Origin: an uncultured archaeon
GTDB lineage: Archaea; Nanobdellota; Nanobdellia; Woesearchaeales; UBA583
DNA length: 40,776 nt
Reading direction: 5' to 3'
NCBI GenBank assembly: GCA_937138345.1
Contig: CAKZOW010000019.1
Location: 1 to 40,776 of the forward strand
The notes under the pieces are model-generated. The model made no database searches and was not told the origin of the DNA. It saw nothing but the letters and a program-made list of their open reading frames with translations. Below are positions 1-40,776 of this stretch, one piece after another. The position numbers were made by a program, and so were the translations under genes. Position 1 is the first letter of the stretch; each line of letters begins with the position of its first letter.

Positions 1-1
1 A

Positions 2-637
2 TTAGAGTTTATTGTTATCAAAAAAAGAATAGTAATCATTTCCAATTATGATATGGTCTAAGAGTTGAATTTTCATATATTTTGAGAGCTCTTTTATCTC
101 ATTTGTTGCTTTGATGTCTTCACCAGAAGGAGTTGGATCACCTGAGGGGTGATTATGTATGAGAAAAAAACCATGACATTTTGTCTCTATTGCTTTTTCA
201 AAGATTTTTCTTGGTTCAATTATGGAATAAGATATTGACCCTTTTGAGATAGTTTCTTTTTTTATAAGTTGGAGCTTTGAATCCATGAAAAGTGCAAGTA
301 CTCTCTCTTCTTGGAGGTGTTTGAGTTCAGGACTTAAATAATCATATACTTTTTTTGGAGAATCAAATACTTCTTGTCTTAAATTTTGCTGGTGAAATCT
401 TTTTGCAATTTCAAATGCTGCAATTATAATTGATGCTTTTGAAGTTGAGATACCATTTATTTTGGTTAATTGGTGGATATTGTTGAGTGTTTTTGGTGTA
501 AATTTTTCTAAAATTTCTTTTGAGAGATCAAGTACTGGTTTGCCTTTTGTACCTGTTCTCAGTAGTATTGCTAAGAGTTCTTCATTAGTTAAGGCATTAA
601 CTCCTCTATTTACTAGTTTTTCTCTTGGCATCTCCAT
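2..637 (-). CDS. radC: RadC family JAB/MPN-domain protein
   Basis: RadC/UPF0758 family protein of 211 residues. The N-terminal part (about 1-75) has the helix-hairpin-helix-like region, with PREKL and NEELLAILLRTG close to the family consensus. The C-terminal JAB (MPN+) domain carries HNHPSGDPTPS near residues 163-173, the metal-binding motif of this metalloprotease-like fold, with the upstream Glu expected near 'SKGSIS'. The protein ends just inside the window edge with a TAA stop, so it looks complete. RadC is widespread in bacteria and mobile elements but sporadic in archaea, so acquisition from a bacterium is plausible. Its biochemical role is unsettled; a DNA-repair function is doubtful. 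Two in-frame ATGs (637 and 631) are possible starts. The family call is secure; the function is not. Confidence 0.93.
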   Translation of the reverse strand: MEMPREKLVNRGVNALTNEELLAILLRTGTKGKPVLDLSKEILEKFTPKTLNNIHQLTKINGISTSKASIIIAAFEIAKRFHQQNLRQEVFDSPKKVYDYLSPELKHLQEERVLALFMDSKLQLIKKETISKGSISYSIIEPRKIFEKAIETKCHGFFLIHNHPSGDPTPSGEDIKATNEIKELSKYMKIQLLDHIIIGNDYYSFFDNNKL

Positions 638-947
638 TAGAACTTTGAAGTATTGTTTTTTTAAGAGAATTTGTAGTAATTGTTATCCTAAAATATCTAA
701 AAAGAAATATAATCAAAGTTAATATTTATAAAGACAAATTCATTTATTTTTCTATAGCAAAGATTAAATTTGGCGTTGATTGCATGTGACATGAGCGGAA
801 TTTGACTTATTTACTGCTATAATCCGAAAGGAGAATAGTCAATTTATTACTATTTCTCTACATAAAATCGCAATTTTAAAAAATGGGACAAACAAAAATT
901 TCTTTGAAATTTTTGAGCCCCTTTTTTATTCGTTGCACTCATAAAAA
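638..947. other. Intergenic region and leader of the L15e-S8e operon
   Basis: This 310-base gap separates the divergent radC and rpl15e genes. A plus-strand TATA-like box (ATTTATAAAG) lies at about 724-733, and a weaker AATTTATT lies at about 841-848. If the first is used, the ribosomal mRNA has a leader of nearly 200 bases; if the second, about 75 bases. The leader has a slightly GC-richer patch at 768-800, an imperfect hairpin at about 831-860 (GAGAATAG with CTATTTCTC) and a strong hairpin followed by six T at 885-927. I recognise no known riboswitch or tRNA here. Confidence 0.5.
885..927 (+). terminator. Terminator-like hairpin plus T-run in the rpl15e leader
   Basis: A perfect 10-bp stem (CAAAAATTTC at 893-902, loop TTT, GAAATTTTTG at 906-915) is extended by GGG at 885-887 pairing with CCC at 918-920, and is followed by TTTTTT at 922-927. 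It resembles an intrinsic terminator or attenuator 21 bases before the rpl15e start. An ATG at 883 opens a short frame through the hairpin. The sequence AAAAAATGGG occurs both here (880-887) and at the true start (943-952), so the hairpin sits between a possible 5' gene-head fragment and the gene. Confidence 0.5.
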
Positions 948-1526
948 ATGGGGTATTTAAAATATTTAAAACAAGCATGGGCTAAACCTAGAGAAAACCT
1001 AGGAGAAGCTTACAGAAAAAGATTAGTAGAATGGAGAGCTGAAAACTCAATTATGAGAGTTGAGCACCCAACTAGACCTGATAGAGCTAGAGCTTTAGGA
1101 TTTAAAGCAAAACAAGGTTTTGTAATTGCTAGAGTTAGAGTTATGAGAGGAGGTAAGAAAAACCCTCAAATCCATAAAGGAAGAGATGGTGGAGATTTAT
1201 CAACTAAAATTTCACAATCAAAAAACTACCAATGGATTGCTGAAGAGAGAGCACAAAAAAGATTCCCTAATATGGAAGTTCTTAACTCATACTGGGTTGG
1301 TCAAGATGAGAGATATTACTGGCATGAAGTTATCTTAGTTGATGTTTACCATCCACAAATTATGTCTGATAAACATGTATCATGGATTGTTTCACCAAAA
1401 CATACTAGAAGAGTTATGAGAGGTTTAACAGGAGCTGGTAAAAAATCAAGAGGTTTAAGATCCAAAGGAATTGGTTCAGAGAACGTAAGACCTTCAATTA
1501 GAGCAAATGGGAGGAAATTAAGATAA
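948..1526 (+). CDS. rpl15e: Large-subunit ribosomal protein L15e
   Basis: Archaeal/eukaryotic ribosomal protein L15e, a component of the 50S subunit that binds 23S rRNA. The 192-residue length is normal for the family. The N-terminus (GYLKYLKQAWAKP), the RVEHPTRPDRARALGFKAKQG segment and the basic C-terminal tail with GLRSKG and RPSIRANGRKLR are diagnostic. It is followed after 6 bases by rps8e on the same strand, so the two are almost certainly cotranscribed. The start ATG at 948 gives the conserved MGYLKY terminus. Its leader carries a terminator-like hairpin that could control expression. The identification is secure; the regulation is inferred. Confidence 0.98.
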   Translation: MGYLKYLKQAWAKPRENLGEAYRKRLVEWRAENSIMRVEHPTRPDRARALGFKAKQGFVIARVRVMRGGKKNPQIHKGRDGGDLSTKISQSKNYQWIAEERAQKRFPNMEVLNSYWVGQDERYYWHEVILVDVYHPQIMSDKHVSWIVSPKHTRRVMRGLTGAGKKSRGLRSKGIGSENVRPSIRANGRKLR

Positions 1527-1532
1527 TAAAAA

Positions 1533-1907
1533 ATGGCACAATCACAATTTAGATCAACTAGAAAAGTATCTGGTAAAAAATATGTTAATGTAAGAAAGAA
1601 AAGACAATGCGATTTAGGAGGAGTTCCTGCACATACACAAATTGGTTCAAACAAAGAAAAAATTAAAAGAGTTATGGGTGGAAACCAAAAAAAATCATTA
1701 CTTAGAACAGAATTTGTTTTAGTAAATGATGGTGCTAAAGTTGAAAAATTAGCAATTAAATCAGTTGAAAACAACCCTGCTAACATTCACTACACTAGAA
1801 GAAATGTTATTACTAAAGGAGCTGTAGTTTCAACAGAAAAAGGAGATGTGGCAATTACATCAAGACCTGGACAATCAGGTTCACTTTTTGGTAAATTTGT
1901 GAAATAA
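1533..1907 (+). CDS. rps8e: Small-subunit ribosomal protein S8e
   Basis: Ribosomal protein S8e of the archaeal 30S subunit, 124 residues, the usual short archaeal form. Recognisable features are the N-terminal QSQFRSTRKVSG, the GGVPAHTQIG segment, RVMGGNQKK, and the C-terminal ITKGAVVSTEKGDVAITSRPGQ, which forms the beta-barrel core. It lies 6 bases after rpl15e and is probably translated from the same mRNA; no good Shine-Dalgarno sequence is visible. A hairpin and a short repeat of its last codons follow the stop at 1905-1907. Confidence 0.98.
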   Translation: MAQSQFRSTRKVSGKKYVNVRKKRQCDLGGVPAHTQIGSNKEKIKRVMGGNQKKSLLRTEFVLVNDGAKVEKLAIKSVENNPANIHYTRRNVITKGAVVSTEKGDVAITSRPGQSGSLFGKFVK

Positions 1908-1922
1908 AATTTCATAAATTGT

Positions 1923-1959
1923 CAAAAATCTTTGATTTTTGTTTAAGTTTGTGAAATAA
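1923..1959 (+). repeat. Hairpin followed by a possible duplicate of the S8e gene tail
   Basis: After the rps8e stop there is a perfect 8-bp hairpin (CAAAAATC at 1923-1930, loop TTT, GATTTTTG at 1934-1941). It closely resembles the hairpin at 893-915. At 1945-1959 the codons AAG TTT GTG AAA TAA repeat the gene's last codons AAA TTT GTG AAA TAA (1893-1907), with one silent change (Lys AAG for AAA). The match is short and could be chance on its own. It fits the gene-tail pattern seen at rnhB, trx and infB. The hairpin may also act as a 3' end or terminator structure. Confidence 0.4.
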
Positions 1960-2023
1960 TCACAAATTACTTTTTTATTCTAAAACACGAAATATTTATT
2001 AAGTAAATTTACTATTTTTAATT

Positions 2024-2605
2024 ATGGAAAAACTTCTTCAAGGAGCTGTATATAATTATTTAAAATATAAAGATAAATCTGCAGAAGGTATTATCTATCA
2101 AATTAAAGGAGACTCAAGAGTACTTGAATACATTTACAAATTACTTAGAGATGTCCATAAAGATATTTATAAATCTAGATCATTTGAAGAAATTAAACTA
2201 ATATTTAAAAATTATATCCATTCAAGTAAAGAATATATTTTTTCTAAAGAAGAATTTGACCAGTTTGATGAAATTATTGCTAAGTTACTTTTAGCATTTG
2301 AATACTGTGTTGAAAAAAGAACTCAACCAATTAAGAAAGAACATAAACCTAGAAAAGAAATTAAAAGTAGTTATGATCTTTTTAAAGATGAAGTAGAAAA
2401 TACTATAAACAAAGATGCGTATAAAAGTCCATTTGATACATTTTTGCGAGCTTATCTTAATGATGAAAAAATAATAAAATCATGGAGAGCCATGTTTGAT
2501 AAATACACTAACCATGATGATTCTGAAGAAATAAAGGAAAATGATGACAATTTTAATAGTCAAATTGCTACAATATTACAAGAACTTTGGAAAAAACATC
2601 AATAA
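2024..2605 (+). CDS. Hypothetical helical protein
   Basis: A 193-residue protein I do not recognise. It is rich in Lys, Glu, Asp, Ile and Tyr, appears mostly helical, and has a charged linker near residues 103-115 (KKEHKPRKEIKSS) separating two likely helical parts. There is no signal peptide or membrane segment, and no Cys pair or nucleotide-binding motif. It has its own promoter: a TATA-like AAATATTTATT near 1990-2000 precedes the ATG at 2024. It is flanked by the ribosomal pair and a convergent small membrane protein gene, which gives no functional hint. Codon use resembles its neighbours, so it is probably a real lineage-specific gene. Confidence 0.75.
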   Translation: MEKLLQGAVYNYLKYKDKSAEGIIYQIKGDSRVLEYIYKLLRDVHKDIYKSRSFEEIKLIFKNYIHSSKEYIFSKEEFDQFDEIIAKLLLAFEYCVEKRTQPIKKEHKPRKEIKSSYDLFKDEVENTINKDAYKSPFDTFLRAYLNDEKIIKSWRAMFDKYTNHDDSEEIKENDDNFNSQIATILQELWKKHQ

Positions 2606-2652
2606 ATAGAGAAAATATTTTTGATAATAGTCAAAAAGAAAAAATAGAGATA

Positions 2653-3042
2653 TTAATTTGAACTAACTGATTTTGCAGGTTCATTAATTCTCATAACTGA
2701 TAGTTCATCATTTCTTGCGTCAATAACTACTTGATTTGATGCTAAAACTACACCATCATGTACAACAAAAGCTGCTCCAGTAGAATCTAAAACAACAACT
2801 TGTCCATCAGCACTAAATTCTCCTACAAATTTGTCTGAGATAATTACTTTATTTGATTTAGCTACTTCTTGACCTGCTGAGAATTCAACAAGTTTGGATG
2901 ATGAAGCATATGTTTTTTCTTGAGTTGATGTTTTCATATCTTCAGTTGCAATGTAGCCTTCTTGAGCAAGTAAATACCCAATTCCTAAAGTTACAATTAC
3001 TAAGATAATTAACATTACTTTAATATCATTATTTTGTGCCAT
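2653..3042 (-). CDS. Small membrane-anchored hypothetical protein
   Basis: A 129-residue protein starting MAQNNDIKVM. One hydrophobic segment (about residues 7-24, VMLIILVIVTLGIGYLLA) is followed by a soluble domain predicted to be outside the cell. That domain is beta-rich with evenly spaced Val/Ile and no Cys. A longer frame begins at 3081. I prefer 3042 because the extra residues overlap an AT-rich promoter region: TATA-like sequences at about 3056-3068 and 3085-3092 lie upstream of 3042 at suitable distances. The gene is convergent with the 2024-2605 gene. I do not recognise the family. The type II anchor topology is inferred. Confidence 0.7.
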   Translation of the reverse strand: MAQNNDIKVMLIILVIVTLGIGYLLAQEGYIATEDMKTSTQEKTYASSSKLVEFSAGQEVAKSNKVIISDKFVGEFSADGQVVVLDSTGAAFVVHDGVVLASNQVVIDARNDELSVMRINEPAKSVSSN

Positions 3043-3153
3043 TTTTATATAACCTAATATATAGTAGAATAAAGAATACAATATTTATAAACTTTTCCAA
3101 ATGTATTCACTTAACAAAGACAAATTTATAAAGGTATTTTGACTAATATAAAT

Positions 3154-3408
3154 ATGACACCAACAAATTGGAGAAGAGAATTAGATTTAGACATCGATGA
3201 GAGTTTAACACAATTATTAAATGAGACAAAACTCTATGATAATGCTATTAGTGGAGCCCAAGATAAGTCAAAAGCACAGATGTGGGTAGCTATGGCAATT
3301 CTGAATAAAAAATTAGAATTAGCTCTTGGAAATAATGAAAAAAAAGAGAAGAAGAAACTCTCTGAAAAAGATTTAAGAAAACTCTTAAAAGCTCTTGAGA
3401 GTTATTAG
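3154..3408 (+). CDS. Small hypothetical protein
   Basis: An 84-residue acidic-to-basic helical protein starting MTPTNWRREL and ending with a Lys-rich stretch (KKEKKKLSEKDLRKLLKALES). I recognise no family. A TTG at 3139 would add five residues. The ATG at 3154 is the better start because the TATA-like TTTATAAAG at 3125-3133 lies about 25 bases upstream, the leaderless spacing used across this window. The next gene begins 41 bases downstream with its own TATA-like box. Confidence 0.65.
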   Translation: MTPTNWRRELDLDIDESLTQLLNETKLYDNAISGAQDKSKAQMWVAMAILNKKLELALGNNEKKEKKKLSEKDLRKLLKALESY

Positions 3409-3449
3409 TTACACCTTAAATTTATTAACAGCCACTTCTATATTTCATT

Positions 3450-5213
3450 ATGAAGAAGAAAAAACTCAAAAAAATTCAAATAATTTCTCTTTTTTTAATT
3501 AAGATACTACTTGTAATTTCATTATTTTTTATGTTTCTTAATTTACAGCAAGGAGAAGATGGTTATAGCTATGAGAATACAATCTCTCTTTTGAGTGTAA
3601 GTACTAATGAAAATGATGAAGTAATAGGAGAGAGACTTATACCTCTTAATTTAGCAATTAAAGAAGGAGGTGGTGAAATTTTTATCAATTCAAATGGAAT
3701 TATTGAAACAGATACTCAACTCTCTATTAGAAATGCTAAAGAAACAACATGTACATTACTGAGCCTGAATTGTAATAATTATGATTTTTATTTTTCATTT
3801 ACTGAAGATCAACTATTACTTGAAGGTCCTTCTGCAGGTGCAGCAATTGGAGTCCTTGTCGCAAAAACAGTACTTGGAGAACCTATATCAAAAGACATAG
3901 GAATAACTGGATCCCTTAGTTCTGGAGGAGTGATAGGAGTTGTTGGAGGTATTGATGAGAAAATCAAACTCACTGAGAATTTTGGATTTGATACAGTAAT
4001 AATTCCCGAATTAAGTAGTTATAATGAGAGTATAGATTATGATGTAAGCGTAGTTAAGTCTCTTGATTTGCTTGAAGCACTCGAAGTATTTGATACAAAA
4101 ATTGTTCTTGAAAGTAGAGAACTTGAAACACAAAATTATAACTTATTAATGAAAGAGTTAAGTGATAATTTATGTGAGAGAAATGATTTTTTAATAGATC
4201 AATTGGAAGAAATTGATGATAATACTTCACTAGATCAATTATATCAACAAGGAATAACTGCTAAAAATTCCTCATATCAAGCAGAAATTAGAGAGAGTTA
4301 TTACTCAAGAGCTAGTTTTTGTTTTGGTGCTAATAATAACTTTAAATCCATTGAAGAATTACAAAAAAACCATACTGATGAAGAATTAACATTATTACTT
4401 GAAGAATTAGAAATTCTCGTTGATGATAAAATAATTGATATTGAATCATCTACTTATCTAAAATCAATTCAAACATTAAATGATTTTTATGTGTGGCTTA
4501 TTCTAGTAGATAGAGTTTATGAATCTAAGGAATTCATCAATAATTCTCTTGAATTACTTAACTCAAATGAAACAAATTCTTCCCTAATTGAGCCAAGTAC
4601 TATTGGATATGCTTATGCAAAAGAGAGACTCATCACAGTTGATTTATGGGAAGAATTTATTGTACATCAAGGAGAAAAAATTTCATTTTCTCCAACAACT
4701 CTAACACAAACATGTTCTGCTCTCTATAATGAAGTATTGCTTAAAGGAAAAGTATTAGATCAATATGATGTGAGTATTTTTGATGAAAGTATAAAGAGCC
4801 TTGAAGAAGATATTACAACAATTGGTTCAACACCCAAATGTATTTATTCTAGTTTAGAACTCAGTGCTAGAATTGATACTGTTATTTCATCTCTTGGAGT
4901 AGCATCTGAGAACTCGTCTAATTTTTCAGAAAAACTATTTTCAATTGCTAAAACTAGACTCTCAATGCACAATGAAGATTCTTTTCCATTAATTCCATTT
5001 ATTTATTTTGATTATGCTGAAGAACTCTATGCACAAGGAGATTATTCATCATCTCTTCTCTACACAAATTATGCTCTTAGTTTTGGCAATTTAGAGATGT
5101 ATTTGTATAAAAATCCAACTACTTCAGAGATATTAAAAGAAGGAAGTGAGAGGTTTTTAGTGCATCCTCTCTTTATTTTGGCATTACTTTTGATGCTTGG
5201 ATTTTTAAGATAG
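3450..5213 (+). CDS. Membrane-anchored Lon-like (S16) protease without ATPase domain
   Basis: A 587-residue protein with an N-terminal membrane segment (about residues 9-30), a Lon-type S16 peptidase domain and a C-terminal hydrophobic segment (about 572-587). The catalytic dyad is visible: Ser128 in EGPSAGAAIG and Lys171 in GGIDEKIKL, 43 residues apart, the same spacing as in Lon. ITGSLSSGGVIGVVGG precedes the Lys as in Lon. No Walker A or B motif is present, so this is not the full archaeal LonB. The roughly 350 residues after the peptidase domain are helical and of unknown fold. It probably sits in the membrane with the protease domain outside or at the membrane face. A TATA-like box at about 3418-3428 fits a leaderless ATG at 3450. 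Confidence 0.85.
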   Translation: MKKKKLKKIQIISLFLIKILLVISLFFMFLNLQQGEDGYSYENTISLLSVSTNENDEVIGERLIPLNLAIKEGGGEIFINSNGIIETDTQLSIRNAKETTCTLLSLNCNNYDFYFSFTEDQLLLEGPSAGAAIGVLVAKTVLGEPISKDIGITGSLSSGGVIGVVGGIDEKIKLTENFGFDTVIIPELSSYNESIDYDVSVVKSLDLLEALEVFDTKIVLESRELETQNYNLLMKELSDNLCERNDFLIDQLEEIDDNTSLDQLYQQGITAKNSSYQAEIRESYYSRASFCFGANNNFKSIEELQKNHTDEELTLLLEELEILVDDKIIDIESSTYLKSIQTLNDFYVWLILVDRVYESKEFINNSLELLNSNETNSSLIEPSTIGYAYAKERLITVDLWEEFIVHQGEKISFSPTTLTQTCSALYNEVLLKGKVLDQYDVSIFDESIKSLEEDITTIGSTPKCIYSSLELSARIDTVISSLGVASENSSNFSEKLFSIAKTRLSMHNEDSFPLIPFIYFDYAEELYAQGDYSSSLLYTNYALSFGNLEMYLYKNPTTSEILKEGSERFLVHPLFILALLLMLGFLR

Positions 5214-5215
5214 GT

Positions 5216-5926
5216 TTATCCTTCTAATCTTTCTAGCACTTCTTCAAGTTCTAAATCTAAGTTATATTTTCTATTGAAGAAATTTACTACAACTTTGATA
5301 TCTCTCTCATAAAGATCTTCGAATTGTTTGAAATCATCCTCGTTTTTGATACTCATTGCTTGACCTACGTCAATGATATAGGGTGTTTGATCTTGTACCA
5401 TAATATTGTATTCTGATAAGTCTCCGTGAACTAGTTTTGCTTCATGTCTCATGATGTAGAGTTGCTCTAGGAGTTGTTCAAAGAAATCTTCTGGATCTTC
5501 TAGATAAATATCTTTGAGCATTCCCCCATCAATGTATTGCATTACAATAACATTATTCATTTGGATATAAGGATAAGGTACATTCATTTGTGCTTTATGA
5601 CATAAATTTAAATTTCTAAATTCTTTTTGTGACCATGCCATAATCACTTTTCTTAAATTTCCTTTAATTGTTTTAAATCTATAGTCTCTTGTAATATATT
5701 GAGAAATTTTTTTGAAATTAGCAGAAGTTACCCTATACATTTTAATTGCTCTTCTACCATCTTGTTCTTTGTCAAATTTACGTGCAAAATAAACATCTCC
5801 CTCTTTTCCTGTTTTAATTGCATGGCCTAATTCATCGAAATATTTTTTTCTCTTTAAAACATCTAAAGTAGATAAAGTATGTTCATCAAATACTCCTTCT
5901 AAAACTTTAAACTTTTCTTTACCCAT
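5216..5926 (-). CDS. rio1: RIO1-type serine/threonine protein kinase
   Basis: An atypical kinase/ATPase needed for maturation of the small ribosomal subunit in archaea and eukaryotes. The 236 residues include the RIO glycine loop KEGDVYFAR (about 40-48), the ATP-binding Lys in RAIKMYR, the catalytic loop LVHGDLSEYNIMV (about 166-178) and the metal-binding IIDVGQAM. The STRDYRF-like flexible loop seen in RIO1 corresponds to YITRDYRF here. The protein is slightly shorter than typical archaeal Rio1 because the C-terminal tail is short. It ends 3 bases from the convergent Lon-like gene. The family assignment is strong; RIO1 over RIO2 follows from the lack of the N-terminal winged helix. Confidence 0.93.
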   Translation of the reverse strand: MGKEKFKVLEGVFDEHTLSTLDVLKRKKYFDELGHAIKTGKEGDVYFARKFDKEQDGRRAIKMYRVTSANFKKISQYITRDYRFKTIKGNLRKVIMAWSQKEFRNLNLCHKAQMNVPYPYIQMNNVIVMQYIDGGMLKDIYLEDPEDFFEQLLEQLYIMRHEAKLVHGDLSEYNIMVQDQTPYIIDVGQAMSIKNEDDFKQFEDLYERDIKVVVNFFNRKYNLDLELEEVLERLEG

Positions 5927-6028
5927 ATTCTCTAATAAAACTAGTGTTTACTAGTTTATAAATAAATTGAAATATACTTTGTATGTCAAAGAGATAAGAT
6001 TTAAATACAAACAATTCTCTTCATTATT

Positions 6029-7786
6029 ATGTCGTCTTCAGAACTTTTACTTGCAACTCAAAATTTTGGTATCGAAATCATTGGTTCCTTAGAATTTTTA
6101 ACCAAGAAAGAAGAAATTACTTTACTCAATATTTTAGAAAAACTCAAAAAAGAAGATATTAATCTCTCTATTTTAAATGAAGATTTAATTCATATTATTT
6201 TGGCAATTGAGCTTAATGAAGAAAATATTAAAACTCTTAGACAAATTAATTGGGATGATTTTGATAAAATGTTTAAAGATCACTCTACTAAGAGAAGAGA
6301 AAAAATTTATCAAAATTATTTAAATTATTTAAGAAATGAACTTGGTCTTATTCAAGAAGATGAAGAAATTTCTGCAGAAAATACATTGCTTGAAAATTCT
6401 ACAAATATGAATTCTCAAAGAAACCATTCTCATAAAAGAATTTATGAAATGAGGGAAGATTTTAATGTAAAAGAAGATCTCTTAGAAAAATCAAAAAAAT
6501 ATGGAGTCGCTATTGAATTTGATTATATAGAAGAACCTAAAAAACTCTCTGTAGCCGATTTTACGCTTTATTTTAATAGAAGATTACAATATTTCACAGA
6601 ACTTTTAAGTTCAAGAGTTGCTGCGGAGAATGTTGTGAGAATTTCTCAGTTAAAAGATCTTTATGGATCAAATACTGAAGTTACTTTAATAGGTCTTATC
6701 TCAGAGATTACTCAAACAAATAAAGGACATATTATGATCACATTAGAAGATAAATCTGGCCAGATTAAATGTTTTATCAATAAAGATAAGCAAGAACTGA
6801 TGAATTTTGTAGGAGACTTTTGTTTAGATGAAGGAATTGGAATTCGTGGTAAAGTAGGAGATAATATTATTTGGACTGATGAAATTATTGTGCCATCACC
6901 TCCAATGAATGCTGAATTAAAGAGAACTGAGAAAGATAATTATGTTGCATTTCTCTCAGATATTCACTTTGGAGCTAAGGTATTTCAAGATGAAGCATTT
7001 CAGAAATTTTTAGATTTTGTTAATGGAGAAACAAGTAATGAAAAACTCAATGAACTCTCAAAAAAATTAACTTCAATTATTATTGCTGGAGATTTAATTG
7101 AAGGTATTGGTATCTATCCTAATCAAGGAAAAGATGCTAGAATTTTATCTACAGAAAAACAATATCATGAATGTGCTAGGTGGCTTTCACAAATTCCTAA
7201 ACATATCTCAATTATTATTATTCCTGGGAATCATGATACAGATAGATTATCTGAGCCACAACCAAAACTACCATACCACAAGGCATATGCACTTTATAAC
7301 ATGGAAAATGTAATTATGCTCTCAAATCCAAGTATTGTGAGACTATTTGAAGATGACCCTTCAGGTGGTCTGAGTTATTATATTTATCACGGTGGATCAT
7401 ATTTTTATTATGGTGATAAAATTCAAAGACTCAGGGAAAAAGGAGGAATGAAAGTACCTGAGGAAATTGTTAAGTTTTTACTTGAGAAAAGACATCTTGC
7501 ACCATCACATGGAGCAACACTCTATATTCCTGATTCACAAAATGATCCACTAGTTATTAGAAAAATGCCTGACTTTTTTATTACTGGTCACACACATAAA
7601 TTATCTCTTGCAAATTATAAAGGATGTACTATTGTCTCATGTGGTTGTTGGGTTGAGATGAGTGACTACCAAGAAAAAATGGGAATGTATCCTGATGTTG
7701 GTAAGGCAGTAATTATTAATACGAGAACAAGAAAACCACATTTACTTAACTTCTATACTGAAGAGTATAAAAAGAAAGAAAATTAA
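6029..7786 (+). CDS. polB: DNA polymerase D small subunit (DP1), proofreading exonuclease
   Basis: Small subunit of the archaeal family-D replicative polymerase, 585 residues. It has a helical N-terminal region, an OB fold (about 205-285, VTLIGLISEITQTNKGH) and a calcineurin-like phosphoesterase domain that gives 3'-5' exonuclease activity. Metal-binding motifs are intact: SDIHFGAK (about 310-317), AGDLIEG (about 354), PGNHDTDR (about 400) and TGHTHK (about 515). It works with the large catalytic subunit DP2, which is not in this window. A TATA-like TTTAAATAC at about 6000-6008 fits a leaderless ATG at 6029. The symbol polB is the usual annotation for DP1 and does not mean a family-B polymerase. 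Confidence 0.96.
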   Translation: MSSSELLLATQNFGIEIIGSLEFLTKKEEITLLNILEKLKKEDINLSILNEDLIHIILAIELNEENIKTLRQINWDDFDKMFKDHSTKRREKIYQNYLNYLRNELGLIQEDEEISAENTLLENSTNMNSQRNHSHKRIYEMREDFNVKEDLLEKSKKYGVAIEFDYIEEPKKLSVADFTLYFNRRLQYFTELLSSRVAAENVVRISQLKDLYGSNTEVTLIGLISEITQTNKGHIMITLEDKSGQIKCFINKDKQELMNFVGDFCLDEGIGIRGKVGDNIIWTDEIIVPSPPMNAELKRTEKDNYVAFLSDIHFGAKVFQDEAFQKFLDFVNGETSNEKLNELSKKLTSIIIAGDLIEGIGIYPNQGKDARILSTEKQYHECARWLSQIPKHISIIIIPGNHDTDRLSEPQPKLPYHKAYALYNMENVIMLSNPSIVRLFEDDPSGGLSYYIYHGGSYFYYGDKIQRLREKGGMKVPEEIVKFLLEKRHLAPSHGATLYIPDSQNDPLVIRKMPDFFITGHTHKLSLANYKGCTIVSCGCWVEMSDYQEKMGMYPDVGKAVIINTRTRKPHLLNFYTEEYKKKEN

Positions 7787-7823
7787 TCAAAGCTTTTATT
7801 AATCTTTTTCTCTTAAATTTATT

Positions 7824-8420
7824 ATGAAACTCATTCTTGTAAGACATGGAGAAACTCATTGGAATACTTTAAATAAATTACAAAGTTTTACAGATAATGA
7901 ACTTAATGCTAATGGACATAATCAAGCAAAAAAAACTGCTTCTAAATTAAAAACAATCCATATTGATAAGATTATTTCCTCGCCTTTAATTCGTGCAATT
8001 CAAACTGCAGAACCACTTGCTCAAAAACATACCATTGAAATTGAAATTGATCAGAGAATTACTGAGAGAAATTATGGTGAACTTGAGGGTCAAAATTATT
8101 TAGAACTTGTTGAATTTATGAAGCCAATTATTAAAGAAGGGAGTTTTAGTAAATACAATATTGAAGAACCTCTCGATTTTAAAAAAAGAATTACTGAATT
8201 TTGGGAAGAATTACATGAGAAATATTTTGGTAAAACAGTAGTCTTAGTTAGCCACAGTGGTACATTTAAAATGCTTCTCTCAATTATTCAAAATGAATCT
8301 TATGAAATTATGAGGAAGAAAATTCATAAAACAAATGCTTCTATTTCCACTATTGAGTTTAGTGAACCTAATGTTATCTCACTTTTAGATATTGGATATG
8401 ATAAACATCTGGTTGATTAA
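7824..8420 (+). CDS. Histidine phosphatase superfamily protein
   Basis: A 198-residue branch-1 histidine phosphatase of the cofactor-dependent phosphoglycerate mutase-like fold. The phospho-acceptor motif is LVRHGETHWN (residues 5-14, acceptor His8). SSPLIRAIQTAE, ERNYGELEG and the second catalytic His in VSHSGTF follow in the expected order. The substrate cannot be deduced; members dephosphorylate sugars, nucleosides or other small phosphates. A TATA-like box near 7794 fits the ATG. Its stop codon overlaps, tail to tail, the stop of a leftover rnhB tail fragment, which suggests that an rnhB gene once ended directly against it. Confidence 0.92.
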   Translation: MKLILVRHGETHWNTLNKLQSFTDNELNANGHNQAKKTASKLKTIHIDKIISSPLIRAIQTAEPLAQKHTIEIEIDQRITERNYGELEGQNYLELVEFMKPIIKEGSFSKYNIEEPLDFKKRITEFWEELHEKYFGKTVVLVSHSGTFKMLLSIIQNESYEIMRKKIHKTNASISTIEFSEPNVISLLDIGYDKHLVD

Positions 8421-8512
8421 AAGTCATTCAAAGTTTTTTGTTTAGAATCACCTGCTAAGTCTTTATATGTTCGATCCAAAACTTTTTCTTGGACGTCAGA
8501 ACTAAGTCCTAA
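8417..8512 (-). pseudogene. Fossil 3' end of an rnhB gene
   Basis: A reading frame of 31 codons plus stop on the minus strand, whose last 17 residues (TYKDLAGDSKQKTLNDF) are identical to the C-terminus of the intact RNase HII just upstream on that strand. Over these 17 codons there are 7 nucleotide-level differences, all silent, and the stop is TAA instead of TGA. Upstream of this, similarity fades. Such purely silent divergence shows the fragment came from a functional, diverged rnhB allele, not from decay of a local copy. It overlaps the stop of the histidine phosphatase gene, so this may be the original gene position. Confidence 0.85.
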
Positions 8513-8523
8513 CTAAGAAAGAT

Positions 8524-8614
8524 CATAAATTCACGAATTTATGTCTCACATAAATTTTATAAATTTATGATGAAACATTTAGAAAAAGAACCATACAAAA
8601 TGCTAAGCATTTTG
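8524..8614. repeat. Cluster of three perfect hairpins between fossil and intact rnhB ends
   Basis: Three perfect inverted repeats follow one another: CATAAATT / AATTTATG at 8524-8543 (loop of 4), CATAAATTT / AAATTTATG at 8549-8569 (loop of 3) and CAAAATGCT / AGCATTTTG at 8596-8614 (loop of 1). The last sits 3 bases beyond the rnhB stop and could act at the mRNA 3' end. The CATAAAT arms recur after the stomatin gene at 11194. The cluster fills the gap between the tail fossil and the intact gene. Confidence 0.7.
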
Positions 8615-8617
8615 ATC

Positions 8618-9379
8618 TCAAAAATCATTTAATGTCTTTTGTTTTGAGTCTCCTGCTAAGTCTTTATATGTTTGCCAGGATTTTCTGAAGATGAAGTCAA
8701 ATTCTTTGTTATTGTAGTGTTCTTTAAGAAACGCTTTTGTTTTTGGATCTGCAGGATAACCAGAACCAACTACGTTGGAGTCTGGTGAAGCTTCTTCAGA
8801 AGCTAACTTGTCAGCATTTGCAGACTGACTTGAGTCCTTGGAGACTTGAGATAGGATTTTTCCAACATTTATATTTATTTGCTGCATTTCTTGTTCTCTT
8901 AGTTCTTTTGCAATAATTGAAGCCGCTCCTACAATTTCATATTTATCATCTGCTTTGTTTTCTGAGATAATTTTACATTCAAATGAAAGCCTTTTTAAGA
9001 TATCATCTCCAAATTTATCTGGCCTTGCAGTTAATGCATCAATTATCACTAATTGTGGTTTTTCGGATTCTAATATTTGAACTATTGCTTGAATTTCAAG
9101 TTCATTTAATTTTCCTCCTGCCGCATTATTTTGATCAATTAATGCTGGAGTTAGTTGAGCATATTTGATGTCCATATGTTGTTTTAGATCTTGATAAATT
9201 GCATTTCTTTTTTTTGGTGTTATCTTTTTTGAATCTTTTACTCCTAATTTTTTTAGAAGTTCTTGATACTTATTCATCTCTTTTAGTCCATTTGGTAAAT
9301 TAATTATAGAAAATCCAATAAACATTGATCCTAGAACAGGACCTTTTCCTGCTTCATCAATCCCAATTACTTTGTACAT
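8618..9379 (-). CDS. rnhB: Ribonuclease HII with an internal Ser/Ala-rich insertion
   Basis: RNase HII removes RNA from RNA-DNA hybrids, including single ribonucleotides. The 253 residues start with the active-site block VIGIDEAGKGPVLG (Asp8, Glu9). The family motifs KDSKK, the Asp of VIIDALTARP, GAASIIAK and GSGYPADPKT follow. The protein is longer than typical archaeal homologs. An extra stretch at about residues 178-203 (QVSKDSSQSANADKLASEEA and following) separates the REQEMQ helix from GSGYPADP, which are usually only a dozen residues apart. It is GC-richer than the rest and holds a palindrome, so it looks like an in-frame insert in a surface loop. A TATA-like TTTTATAAAAAG near 9396-9407 fits a leaderless start. 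Confidence 0.95.
   Translation of the reverse strand: MYKVIGIDEAGKGPVLGSMFIGFSIINLPNGLKEMNKYQELLKKLGVKDSKKITPKKRNAIYQDLKQHMDIKYAQLTPALIDQNNAAGGKLNELEIQAIVQILESEKPQLVIIDALTARPDKFGDDILKRLSFECKIISENKADDKYEIVGAASIIAKELREQEMQQININVGKILSQVSKDSSQSANADKLASEEASPDSNVVGSGYPADPKTKAFLKEHYNNKEFDFIFRKSWQTYKDLAGDSKQKTLNDF
8771..8848 (-). repeat. In-frame palindromic insert inside rnhB
   Basis: This part of rnhB encodes about 26 residues absent from the normal RNase HII layout. It is GC-richer than its surroundings and contains the perfect palindrome AGCTTCT / AGAAGCT (8789-8804) and two GACTTGAG repeats just beyond its edge (8828-8860). On the plus strand it shares the words GGTGA, GCTT and TGACTTGAG, in the same order, with the palindromic element after thioredoxin. 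It resembles in principle the in-frame palindromic elements known from Rickettsia. A relation to the intergenic elements here is a hypothesis. Confidence 0.5.
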
Positions 9380-9453
9380 AAAGTATAGTAAAAAAATACT
9401 TTTTATAAAATTAAAGTGTTAAAAAAAAAAGTTAATAATTTATGTTTAGAAAT

Positions 9454-9492
9454 TTATTTGTTTTCTTCAAGCCAAGCTTTCAAGTCTCCATC
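9454..9492 (-). pseudogene. Thioredoxin gene tail fossil I (diverged)
   Basis: Encodes RDGDLKAWLEENK followed by TAA, against SDDDLKAWLEENK and TAA in the intact gene. The 29 bases at the stop side are identical. Farther in there are two silent changes and one replacement (Asp to Gly). It lies farthest from the intact gene and is the most diverged of the three tails. Confidence 0.8.
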
Positions 9493-9562
9493 GCGGGCGA
9501 AACCGCATCGCAATGGTTGAGCTTTTCGACACATAAAGTGTCTCAAGAGCTGAAAAATAAAA
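9493..9562 (-). repeat. Palindromic element I after thioredoxin
   Basis: On the minus strand it reads CAGCTCTTGAGACAC, loop TTTAT, GTGTCGAAAAGCT. The perfect GACAC/GTGTC stem (9528-9542) is flanked by GA on both sides and by an outer AGCT...AGCT stem. The far end contains CGATGCGG, also present at the end of element II. The core CTTGAG, stem, loop, stem, CGAAA is shared with element II and with the hairpin at 31481-31512. It separates tail fossils I and II. Confidence 0.6.
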
Positions 9563-9631
9563 TTATTTGTTTTCTTCAAGCCAAGCTTTTAGATCATCAT
9601 CAGATAGTGCTCCGTTTTTGTCTGCAATTAC
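9563..9631 (-). pseudogene. Thioredoxin gene tail fossil II (near-identical)
   Basis: Its 22 codons plus stop encode VIADKNGALSDDDLKAWLEE and NK, identical to the last 22 residues of the intact thioredoxin. There are only two nucleotide differences (CTA for CTG twice), both silent. Homology stops sharply at the inner end, where it joins sequence of element II. It has no start or promoter and cannot encode a thioredoxin. Confidence 0.9.
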
Positions 9632-9718
9632 CTTCCGCATCGATCTTTTCTTTTAGCGCTCGTTTCGATTGCTTTGCAATCTCAAGTCACTAAAGAAAAG
9701 CCTCACCAAAGAAAAAAA
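9632..9718 (-). repeat. Palindromic element II after thioredoxin (CTTTTCTT family)
   Basis: Outer arms CTTTTCTTTAG and CTAAAAGAAAAG on the minus strand (plus-strand 9690-9700 and 9645-9656) enclose an inner perfect hairpin GATTGC / GCAATC with a 3-base loop (9667-9681). The inner hairpin is bounded by CTTGA and GAAAC. The side next to trx reads TTTCTTTGGTGAGG before the arm, closely matching the TTCTTTTGGTGCATG before the arm at infB (15363-15373). It lies directly between the trx stop and tail fossil II. Confidence 0.7.
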
Positions 9719-10039
9719 TTATTTGTTTTCTTCAAGCCAAGCTTTCAGATCATCATCAGACAGTGCTCCGTTTTTGTCTGCAATTACTTTTCCGTCTTTG
9801 ATGAGAAGGATTGTTGGTATTGACATTACTTGGTATGTTTGTGCTACTTCTCCTACTTCATCTACATTTACTTTTACAAACTGAACATCAGATACTTCTT
9901 CTGATACTCTCTCAAATACTGGTCCAAACATTTTACAAGGACCACACCATGGAGCCCAGAAGTCAACTACAGTTACTTTATCTGACTCTAATACTTTTGT
10001 ATTAAATTCTTCTTCGCTTTTAATTTCAATGTATACCAT
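9719..10039 (-). CDS. trxA: Thioredoxin
   Basis: A cytoplasmic thiol-disulfide oxidoreductase of 106 residues, the standard size. The redox motif WCGPC is at residues 31-35 within VDFWAPWCGPC. VKVNVDEVGEVAQTYQV and the cis-proline loop SIPTILLIKDGK follow as in classical thioredoxins. A TATA-like CTTTATAAATAATC at about 10063-10076 fits a leaderless ATG at 10039. No thioredoxin reductase is in the window. The 3' end of this gene appears twice more downstream as fossils, so the locus has a history of repeated rearrangement. Confidence 0.97.
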   Translation of the reverse strand: MVYIEIKSEEEFNTKVLESDKVTVVDFWAPWCGPCKMFGPVFERVSEEVSDVQFVKVNVDEVGEVAQTYQVMSIPTILLIKDGKVIADKNGALSDDDLKAWLEENK

Positions 10040-10107
10040 TATAGTACTATATGGAAGAGATTATTTATAAAGATTATTTTTAATATGAATAAATTACAAA
10101 AAAATCA

Positions 10108-11103
10108 CTACTTTATTTTAAATGATAAATTAAGAATTACTTTTCCTAATTTTTTAGGTGAATGTCTAACTAACATATCTTCATCAATAAAATTACCTTT
10201 AATTACTTTAATATCTTTTAAATTATTCAAATCCAGCGGAATTGGATGCTTATCTTCTTTCCTATAATTAACGAGAGTCGTAGATGCTGGAATATATGAA
10301 TTTGCTACAATATGAGTTAACTTGGACTCTAAGTATTTTTCTAGTTCTATTTTAAAATCAGATACACAAAAATTATCTGTTTCTCCTGGTTTTGACATTA
10401 CTGAGCTAATGAGTACTTTTTTAGCATGCTTATTTGACTTAATTGCTTTTCTTATGTCTTTAAATAATAGATTTGGTAGTATTGATGTGTAGAGATCACC
10501 TGGACCAAATACAATAATATCTGCTTCTAAGAGTGCTTTTATTGCTGAAGGATTTGCTTTACCTCTTTTTTTTAGATATAATTTTTCTATTTCTTTATCT
10601 TTTGTTGTATCGATAATACTTTCACTCTCAAGTATTTCTCCTGTTTTTAATTTTGCCATAAGAGTATTTTCTTTAAGAGATACAGGAATTACTCTACCTT
10701 TTATTCTCAAAATTCTAGATGCAACTTTTATTGCTTCAGGAAATGAACCTGTTATGTCATTGAGTGCTGTGAGAAGTAAATTTCCAAAATTATGATCTTT
10801 GAGAGTTGAATCAAATCTATATTGGAAAAGTTTTGCAATATCTTGTGTTTCTTCTGAGAGTGCCACCATACAATTTCTAATATCTCCTGGAGGTAATATC
10901 CCATATTGTGTTCTTAAAATACCTGATGAGCCTCCTGAATCCATTGTAGTAACTATTGCAGTTATATTTTTTCTTGATGTTGCATATTCTTTGAGACCTG
11001 AGAGAATAGAAAATAAACCAGTTCCACCACCAATACATACTATTTTTTTATGTTTTAAATTTTTTGGGAGTTTCTGTTTTTTTGAAGAAAATAGTTTTAA
11101 CAT
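10108..11103 (-). CDS. yvcK: YvcK/CofD-like protein (gluconeogenesis factor family)
   Basis: A 331-residue member of the CofD/YvcK superfamily with a Rossmann-like fold. The nucleotide-binding loop CIGGGTGLFSILSGLK is at residues 23-38. TTMDSGGSSGILR, GILPPGDIRNCMVAL and FGPGDLYTSILPNLL are hallmark segments. In bacteria YvcK binds UDP-sugars and affects wall growth and carbon use. The closely related CofD makes coenzyme F420, but the architecture here fits YvcK better, and no F420 genes are nearby. The role in archaea is unknown. A TATA-like CTTTATATTC at about 11126-11135 precedes the start. It stands between trx and the stomatin gene, all minus strand with separate promoters. Confidence 0.9.
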   Translation of the reverse strand: MLKLFSSKKQKLPKNLKHKKIVCIGGGTGLFSILSGLKEYATSRKNITAIVTTMDSGGSSGILRTQYGILPPGDIRNCMVALSEETQDIAKLFQYRFDSTLKDHNFGNLLLTALNDITGSFPEAIKVASRILRIKGRVIPVSLKENTLMAKLKTGEILESESIIDTTKDKEIEKLYLKKRGKANPSAIKALLEADIIVFGPGDLYTSILPNLLFKDIRKAIKSNKHAKKVLISSVMSKPGETDNFCVSDFKIELEKYLESKLTHIVANSYIPASTTLVNYRKEDKHPIPLDLNNLKDIKVIKGNFIDEDMLVRHSPKKLGKVILNLSFKIK

Positions 11104-11171
11104 AATTGTATCTGTAGAGTAGAGAATATAAAGTTTTTGAAATAAATAATAAAAAAATAAGAAATTTAAAC

Positions 11172-11213
11172 CTGATTCATTGAATCAGTTTGACATAAAT
11201 GCCAACATTTATG
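11172..11213 (-). terminator. Two perfect hairpins after the stomatin gene
   Basis: Immediately after the stop at 11215-11217 come CATAAATG / CATTTATG (11194-11213, loop of 4) and then CTGATTCA / TGAATCAG (11172-11188). In the direction of transcription these are followed by a T-rich stretch (about 11148-11165). The layout fits a transcription end or 3' processing site. The first hairpin shares its CATAAAT arm with those at 8524 and 8549. Confidence 0.6.
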
Positions 11214-11214
11214 C

Positions 11215-11958
11215 TCATTTGAACTTCTTAATTGCTTCTCCAAATTCCATTGGAAAGAAGATAAATTTAGTTGATGCATCTCCTGAGATGTCATTAATTG
11301 TCTGTAAGTTTCTAAGTTGCATTGCACCTGGTGCTTTTGCAAGTGTTGCTGAAGCTTTTGCAAGGTTTTGAGCAGCTGTTACTTCTCCTTCGGATTTAAT
11401 AATAATTCCTCTTTTTTCCCTCTCAGCTTCTGCTTCTCTTGCCATCATTCTTTGCATACCTGATGGTAATTCTACGTGTTTTAACTCAACTCTCTCAACT
11501 TTAATTCCCCATTGATCTGAACCTGCATCAATGATTTTTTTAATTTTTTGTGAAATTGCATCCCTATTTGCTAAAAGTTCATCTAATGTAACTTCTCCTA
11601 CAACATCTCTCATTGTTGTTTGAGATAATTGTGAAATTGCATAATAGAAATCTTCAACATCTAAAATTGACTTTTTAACATCGTATACATAGTAATACGT
11701 TACAGCATCAACATTTACTGATACATTATCTTTTGTAATACAGTCTTGTTTTGGAACATCTACTGTTTTTACCCTAATATCTACTCTTTCATATGATTGA
11801 AAAATAGGAATTACAATATTTAACCCCGGAGTCATATCTCCTGAGTATCTTCCTAAAGTAAACTTTAGTCCTCTTTCATATTCCATAATTTGTTTTAATC
11901 CTGATAGGATAAAAATTACAATTATGAAAATTACTGGAATTAATAATTCTGCAGCCAT
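11215..11958 (-). CDS. SPFH/band 7 family protein (stomatin/prohibitin-like)
   Basis: A membrane-scaffold protein of 247 residues. It has one N-terminal membrane segment (about 5-22, LLIPVIFIIVIFILSGL) followed by the SPFH domain (YERGLKFTLGRYSGDMTPGLNIVIP, VDIRVKTVDVPKQDCITKDNVSVNVDAVTYY). A C-terminal coiled coil (about 170-205, MMAREAEAEREKRGIIIKSE) ends in a short tail. Archaeal stomatins are often paired with an NfeD-like protease partner; none is adjacent here, though a Lon-like membrane protease lies about 6 kb away. A TATA-like CTTTAAAAAG at about 11980-11990 fits the ATG. A role in membrane microdomains is inferred from the family only. Confidence 0.93.
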   Translation of the reverse strand: MAAELLIPVIFIIVIFILSGLKQIMEYERGLKFTLGRYSGDMTPGLNIVIPIFQSYERVDIRVKTVDVPKQDCITKDNVSVNVDAVTYYYVYDVKKSILDVEDFYYAISQLSQTTMRDVVGEVTLDELLANRDAISQKIKKIIDAGSDQWGIKVERVELKHVELPSGMQRMMAREAEAEREKRGIIIKSEGEVTAAQNLAKASATLAKAPGAMQLRNLQTINDISGDASTKFIFFPMEFGEAIKKFK

Positions 11959-12070
11959 AATACTTGAATTTAGAGTTAGTACTTTTTAAAGTTAACTAAT
12001 AACTTAAAATTACAAAAATAATAGAGAATATAATGAGAAATAAATTGTATAAAAAAAATTAACTATTTAT

Positions 12071-13147
12071 CTAATAAACAGTTCTAATTCCTAAATCTGA
12101 TGAAACTTTTTCAGTGTTTTGTTGTTTTTCTTCTTTAGTTTCATTTCCTAAAACATGTGGTGATTGAACTCCTGTCATAATACTCATAACAGTTACTCTT
12201 TTTGCATGTGACTCATCTACTCTAGCTCCCCAAATCACATTTGCATCAGCGTGAACTGATTGAGTTACTAGTTGTCCTGCTCTATCAATTTCTTCTAAAG
12301 TCATATCCTCACCACCAGTGATGTGAATTAAAGCTCCTGTAGCTCCTTTGTAATCAATTTCTAAAAGAGGATTAGCTAATGCTTCTTCTACTGCTTCTTC
12401 ACATCTTCTATTTGTATCTGAAGTACCAATACCTACTGTTGCAACACCCCCTGAGGACATAATTGCTTTAACATCTGCAAAATCTAAGTTTACAAGTGAA
12501 GGGATTGCAATAATTTCAACAATTCCTTTAATCATAACTGAAACTAATTCATTTGCTACGGCAAATGCTTGCTTAACAGGCAAACTTCCTGCAATTTTAA
12601 CTAATCTATTGTTATCAATTACAACAACAGTATCAGCTACTGATCTTAATTTTTGAAGACCAAATTCTGCTTTATCAATTCTTGCTCTCTCAATTGAGAA
12701 AGGCATTGTTGTTACTCCAATTACAATAGCTCCCATGTCTTTTGCAACTTTAGCAACAACCGGTGCAATTCCAGTTCCTGAACCACCACCCATACCTGCA
12801 CAAACAAATACCATATCTGCACCTTGTACTGCATCTTTAATTTCTTGGATTGATTCTTGAGCAGCAGCAGCCCCTTTGCTAGGATCTCCACCAGCACCAA
12901 GACCTCTAGTTACTTCTTTACCAACTAAAATCTTTTTATCAGCTGCTTTTAATTTTAAATCTTGAAGATCAGTATTAACTGCTACAATTTCTGCACCATC
13001 AATTCCTTTTTGGTGTAACCAGTTAACCATATTTTGTCCTGCTCCACCACAACCAACAACAACCATTTTTGCTTGGCCTACTTCGTACTTTTCAAGGGCT
13101 TCTTCTCCACCCATATTCTGTAATGCGTCTTTTACTAAGAAATCCAT
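12071..13147 (-). CDS. ftsZ: Cell division protein FtsZ
   Basis: A tubulin-like GTPase that forms the division ring. The 358 residues include GCGGAGQNMV (about 32-40), AVNTDLQDL, the tubulin signature GMGGGSGTG (about 118-126), PFSIERARI and the T7-loop NLDFADVKAIMS needed for GTP hydrolysis. The C-terminal part keeps ATGALIHITGGEDMTLEEI. The short tail after VMSIMTGVQ ends GIRTVY and is of the archaeal type. The gene is on the minus strand, upstream of the stomatin gene and next to scpB, linking division with chromosome segregation functions. The start at 13147 is preceded by a purine-rich GGGGA and by TATA-like TTTAAAAATC near 13171-13181. Confidence 0.97.
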   Translation of the reverse strand: MDFLVKDALQNMGGEEALEKYEVGQAKMVVVGCGGAGQNMVNWLHQKGIDGAEIVAVNTDLQDLKLKAADKKILVGKEVTRGLGAGGDPSKGAAAAQESIQEIKDAVQGADMVFVCAGMGGGSGTGIAPVVAKVAKDMGAIVIGVTTMPFSIERARIDKAEFGLQKLRSVADTVVVIDNNRLVKIAGSLPVKQAFAVANELVSVMIKGIVEIIAIPSLVNLDFADVKAIMSSGGVATVGIGTSDTNRRCEEAVEEALANPLLEIDYKGATGALIHITGGEDMTLEEIDRAGQLVTQSVHADANVIWGARVDESHAKRVTVMSIMTGVQSPHVLGNETKEEKQQNTEKVSSDLGIRTVY

Positions 13148-13380
13148 TTTTATTCCCCTATATGTTTGCTAAACTTCCAAGATTTTTAAATACAAAAAAA
13201 TTCTTGTGTGTTATAACATATCCCAAATTTTTTAGTATTAAAACATTATTATTCACTATACAATAACAATAGATAGTAAAAACACAATAATTCGTAAAAT
13301 AAAGAAGAATACATAGTATTTTTCTTATAAGTAATAACAAAGAAGTACTCATTACTAAAACTATGAAAACATAAGAAAGA

Positions 13381-13977
13381 TTATTTTTCATTAGAAATTT
13401 CTTCAGAAATAGAAGTACTTTCTTCTTGAGTATCTTGAATTGGCTGTGGTACTTCTTCTAGAAAAGTTGTAATTGATTTATTAGCTGCATCTCTAAAATC
13501 CTCTCCTTCTTCGAGTTTAAAATAATCATAAAATTTCTTTGTTACCTTGTAATACTTCCCAATTCCTTGTTTTTGATAAGATAAGAATTTATTTCTATAT
13601 AGATAATTTACTTCATTTTTAACTGATTTTCCTAAAATTTCTGAGAGTCTTGTTTTAGTTACAGGTTGCTCGTATGCAATTACTGAGAGTACTTTAAGTA
13701 CATTTGCAGGGATTTCTGTACCTGAGATCATATCTGAGAGTAAATCAGCATAATCGTCTTTTACAGACATCCTATATTTTCCTTCTTCATTTTGCACAAT
13801 ATGAAAGGAGTATCCCTCTTTGTATTTTTCTTGAAGGTCTTGAAGAGCATTTTTTGCCATCATCTCTGAGTCAAGGTCTAGAGTTTGTTGGATTTCTCTA
13901 AGTGAGATATAATCCCCATAAGAAAATAATATTGCTTCAATTTTAAAGTGTAAATCAGTAAATGAATCTTGTGTCAT
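13381..13977 (-). CDS. scpB: Segregation and condensation protein ScpB
   Basis: A kleisin-interacting winged-helix protein of the SMC-ScpAB condensin, 198 residues. The first winged helix (LHFKIEAILFSYGDYISLREIQ, about 9-30) and the second (IPANVLKVLSVIAYEQPVTKTRLSEILGKSV, about 90-120) match ScpB. The acidic Ser/Glu-rich tail from about 172 is likely disordered. ScpB acts with ScpA and SMC, neither of which is in this window. A TATA-like TTTATTTAAAAC near 13998-14010 gives a leaderless start. ScpB is mainly bacterial with a patchy archaeal distribution. Confidence 0.93.
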   Translation of the reverse strand: MTQDSFTDLHFKIEAILFSYGDYISLREIQQTLDLDSEMMAKNALQDLQEKYKEGYSFHIVQNEEGKYRMSVKDDYADLLSDMISGTEIPANVLKVLSVIAYEQPVTKTRLSEILGKSVKNEVNYLYRNKFLSYQKQGIGKYYKVTKKFYDYFKLEEGEDFRDAANKSITTFLEEVPQPIQDTQEESTSISEEISNEK

Positions 13978-14032
13978 AGAAATATATTGTGAATTTGTTT
14001 TAAATAAATTTGTTGTCTAAGATGATGAGAAA

Positions 14033-14743
14033 TTATGTAAATAAAACAATACCAAATAATTCTCTTAAATCCATAACTAAGAAAAAGAAAGGAATTGAAA
14101 ATATCAAAGGTAAGATTATTGATAAGATATATGATAAAATATTTGGTTTTTTGAGATGAGATCTCTCAGGTAGACAATAAGCTGGAAGATATACCATCAA
14201 ACCATATACAAAAACCCAAAAACCAGCAATAAAAGCTGTAGGAGAAATAAAACTCTCTGCAATAACACCCAAAAATCCAAATAAGATAAATACTTGATTA
14301 GCATTAAAATTGTATTTTGTAAGCAAATAAGACCATGCTAATAAAAAAGGAATAAACATTATAGCACTGTGAAAAAAAATTACATGAAAATAATTTGTTG
14401 AGGCAGCAATAAAAGATTTTCCTATTTCTCCCCCAAATAAGGGTGCTAAATTTGTAAGAGTAACAGTTATCAATTCTTCCAATAAAATTAAAGATAAGGA
14501 AAATAGAAAAAATACTAAAGGATATGGAGCTGTGATTTTTTGAATTAAAAATTTTATGATATCCCTATATCTTCTCATTAAAGAGCCAATTATAATAACC
14601 CAAACAACAACTAAAGCAATTGCCATTTTAATTATTGCTTTGTCATTATCTGGAACATCACTTCCTAAAATAGCAATTGATAAGAATATTAAAAATATAG
14701 TAGAATATGCCCCAATTGCTTTGATAAGAAATGATGAAATCAT
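14033..14743 (-). CDS. Hypothetical multi-pass membrane protein
   Basis: A 236-residue protein with about seven hydrophobic segments. The clearest are near residues 8-28, 38-56, 72-95, 120-145, 150-180 and 205-230. Charged residues sit mainly in loops such as MRRYRD. I do not recognise the family. The pattern is that of an integral membrane protein with no soluble domain; the glutamates in LILLEELITV within a hydrophobic stretch could be functional, but that is only a guess. It lies between scpB and a small unknown gene on the minus strand and has its own TATA-like AAATAGTTAAAAC near 14757-14770. Confidence 0.8.
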   Translation of the reverse strand: MISSFLIKAIGAYSTIFLIFLSIAILGSDVPDNDKAIIKMAIALVVVWVIIIGSLMRRYRDIIKFLIQKITAPYPLVFFLFSLSLILLEELITVTLTNLAPLFGGEIGKSFIAASTNYFHVIFFHSAIMFIPFLLAWSYLLTKYNFNANQVFILFGFLGVIAESFISPTAFIAGFWVFVYGLMVYLPAYCLPERSHLKKPNILSYILSIILPLIFSIPFFFLVMDLRELFGIVLFT

Positions 14744-14795
14744 ATTTTGTATCTTGTTTTAACTATTTTTAATAATTTGTACTTTTAAAAATAAA

Positions 14796-15158
14796 TTAAT
14801 TGGATAAATATCTTAAAATAGACTCTAATTCTTCATTTCCAACATGAGTATCAAAAGAAGAAATTTTTTTATTGAGAACACCTTCATCACAATTATTTGG
14901 ATCAAAACAAATTTTTCCAAGATAAGTTCTTCTTTTGCGTTGTATCGGTTTTGAATTATTTCCAGAAATACCAAAAAATAAAATTTCTGATACTTCTTTT
15001 GGTTTATAGTTGAAACCAAATTTTACAGAAGAAAAATCAGATCTTAAATCAGGGTCTATACCATACATATCTTGAGTTGAAATAGACTTAGATGAACAGT
15101 AGACATAACTTGAGAAAGTAGGATCGTCATAAGATAATGAAAATGGATATTGTTGCAT
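14796..15158 (-). CDS. Hypothetical protein
   Basis: A 120-residue soluble protein of unknown family, rich in Ser, Tyr, Phe and Asp, starting MQQYPFSLSYDDPTF. Three Cys are spread through the chain (YCSSKS, KICFDPNNCDEG). There is no membrane segment or signal peptide. The TATA-like TTATAAATAATTAC at about 15170-15183 precedes the ATG at 15158 with the usual leaderless spacing, which supports a real gene. Its upstream neighbour is the infB tail duplication. Confidence 0.65.
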   Translation of the reverse strand: MQQYPFSLSYDDPTFSSYVYCSSKSISTQDMYGIDPDLRSDFSSVKFGFNYKPKEVSEILFFGISGNNSKPIQRKRRTYLGKICFDPNNCDEGVLNKKISSFDTHVGNEELESILRYLSN

Positions 15159-15253
15159 AGTATTACTTATGAGTAATTATTTATAATTCTTTCTGAAAAT
15201 ATCTCATAAGAAAAATAAAAAATTAAATATGTGAAAATGATATAAATTATAAT

Positions 15254-15323
15254 AAAGCATGCACCAAAAGAATACGCTTCGCGTTTTATAATCCCCATAA
15301 GGTATCTTCTTTACGCATAATCT
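15254..15323 (-). pseudogene. Exact 70-bp duplicate of the infB 3' end
   Basis: Bases 15254-15323 are identical to 15370-15439. The repeat carries the last codons of infB (RKEDTLWGL and TAA), the hairpin ACGC/GCGT (15274-15284) and the start of the palindromic arm. The two copies are 116 bp apart with 46 bp between them. The fragment has no start codon context of its own. The lack of any difference makes this the youngest of the gene-tail fossils. Confidence 0.92.
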
Positions 15324-15373
15324 ACAGCGCACCTTTTCTTTAGCAGTCGCTATACATAGCTCCTTAAGAAAAG
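15324..15373 (-). repeat. Palindromic element after infB (CTTTTCTT family)
   Basis: Outer arms CTTTTCTT (15333-15340) and AAGAAAAG (15366-15373) enclose the small hairpin GCTAT / ATAGC (15349-15360, loop AC). On the minus strand the element reads TTCTTTTGGTGCATG before the arm, and the other arm reads GCTAAAGAAAAG; both match the corresponding parts of element II after thioredoxin. It lies exactly between the infB 3' region and its duplicate. Confidence 0.75.
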
Positions 15374-15401
15374 CATGCACCAAAAGAATACGCTTCGCGT
15401 T

Positions 15402-17186
15402 TTATAATCCCCATAAGGTATCTTCTTTACGCATAATCTCTGCTATTTCTTTTAAGGTAGAGATCTCATCTTTGGAGAGAAGGTCTGTGTTTTTTTTGAG
15501 TTTTCTAAAGTTTTCTTCACCCATAAAGGAATAGAGTACTGAGTCTTCTTGAGCATGTCTACCAATTACTAAGTCATCAATTGATACTGCTGCTTGTTCT
15601 CCTAGAGTTAGTTCTTTTAGAGTTTCGTCCCTATCCTTGATTGTTTTAATTGAACCTACTTTTTTACCAAAATCTGTCATTAAAGATACATTTGGAAGTG
15701 CTTTTCCTCCTTGTGTTTCAACTCCAACTACTGCTGGACCTGATGCTCTGAAAATACAATTAGGTAAAATTTTAATTTTAAATGGCATAGTGAGCTCAGC
15801 CAAACGTGCTCTTTCAATTTCTTTTTCTTTATTTTCAATCCACTCTTGTGCATCTTCAATTAATTTATAGATAATATCATTTGAAATTACTTCAACACCA
15901 TATTCATCTGCCATTGCTTTCATTTCATCGTCAAGTTGTTGTGAGAAATTTAAAATTAAAGCATTTTTTGGATTTTTCTTTAAATCCGCTCCTGCATCAA
16001 TAATATCAATTTTAGTAACTTTTCCAATTACTGCTTTTCTTAGAGGTATTTCATGTTCTTCTAAGATGTGGGCTAAAGCTTCTAATGAACCTAGAGTATC
16101 TGCTTTTACTAGAATTCCTTCTTTATTTGAAATAATATTGATGTCTGCTTGTTCTGCTTCAAGCTCTGCCCTAAGTTGAGCTACAAATTCAGGCTTTGCG
16201 TTTTTTCTATAGGTAATAATTGGCATTCCTGCTTTAATATCTTTGAACTCAGGACATGCAAGTTTCATACCAGATGCTGCTTTTTCTTCTTTAATTGTTT
16301 TAAATTTAGTTGATGAATCCCTAATTTCTTTCATCTCATTTGGTTTTAAAATACTCTTTAATTTTGATTCTTGAACACCATCTACATCTAAAGCTAGTAC
16401 TTGATCCCCTGCTTTTACTATACCATCATATAAAATTACATCAATTGTTTTTCCAAGACCCGGATAATCTTTTACTTCTAAAATTACTCCTTTTGAGATG
16501 TCTTCATTTTCAATTGTTAATTTTTTCTCCATATATTTTTGAGTTAAACCAACTAATGTTGAGAGTAATTCTTTAATTCCTTCTCCTGTTTTAGCTGAAA
16601 CAGGAACAACAGCGATTTTTTTTGTAAAGTCATCAACACGATCATATCTATCTGCTTCATAACCAAATTCATTAATTTTACCTACGATTTCATATACTTT
16701 TTCTTCTAAGATATAATTAATGTCTTGTCTTTGTTTTTCAATTGATTGAAGAAGTTTTTCTTTTGGATGAGATTGCCAACCAGGCATATTATCTACTTTA
16801 TTTGCTGCTACAATAAATGGTGTTTTCATTGATTTTAAAATTTCAATAGCCTCAATTGTTTGTGGTTTAAAACCTTCATTAATGTCTACTACTAATACTC
16901 CAATATCTGAGATTGACCCACCTCTTTTTCTCAGTGAGGTAAATGCTTTGTGACCTGGAGTGTCAATAAATAAAAGCCCTGGTACTTTGATTGCTTCTTT
17001 TGGAATAAATCCTTCAACTGATTTTATTAAATCTTTTTTAGGTACTTCTGTTGCTCCAATATGTTGAGTAATACCTCCTGCTTCTTTTGCAATAATTGTT
17101 GAATTTCTAATATAGTCAAGAAAAGAAGTTTTTCCATGGTCTACATGTCCTAGTACTGAGATAATTGGTTGTCTTAAATATGCCAT
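15402..17186 (-). CDS. infB: Translation initiation factor aIF5B (IF-2 type)
   Basis: A GTPase that promotes initiator tRNA placement and subunit joining. The 594-residue length is typical for archaea. G-motifs are clear: GHVDHGKTS (13-21), the switch region GGITQHIGA, DTPGHKAF, and NKVD in IVAANKVDNMPG. The long DNMPGW insertion after NKVD is a known aIF5B trait. Domain II (KGVILEVKDYPGLG), domain III and the C-terminal barrel (GPAVVGVETQGGKA, VGSIKTIKDRDETL) follow. An AGGTGA Shine-Dalgarno sequence sits about 6 bases before the ATG, unusual in this window where most genes look leaderless. The 3' end is duplicated downstream. Confidence 0.97.
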   Translation of the reverse strand: MAYLRQPIISVLGHVDHGKTSFLDYIRNSTIIAKEAGGITQHIGATEVPKKDLIKSVEGFIPKEAIKVPGLLFIDTPGHKAFTSLRKRGGSISDIGVLVVDINEGFKPQTIEAIEILKSMKTPFIVAANKVDNMPGWQSHPKEKLLQSIEKQRQDINYILEEKVYEIVGKINEFGYEADRYDRVDDFTKKIAVVPVSAKTGEGIKELLSTLVGLTQKYMEKKLTIENEDISKGVILEVKDYPGLGKTIDVILYDGIVKAGDQVLALDVDGVQESKLKSILKPNEMKEIRDSSTKFKTIKEEKAASGMKLACPEFKDIKAGMPIITYRKNAKPEFVAQLRAELEAEQADINIISNKEGILVKADTLGSLEALAHILEEHEIPLRKAVIGKVTKIDIIDAGADLKKNPKNALILNFSQQLDDEMKAMADEYGVEVISNDIIYKLIEDAQEWIENKEKEIERARLAELTMPFKIKILPNCIFRASGPAVVGVETQGGKALPNVSLMTDFGKKVGSIKTIKDRDETLKELTLGEQAAVSIDDLVIGRHAQEDSVLYSFMGEENFRKLKKNTDLLSKDEISTLKEIAEIMRKEDTLWGL

Positions 17187-17274
17187 CGTATTTCACCTAA
17201 AATAAAGTAATTGTCTATTAAACTAGTAAAAACTAAATAAAGAGTATTTATAAATTATTTGGATATTTGTAAAA

Positions 17275-17916
17275 TTATTTTTGTAATTTGAGATAATCAA
17301 ACAAAAGAGTATGATTTTCAAATACCTTATGTGCGTGAGATAACTTCTCTTTTGTATTTGAAGTAATTACTGCTAATGTTTTTATACCTGCAGCATTACC
17401 ACTTGTAACTCCAGATGGTGCATCCTCTATAACAAAACATTCTTTTTTATCGAATCCCGATATCTTCCATGCTTTTAAATAGGGTTCAGGATTTGGTTTT
17501 GAATAATTAAAATCTTCTGCAGAAAGAATTGTATCAAAAATATTTGGGAAAAAACTTGAGCAATGATGAATTGCAAATTTTCTTTTCGTCGAAGTTACTA
17601 AAATTAACATTATTTTTTTTTGTTTTAGTTCTTTTAAGTCATCATATACATCATAAGGTTTAATCTCCCCCATATACTTTTGAAATAATTCTTGTTTTAG
17701 TTCATGAATACTTTTTTTCTTTTCTGAGGAAATTTCTTTATTGTTTTCTTTAGCAATAATTGAAATTGTGTCTTCAAATGAAACTCCTCCCAATTCCATT
17801 AATCTCTTTTCAGTTGTTTCCAACCCTTGTGATAATAATGATTGCTTCCAAGATTTTACATGTGCTCCCATAGAATTAACTAAAGTCCCATCCAAGTCAA
17901 AAAATAGGGCCTTCAT
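17275..17916 (-). CDS. HAD-family phosphatase, beta-phosphoglucomutase-like (first of pair)
   Basis: A 213-residue haloacid dehalogenase-superfamily hydrolase. Motif I is FFDLDGTLVNS (nucleophile Asp7, Asp9), motif II Thr/Ser in LVTSTKRKFA, motif III Lys in SKPNPEPYLKAW and motif IV VIEDAPSGVTSGNAAG. The helical cap between motifs I and II is of the beta-phosphoglucomutase/GS1 type, suggesting a small phosphosugar substrate that cannot be specified. It starts 4 bases after the stop of a related HAD gene, with GAGGA about 14 bases before the ATG inside the preceding gene's end, so the two are likely cotranslated from one mRNA. Confidence 0.9.
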   Translation of the reverse strand: MKALFFDLDGTLVNSMGAHVKSWKQSLLSQGLETTEKRLMELGGVSFEDTISIIAKENNKEISSEKKKSIHELKQELFQKYMGEIKPYDVYDDLKELKQKKIMLILVTSTKRKFAIHHCSSFFPNIFDTILSAEDFNYSKPNPEPYLKAWKISGFDKKECFVIEDAPSGVTSGNAAGIKTLAVITSNTKEKLSHAHKVFENHTLLFDYLKLQK

Positions 17917-17920
17917 TTTA

Positions 17921-18580
17921 TTAAATTAATTCCTCGTTTACAATCAACTGTGCTAATTGTTCAAATAATTCTTTATGATTTTCGGTGTAATAATGTGCTT
18001 TGTATAAATCTTCTTTTTGAAGAGTTGTTCCAATTGCTACTACATCAAAACCTCCCTTTAGTGCAGATTCAATACCCATTGGTGCATTTTCAATTACCAT
18101 ACATTCATTTGCTTCAAATCCTGAGAATTGTTGTGCTTTTAGAAAGGGTTCCGGGTGAGGTTTTCCAAGAGACACATCACATGCAGAAATCACATTATCA
18201 AAAATTCCTGGGAAAAATCTCTCAACACATTCAAGAACTCTTTCTCTTGGAGAACCCGATACAACAGATAAATGGAGTCCTTGTTCTTTAAGTGTTAAGA
18301 GTTGTTCAAAAATAGGATAAGATTCTATTACAAAATATTGTTTTTGGAGTTGTCTTTTTTGTTTTTGAAGTTGCATAATTTCTCCAAGGGATAATTCTAC
18401 CATATGTGTTGCTGCTAATTCTTGAACCATTAACTCCGATTTCATTCCTTCATAGAGCATAAGTTCTCTCATTGAAGCATAAATACCCACTTCCTCGAGT
18501 ACTTTTTTCCAAGCAGTAAAATTTCCTTCAATAGAGTCAACTAGTACACCGTCCATATCGAAAAATAGAGCCTTCTTCAT
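17921..18580 (-). CDS. HAD-family phosphatase, beta-phosphoglucomutase-like (second of pair)
   Basis: A 219-residue paralog of the neighbouring HAD gene. Motif I is FFDMDGVLVDS, motif II VSGSPRERV, motif III GKPHPEPFLKAQ. In motif IV the usual Glu-Asp reads Glu-Asn (VIENAPMGIES), so one of the Mg2+-coordinating acids is replaced, which may alter metal binding. The cap is again of the phosphoglucomutase type. Start choice is unusual: the ATG at 18580 overlaps the stop of a 23-codon frame that duplicates this gene's own first codons. The promoter (TTTATAAG near 18675) lies before that upstream frame, so translation of the gene may depend on re-initiation. Confidence 0.88.
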   Translation of the reverse strand: MKKALFFDMDGVLVDSIEGNFTAWKKVLEEVGIYASMRELMLYEGMKSELMVQELAATHMVELSLGEIMQLQKQKRQLQKQYFVIESYPIFEQLLTLKEQGLHLSVVSGSPRERVLECVERFFPGIFDNVISACDVSLGKPHPEPFLKAQQFSGFEANECMVIENAPMGIESALKGGFDVVAIGTTLQKEDLYKAHYYTENHKELFEQLAQLIVNEELI

Positions 18581-18648
18581 TCTTCAGAATCCCCCATTTT
18601 TGATCGCTTTTGTTCCAAATCCATATCGAAAAATAGAGCCTTTTTCAT
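18577..18648 (-). pseudogene. Duplicated 5' head of the HAD gene forming an upstream open frame
   Basis: An ATG at 18648 starts a 23-codon frame whose first ten residues, MKKALFFDMD, repeat the first ten of the downstream HAD gene. It matches that gene for 29 bases with one silent change (AAA for AAG). It then diverges into LEQKRSKMGDSEE and ends with TGA overlapping the real ATG. The ATG at 18648 is the one placed correctly relative to the TATA-like box near 18675. It is both a gene-head fossil and a candidate translated uORF. Confidence 0.85.
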
Positions 18649-18651
18649 ATT

Positions 18652-18663
18652 CTAAGCACTTAG
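18652..18663. promoter_or_regulatory. Palindrome at the HAD operon transcription start
   Basis: CTAAG / CTTAG with a 2-base centre lies between the TATA-like box (about 18675) and the upstream ATG (18648), where RNA polymerase would start. A repressor site here is possible; the short length makes chance also plausible. Confidence 0.3.
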
Positions 18664-18710
18664 TTGAATAGAGACTTATAAATTTTTATTTTATCTTTGA
18701 GGAGATAACA

Positions 18711-19532
18711 CTAAAGAGATAGTTTTTTTTGGAGCAAAGTCCCACAATTCCTACAGTACCTTGCATCTTTTTGATGTCGTTTTAGCCCACAAGATTTACA
18801 TGCTATTCTAAGTGTTTTTTTTTCTTCTGCAATATATCTATTCATAGCTGTGATATGTACTGGAATAATTACAATAAATGAAACAATTGATATCATAATT
18901 AATGCCCTTCCCAGTGATGTAACTGGAACAATATCCCCATATCCTACTGTTGTAACTGAGACTAAAATGAAATAAAAAGCATCCCAAAATGTAGATATAA
19001 GAGGATTTGCCATATATTCTACTTGGAAAACTAAGGCAGCTGATACAAACATCAGCATAAATACTGTGAAAAATATCCTAAATACGAAGAGTTTTTCTAA
19101 ACTAAAATCTAATTCTTTTTCTTGTTCCATGTATTGTTTTGAAACATTTAAAAATCTTAAAAACCTAAAGACTCTAAATAATCTAAACATCCTAATTGTT
19201 TGTGATGAAAATCCAAACCAGAATGGTATTACTGCTAAAATATCAATCCAAGAATACAGGGAAGTGAAGAACTTTTTTTTGGATCTTGCAATATAGAATC
19301 TCAAAAAAAGTTCTATTGAAAAAATAATTAATAAAACTGTATCTAAATATGAGAGAATTTCAATAACTTTTGGAAATTGCATAAGTGAAGTTTCAAGTAC
19401 ATAAATTAATGCAGAGATAAATATCAAAACCATTATCACTACATCAAAACGCAGAGATTTTTTTGTAATAGCATCTCCAAAGAATTCTTCTAAAGTTTCA
19501 TAGATTTCTGATCTTTGAAATGATTTTGCCAT
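18711..19532 (-). CDS. Voltage-gated-type potassium channel with C-terminal zinc ribbon
   Basis: A 273-residue ion channel of the six-transmembrane class. S1-S3 are visible at the start, then an Arg-repeat S4 (RMFRLFRVFRFLRFL), S5, the pore with filter TTVGYGD and S6. After S6 a short zinc-ribbon-like tail, CKSCGLKRHQKDARYCRNCG, has four Cys in two CxxC pairs, an uncommon addition that could be a ligand or assembly domain. A longer frame starts at 19574. I choose ATG 19532 (MAKSFQRSEIYE) because the TATA-like TATATAAAAA near 19553-19562 would give a leaderless transcript there. K+ selectivity is inferred from TVGYGD. Confidence 0.93.
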   Translation of the reverse strand: MAKSFQRSEIYETLEEFFGDAITKKSLRFDVVIMVLIFISALIYVLETSLMQFPKVIEILSYLDTVLLIIFSIELFLRFYIARSKKKFFTSLYSWIDILAVIPFWFGFSSQTIRMFRLFRVFRFLRFLNVSKQYMEQEKELDFSLEKLFVFRIFFTVFMLMFVSAALVFQVEYMANPLISTFWDAFYFILVSVTTVGYGDIVPVTSLGRALIMISIVSFIVIIPVHITAMNRYIAEEKKTLRIACKSCGLKRHQKDARYCRNCGTLLQKKLSL

Positions 19533-19633
19533 AATTAATGTGAAAAAAATGTTTTTATATATTATAGTTTTCACTAATAAAGAAAATTACATCACTTCCT
19601 AAAGTATATAAATTAGATTTCGATTATTTTTTT

Positions 19634-20098
19634 ATGGATAGTATTAATTCATATATTTACAAAGTATTTGATGAGAGTATTACAATTATCTCTAAATTGG
19701 GAAGTATGCAGCTCTATATTGTTTTAATTTTAGCAATGTACTTTTTAGGAGAAGTTGAATTTAGTTTATTGTTAACATATGGATTGCTAGGAATTACTTT
19801 AATTGCAATTCCAATTAGATTATTTTTATTTAAGGAAAGACCAAAAAGAGAAAAGTTTTCCAATATACTTGAAAAAATAAAAGCTTCAAGTTTTCCTTCA
19901 ATGCATTCAGCTAGATTTTCATTTATTATATTCTCTGCATTTACTTATGTCAAATCACAAGAATTTACTTTATTTTTAGTAAGTATATATGTAATTGTTT
20001 GTTATCAGAGGATTCACAAAAAAAGACATGATATTTATGATATTGTAGGAGGTCTAATTCTTTCTACATGCATAGCATTATTTTTATTTAATCTCTAA
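19634..20098 (+). CDS. PAP2-family membrane phosphatase
   Basis: A 154-residue integral membrane phosphatase of the PAP2/type 2 phosphatidic acid phosphatase superfamily with about five hydrophobic segments. The three signature motifs are present: KERPKRE, FPSMHSARF (Met in place of the common Gly in PSGH) and YQRIHKKRHDIYDIVGG (the Arg...His...Asp motif). The substrate is likely a lipid or polyprenyl phosphate at the membrane face. The protein is short but includes all catalytic residues. A TATA-like TATATAAAT near 19606-19614 fits the ATG. Confidence 0.87.
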   Translation: MDSINSYIYKVFDESITIISKLGSMQLYIVLILAMYFLGEVEFSLLLTYGLLGITLIAIPIRLFLFKERPKREKFSNILEKIKASSFPSMHSARFSFIIFSAFTYVKSQEFTLFLVSIYVIVCYQRIHKKRHDIYDIVGGLILSTCIALFLFNL

Positions 20099-20102
20099 GA
20101 GA

Positions 20103-23100
20103 TTATGAAATAAAAATATCTAATAATAATTCTTTTGATTTATCATAAATTAAAGTAAATAATGATGTGTCTTTGATATCTTCATTTTCTGCTCTAAATA
20201 ATACTTCTAATTTTGCTCTATCTCTTCCTTGTATTTGTGAACTTAAATCAAGTAACACAGGGGTTTCTCCTTGACCAATATCTCCATAAGTTATTTTTTC
20301 ACCATTTATGAAATAACTCAACGAAGCATCTGAATTTAAAGAAGCAAGAACGATAATTTCATCATCAAAGAAATAATAAGATTCACCAAATTGACTAACT
20401 CCTGATTCTAAAGTTACTTCAAATTCTAGAGGATTTTCTCCTGGACGAACAATTACTATTGGAGGTTCTTCAATAATTGTAGTAGAATCATCTTCATAAG
20501 TTAATTCTATTGAATATTCTTGATTTCCAATACCTGTTTCAAATTCACAAATAAAATTAACCCCATCAAATAAACAATCTCTTTTTGTTGGTATAGAAAC
20601 AGAAACTACTTTTTTGTTAGAAACAATTGATCCTGAAATGGATGTTTCTTTTTGAGTTGTATAAAAATCATTTCCATGTAAATAAATTTTTTCAAAAGAT
20701 GCTATATCTTCAAATGTTGAAATACTTAAGGGACTACTAGAATAAGTATTTCCTTGATTATCTTTTGTCTCAACAAGATACTCTCCTGGTTGTACACTTA
20801 AACATTTTCCACCTAAAAAGTAAGGAGTACATGAAGATGATGGAATTGAATTACCTTGAAGGTCATTAATGCTTGCTGAGATTACCTCTGAATGTGTACC
20901 ATCAATGTGAATTTCTAACATATTATCATTAACAATACTATATACCTGAGGTGCTAAGTAATCATTTATTTCATTAATTGATGTTTCATAAGATTCTTGT
21001 GAAAATTGATTTCTAGCTTTAAGTGATATTTTTTGAAGACCTGGACGTTGTTCTAAAGGAAGAGAAAATTGATCTTCTAAATATGTTCTTTTATAGTCAA
21101 CATTTTGATAAGAAATAATTTCTTCATATCCTACAAAACTTGATTGTACTAAACCTGAGAGAGAAATATTGTTTTTTTCTAAAGTAATTTGAGGTGTTGA
21201 AGTATCTAAGGATACTTTATCATTTAATCTAGGTGTTGCAATTGAATTACCCACAATGGAAGTTCCTGTAAAACTAATATCTTTTTCTTCAACATTAACA
21301 TAAGCTTCAAAATAATTATTTGATGTGAAAAATGATGGTAGAGCATTATTGATTGTAAAAGTATTCCAATCAAAGAGAGAATGATTTATTATTCCTGAAA
21401 CTTTCACATAAGTTTCTGGGAGATTAGAATTACCTCGAGAAATTTGAGTCATAGAATCAATGATAACTTGAACTTGATTTTCTTCTACAAGATACTCATA
21501 AGTTTTTTGATAATCCCTATTTTCTGAATCTATATAATGAAATGTAATTTGCCCTTGAGACTTAGGTAGATTGATATCATAGAGTTCTACTTTTTCTTTT
21601 GAAATAATTGAATATGATGTATGGTCTACTCCATCAACATAAATATGTTTAAATGCAATTGCACCATTTGTTTTAATGTTAATATCAATTTGATTATTTT
21701 TTGAGAATAATTGTTTACCATAAACTTTACTCTCTGAGCTTTGAGTTTCAATCATCAGATCTAACTGTGATTGACCACTAAATGAAATTGATTCCCCACC
21801 ACTATAAGTTTTACCAACTAAATCTTCTGCTGTAATTGTATATTCAATTGAATCTCCCTCGTATTGAGAGATATCAAATACTACATAGTTTCCAAACCTT
21901 TCTGAAGGCTGTTGTGATGATGTTCCATATTGTAGAGTAATTGATGAGTAATCTATTCCCACATCATCTTCAATAGAAAATAATAATGTAGATGCCTCTA
22001 CTTGTTTAACATGATTATGACTAATAATTCTTGGTGATTCTTCGTCTTTATATAGCGTAAATAGTTCATAGGAGTTATCTTCTCCAAAAAATTCTACAAT
22101 TACTTTTTTATTTTGAGATGAACCTGAAAATGAAAATGTGTTATCTCCTTGAGGATAAATCTCAGAAATATACTCTCCATCAACAAACACTGTAAAATCT
22201 TTTCTTATAGTTGTTTTTCCTGAAATTGTAAAACTGTTTTGGAATACTTTTTGAGTATTTAATTCTTGAAATGAAAATAAAGTATTATCATAAGTTACTT
22301 GATAAGAATCTAAAACTTCTCCTGTTGTAGATCTTGCTTCAATGATATTCTCACCCACATTTAATTCTATAAAGTGGCCAAATGAATTATCTACAATAGC
22401 TACTTTTTGTCCATTTAGATAAAACATTGTTCCTTGATTTGCAAGAGCAGTACCTGAGATAAAGAAGTTTCTCTCAAAAGTAATTTTATTGATTATTGAA
22501 TTTGCTTTTTCAATACTATTTTCATCAAAATCAAATGACTCTATTGAAGAGAGTGTATGTTGTGGCATTTCTGAAGAATAAACATATCTTCTCAGTGGAG
22601 CAGACTCTAAACCATTTGGAGAAACTGATACAAATTCAACAAAACTAGGTGAGTTTAAATTTAACTCAATTGTAAATAATAGATCATCACCTACTTGAGC
22701 TTCACCTAATAAATTTCCATTTACATCTCTTGCGACAATAGTATCACTTGAAAACTCAGCTCTACCTGAAATGGATGAAGTTGTAATTAATGAAGGAAGA
22801 ATTGGTTGCTTTGGAGCATATAAATTAACAAATACTGAAGATGAAGATGAAGCAATTTGTTCATTGTATTTATCATATCCTTGTGCAAATGCAATATATT
22901 CTCCTGAGTCTATAATTGGATTTTTTAATGAGTATGAGTTTTGTGACTCTTGAACTACACTATATTCTAATTGTGGAGTTTTAGTATTGTAGATAATAAC
23001 ATCACCATATTCTACATATGAGTCTTGTACTAAAGACACTTCCGTAGGTGTTGAATAGTAGATTTGACAGTTTTCTTCTTGTGAATCAAAAATACAAGAA

Positions 23101-23162
23101 GCATGAAGTGGTAAGAATAATGAGAGTAAAATACCAAAGACAATACATATTTTAGATAACAT
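20103..23162 (-). CDS. Large secreted beta-rich surface protein with Ig-like repeats
   Basis: About 1019 residues from ATG 23162. The N-terminus MLSKICIVFGILLSLFLPLHAS is a signal peptide with cleavage expected after HAS. The remainder is Ser/Thr/Asn/Glu-rich and beta-strand patterned, with repeated phrases such as FYLNGQKVAIVDNSFGHF and FTVFVDGEYISEIYPQGDN, typical of Ig-like or Big domains in adhesins and S-layer-associated proteins. Cys pairs occur near the mature N-terminus (CIFDSQEENC) and later (SSCTPYFLGGKC; RDCLFDGVNFIC), suggesting disulfides. No C-terminal membrane anchor is visible. A longer frame begins at 23210, but the TATA-like box at 23187-23193 favours 23162. Function: a cell-surface or host-contact protein, by inference. 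Confidence 0.8.
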   Translation of the reverse strand: MLSKICIVFGILLSLFLPLHASCIFDSQEENCQIYYSTPTEVSLVQDSYVEYGDVIIYNTKTPQLEYSVVQESQNSYSLKNPIIDSGEYIAFAQGYDKYNEQIASSSSSVFVNLYAPKQPILPSLITTSSISGRAEFSSDTIVARDVNGNLLGEAQVGDDLLFTIELNLNSPSFVEFVSVSPNGLESAPLRRYVYSSEMPQHTLSSIESFDFDENSIEKANSIINKITFERNFFISGTALANQGTMFYLNGQKVAIVDNSFGHFIELNVGENIIEARSTTGEVLDSYQVTYDNTLFSFQELNTQKVFQNSFTISGKTTIRKDFTVFVDGEYISEIYPQGDNTFSFSGSSQNKKVIVEFFGEDNSYELFTLYKDEESPRIISHNHVKQVEASTLLFSIEDDVGIDYSSITLQYGTSSQQPSERFGNYVVFDISQYEGDSIEYTITAEDLVGKTYSGGESISFSGQSQLDLMIETQSSESKVYGKQLFSKNNQIDINIKTNGAIAFKHIYVDGVDHTSYSIISKEKVELYDINLPKSQGQITFHYIDSENRDYQKTYEYLVEENQVQVIIDSMTQISRGNSNLPETYVKVSGIINHSLFDWNTFTINNALPSFFTSNNYFEAYVNVEEKDISFTGTSIVGNSIATPRLNDKVSLDTSTPQITLEKNNISLSGLVQSSFVGYEEIISYQNVDYKRTYLEDQFSLPLEQRPGLQKISLKARNQFSQESYETSINEINDYLAPQVYSIVNDNMLEIHIDGTHSEVISASINDLQGNSIPSSSCTPYFLGGKCLSVQPGEYLVETKDNQGNTYSSSPLSISTFEDIASFEKIYLHGNDFYTTQKETSISGSIVSNKKVVSVSIPTKRDCLFDGVNFICEFETGIGNQEYSIELTYEDDSTTIIEEPPIVIVRPGENPLEFEVTLESGVSQFGESYYFFDDEIIVLASLNSDASLSYFINGEKITYGDIGQGETPVLLDLSSQIQGRDRAKLEVLFRAENEDIKDTSLFTLIYDKSKELLLDIFIS

Positions 23163-23254
23163 AAGTGAAAATCGACATAAATCCTTATAAATTTTATCCA
23201 CCAAAAACAAGGGACTACGATATCGATAAATGGATAAGTCAAAGAAAAAGAAAA

Positions 23255-25072
23255 TTAAATAAATATTGAATCTGAGTTAAAGAGTTCCTTTAACTGAGAT
23301 AATAGTTCTTCTGAGAGTTGTAATGATGCATATTTTGAAGTATCTACATAGGAGTCTTTTGTTGCTTCAATTTTTTCAAATGAATTCTCTTTTTTCTCAA
23401 AAACATCCCCTGAGACATTATCAATTGCAATAACTACTCCACCATATGAGAAAACCTCACATGTTTTATTTTCCCCATAAGAGAGAGTTAATTTTCTTTT
23501 TGAGAGTTCAGAGAGAACTGCTTTATCTCTATATTCTTTAATTTCTGCTAGTACCACTCTTACATCTTTGAGTACTTTATTAACTTCAGTTGTAGTAATT
23601 TTTCCAGAATCAAAATCTTTTTTCCCTTTAACAATTGAGGTGAGAGATTTTTTAACAATAGGCGATAATTTTCCAGAAATAACATATTCTCTTTCAAAAA
23701 CTGAGATAATTTCTTTTTCAGATATATCGGAATATCCCGGCAGTGTTCTCATTTGATTTAGTAATTCTCCATATGCTGAGAGAACTGATTCTTTTGTTTT
23801 TTCATCATTGATTTCTTCAAACATGGACTTCATATTTTTTAAAAATGAGTCTGCTTCTTTAAGCATTTTATCAATGTCTTTCCCTTTAACTTCTGTTTCT
23901 CTATCATGCTCAATTTTTTTAAATAAGGCAATTGTGTCTTCTAAAATTGTAACATCTTTTTGAGAAACTACTTTTTCTTTTTCTAAAAGAACTTCTTTGA
24001 AGATTTTAACTGTTTCTTTTGGAGTTGTTGGGTTAAATCCTTTGAGCATCAATATTGCCTGAGCTGGATTTAATACTGCATAATAGAGATCAGTCATAAC
24101 TATTTCTGAGAGTTGTTTTTTTGCTCTATCTGTTAGCTGATATGCTACATTCATGTGCATATCAATTGCCTCAGGTGATGGTCTGATTTTTCCTAATTTT
24201 AAAAGTTCTTTCCATGAATTGTAAAGTCCTCTATCATAGAATGGTACACCATCTCTTAAGAATGTAAACATTACTGGATGTGCATCTTTTAGCGCGTCCC
24301 AGAAATCAGTTAGTAGATATACTTGTGCGTGAACTTGAATTCCTGTGAGTTGTGCTACTTCTTGAGCCATTTGTAAAATAATTCTTGTAAGTTGGTCTTT
24401 TACTTGCATCCTAGACATTCTTTTAACATCTGTGTCGTCAACTACTACAAATACATCAAAGTCATTTGATTTCTCCCCTCTAAGCCATGAACCTGCTCCT
24501 GCATATACTACTACATATTTTTCAAACTTTTGCAGTAGCATATTTCTGTGAATATCAATTGATTTTAGAGCTGAAATAAATCCTCTGTTATCTTCAAATA
24601 CAAATGAGGATCCAAGAGATTTTAGATCATCATATACTGAGTCAAAACAATTTTCTCTAAGCATTGAAATACTTGATCCTTGAAATGTTATGGATTCATT
24701 AGCCTTAAATTTATATGTTGCATATTCTTGATTATATTGATCTTTTTTCTTTTCTTCAATTAAATGTTTATCAAATTCTTCTCCGAGCAATAATTTAGGA
24801 TCAAAAAATTGAATTGGTTTTTCAAAATCATCTAATAAAAAATTAAATGTTAATTTATCAAAATTAGGAATTGGTTGATTATTTTTCATCTCAATTGATG
24901 GAGTAATGTAAAAACCCATTGATTTTCCTAGTGCTTTTTCATTAACTAATGCAGAAAATTGTTCAAAAAAATCAATATGTTGTTCTAATTTAGATTTTAT
25001 TTCCTGAGGTAATTTTCCTATTTCTTTGTAAAAAGTATCTAATCTTGAAGATTCTTTTGTCTCTTTAGCCAT
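23255..25072 (-). CDS. Large protein with a nucleotidyltransferase domain
   Basis: About 605 residues starting MAKETKESSR. A pol-beta-like nucleotidyltransferase core is suggested at about residues 190-225: YAGAGSWLRGEKSNDFDVFVVVDD gives the GS-x-RG...DxD pattern (helical Gly-Ser, then Asp-x-Asp). The following roughly 100 residues (YLLTDFWDALKDAHPVMFTFLRDG) fit the usual continuation. The rest is helical with coiled-coil tendency. Substrate unknown. I reject the ATG at 25093 because it lies only a few bases from the TATA box (TTATAAAC, 25094-25101), whereas 25072 is correctly spaced. The domain call is good; the function is not known. Confidence 0.8.
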   Translation of the reverse strand: MAKETKESSRLDTFYKEIGKLPQEIKSKLEQHIDFFEQFSALVNEKALGKSMGFYITPSIEMKNNQPIPNFDKLTFNFLLDDFEKPIQFFDPKLLLGEEFDKHLIEEKKKDQYNQEYATYKFKANESITFQGSSISMLRENCFDSVYDDLKSLGSSFVFEDNRGFISALKSIDIHRNMLLQKFEKYVVVYAGAGSWLRGEKSNDFDVFVVVDDTDVKRMSRMQVKDQLTRIILQMAQEVAQLTGIQVHAQVYLLTDFWDALKDAHPVMFTFLRDGVPFYDRGLYNSWKELLKLGKIRPSPEAIDMHMNVAYQLTDRAKKQLSEIVMTDLYYAVLNPAQAILMLKGFNPTTPKETVKIFKEVLLEKEKVVSQKDVTILEDTIALFKKIEHDRETEVKGKDIDKMLKEADSFLKNMKSMFEEINDEKTKESVLSAYGELLNQMRTLPGYSDISEKEIISVFEREYVISGKLSPIVKKSLTSIVKGKKDFDSGKITTTEVNKVLKDVRVVLAEIKEYRDKAVLSELSKRKLTLSYGENKTCEVFSYGGVVIAIDNVSGDVFEKKENSFEKIEATKDSYVDTSKYASLQLSEELLSQLKELFNSDSIFI

Positions 25073-25102
25073 ACATGAAAATCGCACTCTCATGTTTATA
25101 AG

Positions 25103-25169
25103 CTTTTCTTTGATTTATTTAGTGGAGAAGAATGAATATGTGTGAATTCATATTCTTATTTGAGAAAAG
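25103..25169. repeat. Possible third CTTTTCT palindromic element
   Basis: Arms CTTTTCT (25103-25109) and AGAAAAG (25163-25169) enclose an inner hairpin GAATATG / CATATTC (25134-25155, loop of 8). The arrangement, outer pyrimidine/purine arms around an inner hairpin, copies the elements after trx and infB, but no flank matches and no gene-end duplicate is present. In AT-rich DNA this may be coincidence. Confidence 0.35.
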
Positions 25170-25202
25170 TATTTAAACCTATAAAATGATAATGTATACT
25201 TG

Positions 25203-25274
25203 ATGAACAAAACACTCACTAATACAATTGAATATATTAGATATTTTTTATTAGTAGTGTTTATTCTAAACTAA
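25203..25274 (+). CDS. Candidate leaderless small ORF (23 residues) in a structured leader
   Basis: ATG at 25203 opens a 23-codon frame starting MNKTLTNTIEYIRYFLLVVF. It has a hydrophobic, aromatic C-terminal half and ends at TAA 25272-25274. TATA-like TTTAAA at 25172-25177 places its start where leaderless genes begin. The frame overlaps a 12-bp stem (AACACTCACTAAT / ATTAGTAGTGTT, 25211-25261, one bulge) and is followed by a second hairpin at 25273-25312. It may be a leader peptide or small membrane peptide for the downstream genes, but could be a chance frame. Confidence 0.35.
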   Translation: MNKTLTNTIEYIRYFLLVVFILN

Positions 25275-25312
25275 GTCTCATCTATCCTTTAAGATTTGGA
25301 TGAGTGGGACTT
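25273..25312 (+). promoter_or_regulatory. Hairpin in the leader upstream of the 25348 gene and pheST
   Basis: AAGTC and TCATC (25273-25282) pair with GATGA and GACTT (25299-25312), leaving a 4-base bulge. The word TAAACTAA flanks the hairpin on both sides (25267-25274 and 25313-25320). There is no T-run after it, so it is not a classical terminator. It could be an RNA regulatory structure. Confidence 0.4.
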
Positions 25313-25347
25313 TAAACTAACTTATTTCTGAATCTTCTACTATTAAA

Positions 25348-25632
25348 ATGAATGAAAAATTACAAATTACAATTGAAGGGAAACCATTCCATATTGGCTC
25401 TATTGAAGATTTTCTAAATCAACAAGAAGTAATGCACAAGCAATGTGAATCAATGGGTTCTCTAAATCGAACTTTTGCACAACACTATTTATTAGAACTT
25501 GGTAATTGTTCGCATAATAATTATAGAAACAAACTTTTTGAGTTAAATGAGCTAGGAATCAATGTTATTGCATACTCTCCTAATGATGATTATCTTGTTA
25601 ATCCAATGATACAATCAACACCAGATAGATAA
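25348..25632 (+). CDS. Small hypothetical protein
   Basis: A 94-residue soluble protein starting MNEKLQITIEGKPFHIGSIE. It has two Cys (KQCESMG and NCSHNN), no membrane segment and no family I recognise. It lies 39 bases before pheS on the same strand, but both genes have TATA-like boxes (AACTTATTT near 25318 for this gene), so cotranscription is optional. The preceding 270 bases are structured and include a possible small ORF. Confidence 0.6.
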   Translation: MNEKLQITIEGKPFHIGSIEDFLNQQEVMHKQCESMGSLNRTFAQHYLLELGNCSHNNYRNKLFELNELGINVIAYSPNDDYLVNPMIQSTPDR

Positions 25633-25671
25633 ATATTACTAATAACAATACATAATATTTAAATAATAACA

Positions 25672-27249
25672 ATGACAAAATTTACTATGAACTCACCTGA
25701 GATAAAAAAACTTATTTACTCACTTTCAGAACTTGAGAGAAGAGTACTTCCATTTTTATTATCGACTACTTCCCTTGAAGAAGTTGCTAATAATTCATCA
25801 ATGGAACTTCATGAAGTAACTACTGCTATTCAACTTTTAGAACAAAGAGAGATTACTACTTTTATTAAAGAGGAAATTTCCTCAATTGAACTTGATAAAT
25901 TTGGTTTGGAGTATGTTGGCACAGACTTGCCAGAAATTCAAGTACTCAAACTTCTCAAAGAAAAATCTCATACTATGAATGAAATTCCAAAAGAATTAGT
26001 AGGGTCTGCTATGGGAGAGCTTAAAAAAAATAAGCTTATTGAATCAGTTAAAGGAGATAATGGTATTATGCTTAGTATAAATGATAAAGGACTAGAGTAT
26101 TTACAAAATAACTCAGAGAACCCTCTTAGAGAATTTAATGAGAAAGTTGAGGTGTCAAGTCTAAGTGAAACTCAAAAAGAAATTTTATTAAATTTTAAAC
26201 AAAGAAAAGGATTTCTCAGAGAATCAATTACCAAAGTATTTAGTTTTTCTTTAACTGATTTAGGAAATGCTGTTGTTAATGAATATGCTCAACACTATAA
26301 AAATTTAGAATTATTAGAGACAGTTGATACTCAAATGCTTAAAACAAAGTCTTGGAAAAATAAAGAGTTTAGACATTATGATGTTCAAGTTCCTACTTCA
26401 ATTCCAGATATTGGTAGAAAACATCCTATGCTTGAAGCAAATGAAATATTATCGAAGGTATTTCTAGAGATGGGTTTTAAAGAAATGAGCGGACCTTTAG
26501 TTGAGAGTGCATTTTGGAATATGGATACGATGTGGATTCCCCAAGACCACCCTGCAAGAGATGAGCAGGACACATTTTATTTGGAAGAAGAATGTGATAT
26601 ACCTCAAGAGTATTTTGATAAAGTTAAAAATATGCATGAAGAAGGAATTAAGAAATCCCATACTCCAGTAGGAGAATTTTCTAAAGAAATCTCAAGAAAA
26701 CAATTACTTAGAACTCATTCAACATCAACTTCATTTAGAACATTATATGAATTATCTAAACAACATAAAGCAGGTGAGGATATTAATGGAAAATATTTTT
26801 ATTTAGCAAATGTGTTTAGAAATGAAGCAGTTGATGCAACACATTTAGCTGAATTTTATCAAGGAGAGGGATTTATTATCGGAGATGATTTATCATTAGC
26901 TGATTTAATGGGATTTATTAAAGTGTATTTATCTAAATTAGGATTTGAGAATATTACATTTAAACCTACATTTAACCCTTACACTGAACCATCAATGGAA
27001 GCACATTATTATGATCCTGAAATTGGGAAGTCTTATGCATTAATTAATTCTGGAATTTTTAGATCTGAGACTCTCAAGCCACTAGGTCTCCAGGACAAAA
27101 CAATCATCGCCTGGGGATTTGGAGCATCTCGTCTTGCTGCAAAACTTGCTAATAAAGAATCTATGAGAGATATCACGGGTGCGACTTGCGATTTAGAATG
27201 GTTAAAATCAAGAGAGCAAATGCAAAGAACAATTGGAGGAAAGAAATAA
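25672..27249 (+). CDS. pheS: Phenylalanyl-tRNA synthetase alpha subunit
   Basis: The catalytic class II subunit that charges tRNA-Phe. The 525 residues have N-terminal winged-helix tRNA-binding modules (about 1-215). The catalytic domain starts at VQVPTSIPDIGRKHPMLEANEILSKVF. Motif 1 is in this region, motif 2 is near HSTSTSFRTLYE...GKYFYLANVFRNEAVDATH, and motif 3 is AWGFGASRLAAKL (about 480-492). The form is archaeal/eukaryotic. It forms a heterotetramer with PheT, encoded one base downstream. A TATA-like ATATTTAAAT near 25650 precedes the ATG. Confidence 0.96.
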   Translation: MTKFTMNSPEIKKLIYSLSELERRVLPFLLSTTSLEEVANNSSMELHEVTTAIQLLEQREITTFIKEEISSIELDKFGLEYVGTDLPEIQVLKLLKEKSHTMNEIPKELVGSAMGELKKNKLIESVKGDNGIMLSINDKGLEYLQNNSENPLREFNEKVEVSSLSETQKEILLNFKQRKGFLRESITKVFSFSLTDLGNAVVNEYAQHYKNLELLETVDTQMLKTKSWKNKEFRHYDVQVPTSIPDIGRKHPMLEANEILSKVFLEMGFKEMSGPLVESAFWNMDTMWIPQDHPARDEQDTFYLEEECDIPQEYFDKVKNMHEEGIKKSHTPVGEFSKEISRKQLLRTHSTSTSFRTLYELSKQHKAGEDINGKYFYLANVFRNEAVDATHLAEFYQGEGFIIGDDLSLADLMGFIKVYLSKLGFENITFKPTFNPYTEPSMEAHYYDPEIGKSYALINSGIFRSETLKPLGLQDKTIIAWGFGASRLAAKLANKESMRDITGATCDLEWLKSREQMQRTIGGKK

Positions 27250-27250
27250 A

Positions 27251-28924
27251 ATGGTTTATGTATATAGTAAGAAATCACAATTAGATAACTATCTAAAGGA
27301 AGAATTAACAACAGAAGAAGTTAAAGAAACTCTTATAGATCTGGGGATGGATCTTAAAGGAGAAAAAGAATTAGAAGGTAATGAAATTGAATTAAAAATT
27401 GAAATTACTGCTGAGAAAATGGATATGATTTCAACTTGCGGAATTGCTAGAGCTATTAATTATCATAGAGGATACCTTAAAGAACTTCCAAATTATGAAT
27501 TAAAAAAAGGAGATTTAGAAGTTCATGTAAAAGAGAGTGCAAACAAAGTTAGGCCAAAAACGGTTGCAGCAATTTTAAGAAATGCTCCTATGAGTCAAGA
27601 ACTTTTAGATGAGTTAATTGAAATTCAAGAAAAAATCCATGATTCATTTGGACGTCATAGAAAAAAAGCAGCTATTGGTATTTATCCTATGGATTCAATT
27701 TCATTTCCAATTTCATTTCTAGCTGAAAAACCTGAGAATATATCCTTCCATCCTCTTGAAGCTGAAGGCATTATGAATGCTGCTGAGATTCTAGAACATC
27801 ATGAAACTGGAAAAAAATTTTCTCATCTTCTTGATGGAAAGGAAGTTTTTCCAATATTTAAAGACGCAAAAGGAGAAATTCTCTCCATGCCCCCAATTAT
27901 TAATTCACATAAAACAGGCCGTGTTGAAACACACCACAAAGACTTATTTGTTGAAGTGTCAGGGCATAATTTGAATCATCTTGATAATATTTTAAAAGTT
28001 CTAATTACAACATGTATTGAACTTGGATGTGAGGCTGAGAGTTTAAAAGTTCATTATCCAGATAAATCAGTATATGAGTTGTCTCTGAATTCAACTACAG
28101 ATACTATCTCTTTAGATTATGTTAATTCTTTAATTGGAATTAATGTGAGTGAAGATGATGTTAAATCATTACTTCCAAAAGTCCAATATGGATGTAAAGC
28201 AATTAAAGATGGTGAAATTATTGTAGAAGTTCCTGCATATAAATCAGATGTTTTCTCCGACTCAGATATTGCCGATGATATTGCAAGAGCATACGGATAT
28301 AATAATATAGTGCCTAAAATTCCTTCAGTAGATTCAATTGGAGAAGAACTACATGAGACAGTATTTAGAAACAATATTCGAGAACAATTAGTCTCCCTTG
28401 GATTTTTAGAACTCTACACTTATATGCTTACTTCAACTAATCAACAATATGATTTAATGAACAGTAAAGCACATAACCATGTAAAAATTATAGACTCCGC
28501 TGAAGAAGGAATTAATATGACCAGAACTTGGATATTACCTGAAAATTTAAAATCTCTTACAATTAATAGAAAAAATAAATACCCTCAAAAAGTGTTTGAG
28601 TGTGGTTTTACAATCCAAAAAGACTTAGAAAAAGATACCAAAGCTAGAAATGAATTACATTTATCTGTATCAATTGCAGGACCTGATTCAAATTTCACTA
28701 AAATAAAAGAAGTATTAGATACATTATCGCTATTAAATTCCTGGAAGTTAGAATTAGAAGAATCGACCCATCCATCATTTATTGAAGGTAGACAAGCGCG
28801 AGTTATGGCTGAGGGACAGGAAATTGGGGTGATTGGAGAATTACATCCTAGAGTTCTTGAGAACAATAATTTAATTGTACCAATTAGTTCTCTTGAGTTA
28901 AATTTAGATAATTTTTATAATTAA
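27251..28924 (+). CDS. pheT: Phenylalanyl-tRNA synthetase beta subunit
   Basis: A 557-residue beta subunit of the archaeal type, shorter than bacterial PheT. The B3/B4 domain carries the editing region (ILEHHETGKKFSHLL and MPPIINSHKTGRVE), B5 follows (YKSDVFSDSDIADDIARAYGYNNI), and a catalytic-like domain is at the end. The subunit is needed for tRNA binding and for hydrolysis of Tyr-tRNA-Phe. I choose ATG 27251 over a TTG at 27233. The pheS stop ends at 27249, and GGAGGA at 27235-27240 is a good Shine-Dalgarno sequence 10 bases upstream, as expected for an internal gene of an operon. Confidence 0.96.
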   Translation: MVYVYSKKSQLDNYLKEELTTEEVKETLIDLGMDLKGEKELEGNEIELKIEITAEKMDMISTCGIARAINYHRGYLKELPNYELKKGDLEVHVKESANKVRPKTVAAILRNAPMSQELLDELIEIQEKIHDSFGRHRKKAAIGIYPMDSISFPISFLAEKPENISFHPLEAEGIMNAAEILEHHETGKKFSHLLDGKEVFPIFKDAKGEILSMPPIINSHKTGRVETHHKDLFVEVSGHNLNHLDNILKVLITTCIELGCEAESLKVHYPDKSVYELSLNSTTDTISLDYVNSLIGINVSEDDVKSLLPKVQYGCKAIKDGEIIVEVPAYKSDVFSDSDIADDIARAYGYNNIVPKIPSVDSIGEELHETVFRNNIREQLVSLGFLELYTYMLTSTNQQYDLMNSKAHNHVKIIDSAEEGINMTRTWILPENLKSLTINRKNKYPQKVFECGFTIQKDLEKDTKARNELHLSVSIAGPDSNFTKIKEVLDTLSLLNSWKLELEESTHPSFIEGRQARVMAEGQEIGVIGELHPRVLENNNLIVPISSLELNLDNFYN

Positions 28925-28974
28925 ATTTTTGAGAAAATAACAAGAAATATAAACTAGACAAGATATAAGTATCT

Positions 28975-29667
28975 ATGTTTGGCATTTTTAAAAAGAAACA
29001 TCTCTCAAATCATAAAAAATATTATCTCAATAAAGATAAATCCATATATATTAGGATTTTAGACCATGGAGATTATTTTGAATGGGAGAAATTATTAGAT
29101 TTTAGCTTTAAAAACTTACCTGCTCCAATTTTAGTTAGTAGAAAAAAAGACAGAAATTTATTTTCCCAAGATAATTTTATTTCAGCAGGAATATTTATTG
29201 AAGAAAAATTATCTATGACTATGAGTTTATTAAAATCTAGTCCTAATGCAATTAATAAAAAAGTTATTGAGGAGTATTATTTAGATACCCATAATGACCC
29301 ATCATTTCCTAAATTACTTGATAGACTTAATAGTAATTTTGATGAATTCTTTGAGTTAACACGTTTTGGATCGTTGAATAATATTAGTGGTAAATATCTA
29401 CTAAAACTCATTAATTTTTTAATATTTCAAGCAAAAATTCATTCAAAGAATCAAAAAAGTATGCTATTTTCAATTACTACCCAAGAACATTCAATTAAAT
29501 ATACTAAACTCTTTCCTGAAGGAATTAGTAATAAGTATTCAAATCTTCATTTCACATCAATTGCAAATATTGATATTACATTTACTATTTTTGATACCTA
29601 CAAGCAAGCTAGATGTGGTAATGAATTTTTTGAAATGGAAAAAGAAAATGAACAAGAAGTAGCATAA
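28975..29667 (+). CDS. Hypothetical protein, possibly GNAT-like acyltransferase fold
   Basis: A 230-residue soluble protein starting MFGIFKKKHLSNHKK. The middle (FFELTRFGSLNNISGKYLLKLINFLIFQAKIHSKNQKSM) has the look of the E-x-x-R-F segment and helix seen in N-acyl amino acid synthase/autoinducer-synthase-like GNAT proteins. I cannot confirm that, and no acetyl-CoA loop is clear. A TATA-like GAAATATAAAC near 28943-28953 fits the ATG. The next gene follows after 21 bases with a Shine-Dalgarno sequence, so they probably form an operon. Confidence 0.7.
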   Translation: MFGIFKKKHLSNHKKYYLNKDKSIYIRILDHGDYFEWEKLLDFSFKNLPAPILVSRKKDRNLFSQDNFISAGIFIEEKLSMTMSLLKSSPNAINKKVIEEYYLDTHNDPSFPKLLDRLNSNFDEFFELTRFGSLNNISGKYLLKLINFLIFQAKIHSKNQKSMLFSITTQEHSIKYTKLFPEGISNKYSNLHFTSIANIDITFTIFDTYKQARCGNEFFEMEKENEQEVA

Positions 29668-29688
29668 ATAATAGCTGAGGTAATAATA

Positions 29689-29982
29689 ATGAATGAGAGT
29701 AATAAAGCATTAGATAATTTTGAATGCATGGTTAAAGATGCAATTGAAGAGTTATCTAATGATAAAATAACACTTGAAAAAAAAGTTATAACATGTGTTA
29801 AGATACATGATTTTTATTTTAATGAAACTCAAAGGAATCAAAAATTACTCTCAGATACCTTTGATTCTTATTGTAGAGAATATTTTTCTTCTAGTTTAAA
29901 TGCAGTTGAATCACCACCTCTTGAAAGTTTAGGAATTACGTATAAAAGAGAGAGGAGAGGAGATTATGTGTTTTTAGCTTGA
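29689..29982 (+). CDS. Small hypothetical protein
   Basis: A 97-residue helical protein starting MNESNKALDNFECMVKDAIE, family unknown. GAGGT nine bases before the ATG marks it as the downstream gene of an operon with the 28975-29667 gene. Two or three Cys are present (FECMVK, ITCVKI, DSYCREY). Its end overlaps the end of the convergent primase gene by 19 bases, so transcription of either could affect the other. Confidence 0.65.
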   Translation: MNESNKALDNFECMVKDAIEELSNDKITLEKKVITCVKIHDFYFNETQRNQKLLSDTFDSYCREYFSSSLNAVESPPLESLGITYKRERRGDYVFLA

Positions 29983-31424
29983 GATTCTTTTTTATTTTTT
30001 TTAGTGTTTTTTTTGGCTTCTTGTGATTTTTGTAATGTAAAAGAATGATGAAGAGGAGTTCTAATTGTTACATTTTTGAATGCCTTTACATCTTTGTCAA
30101 TTACTTCTTGTAATATCCCTATTTGTTTGAAATAGTTATCATTTGAAAATTTAGGTGGTGAAATTTTTCCGGGTTGTGCTTTAAACCATGATAATTGAGC
30201 ATGAATATAATTTCTTTTGAGGGGTTCTTCTTGTTTTTCATTCCACTCTTTAATGAGTTTATCAACTTCATCAAATGTCCAATTAATTGATGTAAGATAT
30301 GTCAAAAGTAAAAATAGACCTCTTTTTTTTCCATCAATGAAATTGTGATTTAGAGCAAATTTAATTGTTTCAGGAAAGTCTTTTTCTTCAATTTTTCCTT
30401 CTATTTCAAAAACTTCACCTGCTCCAGATGAGAGAACCATTTTACCTAGTGCTTCTCTTTTTTTGTTTTTTATGATATTTATTTTATCTTCTAAATCTTC
30501 AGAATTAATGTATGTTCCACTATCTCCTGTAAAAGCATCATCGTCAGGCTGTTCTATTAATTGTAGAAGTTTGTCTCCATCCTTTCCATGCTTTTCATTA
30601 TAGTTTAAAAATTCAAAATCTTTGTATTTTTCTGGATCTACATTTTCTGGTTTTGCCTCTTCTTTTGAGAATTCCATAATCCTATCATTACTAACTGGAA
30701 TTGATACTAACCCTGATTTTTCATTAAATGAATATGGCATTCTGAAGAGATGACGTGATGTAATTAAAATAGTATCAATTTCAATTACTTTCATAAAATC
30801 AAAATAATGACTCTCCTCATCCTTATTTACCAAATCTTCCATTGGAATATCATATCTTTTTGATATATTATCTATACTTCCTTCTTTATCTAAAATTGTT
30901 TTTGATATAATTCCTCTGAGTTCAAGCATCAAATACATTGCAATATTTTTAGCTACCTGAGGAAATAATAATCTTGTTTCATTAAGACCATTATATTTAG
31001 AAAAAGCTTCAAAAGGAATTGCTAGGTGAAATCCTTTATTTCCTGAAAATTTCGTTGATACATTATAAACACCTAAAGAATAGAAATAATCTATTAAAAT
31101 TTTTCCTACAATTTGTGAATATTCAAATGAAACACCATCAAGATCTAAAATTAAATCCCAACCTAATCTATTTTGATCTCTGTCTTTGGGATTTTTTTCA
31201 GAACCTAACATCAAAGGATTAAGCCACCTCTCCTCTGAGCTGTGAAATGACCTAACTCCTTTATTGATGAGCTTTTTTAAGTCAAAATAATTTTCTATAA
31301 CATCTGGTCTTTTACCAAAATAACCATCAAACATTACTCCAATTTCTCTATTTTTTGAAAAATGAAGAATTCTCTCTTGAATATCTTTTCTAGAGTAAAA
31401 TTCCTTTGCAATGTTCTCATCCAT
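29964..31424 (-). CDS. priS: Archaeal primase small-subunit-like protein with C-terminal extension
   Basis: A 486-residue protein of the archaeo-eukaryotic primase superfamily. Catalytic residues are visible in WDLILDLDGVSFE (Asp-x-Asp, about 90-96), the nucleotide-binding STKFSGNKGFHLAIP (about 124-138) and ITSRHLFRMPYSFNEKSGL, equivalent to the R-x-x-R-x-PxSlh segment of PriS. Classical PriS has a zinc knuckle, but I find no Cys in the whole chain, so that element is absent. The extra roughly 180 C-terminal residues contain a helical domain (KRGLFLLLTYLTSINWTFDEVDKLI), perhaps PriCT-like or standing in for PriL; the Cys needed for a PriL Fe-S cluster are missing. The tail is Lys-rich. Confidence 0.85.
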   Translation of the reverse strand: MDENIAKEFYSRKDIQERILHFSKNREIGVMFDGYFGKRPDVIENYFDLKKLINKGVRSFHSSEERWLNPLMLGSEKNPKDRDQNRLGWDLILDLDGVSFEYSQIVGKILIDYFYSLGVYNVSTKFSGNKGFHLAIPFEAFSKYNGLNETRLLFPQVAKNIAMYLMLELRGIISKTILDKEGSIDNISKRYDIPMEDLVNKDEESHYFDFMKVIEIDTILITSRHLFRMPYSFNEKSGLVSIPVSNDRIMEFSKEEAKPENVDPEKYKDFEFLNYNEKHGKDGDKLLQLIEQPDDDAFTGDSGTYINSEDLEDKINIIKNKKREALGKMVLSSGAGEVFEIEGKIEEKDFPETIKFALNHNFIDGKKRGLFLLLTYLTSINWTFDEVDKLIKEWNEKQEEPLKRNYIHAQLSWFKAQPGKISPPKFSNDNYFKQIGILQEVIDKDVKAFKNVTIRTPLHHSFTLQKSQEAKKNTKKNKKESQAKNT

Positions 31425-31450
31425 ATGTAATAATACTGATTTTTAATTTA

Positions 31451-31583
31451 TAAAGCTGGTGTCTATGAGAAGTAGAAAAGTAGGGCTTGAGTAACAAAGT
31501 TACGAAACCCTAGCTGTGTAAATCTTCAGCAGAAGTTTATGAGTAAAGCTGGTGGGTTTGAGTGGTAGAAAAGTTGGGCTTGA
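31451..31583. repeat. Imperfect 40-bp direct repeat with a conserved hairpin, possible small RNA
   Basis: Bases 31451-31490 and 31544-31583 match at 34 of 40 positions (start TAAAGCTGGTG, end GGGCTTGA). After the first copy the hairpin TAGGG, CTTGA, GTAAC, loop AAA, GTTAC, GAAA, CCCTA (31481-31512) forms a long stem. Its CTTGAG, stem, CGAAAC core is shared with the two trx-associated elements. The 226-base gap between selO and priS has no plausible gene. A TATA-like box at about 31446-31454 is readable on both strands; on the minus strand it serves priS. Confidence 0.5.
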
Positions 31584-31650
31584 TACTAGTGAAATTGAGG
31601 CTTGAGGATTTGAGACTGGTGACTAGAGATAACCTTATCTATAGTAAAAA

Positions 31651-33057
31651 TCATGTATTACAATGGGTAGTATATTTCAGGTCATATTCTTTTTTAGGTG
31701 GTTGTTGGTAGTTCTTGTGTTTTTTGTTGATTTCATATGGATTCTCTAATACTTCTAAGAGTTGATTGAATTTGGTTAAATCTTGTTTATTAACATACTC
31801 ATCTATTGCTTCTTCGACAAGATAATTTCTTGGAATGATATGAGGATTTACTTTTTTCATGATAGTTGAATCTAAGCCTATTTCTTTTAATTCTTGTCTT
31901 AGATTTTGAAATGTATTAGTTTGAAATTCTTCATCATCAAAAGTTCCTGGATGTTCTAATTCAATAAATGTATTTGTATAATCGGGATTATTTTTTTGCA
32001 TCCAATTTTGGAATTTTTTGATTATCTTCTCGCAATTTATTTCTTCTTTTATTCCAAGTTTTGCTTTCATCATTGAATTGAATTTTTCTTCATAAAGGTC
32101 TTCAAATTTTGATAGTGACTTTTCTAATAATTTTATTGCTTCTTTTGGTTCTTCGTCAATAATTGGAATTAGTGTTTCTGCAAATCTCTCTAAATTCCAT
32201 AGAAGAATATTTTTTTGGTTTCCAAATGAATATCTTCCTTGAGTATCAACTCTGCTAAATTTAGTATTAAGGTTATATGAATTCATAAATGCACAAGGTC
32301 CATAATCAAATGTCTCTCCTGTAATGCTCATATTATCAGTGTTCATAACACCATGGACAAAACCTACTCTTATCCAGTTGATAATCATATCAATTTGTTC
32401 GTTCATTACTTTTTCAAAAAATTGTAAGTACTTATCTTTCTTATTTTCAAGTTCATTGAAATGTCTTTTAATTACATAGTTAGTAAATTCTTTGAGCTCT
32501 TCTTTTGAACTAGAATAAGATACAAACTCAAATGTGCCGACTCTAATATGACTATCCATTACTCTTGTAAGAATTGCACCTTGCTCTATTTCTTCCCTTA
32601 TAACTTGATTATTAGTTTGAACTACTGCTAAACTTTGAGAACTTTTAATGTTGAGATTTGTAAGTGCTATGCTGTATAGATATTCCCTAAGTGCAGAGTT
32701 TAGTGTTAATAGGCCATCACCACCTCTTGAATAAGGAGTAATACCTGAGCCTTTTAGTTGAATATCTACTCTTTTATTGTTTATTACATGCTCTCCTAAA
32801 AGTGCTGCCCTTCCATCTCCCAAATTATTTAAATAACCAAATTGATGTCCTGCATATCTTTGTGCAATTGGTTTTTCTAAGAGTTTATTTCCTGAGAGTA
32901 TTTGGATTAGTTCTTCTTCAGGTTCATTGATATTTAATTCATTTAAAAGTTTATTGTTTAGAAGTAGAAACTGTGGATTTTCAATATTTTTAAGAGTAAT
33001 ATATGAGAAAAATTTTGGATTTAATTTCGAATATGTCGTATCAAAATTAAAACTCAT
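31651..33057 (-). CDS. selO: SelO/YdiU protein AMPylase
   Basis: A 468-residue pseudokinase-fold enzyme that transfers AMP to protein Ser/Thr/Tyr, known in bacteria and mitochondria for redox responses. Family blocks are clear: AQRYAGHQFGYLNNLGDGRAALLGE (about 65-90), VDIQLKGSGITPYSRGGDGLLT (Lys of the nucleotide site), LAVVQTNNQVIREE and GFVHGVMNTDNMSITGETFDYGPCAF with the metal-binding Asn and Asp. The C-terminal Cys (THCNT) fits the conserved redox Cys near the end. No selenocysteine is involved. The gene starts 9 bases after a ferredoxin gene, so they share an mRNA. SelO is unusual in archaea and may be transferred. Confidence 0.94.
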   Translation of the reverse strand: MSFNFDTTYSKLNPKFFSYITLKNIENPQFLLLNNKLLNELNINEPEEELIQILSGNKLLEKPIAQRYAGHQFGYLNNLGDGRAALLGEHVINNKRVDIQLKGSGITPYSRGGDGLLTLNSALREYLYSIALTNLNIKSSQSLAVVQTNNQVIREEIEQGAILTRVMDSHIRVGTFEFVSYSSSKEELKEFTNYVIKRHFNELENKKDKYLQFFEKVMNEQIDMIINWIRVGFVHGVMNTDNMSITGETFDYGPCAFMNSYNLNTKFSRVDTQGRYSFGNQKNILLWNLERFAETLIPIIDEEPKEAIKLLEKSLSKFEDLYEEKFNSMMKAKLGIKEEINCEKIIKKFQNWMQKNNPDYTNTFIELEHPGTFDDEEFQTNTFQNLRQELKEIGLDSTIMKKVNPHIIPRNYLVEEAIDEYVNKQDLTKFNQLLEVLENPYEINKKHKNYQQPPKKEYDLKYTTHCNT

Positions 33058-33066
33058 TTTATTTGA

Positions 33067-33348
33067 TTAAATTAATTCTGTGTCTGATCCATCTTCTTTT
33101 ACTTCATGAATATGAATACAATTTACTGGACAGCTCTCAGCAGCATCCATGTTATCTTCGAAATCTTCTGTTAATGGACTTTCATTAGTTCCTAGAATTT
33201 CTTCTTCTCCATTTCCTGTTTTTGTGTGATTATGAATTGAGGACTTCCCATCATTATCCATAAACCAATGCTTTGGACACACCGAAGCGCAGGCTGAACA
33301 ACCAATACATATGTCTCTATCGTGAATTATTTTATATTTTTCTGTCAT
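33067..33348 (-). CDS. 4Fe-4S ferredoxin
   Basis: A 93-residue electron carrier. The cluster motif CIGCSACASVCP has Cys14, Cys17, Cys20 and Cys24; a later CPVNC gives Cys73 and Cys77. By analogy to one-cluster ferredoxins, Cys14, 17, 20 and 73 are the likely ligands and the other two may form a disulfide or second partial site. An acidic insertion of about 40 residues separates the two parts. Leaderless promoter: TTTATTTAAAC near 33374-33384. It is cotranscribed with selO, so it may supply redox input to that enzyme, a link I infer from position only. Confidence 0.9.
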   Translation of the reverse strand: MTEKYKIIHDRDICIGCSACASVCPKHWFMDNDGKSSIHNHTKTGNGEEEILGTNESPLTEDFEDNMDAAESCPVNCIHIHEVKEDGSDTELI

Positions 33349-33383
33349 TTTTATTTAATATTTCGTTATACACAGTTTAAATA

Positions 33384-33424
33384 AAAATGAGCAAAGTGAC
33401 TCAATGAATCACATTTGTCATTTT
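33384..33424 (-). terminator. Long hairpin between sufU and the ferredoxin gene
   Basis: AAAATGA, CAAA and GTGA on one side pair with TCAC, TTTG and TCATTTT on the other, giving a stem of about 15 bp with single-base bulges and a short inner TC/GA stem. It lies 36-76 bases after the sufU stop and just upstream of the ferredoxin promoter, so it probably ends the suf transcript or insulates the two units. Confidence 0.55.
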
Positions 33425-33459
33425 ATCTAATAATGATAGTTTGTGTATTATTATAAAGA

Positions 33460-33813
33460 TTACTTTTCAATCATATCAAAGACATCTAAAGCTAAATCAA
33501 TACAATGGTTTTTTGTAGTTGGCCATTGTCCTAATGTTTCTTTAATGAAATCTGGATTAAGGTTTTTAATTTCATCTACTTCTTTTCCTAGAAGATACTC
33601 ACAAAATATCTCAAAACTTGCAGTATTAAGTGCACAACCATTAAATTCATATTTAAAATCTTTAAATTTGTTGTTTTCAATTACTACATACAAAATAACA
33701 ATATCTCCACAAATTTTTGATTTATGATAAATTCTTTGAGTATAGCTTTCAAGTGTTCCGGAGAATTTTTGATTATTCATATAATAAATAATTTGTTTTG
33801 TATACTCATCCAT
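33460..33813 (-). CDS. sufU: SufU/IscU-like Fe-S scaffold or sulfur-relay protein
   Basis: A 117-residue protein of the IscU/SufU fold. The three conserved Cys are present: Cys35 in KICGDIV (with Asp37), Cys60 in FNGCALNTAS and Cys104 in KNHCIDLALD. The segment GCAL followed by EYLLGKEVDEI matches the family. It either builds a nascent cluster or, like bacterial SufU, receives sulfur from a cysteine desulfurase. Neither SufS nor SufB/D is in the window. It starts 30 bases after sufC on the same strand, so a sufC-sufU operon is likely. Confidence 0.88.
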   Translation of the reverse strand: MDEYTKQIIYYMNNQKFSGTLESYTQRIYHKSKICGDIVILYVVIENNKFKDFKYEFNGCALNTASFEIFCEYLLGKEVDEIKNLNPDFIKETLGQWPTTKNHCIDLALDVFDMIEK

Positions 33814-33843
33814 AAGAAAAATAAATAACTATGATTTATTAAA

Positions 33844-34572
33844 TTAATTGAACCCTTCTCCTTCGATTCTCTCAACTAATTCAAAACCACCTTCTTCTAC
33901 AATTTGTCCTGCTTTAAGAACATGAACGAAATCAGGTTTTAAGTATTTTAAGATTTTTGAGTGGTGTGTTACAAGAATGATTCCCATGTTTGTCTTTTCT
34001 TTTATTTTGAGAATTTGTTCTGAGAGTAATTTTAGAGCATCAACATCAAGTCCTGAATCTAACTCATCTAAGAGAGCAAAATCTGGTTCAATAATTGAGA
34101 GTTGGAGAATTTCTGATCTTTTTTTTTCACCACCAGAAAATCCAACATTTACTGACCGAGTTCTAAATGAAGGGTCCATATTTAATTCTTTCATTTTTTC
34201 TTTTACCAGTTTGTGAAATGGTGCCATTTTCATCTCTTCTCCTTTGATTGCATTATATGAGGTTCTTAGAAAATTTACCATGGTCACACCATCAATTTCA
34301 ATTGGTGATTGAAAACACATAAAAATTCCTTTTTGAGCAACTTCATTTACATCTAATTCATTTGAAAGTTCATTATCTAAGAGAATTTCTCCTTGGGTTA
34401 CTTCATAAGTTGGGTGATTCATAATTGAGTTGAGAACTGTTGATTTTCCAGCACCATTTGGTCCCATAATAACATGAACTTCTCCTTTGTTTACTTTTAA
34501 ATTAATTCCTTTTAAAATATCTTTTCCTTGAACTTTTACATGTACATCTTTTAGCTCAATAATTTCTGTCAT
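33844..34572 (-). CDS. sufC: SufC, ATPase of the SUF Fe-S assembly complex
   Basis: A 242-residue ABC-type ATPase. Walker A is MGPNGAGKST (about 36-45), Q-loop FQSPIEIDGV, signature FSGGEKKRSE, Walker B FALLDELDSGLD (with the SufC-typical Glu-Leu-Asp) and H-loop VTHHSK. SufC powers the SufBC2D scaffold in the cytoplasm. The partners SufB/SufD are expected elsewhere. The promoter TTTTATAAAC near 34590-34600 is preceded by three GTTAAC half-sites at 34603-34630, so repression or activation by a dimeric regulator is likely. Confidence 0.96.
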   Translation of the reverse strand: MTEIIELKDVHVKVQGKDILKGINLKVNKGEVHVIMGPNGAGKSTVLNSIMNHPTYEVTQGEILLDNELSNELDVNEVAQKGIFMCFQSPIEIDGVTMVNFLRTSYNAIKGEEMKMAPFHKLVKEKMKELNMDPSFRTRSVNVGFSGGEKKRSEILQLSIIEPDFALLDELDSGLDVDALKLLSEQILKIKEKTNMGIILVTHHSKILKYLKPDFVHVLKAGQIVEEGGFELVERIEGEGFN

Positions 34573-34602
34573 AGAAAAGTTAAGTTGTTTTTGTTTATAA
34601 AA

Positions 34603-34630
34603 GTTAACGATTGTTAACTATGTTAACAAT
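34603..34630. promoter_or_regulatory. Triple GTTAAC operator in the sufC divergent promoter
   Basis: GTTAAC occurs at 34603-34608, 34613-34618 and 34622-34627, spaced 10 and 9 bases apart, i.e. one helical turn. The last two form the perfect palindrome ATTGTTAAC, TAT, GTTAACAAT (34610-34630). It sits directly upstream of the sufC TATA-like box and about 66 bases before the divergent gene at 34696. This is a strong candidate site for a dimeric transcription factor, plausibly one sensing iron or Fe-S status; the factor is not identified. Confidence 0.7.
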
Positions 34631-34695
34631 TGAACTCACATAGAAGATAAAAACGTGTAACTTAAATTTATAAATAATTGTTACTTTAAAGTAGT

Positions 34696-35151
34696 ATGAG
34701 TTTGAAGAAACTAGTATCAAGATTAGATGGAACACCTGTGAAGCATGAAGAAATAGCAAAAATGATTTCTGCAAAAAGTCAAGTCGAATTTGACAAATTA
34801 TTTGCACTAGAGTTGACAAGGAAGAAATTAGATTTATCTAATGTTAGCTATAATGATTCTGAAAGTGAATTCCCTTTTTTAGTTGACCAGGATGAAAGTT
34901 ACATTGTAGGTATTTCGCCAAGAGAATTGATGGTAGATACTAGAAAAAGTACTATTTTAAAATATTCTAGAAGTTTGAAATCAAAATGTGATAACTTTAA
35001 AACTCACGAAGGAATAATTTTATTTCTTCCTTATATGATGAATGGAAATAAAATTAGACAATCCCTAGAAAAGGAAATTCCTGTTGCTTTTGTTAATTTA
35101 GGTTATGATTCTAATTCTCTAGAAAGAAGATTTAGAAAATATTGTAATTAA
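34696..35151 (+). CDS. Hypothetical protein
   Basis: A 151-residue soluble basic protein starting MSLKKLVSRLDGTPVKHEEI, family not recognised. Its first 40 residues are helical, and the rest alternates strands and helices (GIILFLPYMMNGN, IPVAFVNLGYD). Two Cys only. It is divergent from sufC and shares the intergenic region with the GTTAAC palindrome, so it may be coregulated or be regulatory itself, but I see no clear helix-turn-helix. A TATA-like AATTTATAAATAATTG near 34664-34679 fits the ATG. Confidence 0.7.
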   Translation: MSLKKLVSRLDGTPVKHEEIAKMISAKSQVEFDKLFALELTRKKLDLSNVSYNDSESEFPFLVDQDESYIVGISPRELMVDTRKSTILKYSRSLKSKCDNFKTHEGIILFLPYMMNGNKIRQSLEKEIPVAFVNLGYDSNSLERRFRKYCN

Positions 35152-35248
35152 AAGATTACTTTGTTTTAGTTTATTCTTTATTTATGTAAATAATAGATTT
35201 AAAACAACTTAATTTCACAAAATTTTACAAAAATTATTATTTTTGAAA

Positions 35249-36454
35249 TTATAATATTTTGTTATAATTTTCTTCAATAGTTTTTTTAGTTTGTTCTAAA
35301 TCTAACATGATTTCTCCACGAGAATTATACGGTGTATCAAATTCAACTAACTCAGTAGCAAGGTCTCCATTCTCAGCTTTTTTGATTATGTATGCTTTGT
35401 TTCCAACTGCTCTTATTGTTTTTACACCTAAAGAATTTTTCATCTCATAAGTTGTATGAAGATGGCAATCAATTGTGAGTTTTGAGAGTGATGAGAGTTT
35501 TGCAGCAACTAAGAGTGTTGGCATTAAATTTGCTTGTTTTCCATCTCTCCACGCTCCTTGTCCAACTTGGCCGTGAGAGATAAAGACATCTAAGTTTTTT
35601 ATTCCATTTCCTTTTAATCTTTGCCAATCAAAGTCTTGTTCTAAATCTTTTTTTGTTTGTTCATTGTCTAAAAATTCTCTTTTAGGTTCTACAGGTACAA
35701 TTGCCCTTCTTGCTCTTTGATGAATAAAAAGTGAATCTAATTCTTGAGGAAGGTAAATTTCATGGAGGTGTGGCATAAGAGCATTTACATTTGAAACTCC
35801 AGCAACTGATAATCCGTTAATGTTTGAAACTCCTTGTTCTGCACCTAGGTCTATAAATAATTCTTTATTATTAATTTGAGACTTTACTAGTTGAGGGAAT
35901 TGTGCTGGTTCATGGTTTCCATTTAAGAAGTAAGTTTTTACCTTGTATTTGTTAATGAGCTCAGCTAATTTTTGAGCATGAACTTCTAAAATTATTTGAA
36001 ATAATAATTGTAATTTAATTCTCATCTCATAAGTTATTGTTTGAATCGTAGTTGAGTTTTTTTCTATGGTTTCTTTTACTTTTATATCAAGTTGTTTTTC
36101 TTGAACTTTTTTGAAAAGGGAAGTAATTTGCTCTTTCATCTCAGTTGAGAGTTGTTGATAGGAAGATATTTTCTCAATTACACTCTGCGCATTTGATCCA
36201 AATTGTAAGAGTCTTTGATACTCTGAATATGTTTGAATATCATCTTTTTCCATATCTCTTTGAAGAATTAAACTTGGAATTTCATTAGGCATTCTATATC
36301 CTAGCAGATGTGCAATATTTTCAAAGTTATAATCTCCAATAATATCACCTCCACATACAAAAGGAATTTCTTTTTCTTTAGCTGTTTTAAAAATTTCTTC
36401 TAGACAATCAAAATGAGCATGATGGTCTGAAGATGTAATAAATGTATTGTTCAT
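35249..36454 (-). CDS. Calcineurin-like metallophosphoesterase with coiled-coil insertion
   Basis: A 401-residue phosphoesterase of the calcineurin/Mre11-like fold. Metal-binding motifs are SSDHHAH (Asp10, His12 region), CGGDIIGDY (Asp37), LNGNHEPAQF (about 173), SHGQVGQG and CHLHTTYE. Between the second and third motifs about 100 residues form a helical, coiled-coil-like insert (LSTEMKEQITSLFKKVQEKQ), which could mediate partner or membrane contact. Substrate unknown; lineage-specific phosphodiesterase activity is inferred. A TATA-like CTTATAAAATAAATAATTG near 36465-36483 gives a leaderless start at 36454. It is divergent from the 2Fe-2S ferredoxin gene. Confidence 0.87.
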   Translation of the reverse strand: MNNTFITSSDHHAHFDCLEEIFKTAKEKEIPFVCGGDIIGDYNFENIAHLLGYRMPNEIPSLILQRDMEKDDIQTYSEYQRLLQFGSNAQSVIEKISSYQQLSTEMKEQITSLFKKVQEKQLDIKVKETIEKNSTTIQTITYEMRIKLQLLFQIILEVHAQKLAELINKYKVKTYFLNGNHEPAQFPQLVKSQINNKELFIDLGAEQGVSNINGLSVAGVSNVNALMPHLHEIYLPQELDSLFIHQRARRAIVPVEPKREFLDNEQTKKDLEQDFDWQRLKGNGIKNLDVFISHGQVGQGAWRDGKQANLMPTLLVAAKLSSLSKLTIDCHLHTTYEMKNSLGVKTIRAVGNKAYIIKKAENGDLATELVEFDTPYNSRGEIMLDLEQTKKTIEENYNKIL

Positions 36455-36540
36455 ATTTAAAAATCAATTATTTATTTTATAAGGTTTTAGTACAATGCAT
36501 CACAACAAACTTATTTAAACACATCCAACCTAAATGTTCT

Positions 36541-36843
36541 ATGGTTAACAAATTAAAAGTTCATGATAAAAAAGGAAATTTTGAACAAGAAGTTGAAATG
36601 AGTGGAAAAAGGTCTATGCTTGATGATATGCTTGATAATGGTGTAAATGTTTTTTTTGGATGTATGGGAGGATCTTGTTCTGCATGTAAATGTAAAATTA
36701 CTAAAGGGCTTGAGCATGTGGATAAAGAGGCAATGGGACCACAAGTATACTCTGATGTTGCAGAGGACGAAGTATTGTCTTGTATTGCAAGAGTTAAAGA
36801 AGGCGTAGATGGAGAAGAAATCGAGCTAGAGAAATGTCTTTAG
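36541..36843 (+). CDS. 2Fe-2S ferredoxin
   Basis: A 100-residue plant-type/adrenodoxin-like ferredoxin. Ligands Cys41, Cys46, Cys49 (GCMGGSCSAC) and Cys81 (VLSCIARV) follow the C-x4-C-x2-C...C pattern. Additional Cys51 and Cys99 are not ligands in the family. A longer frame starts at 36442, but ATG 36541 is correct because the TATA-like CTTATTTAAAC near 36509-36519 lies at leaderless distance and the family begins here. The stop is embedded in the stem of a hairpin, and two more hairpins follow. Confidence 0.93.
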   Translation: MVNKLKVHDKKGNFEQEVEMSGKRSMLDDMLDNGVNVFFGCMGGSCSACKCKITKGLEHVDKEAMGPQVYSDVAEDEVLSCIARVKEGVDGEEIELEKCL

Positions 36844-36914
36844 TCTAGCTAAAGGCGACCAAAAATATAAATAAATTTTTGAGTATGTCTATAGTTTGCT
36901 AAAGCAAATTATAG
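36838..36914 (+). terminator. Three consecutive hairpins after the 2Fe-2S ferredoxin gene
   Basis: CTTTAG / CTAAAG (36838-36854) includes the ferredoxin stop codon. CAAAAAT / ATTTTTG (36860-36881) has arms and a following GAG identical to the rpl15e leader hairpin. CTATAGTTTGCT / AGCAAATTATAG (36889-36914) is a 12-bp stem with one G-T pair and a 2-base loop. The rest of the gap to 36998 is AT-rich with nothing I recognise. Confidence 0.6.
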
Positions 36915-36998
36915 TGATAAGAATGGATAAGGTAAGTGTCTGATATGTCATTGGTTTATTAAAATATGATCAATAAAAATTATTTCAAATAATAATTA

Positions 36999-38765
36999 TT
37001 AATTACTTTTTCTCTCTTTTACCCTATTAAATACATAATATATTTCTCCTCTATTTGAATAGGAATACATCAATATTATTGCAATTAAGATTACTACAAA
37101 TATTACTCCCAACACAATTAATTCAAAAAGAATTGATGATAGAGGCACAGAAAATAATAGGATTTTTCTAAGTATATTTTGCATTGCTAAGTAAGGATTT
37201 GTATATTCTAATATTGAGACTAATGAAGAACTTAGAAGTTCTAGAGGAAGAAGTACACCCGAAGTTAAAAATAGCAAAAATAATACCATTAATTGACTAA
37301 TAAATAGCGATAATTGGCTTTGAGCAATTTGTCCAATAAAAATCCCAATTGATACAAAAACAATTAAAAATAAAAATAATAGCATCAAAATAATAGCTAA
37401 ATCTAAATAGAGAGATTTAATGAAAAATACGTAAAATAAAATAGCAATTACTGAAATTTGTGCGTAGAGTAAAACTACTACTGAACTTATTTGTGCAATA
37501 ATTACTTTTGATGAAGGTGGTGCCGCTAATGCATTTCTAAATCTAGATTGTGATGTTTTTTCTTTAAAACTCAGTACTGAACCTAAAAATAATGAAAGTA
37601 ATAAAATTAATGTTCCAAATATGAAAGGGAAAAGTGAGCCTAATTTTGAGTTTGAAGATTTAAATGCATCTTCAAATGTTAAACTAACTGGAGTGAGTAA
37701 TGTATCTGCATCTCTTAGATTATATGACTGTGTTTGATTTAGTGAAGCTAGATGAATTTGAGATTGTGATTCTATTGAAGAGTCTAGAGTTTCAATCTGT
37801 TCAAATCCTTTTTCAATTGAACTTTTTTGTGATCTAAATGAGGAACTTAAATCTTGTTCAACATCATCTAAGTCATCTATTAATGATGTTAATTTTTTCT
37901 CAAATGTTGTAAATGTATAGGAAGATGAACCATAAGACTCTAATGATCTTTGAGCTAAATCTACATTATCTTTTATGAGATCTAATGCATCATCAATTTC
38001 TTGTTTTTTTTCATCGGAGATATTTTCTAATTTAATTAATGAAGTTACTTCAATTGTTTTATTAAGAGCATCTTTTAATTCGTCATTAATTGAATTTACA
38101 AAATTAGTTTTTGATTTTAAGAGTTGTTCTGCTCCAGTTTCAATTTCATCTAAATCTAAAGTATTTGGATTATATGCTAAGTCTGCTTTTAATACATCAT
38201 TTCTAATTAAAGTTATTGTATTTTTAATTTCTTGAACTTGAACTTGTTTATTTGTATTAGTTGAAATAGAGATATTTAAAGTCTCTTCAAGATATTCTAA
38301 ATTCTCAATTAAATCATTAATATGCTTTTTTGAGAGGGCATAACTCCCACCTTGAAGAGTTGTTCTTAAAATATTTTCAACTACTTCTTTTACTTGTGCT
38401 TTGGAATTATCTACTAAAATAATGATTTCATTTTCTCTTCCTTTTTCTATATTAAAATTTTCTGGATAGATAATACAACTTTGAACTCTTGCTTCTTGAA
38501 GTGCTACAATACATTGGTTTTTTGAATCATAATTTACAATGTAGAAACCATTGAGATTTAATTCTGAATTAATTATTTCTTCAGTTTCACTTCCAATTGA
38601 GTTAATAATTCCTACTTGGAAAGAATATGAATTCTCATTATAATACATCAATGTCATCAATAATAGTAATAAAATTGGACCTAAAAATAAAATTGAAAAA
38701 GATACTTTATTATTTACTAAAATTTTGATGTTTTTTTTAAACATCTCTATAAATTGTCTACCCAT
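36999..38765 (-). CDS. ABC-2 type transporter permease with large extracellular domain
   Basis: A 588-residue permease. One membrane segment lies near the N-terminus (about 20-42), followed by a roughly 340-residue exterior domain rich in helices and coiled coil (SISTNTNKQVQVQEIKNTIT and DDALDLIKDNVDLAQRSLES). About five membrane segments follow from residue 378 (LFPFIFGTLILLLSLFLGSV) to the end. This layout matches ABC-2 exporters of the YhgE/Pip-like group. Its start overlaps the ATPase gene's end by 8 bases, so the two are translated together. Substrate unknown; lipids, polysaccharides or peptides are all possible. Confidence 0.88.
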   Translation of the reverse strand: MGRQFIEMFKKNIKILVNNKVSFSILFLGPILLLLLMTLMYYNENSYSFQVGIINSIGSETEEIINSELNLNGFYIVNYDSKNQCIVALQEARVQSCIIYPENFNIEKGRENEIIILVDNSKAQVKEVVENILRTTLQGGSYALSKKHINDLIENLEYLEETLNISISTNTNKQVQVQEIKNTITLIRNDVLKADLAYNPNTLDLDEIETGAEQLLKSKTNFVNSINDELKDALNKTIEVTSLIKLENISDEKKQEIDDALDLIKDNVDLAQRSLESYGSSSYTFTTFEKKLTSLIDDLDDVEQDLSSSFRSQKSSIEKGFEQIETLDSSIESQSQIHLASLNQTQSYNLRDADTLLTPVSLTFEDAFKSSNSKLGSLFPFIFGTLILLLSLFLGSVLSFKEKTSQSRFRNALAAPPSSKVIIAQISSVVVLLYAQISVIAILFYVFFIKSLYLDLAIILMLLFLFLIVFVSIGIFIGQIAQSQLSLFISQLMVLFLLFLTSGVLLPLELLSSSLVSILEYTNPYLAMQNILRKILLFSVPLSSILFELIVLGVIFVVILIAIILMYSYSNRGEIYYVFNRVKERKSN

Positions 38766-39471
38766 GTTTTACAAACTCCATAAAAGATTTCTTAAGATTT
38801 TTTGAATGCTCAAGTACTTTTATCTTACTATTATTGAGCATACACACTCTACCATTTAATTCCTCAACTTCTTGAAGGTGGTGACTTACAAAAATAATTG
38901 ATACTTCTAGTTTATGAAGTTTTTTAATATATTCTAATAGTTCATCTCGTAATTTAAAATCTAAATTTGCTGTAGGTTCATCTAAAATTAAAACTTTTGG
39001 AGAATGAAGAAGTGAACATAATAAATCAAGTCTTTTTTTTTGACCCTCTGAGAGAGCTGAACCTAGATTATCAACTACATGTTCTAATTCAAAGAGTTTT
39101 AATAAATCCTTTTTTTGCTTCTCTAATGTTTCATGTTCTATTGAGTATAATGCTCCAAAATAAGATATATTCTCTTTTACTGACAATTCTGGGTAAAAAG
39201 AATGGGATTGTGATGAATATCCTAAAAGTTTTTTCCTCGTAGTCACATAGTTATATTTATTTTGATCAAGAAGATGAATACTTCCAGAGTTTTGAATTTC
39301 TAATCCGCAAATGATGTTTAAAAGAGTACTTTTACCTTGACCTGAGAATCCTACTATTGAGAGAATTTCTCCTTCATGAAGGGAAAAAGATACTTTATCT
39401 AAAATAACTTTGTCTCCATATGATTTTGAAATCTCTTTTACTTCAATTAATGTTTGAGATGATTTTTTCAC
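38758..39471 (-). CDS. ABC transporter ATP-binding protein
   Basis: A 237-residue ATPase partner of the ABC-2 permease. Walker A is VGFSGQGKSTLL (about 37-48), Q-loop YSSQSHSFYPELSV, signature ALSEGQKKRLDLL, Walker B KVLILDEPTANLD and H-loop FVSHHLQEVEEL. The start is GTG at 39471. The TATA-like TATATAAAC at about 39497-39505 gives the leaderless distance and supports that start. It overlaps the permease gene. It powers export at the membrane from the cytoplasmic side. Confidence 0.95.
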   Translation of the reverse strand: MKKSSQTLIEVKEISKSYGDKVILDKVSFSLHEGEILSIVGFSGQGKSTLLNIICGLEIQNSGSIHLLDQNKYNYVTTRKKLLGYSSQSHSFYPELSVKENISYFGALYSIEHETLEKQKKDLLKLFELEHVVDNLGSALSEGQKKRLDLLCSLLHSPKVLILDEPTANLDFKLRDELLEYIKKLHKLEVSIIFVSHHLQEVEELNGRVCMLNNSKIKVLEHSKNLKKSFMEFVKHG

Positions 39472-39517
39472 TATAGAGAATTTTGATAAAAAAGAGTTTA
39501 TATATTTTTATATACAC

Positions 39518-40776
39518 TTATCCTCTAATTGCAAATAAAAATATACTATTATCGTAAAAGATAAAATAGAGTATTAGAGAAAATGAACTTACATGTAAAT
39601 ATTCTTCTGAAAGACTATTTCCATCATAACTATACAGATAATGATGAGATGAATTCCCTATTGAAAAATATGCTTTATTGTTGTAAATTGTAGCACCACT
39701 AACATAAGAAATATTAAAAATAGAATCAATTGTAGGGTTTGTTATCTTAGTTATTGAATTTCCGTCATATTCATAGAGTGCATCATTATAATTTGAAATC
39801 AGTAGTGTATCCCTATACTGTGTATACCTACTACTTTCATCAGAATAAAATGGAACACTAGAAAATGAGTCAGAACTATTTGAATTTAAATTAGCAATTA
39901 ATTCTATATCTGTTCCATTAGTTTTAAACAATTCTCTTCCAATTGTGGAATTAGTGGCTGTGAAAAATAATTCATTATTATATACAAAAAAATCATTTGG
40001 ATCTGAACTATTAGTACCAATATAAACATCCCCTACTAAAGAGATATGAGTCCCATTAGTTTTAAATAACTCATTTCCTGAAGCTCCATTATTTCCTACG
40101 TAAAAAATCTCATTATTTAATCTTTTAAAATTAGATCTACTATAGCCGTCATTGAATGTTCCAACATAAAGATCTTCAATAAGATTGATATTTGTACCAT
40201 CAAATGCATAAAGCTCGTAACCTATTGTCCAATTATGATCCGATCCAAAAATTAAAAAATTATCTGTGAAGGAAAATATATTAAAAGATACGAAAGGATC
40301 TAATAAAACTGCATTATTTCCTGAAATTAATTCTTCTGTTAAGTAAATTCCTGAGTCATTTAATTTAAATAGTTCCTCACCTACTGTAGCATTAGATCCT
40401 AAAAAATATATTTCTCCGTTAAATTCGATAAAATCTAAAAAAGGATTCATTTCAACATTATTGCTATTAAACCCTAAATTTGGTGTAGATAAGCCACTAT
40501 CATTATAAATATAAAAATCATAAAACCCTTGTGAGTTATTATCTCCATAAAAGTAATTTTTATTATTGTATGTAAAAAAATTATCTAACTCAAAATTTTC
40601 AATAATATTATCTAAATTTGATTCATTATGTAAAAATACATTATTTGTAGATCCATTATTTAGTCCAATTAAATAATTACCTTCAAAATTAAATCTGTAT
40701 GAAGTCCCGGGAAGAACTCCTGTAGAAATTACCTCTTTAGTTATATCTTCAAATGTATTATTTCTATATGCTAATA
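39518..40776 (-). CDS. Surface protein with ELFKTNGT-type beta-propeller repeats, 5' end outside window
   Basis: The frame stays open to the window edge, so at least 419 residues are visible and the start is missing; an internal ATG at 40450 is not the true start. Repeats of about 48 residues carry GEELFKLND, GYELYAFDGT, GNELFKTNGT and GRELFKTNGT, each followed by strand-like text. These resemble the ELWxTDGT repeats of large secreted proteins that likely fold as propellers. Asn/Ser richness (many N-x-S/T) suggests an exported and possibly glycosylated protein. The C-terminus is moderately hydrophobic (SLILYFIFYDNSIFLFAIRG). It precedes the ABC-2 exporter, which has its own promoter. Confidence 0.8.
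   Translation of the reverse strand, partial: LAYRNNTFEDITKEVISTGVLPGTSYRFNFEGNYLIGLNNGSTNNVFLHNESNLDNIIENFELDNFFTYNNKNYFYGDNNSQGFYDFYIYNDSGLSTPNLGFNSNNVEMNPFLDFIEFNGEIYFLGSNATVGEELFKLNDSGIYLTEELISGNNAVLLDPFVSFNIFSFTDNFLIFGSDHNWTIGYELYAFDGTNINLIEDLYVGTFNDGYSRSNFKRLNNEIFYVGNNGASGNELFKTNGTHISLVGDVYIGTNSSDPNDFFVYNNELFFTATNSTIGRELFKTNGTDIELIANLNSNSSDSFSSVPFYSDESSRYTQYRDTLLISNYNDALYEYDGNSITKITNPTIDSIFNISYVSGATIYNNKAYFSIGNSSHHYLYSYDGNSLSEEYLHVSSFSLILYFIFYDNSIFLFAIRG

Follow-up and report, generated by a model that had tools for sequence, protein, structure and literature searches.

Hairpin elements between paired copies of gene 3′ ends in one genus of small-genome archaea: candidate mobile DNA that re-ends its host genes

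Why is the thioredoxin (trx) gene of a small-genome archaeon followed by two further copies of its own 3′ end, and what are the palindromes that divide them? In the 40.8-kb window, the whole stretch of DNA that was analysed, the order on the minus strand is trx gene, element 1, tail copy b, element 2 and tail copy c, with the following features.

9719..10039, minus strand: trx gene with the intact proximal tail a (Pfam PF00085, E = 8e-32; repeats)
9719-9790, minus strand: duplicated part of trx tail a (repeats)
9635..9714, minus strand: element 1 (R1 86.4 bits, R2 76 bits)
9708-9714, minus strand: T-strand of element 1, TTTCTTT (triplex match 7/7)
9692-9700 and 9645-9653, minus strand: arms of stem P1 of element 1
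9635-9644, minus strand: end of element 1, ATCGATGCGG
9563..9634, minus strand: trx tail copy b, 72 nt, with its own stop codon (94% over 82 nt)
9487..9562, minus strand: element 2 (by-eye sequence comparison)
9454..9486, minus strand: trx tail copy c, with its own stop codon (repeats)

The pairs that reached the repeat threshold in the window were five of gene tails (three trx, one RNase HII and one IF2) and one of a gene start; because so few pairs do so in 40.8 kb, chance pairing of the tails can be excluded. The initial annotation had reported trx tail copies separated by palindromic elements, as is indeed found at 9635-9714 and 9487-9562. It had counted two silent differences in copy b, which is right if a site at the junction edge is omitted; otherwise three CDS sites differ from the intact tail, all of them silently. 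In copy c, for which two silent differences and one replacement had been claimed, the silent ones are real (GAT>GAC and CTG>TTG), but the replacement is a junction codon, where element sequence starts. By eye, element 2 is a rearranged relative of element 1 with a CTTGAGAC..GTGTCGAAAAG core and a GCGATGCGG end; it lacks the match between T-strand and P1 and was not picked up by the covariance models.

A genome search with the trx region retrieved the palindrome at the ends of genes other than trx: element 1, lying between trx copies a and b, recurs genome-wide, flanked by the tails of other genes. The palindromes are members of a single conserved family of elements, which the initial annotation had not recognised. 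It had suggested a genome search for tails of other genes in the same order of divergence; RNase HII, IF2 and others share the arrangement of tail, element and tail. The two further loci in the window are as follows.

8618..9379, minus strand: RNase HII gene (PF01351, E = 1e-30)
8618-8670, minus strand: proximal RNase HII tail
8470..8617, minus strand: long element at the RNase HII end (weak R2 match, 19.6 bits)
8582-8590, minus strand: T-strand of the RNase HII element, TTCTTTTTC
8515-8521 and 8482-8490, minus strand: P1 arms of the RNase HII element
8417..8469, minus strand: distal RNase HII tail, with the same protein sequence (7 silent changes, 0 replacement)
15402..17186, minus strand: translation initiation factor IF2 gene (PF11987, PF14578)
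15370-15439, minus strand: proximal duplicated segment of IF2 (exact 70-nt repeat)
15322..15388, minus strand: element at the IF2 end, with P0 arms GCA/TGC (R1 60.9 bits; triplex 7/7)
15254..15323, minus strand: distal IF2 tail (70/70 nt identical)

RNase HII adjoins trx and repeats its arrangement of tail, element and tail; its element runs hairpin, T-strand, extra hairpin and P1 arms, and its distal tail stops with TAA and the proximal one with TGA. At IF2, the 70-nt repeat takes in the first 19 nt of an element. In the gene-start pair of the window, 29 nt of a gene START, ATGAAGAAGGCTCTATTTTTCGATATGGA, recur almost exactly (18552-18580 and 18620-18648); the copy lies 68 nt upstream of the gene at 17921-18580 on the minus strand and has no recognisable element.

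Covariance model R1 found 23 elements in the source genome (G000) at E < 0.01; three more recognised by eye, at RNase HII, at V-ATPase (its second element) and at trx (element 2), bring the total to about 26. A recurring process at gene 3′ ends, as the initial annotation had proposed, is thus borne out, and so are repeated events of one kind, as AspRS and V-ATPase I each carry three tails, like trx. The elements are non-coding and about 60-150 nt long. Nearly every one stands in gene sense between two copies of the 3′ end of its host gene, and the upstream ORF, wherever readable, has the same sense as the element. At least 18 elements of the source genome have the same gene end on both flanks, mostly over 26-132 nt with 85-100% identity. 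Across elements, the duplicated tail comprises the last 10-40 codons of the gene, and the distal copy begins within a few nucleotides of the element end. Many hosts are housekeeping genes; those in the source genome include RFC, Hef, V-ATPase I, AspRS, aRF1, IF2, FtsZ, enolase, a RimK-like ligase and an SNF2 helicase. The copies are identical at IF2, RFC and V-ATPase, so that part of the insertions must be recent or derive from an allele with the same sequence.

By the covariance model, five congeners have 1-5 elements each, at SecY, TopA, RNase J and a PIN protein among others. Orthologous sites in congeners are often empty: at ftsZ in four genomes, and at IF2, enolase, AspRS and V-ATPase I in the congeners whose loci were read. 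The hef and rfc genes of the congener G003 bear insertions of their own, in rfc at the same codon as in the source genome. In 288 genomes from the order and 371 from the phylum, a covariance search gave no credible match in other genera, and the family is confined to one genus of small-genome archaea. Gene content suggests that the source organism is such an archaeon, probably of the DPANN group. A weak match in G047, of another family, was rejected, as it lies beside an apparent 5S rRNA and has no tail copies; three pattern matches in genome contigs outside the genus were rejected for the same lack of tail copies. Viral contigs contained no elements. An assembly artefact is unlikely, since the congener genomes show the same anatomy. 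Rfam gave no gathering-level match in the window, and its E-value mode, run on eight element loci, no match to the element.

Several further observations concern individual loci. G003 contains a larger subtype of the element (L078 1900-2150 and 2400-2850) sharing AAAACGGAGAAA.CCTCAAGATGGCTTTCGATGTGACGCGTTAA, hosted by the neighbouring rfc and an IscU-like gene with a tail copy at each. In G004:C8 (L088/L049), an element lies 3′ of an ORF that, judged by eye, ends like a restriction endonuclease; this locus is an exception, as a search for a distal tail copy found none. The ends of contigs G000:C157 (L010/L021) and G000:C7 (L005/L038) fall inside tail-element-tail arrays. The assembly probably breaks at these arrays and, because both contigs end inside them, the true copy number may be higher than that counted. 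Long-distance tail copies around large cargo were absent from the sequence examined.

The elements have a common architecture. In gene sense, an often present hairpin after the stop codon is followed by the 7-nt T-strand, GG, the 3-bp helix P0 and the 9-bp pyrimidine/purine stem P1; then come the inner helices P2 and P3, the purine arm of P1, P0, about 6 nt resembling ATGCGG, and the distal tail. A hairpin follows the stop codon in 15 of the 19 element genes, as against 11 of the 31 other genes in the window. In the paired columns of the alignment, 90.7% of the cells pair, and 16 of 20 pairs show double-sided change; 113 cells are changed on both sides, compared with 31 in shuffles and 7-21 when the columns are slid. 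The outer helix P0 pairs in 93 of 96 cases. The T-strand matches the purine arm of the stem, read in parallel, over its full length in 30 of 34 elements, a figure for which strands were assigned by eye and which includes related, non-independent elements; shuffling gave a mean of 10.5 and a maximum of 20 in 20000, and an antiparallel reading accounts for 8. The two strands co-vary through the states TTCTTTT/AAGAAAA, TTTCTTT/AAAGAAA, TTTTCTT/AAAAGAA and TTTTTCT/AAAAAGA. This co-variation is the signature of a pyrimidine triple helix, and we infer that such a helix may form. Because G-T pairs in P1-P3 are very few, the element probably acts as DNA.

The place of entry shows a preference of its own. 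Of 34 host genes, 11 have GATG near the insertion point p, where other in-phase positions would lead one to expect 3.6, and the element frequently ends in GATGCGG. The two together suggest a degenerate recognition core or an annealing step.

The layers had initially been taken for fossils of increasing age, a view that the base changes contradict. In the age-or-DISPLACEMENT test, which used the tail pairs of the source genome with the junction codons left out, 52 silent and 10 replacement changes were counted. A constrained proximal copy and a dead distal one predict 67% replacement changes, against 16% observed (p = 2e-16; p = 9e-8 minus the three most divergent loci). Because the silent changes far exceed the dead-distal expectation, both copies are read as having coded for protein while diverging. 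Distal tails read by eye close with a stop codon; a premature TGA in the distal enolase tail (L032 / G000:C158) is among the few signs of decay. In the PIN-domain gene, comparison of G003 with the congener G005 gave a third-position divergence of 25% in the body and 54% in the gene-attached tail, and the distal tail of G003 differs from G005 at 3 of 39 nt. Because the distal copy nearly matches the orthologue while the proximal one exceeds the divergence of the body, the distal tail of this gene is judged to be the native one and the gene-attached copy anomalous. Hef and AspRS lean in the same direction as PIN, and enolase in the opposite one; pooled over four genes, the polarity is 34 distal to 21 proximal, with p = 0.10 for sites that are not independent. 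Silent recoding of tails is seen at PIN, RNase HII, L018 and AspRS. The order along the DNA is thus probably one of displacement, the outermost tail being the most native, and not one of decay.

The explanation that we favour, with a confidence somewhat above even, is that non-coding mobile elements split a gene near its end and close it again by means of another copy of the tail, which has often diverged, and that they spread in a homing-like manner. The element would break the reading frame at p, about 8-40 codons ahead of the stop and often near GATG; the gene would be re-closed in frame by a further copy of its 3′ end with a stop codon, often followed by a hairpin, and the original tail would stay beyond the element. 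The pyrimidine strand would lie parallel to the purine arm of the stem and form the third strand. Tail duplication probably accompanies the founding of new sites, and insertion with a long target duplication, target-primed or other, may be how they begin; the occupied allele would then pass between strains by homing-like recombination, which would be why the tail attached to the gene is often an allele that has diverged in DNA and yet encodes the same protein. Mobility is suggested by the distribution and the anatomy of the elements, and homing would presumably involve a partner nuclease or recombinase. Several facts stand against this explanation: the searches for partner enzymes given below identified none, the polarity pooled over four genes is not significant, sense-only placement has no obvious reason in a DNA element that needs no transcription, and plain target duplication would account equally well for the identical copies at IF2, RFC and V-ATPase.

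The last two of these speak for the main rival, an insertion that duplicates an unusually long stretch of the target site (about 25-130 bp), for instance by SINE-like target priming at nicks p and q, with the silent changes introduced later by allele exchange. It would yield identical copies directly, its RNA intermediate would account for the sense-only placement, and the enrichment at p of GATG, resembling the element end, agrees with it. We nevertheless consider it rather unlikely, as the divergence is silent-only up to saturation, the polarity of the PIN gene runs against it, G-U pairs are very few for a passage through RNA, and no reverse transcriptase (RVT_1) was found in the source genome, which is about 95% complete, with a positive control. 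A different use of RNA, in which the element is the scaffold and the native tail the guide of a homing system, the proximal tail being recoded against cutting as in a natural home-and-rescue drive, would explain why the distal tail lies directly 3′ of a structured scaffold and why tails are silently recoded at the four loci named above. The proximal tail, however, equals the supposed guide exactly at IF2, RFC and V-ATPase, no T-rich target motif was found ahead of p, G-U pairs are again very few, and the source genome has no match to TnpB/Cas12f (PF07282), matches being found in G002 and G004 only; we regard this reading as improbable.

An immobile 3′-UTR element of the host, which would serve as a terminator or stability element and have multiplied through ordinary duplication, seems about as improbable. 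Some RNA 3′ ends are stabilised by triple helices, and both the placement in sense at gene ends and the enrichment of post-stop hairpins at element genes agree with such a role, but the second tail copy and the empty orthologous sites would be unexplained, as would the absence of the element outside one genus. Decaying fossils of past insertions are the least probable of all and can be given very little weight: the layers at trx, AspRS and V-ATPase and the nonsense change in distal enolase are as this reading would have them, but the excess of silent changes argues strongly against a dead distal copy. We also considered the distal tail as a small gene starting from an ATG at the element end; this was dropped, as the ATG is in frame at some loci and not at others.

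Among candidate partner enzymes, tyrosine recombinases are present in all six genomes of the genus, unlinked to the elements, and Y1 transposase (PF01797) is absent from all six, with a positive control. The source genome has stand-alone LAGLIDADG ORFs at L105 (G000:C117) and L104 (G000:C74), the former adjoining a DNA-polymerase-like gene; both contigs look viral and may be carried by, or binned with, the genome. These ORFs were rejected as autonomous versions of the element, having no elements or tail copies nearby. L081 (G004:C35) has a Cas12a-like ORF of 485 aa, in which RuvC and a zinc ribbon were recognised by eye, and after it a BRO-like ORF.

If the favoured explanation is correct, mobile DNA without genes of its own can preserve host genes by re-ending them, and insertion into housekeeping genes such as FtsZ, IF2, RFC and AspRS becomes tolerable. 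The three-strand co-variation would be a rare case of a triplex-forming sequence under clear selection. The C-terminal codons of host genes may be foreign or recoded, which bears on gene phylogenies, and assemblies may break at tail-element arrays.

A search of the literature (open-access papers) found no description of such an element, and for each family tested it lacks a defining feature. It has the appearance of mobile DNA of a kind not described before. Like MITEs, it is short, dispersed, non-coding and hairpin-forming; unlike them, it has no terminal inverted repeats at the insertion edges (the stem arms are internal and the T-strand is at one edge only), no short fixed target duplication (the copies being about 23-130 nt), a position always at gene ends, in sense where readable, and no parent transposon that we could find. 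The palindromes of REP/RAYT and IS200/IS605 systems are likewise short, strand-specific hairpins, frequently near gene ends, but the genus is without the Y1 HUH transposase and, to our knowledge, flanking gene-tail copies are not among the features of REPs. Integrative elements at gene 3′ ends restore the gene end through a copy of the attachment site; here there is no integrase gene and no cargo, and many different genes are hosts, with copies of about 23-130 nt. Integron attC sites share the imperfect DNA hairpin, the 3′ end of a coding unit and the single orientation, but the units here are gene tails rather than whole cassettes, and no attC core boxes were seen by eye. It is tempting, though no more than tentative, to regard the triplex-forming hairpin as a new class of archaeal non-coding selfish DNA that spreads by homing into the 3′ ends of genes and gives each gene a new end, a version of its own tail with synonymous differences, as a natural counterpart to recoded home-and-rescue drives.

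The closest parallel is found in fungal mitochondria, where mobile ORFs have produced gene hybrids at atp6 of Allomyces and at atp6, atp9, cox2 and nad3 of Glomus (PMC3630166). In these hybrids, a foreign C-terminus closes the gene and is followed by the mobile segment and then the native C-terminus; the DNA of the two copies differs while their proteins hardly do, and it is the native copy that matches the close relative (PMC3630166). A native distal tail with a divergent, protein-conserving tail attached to the gene is seen at PIN in G003, and tail copies in general diverge almost only at silent sites; the pooled polarity is not significant (p = 0.10). The fungal segment encodes a homing endonuclease, whereas the archaeal one has a length of about 60-150 nt, codes for nothing, keeps a conserved structure and is present in about 26 copies in one genome, with no homing-endonuclease ORF between the tails. 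Body, replacement tail, mobile segment and native tail nevertheless follow in the same order in both, and because of this match in anatomy we favour a mobile DNA element that re-ends genes.
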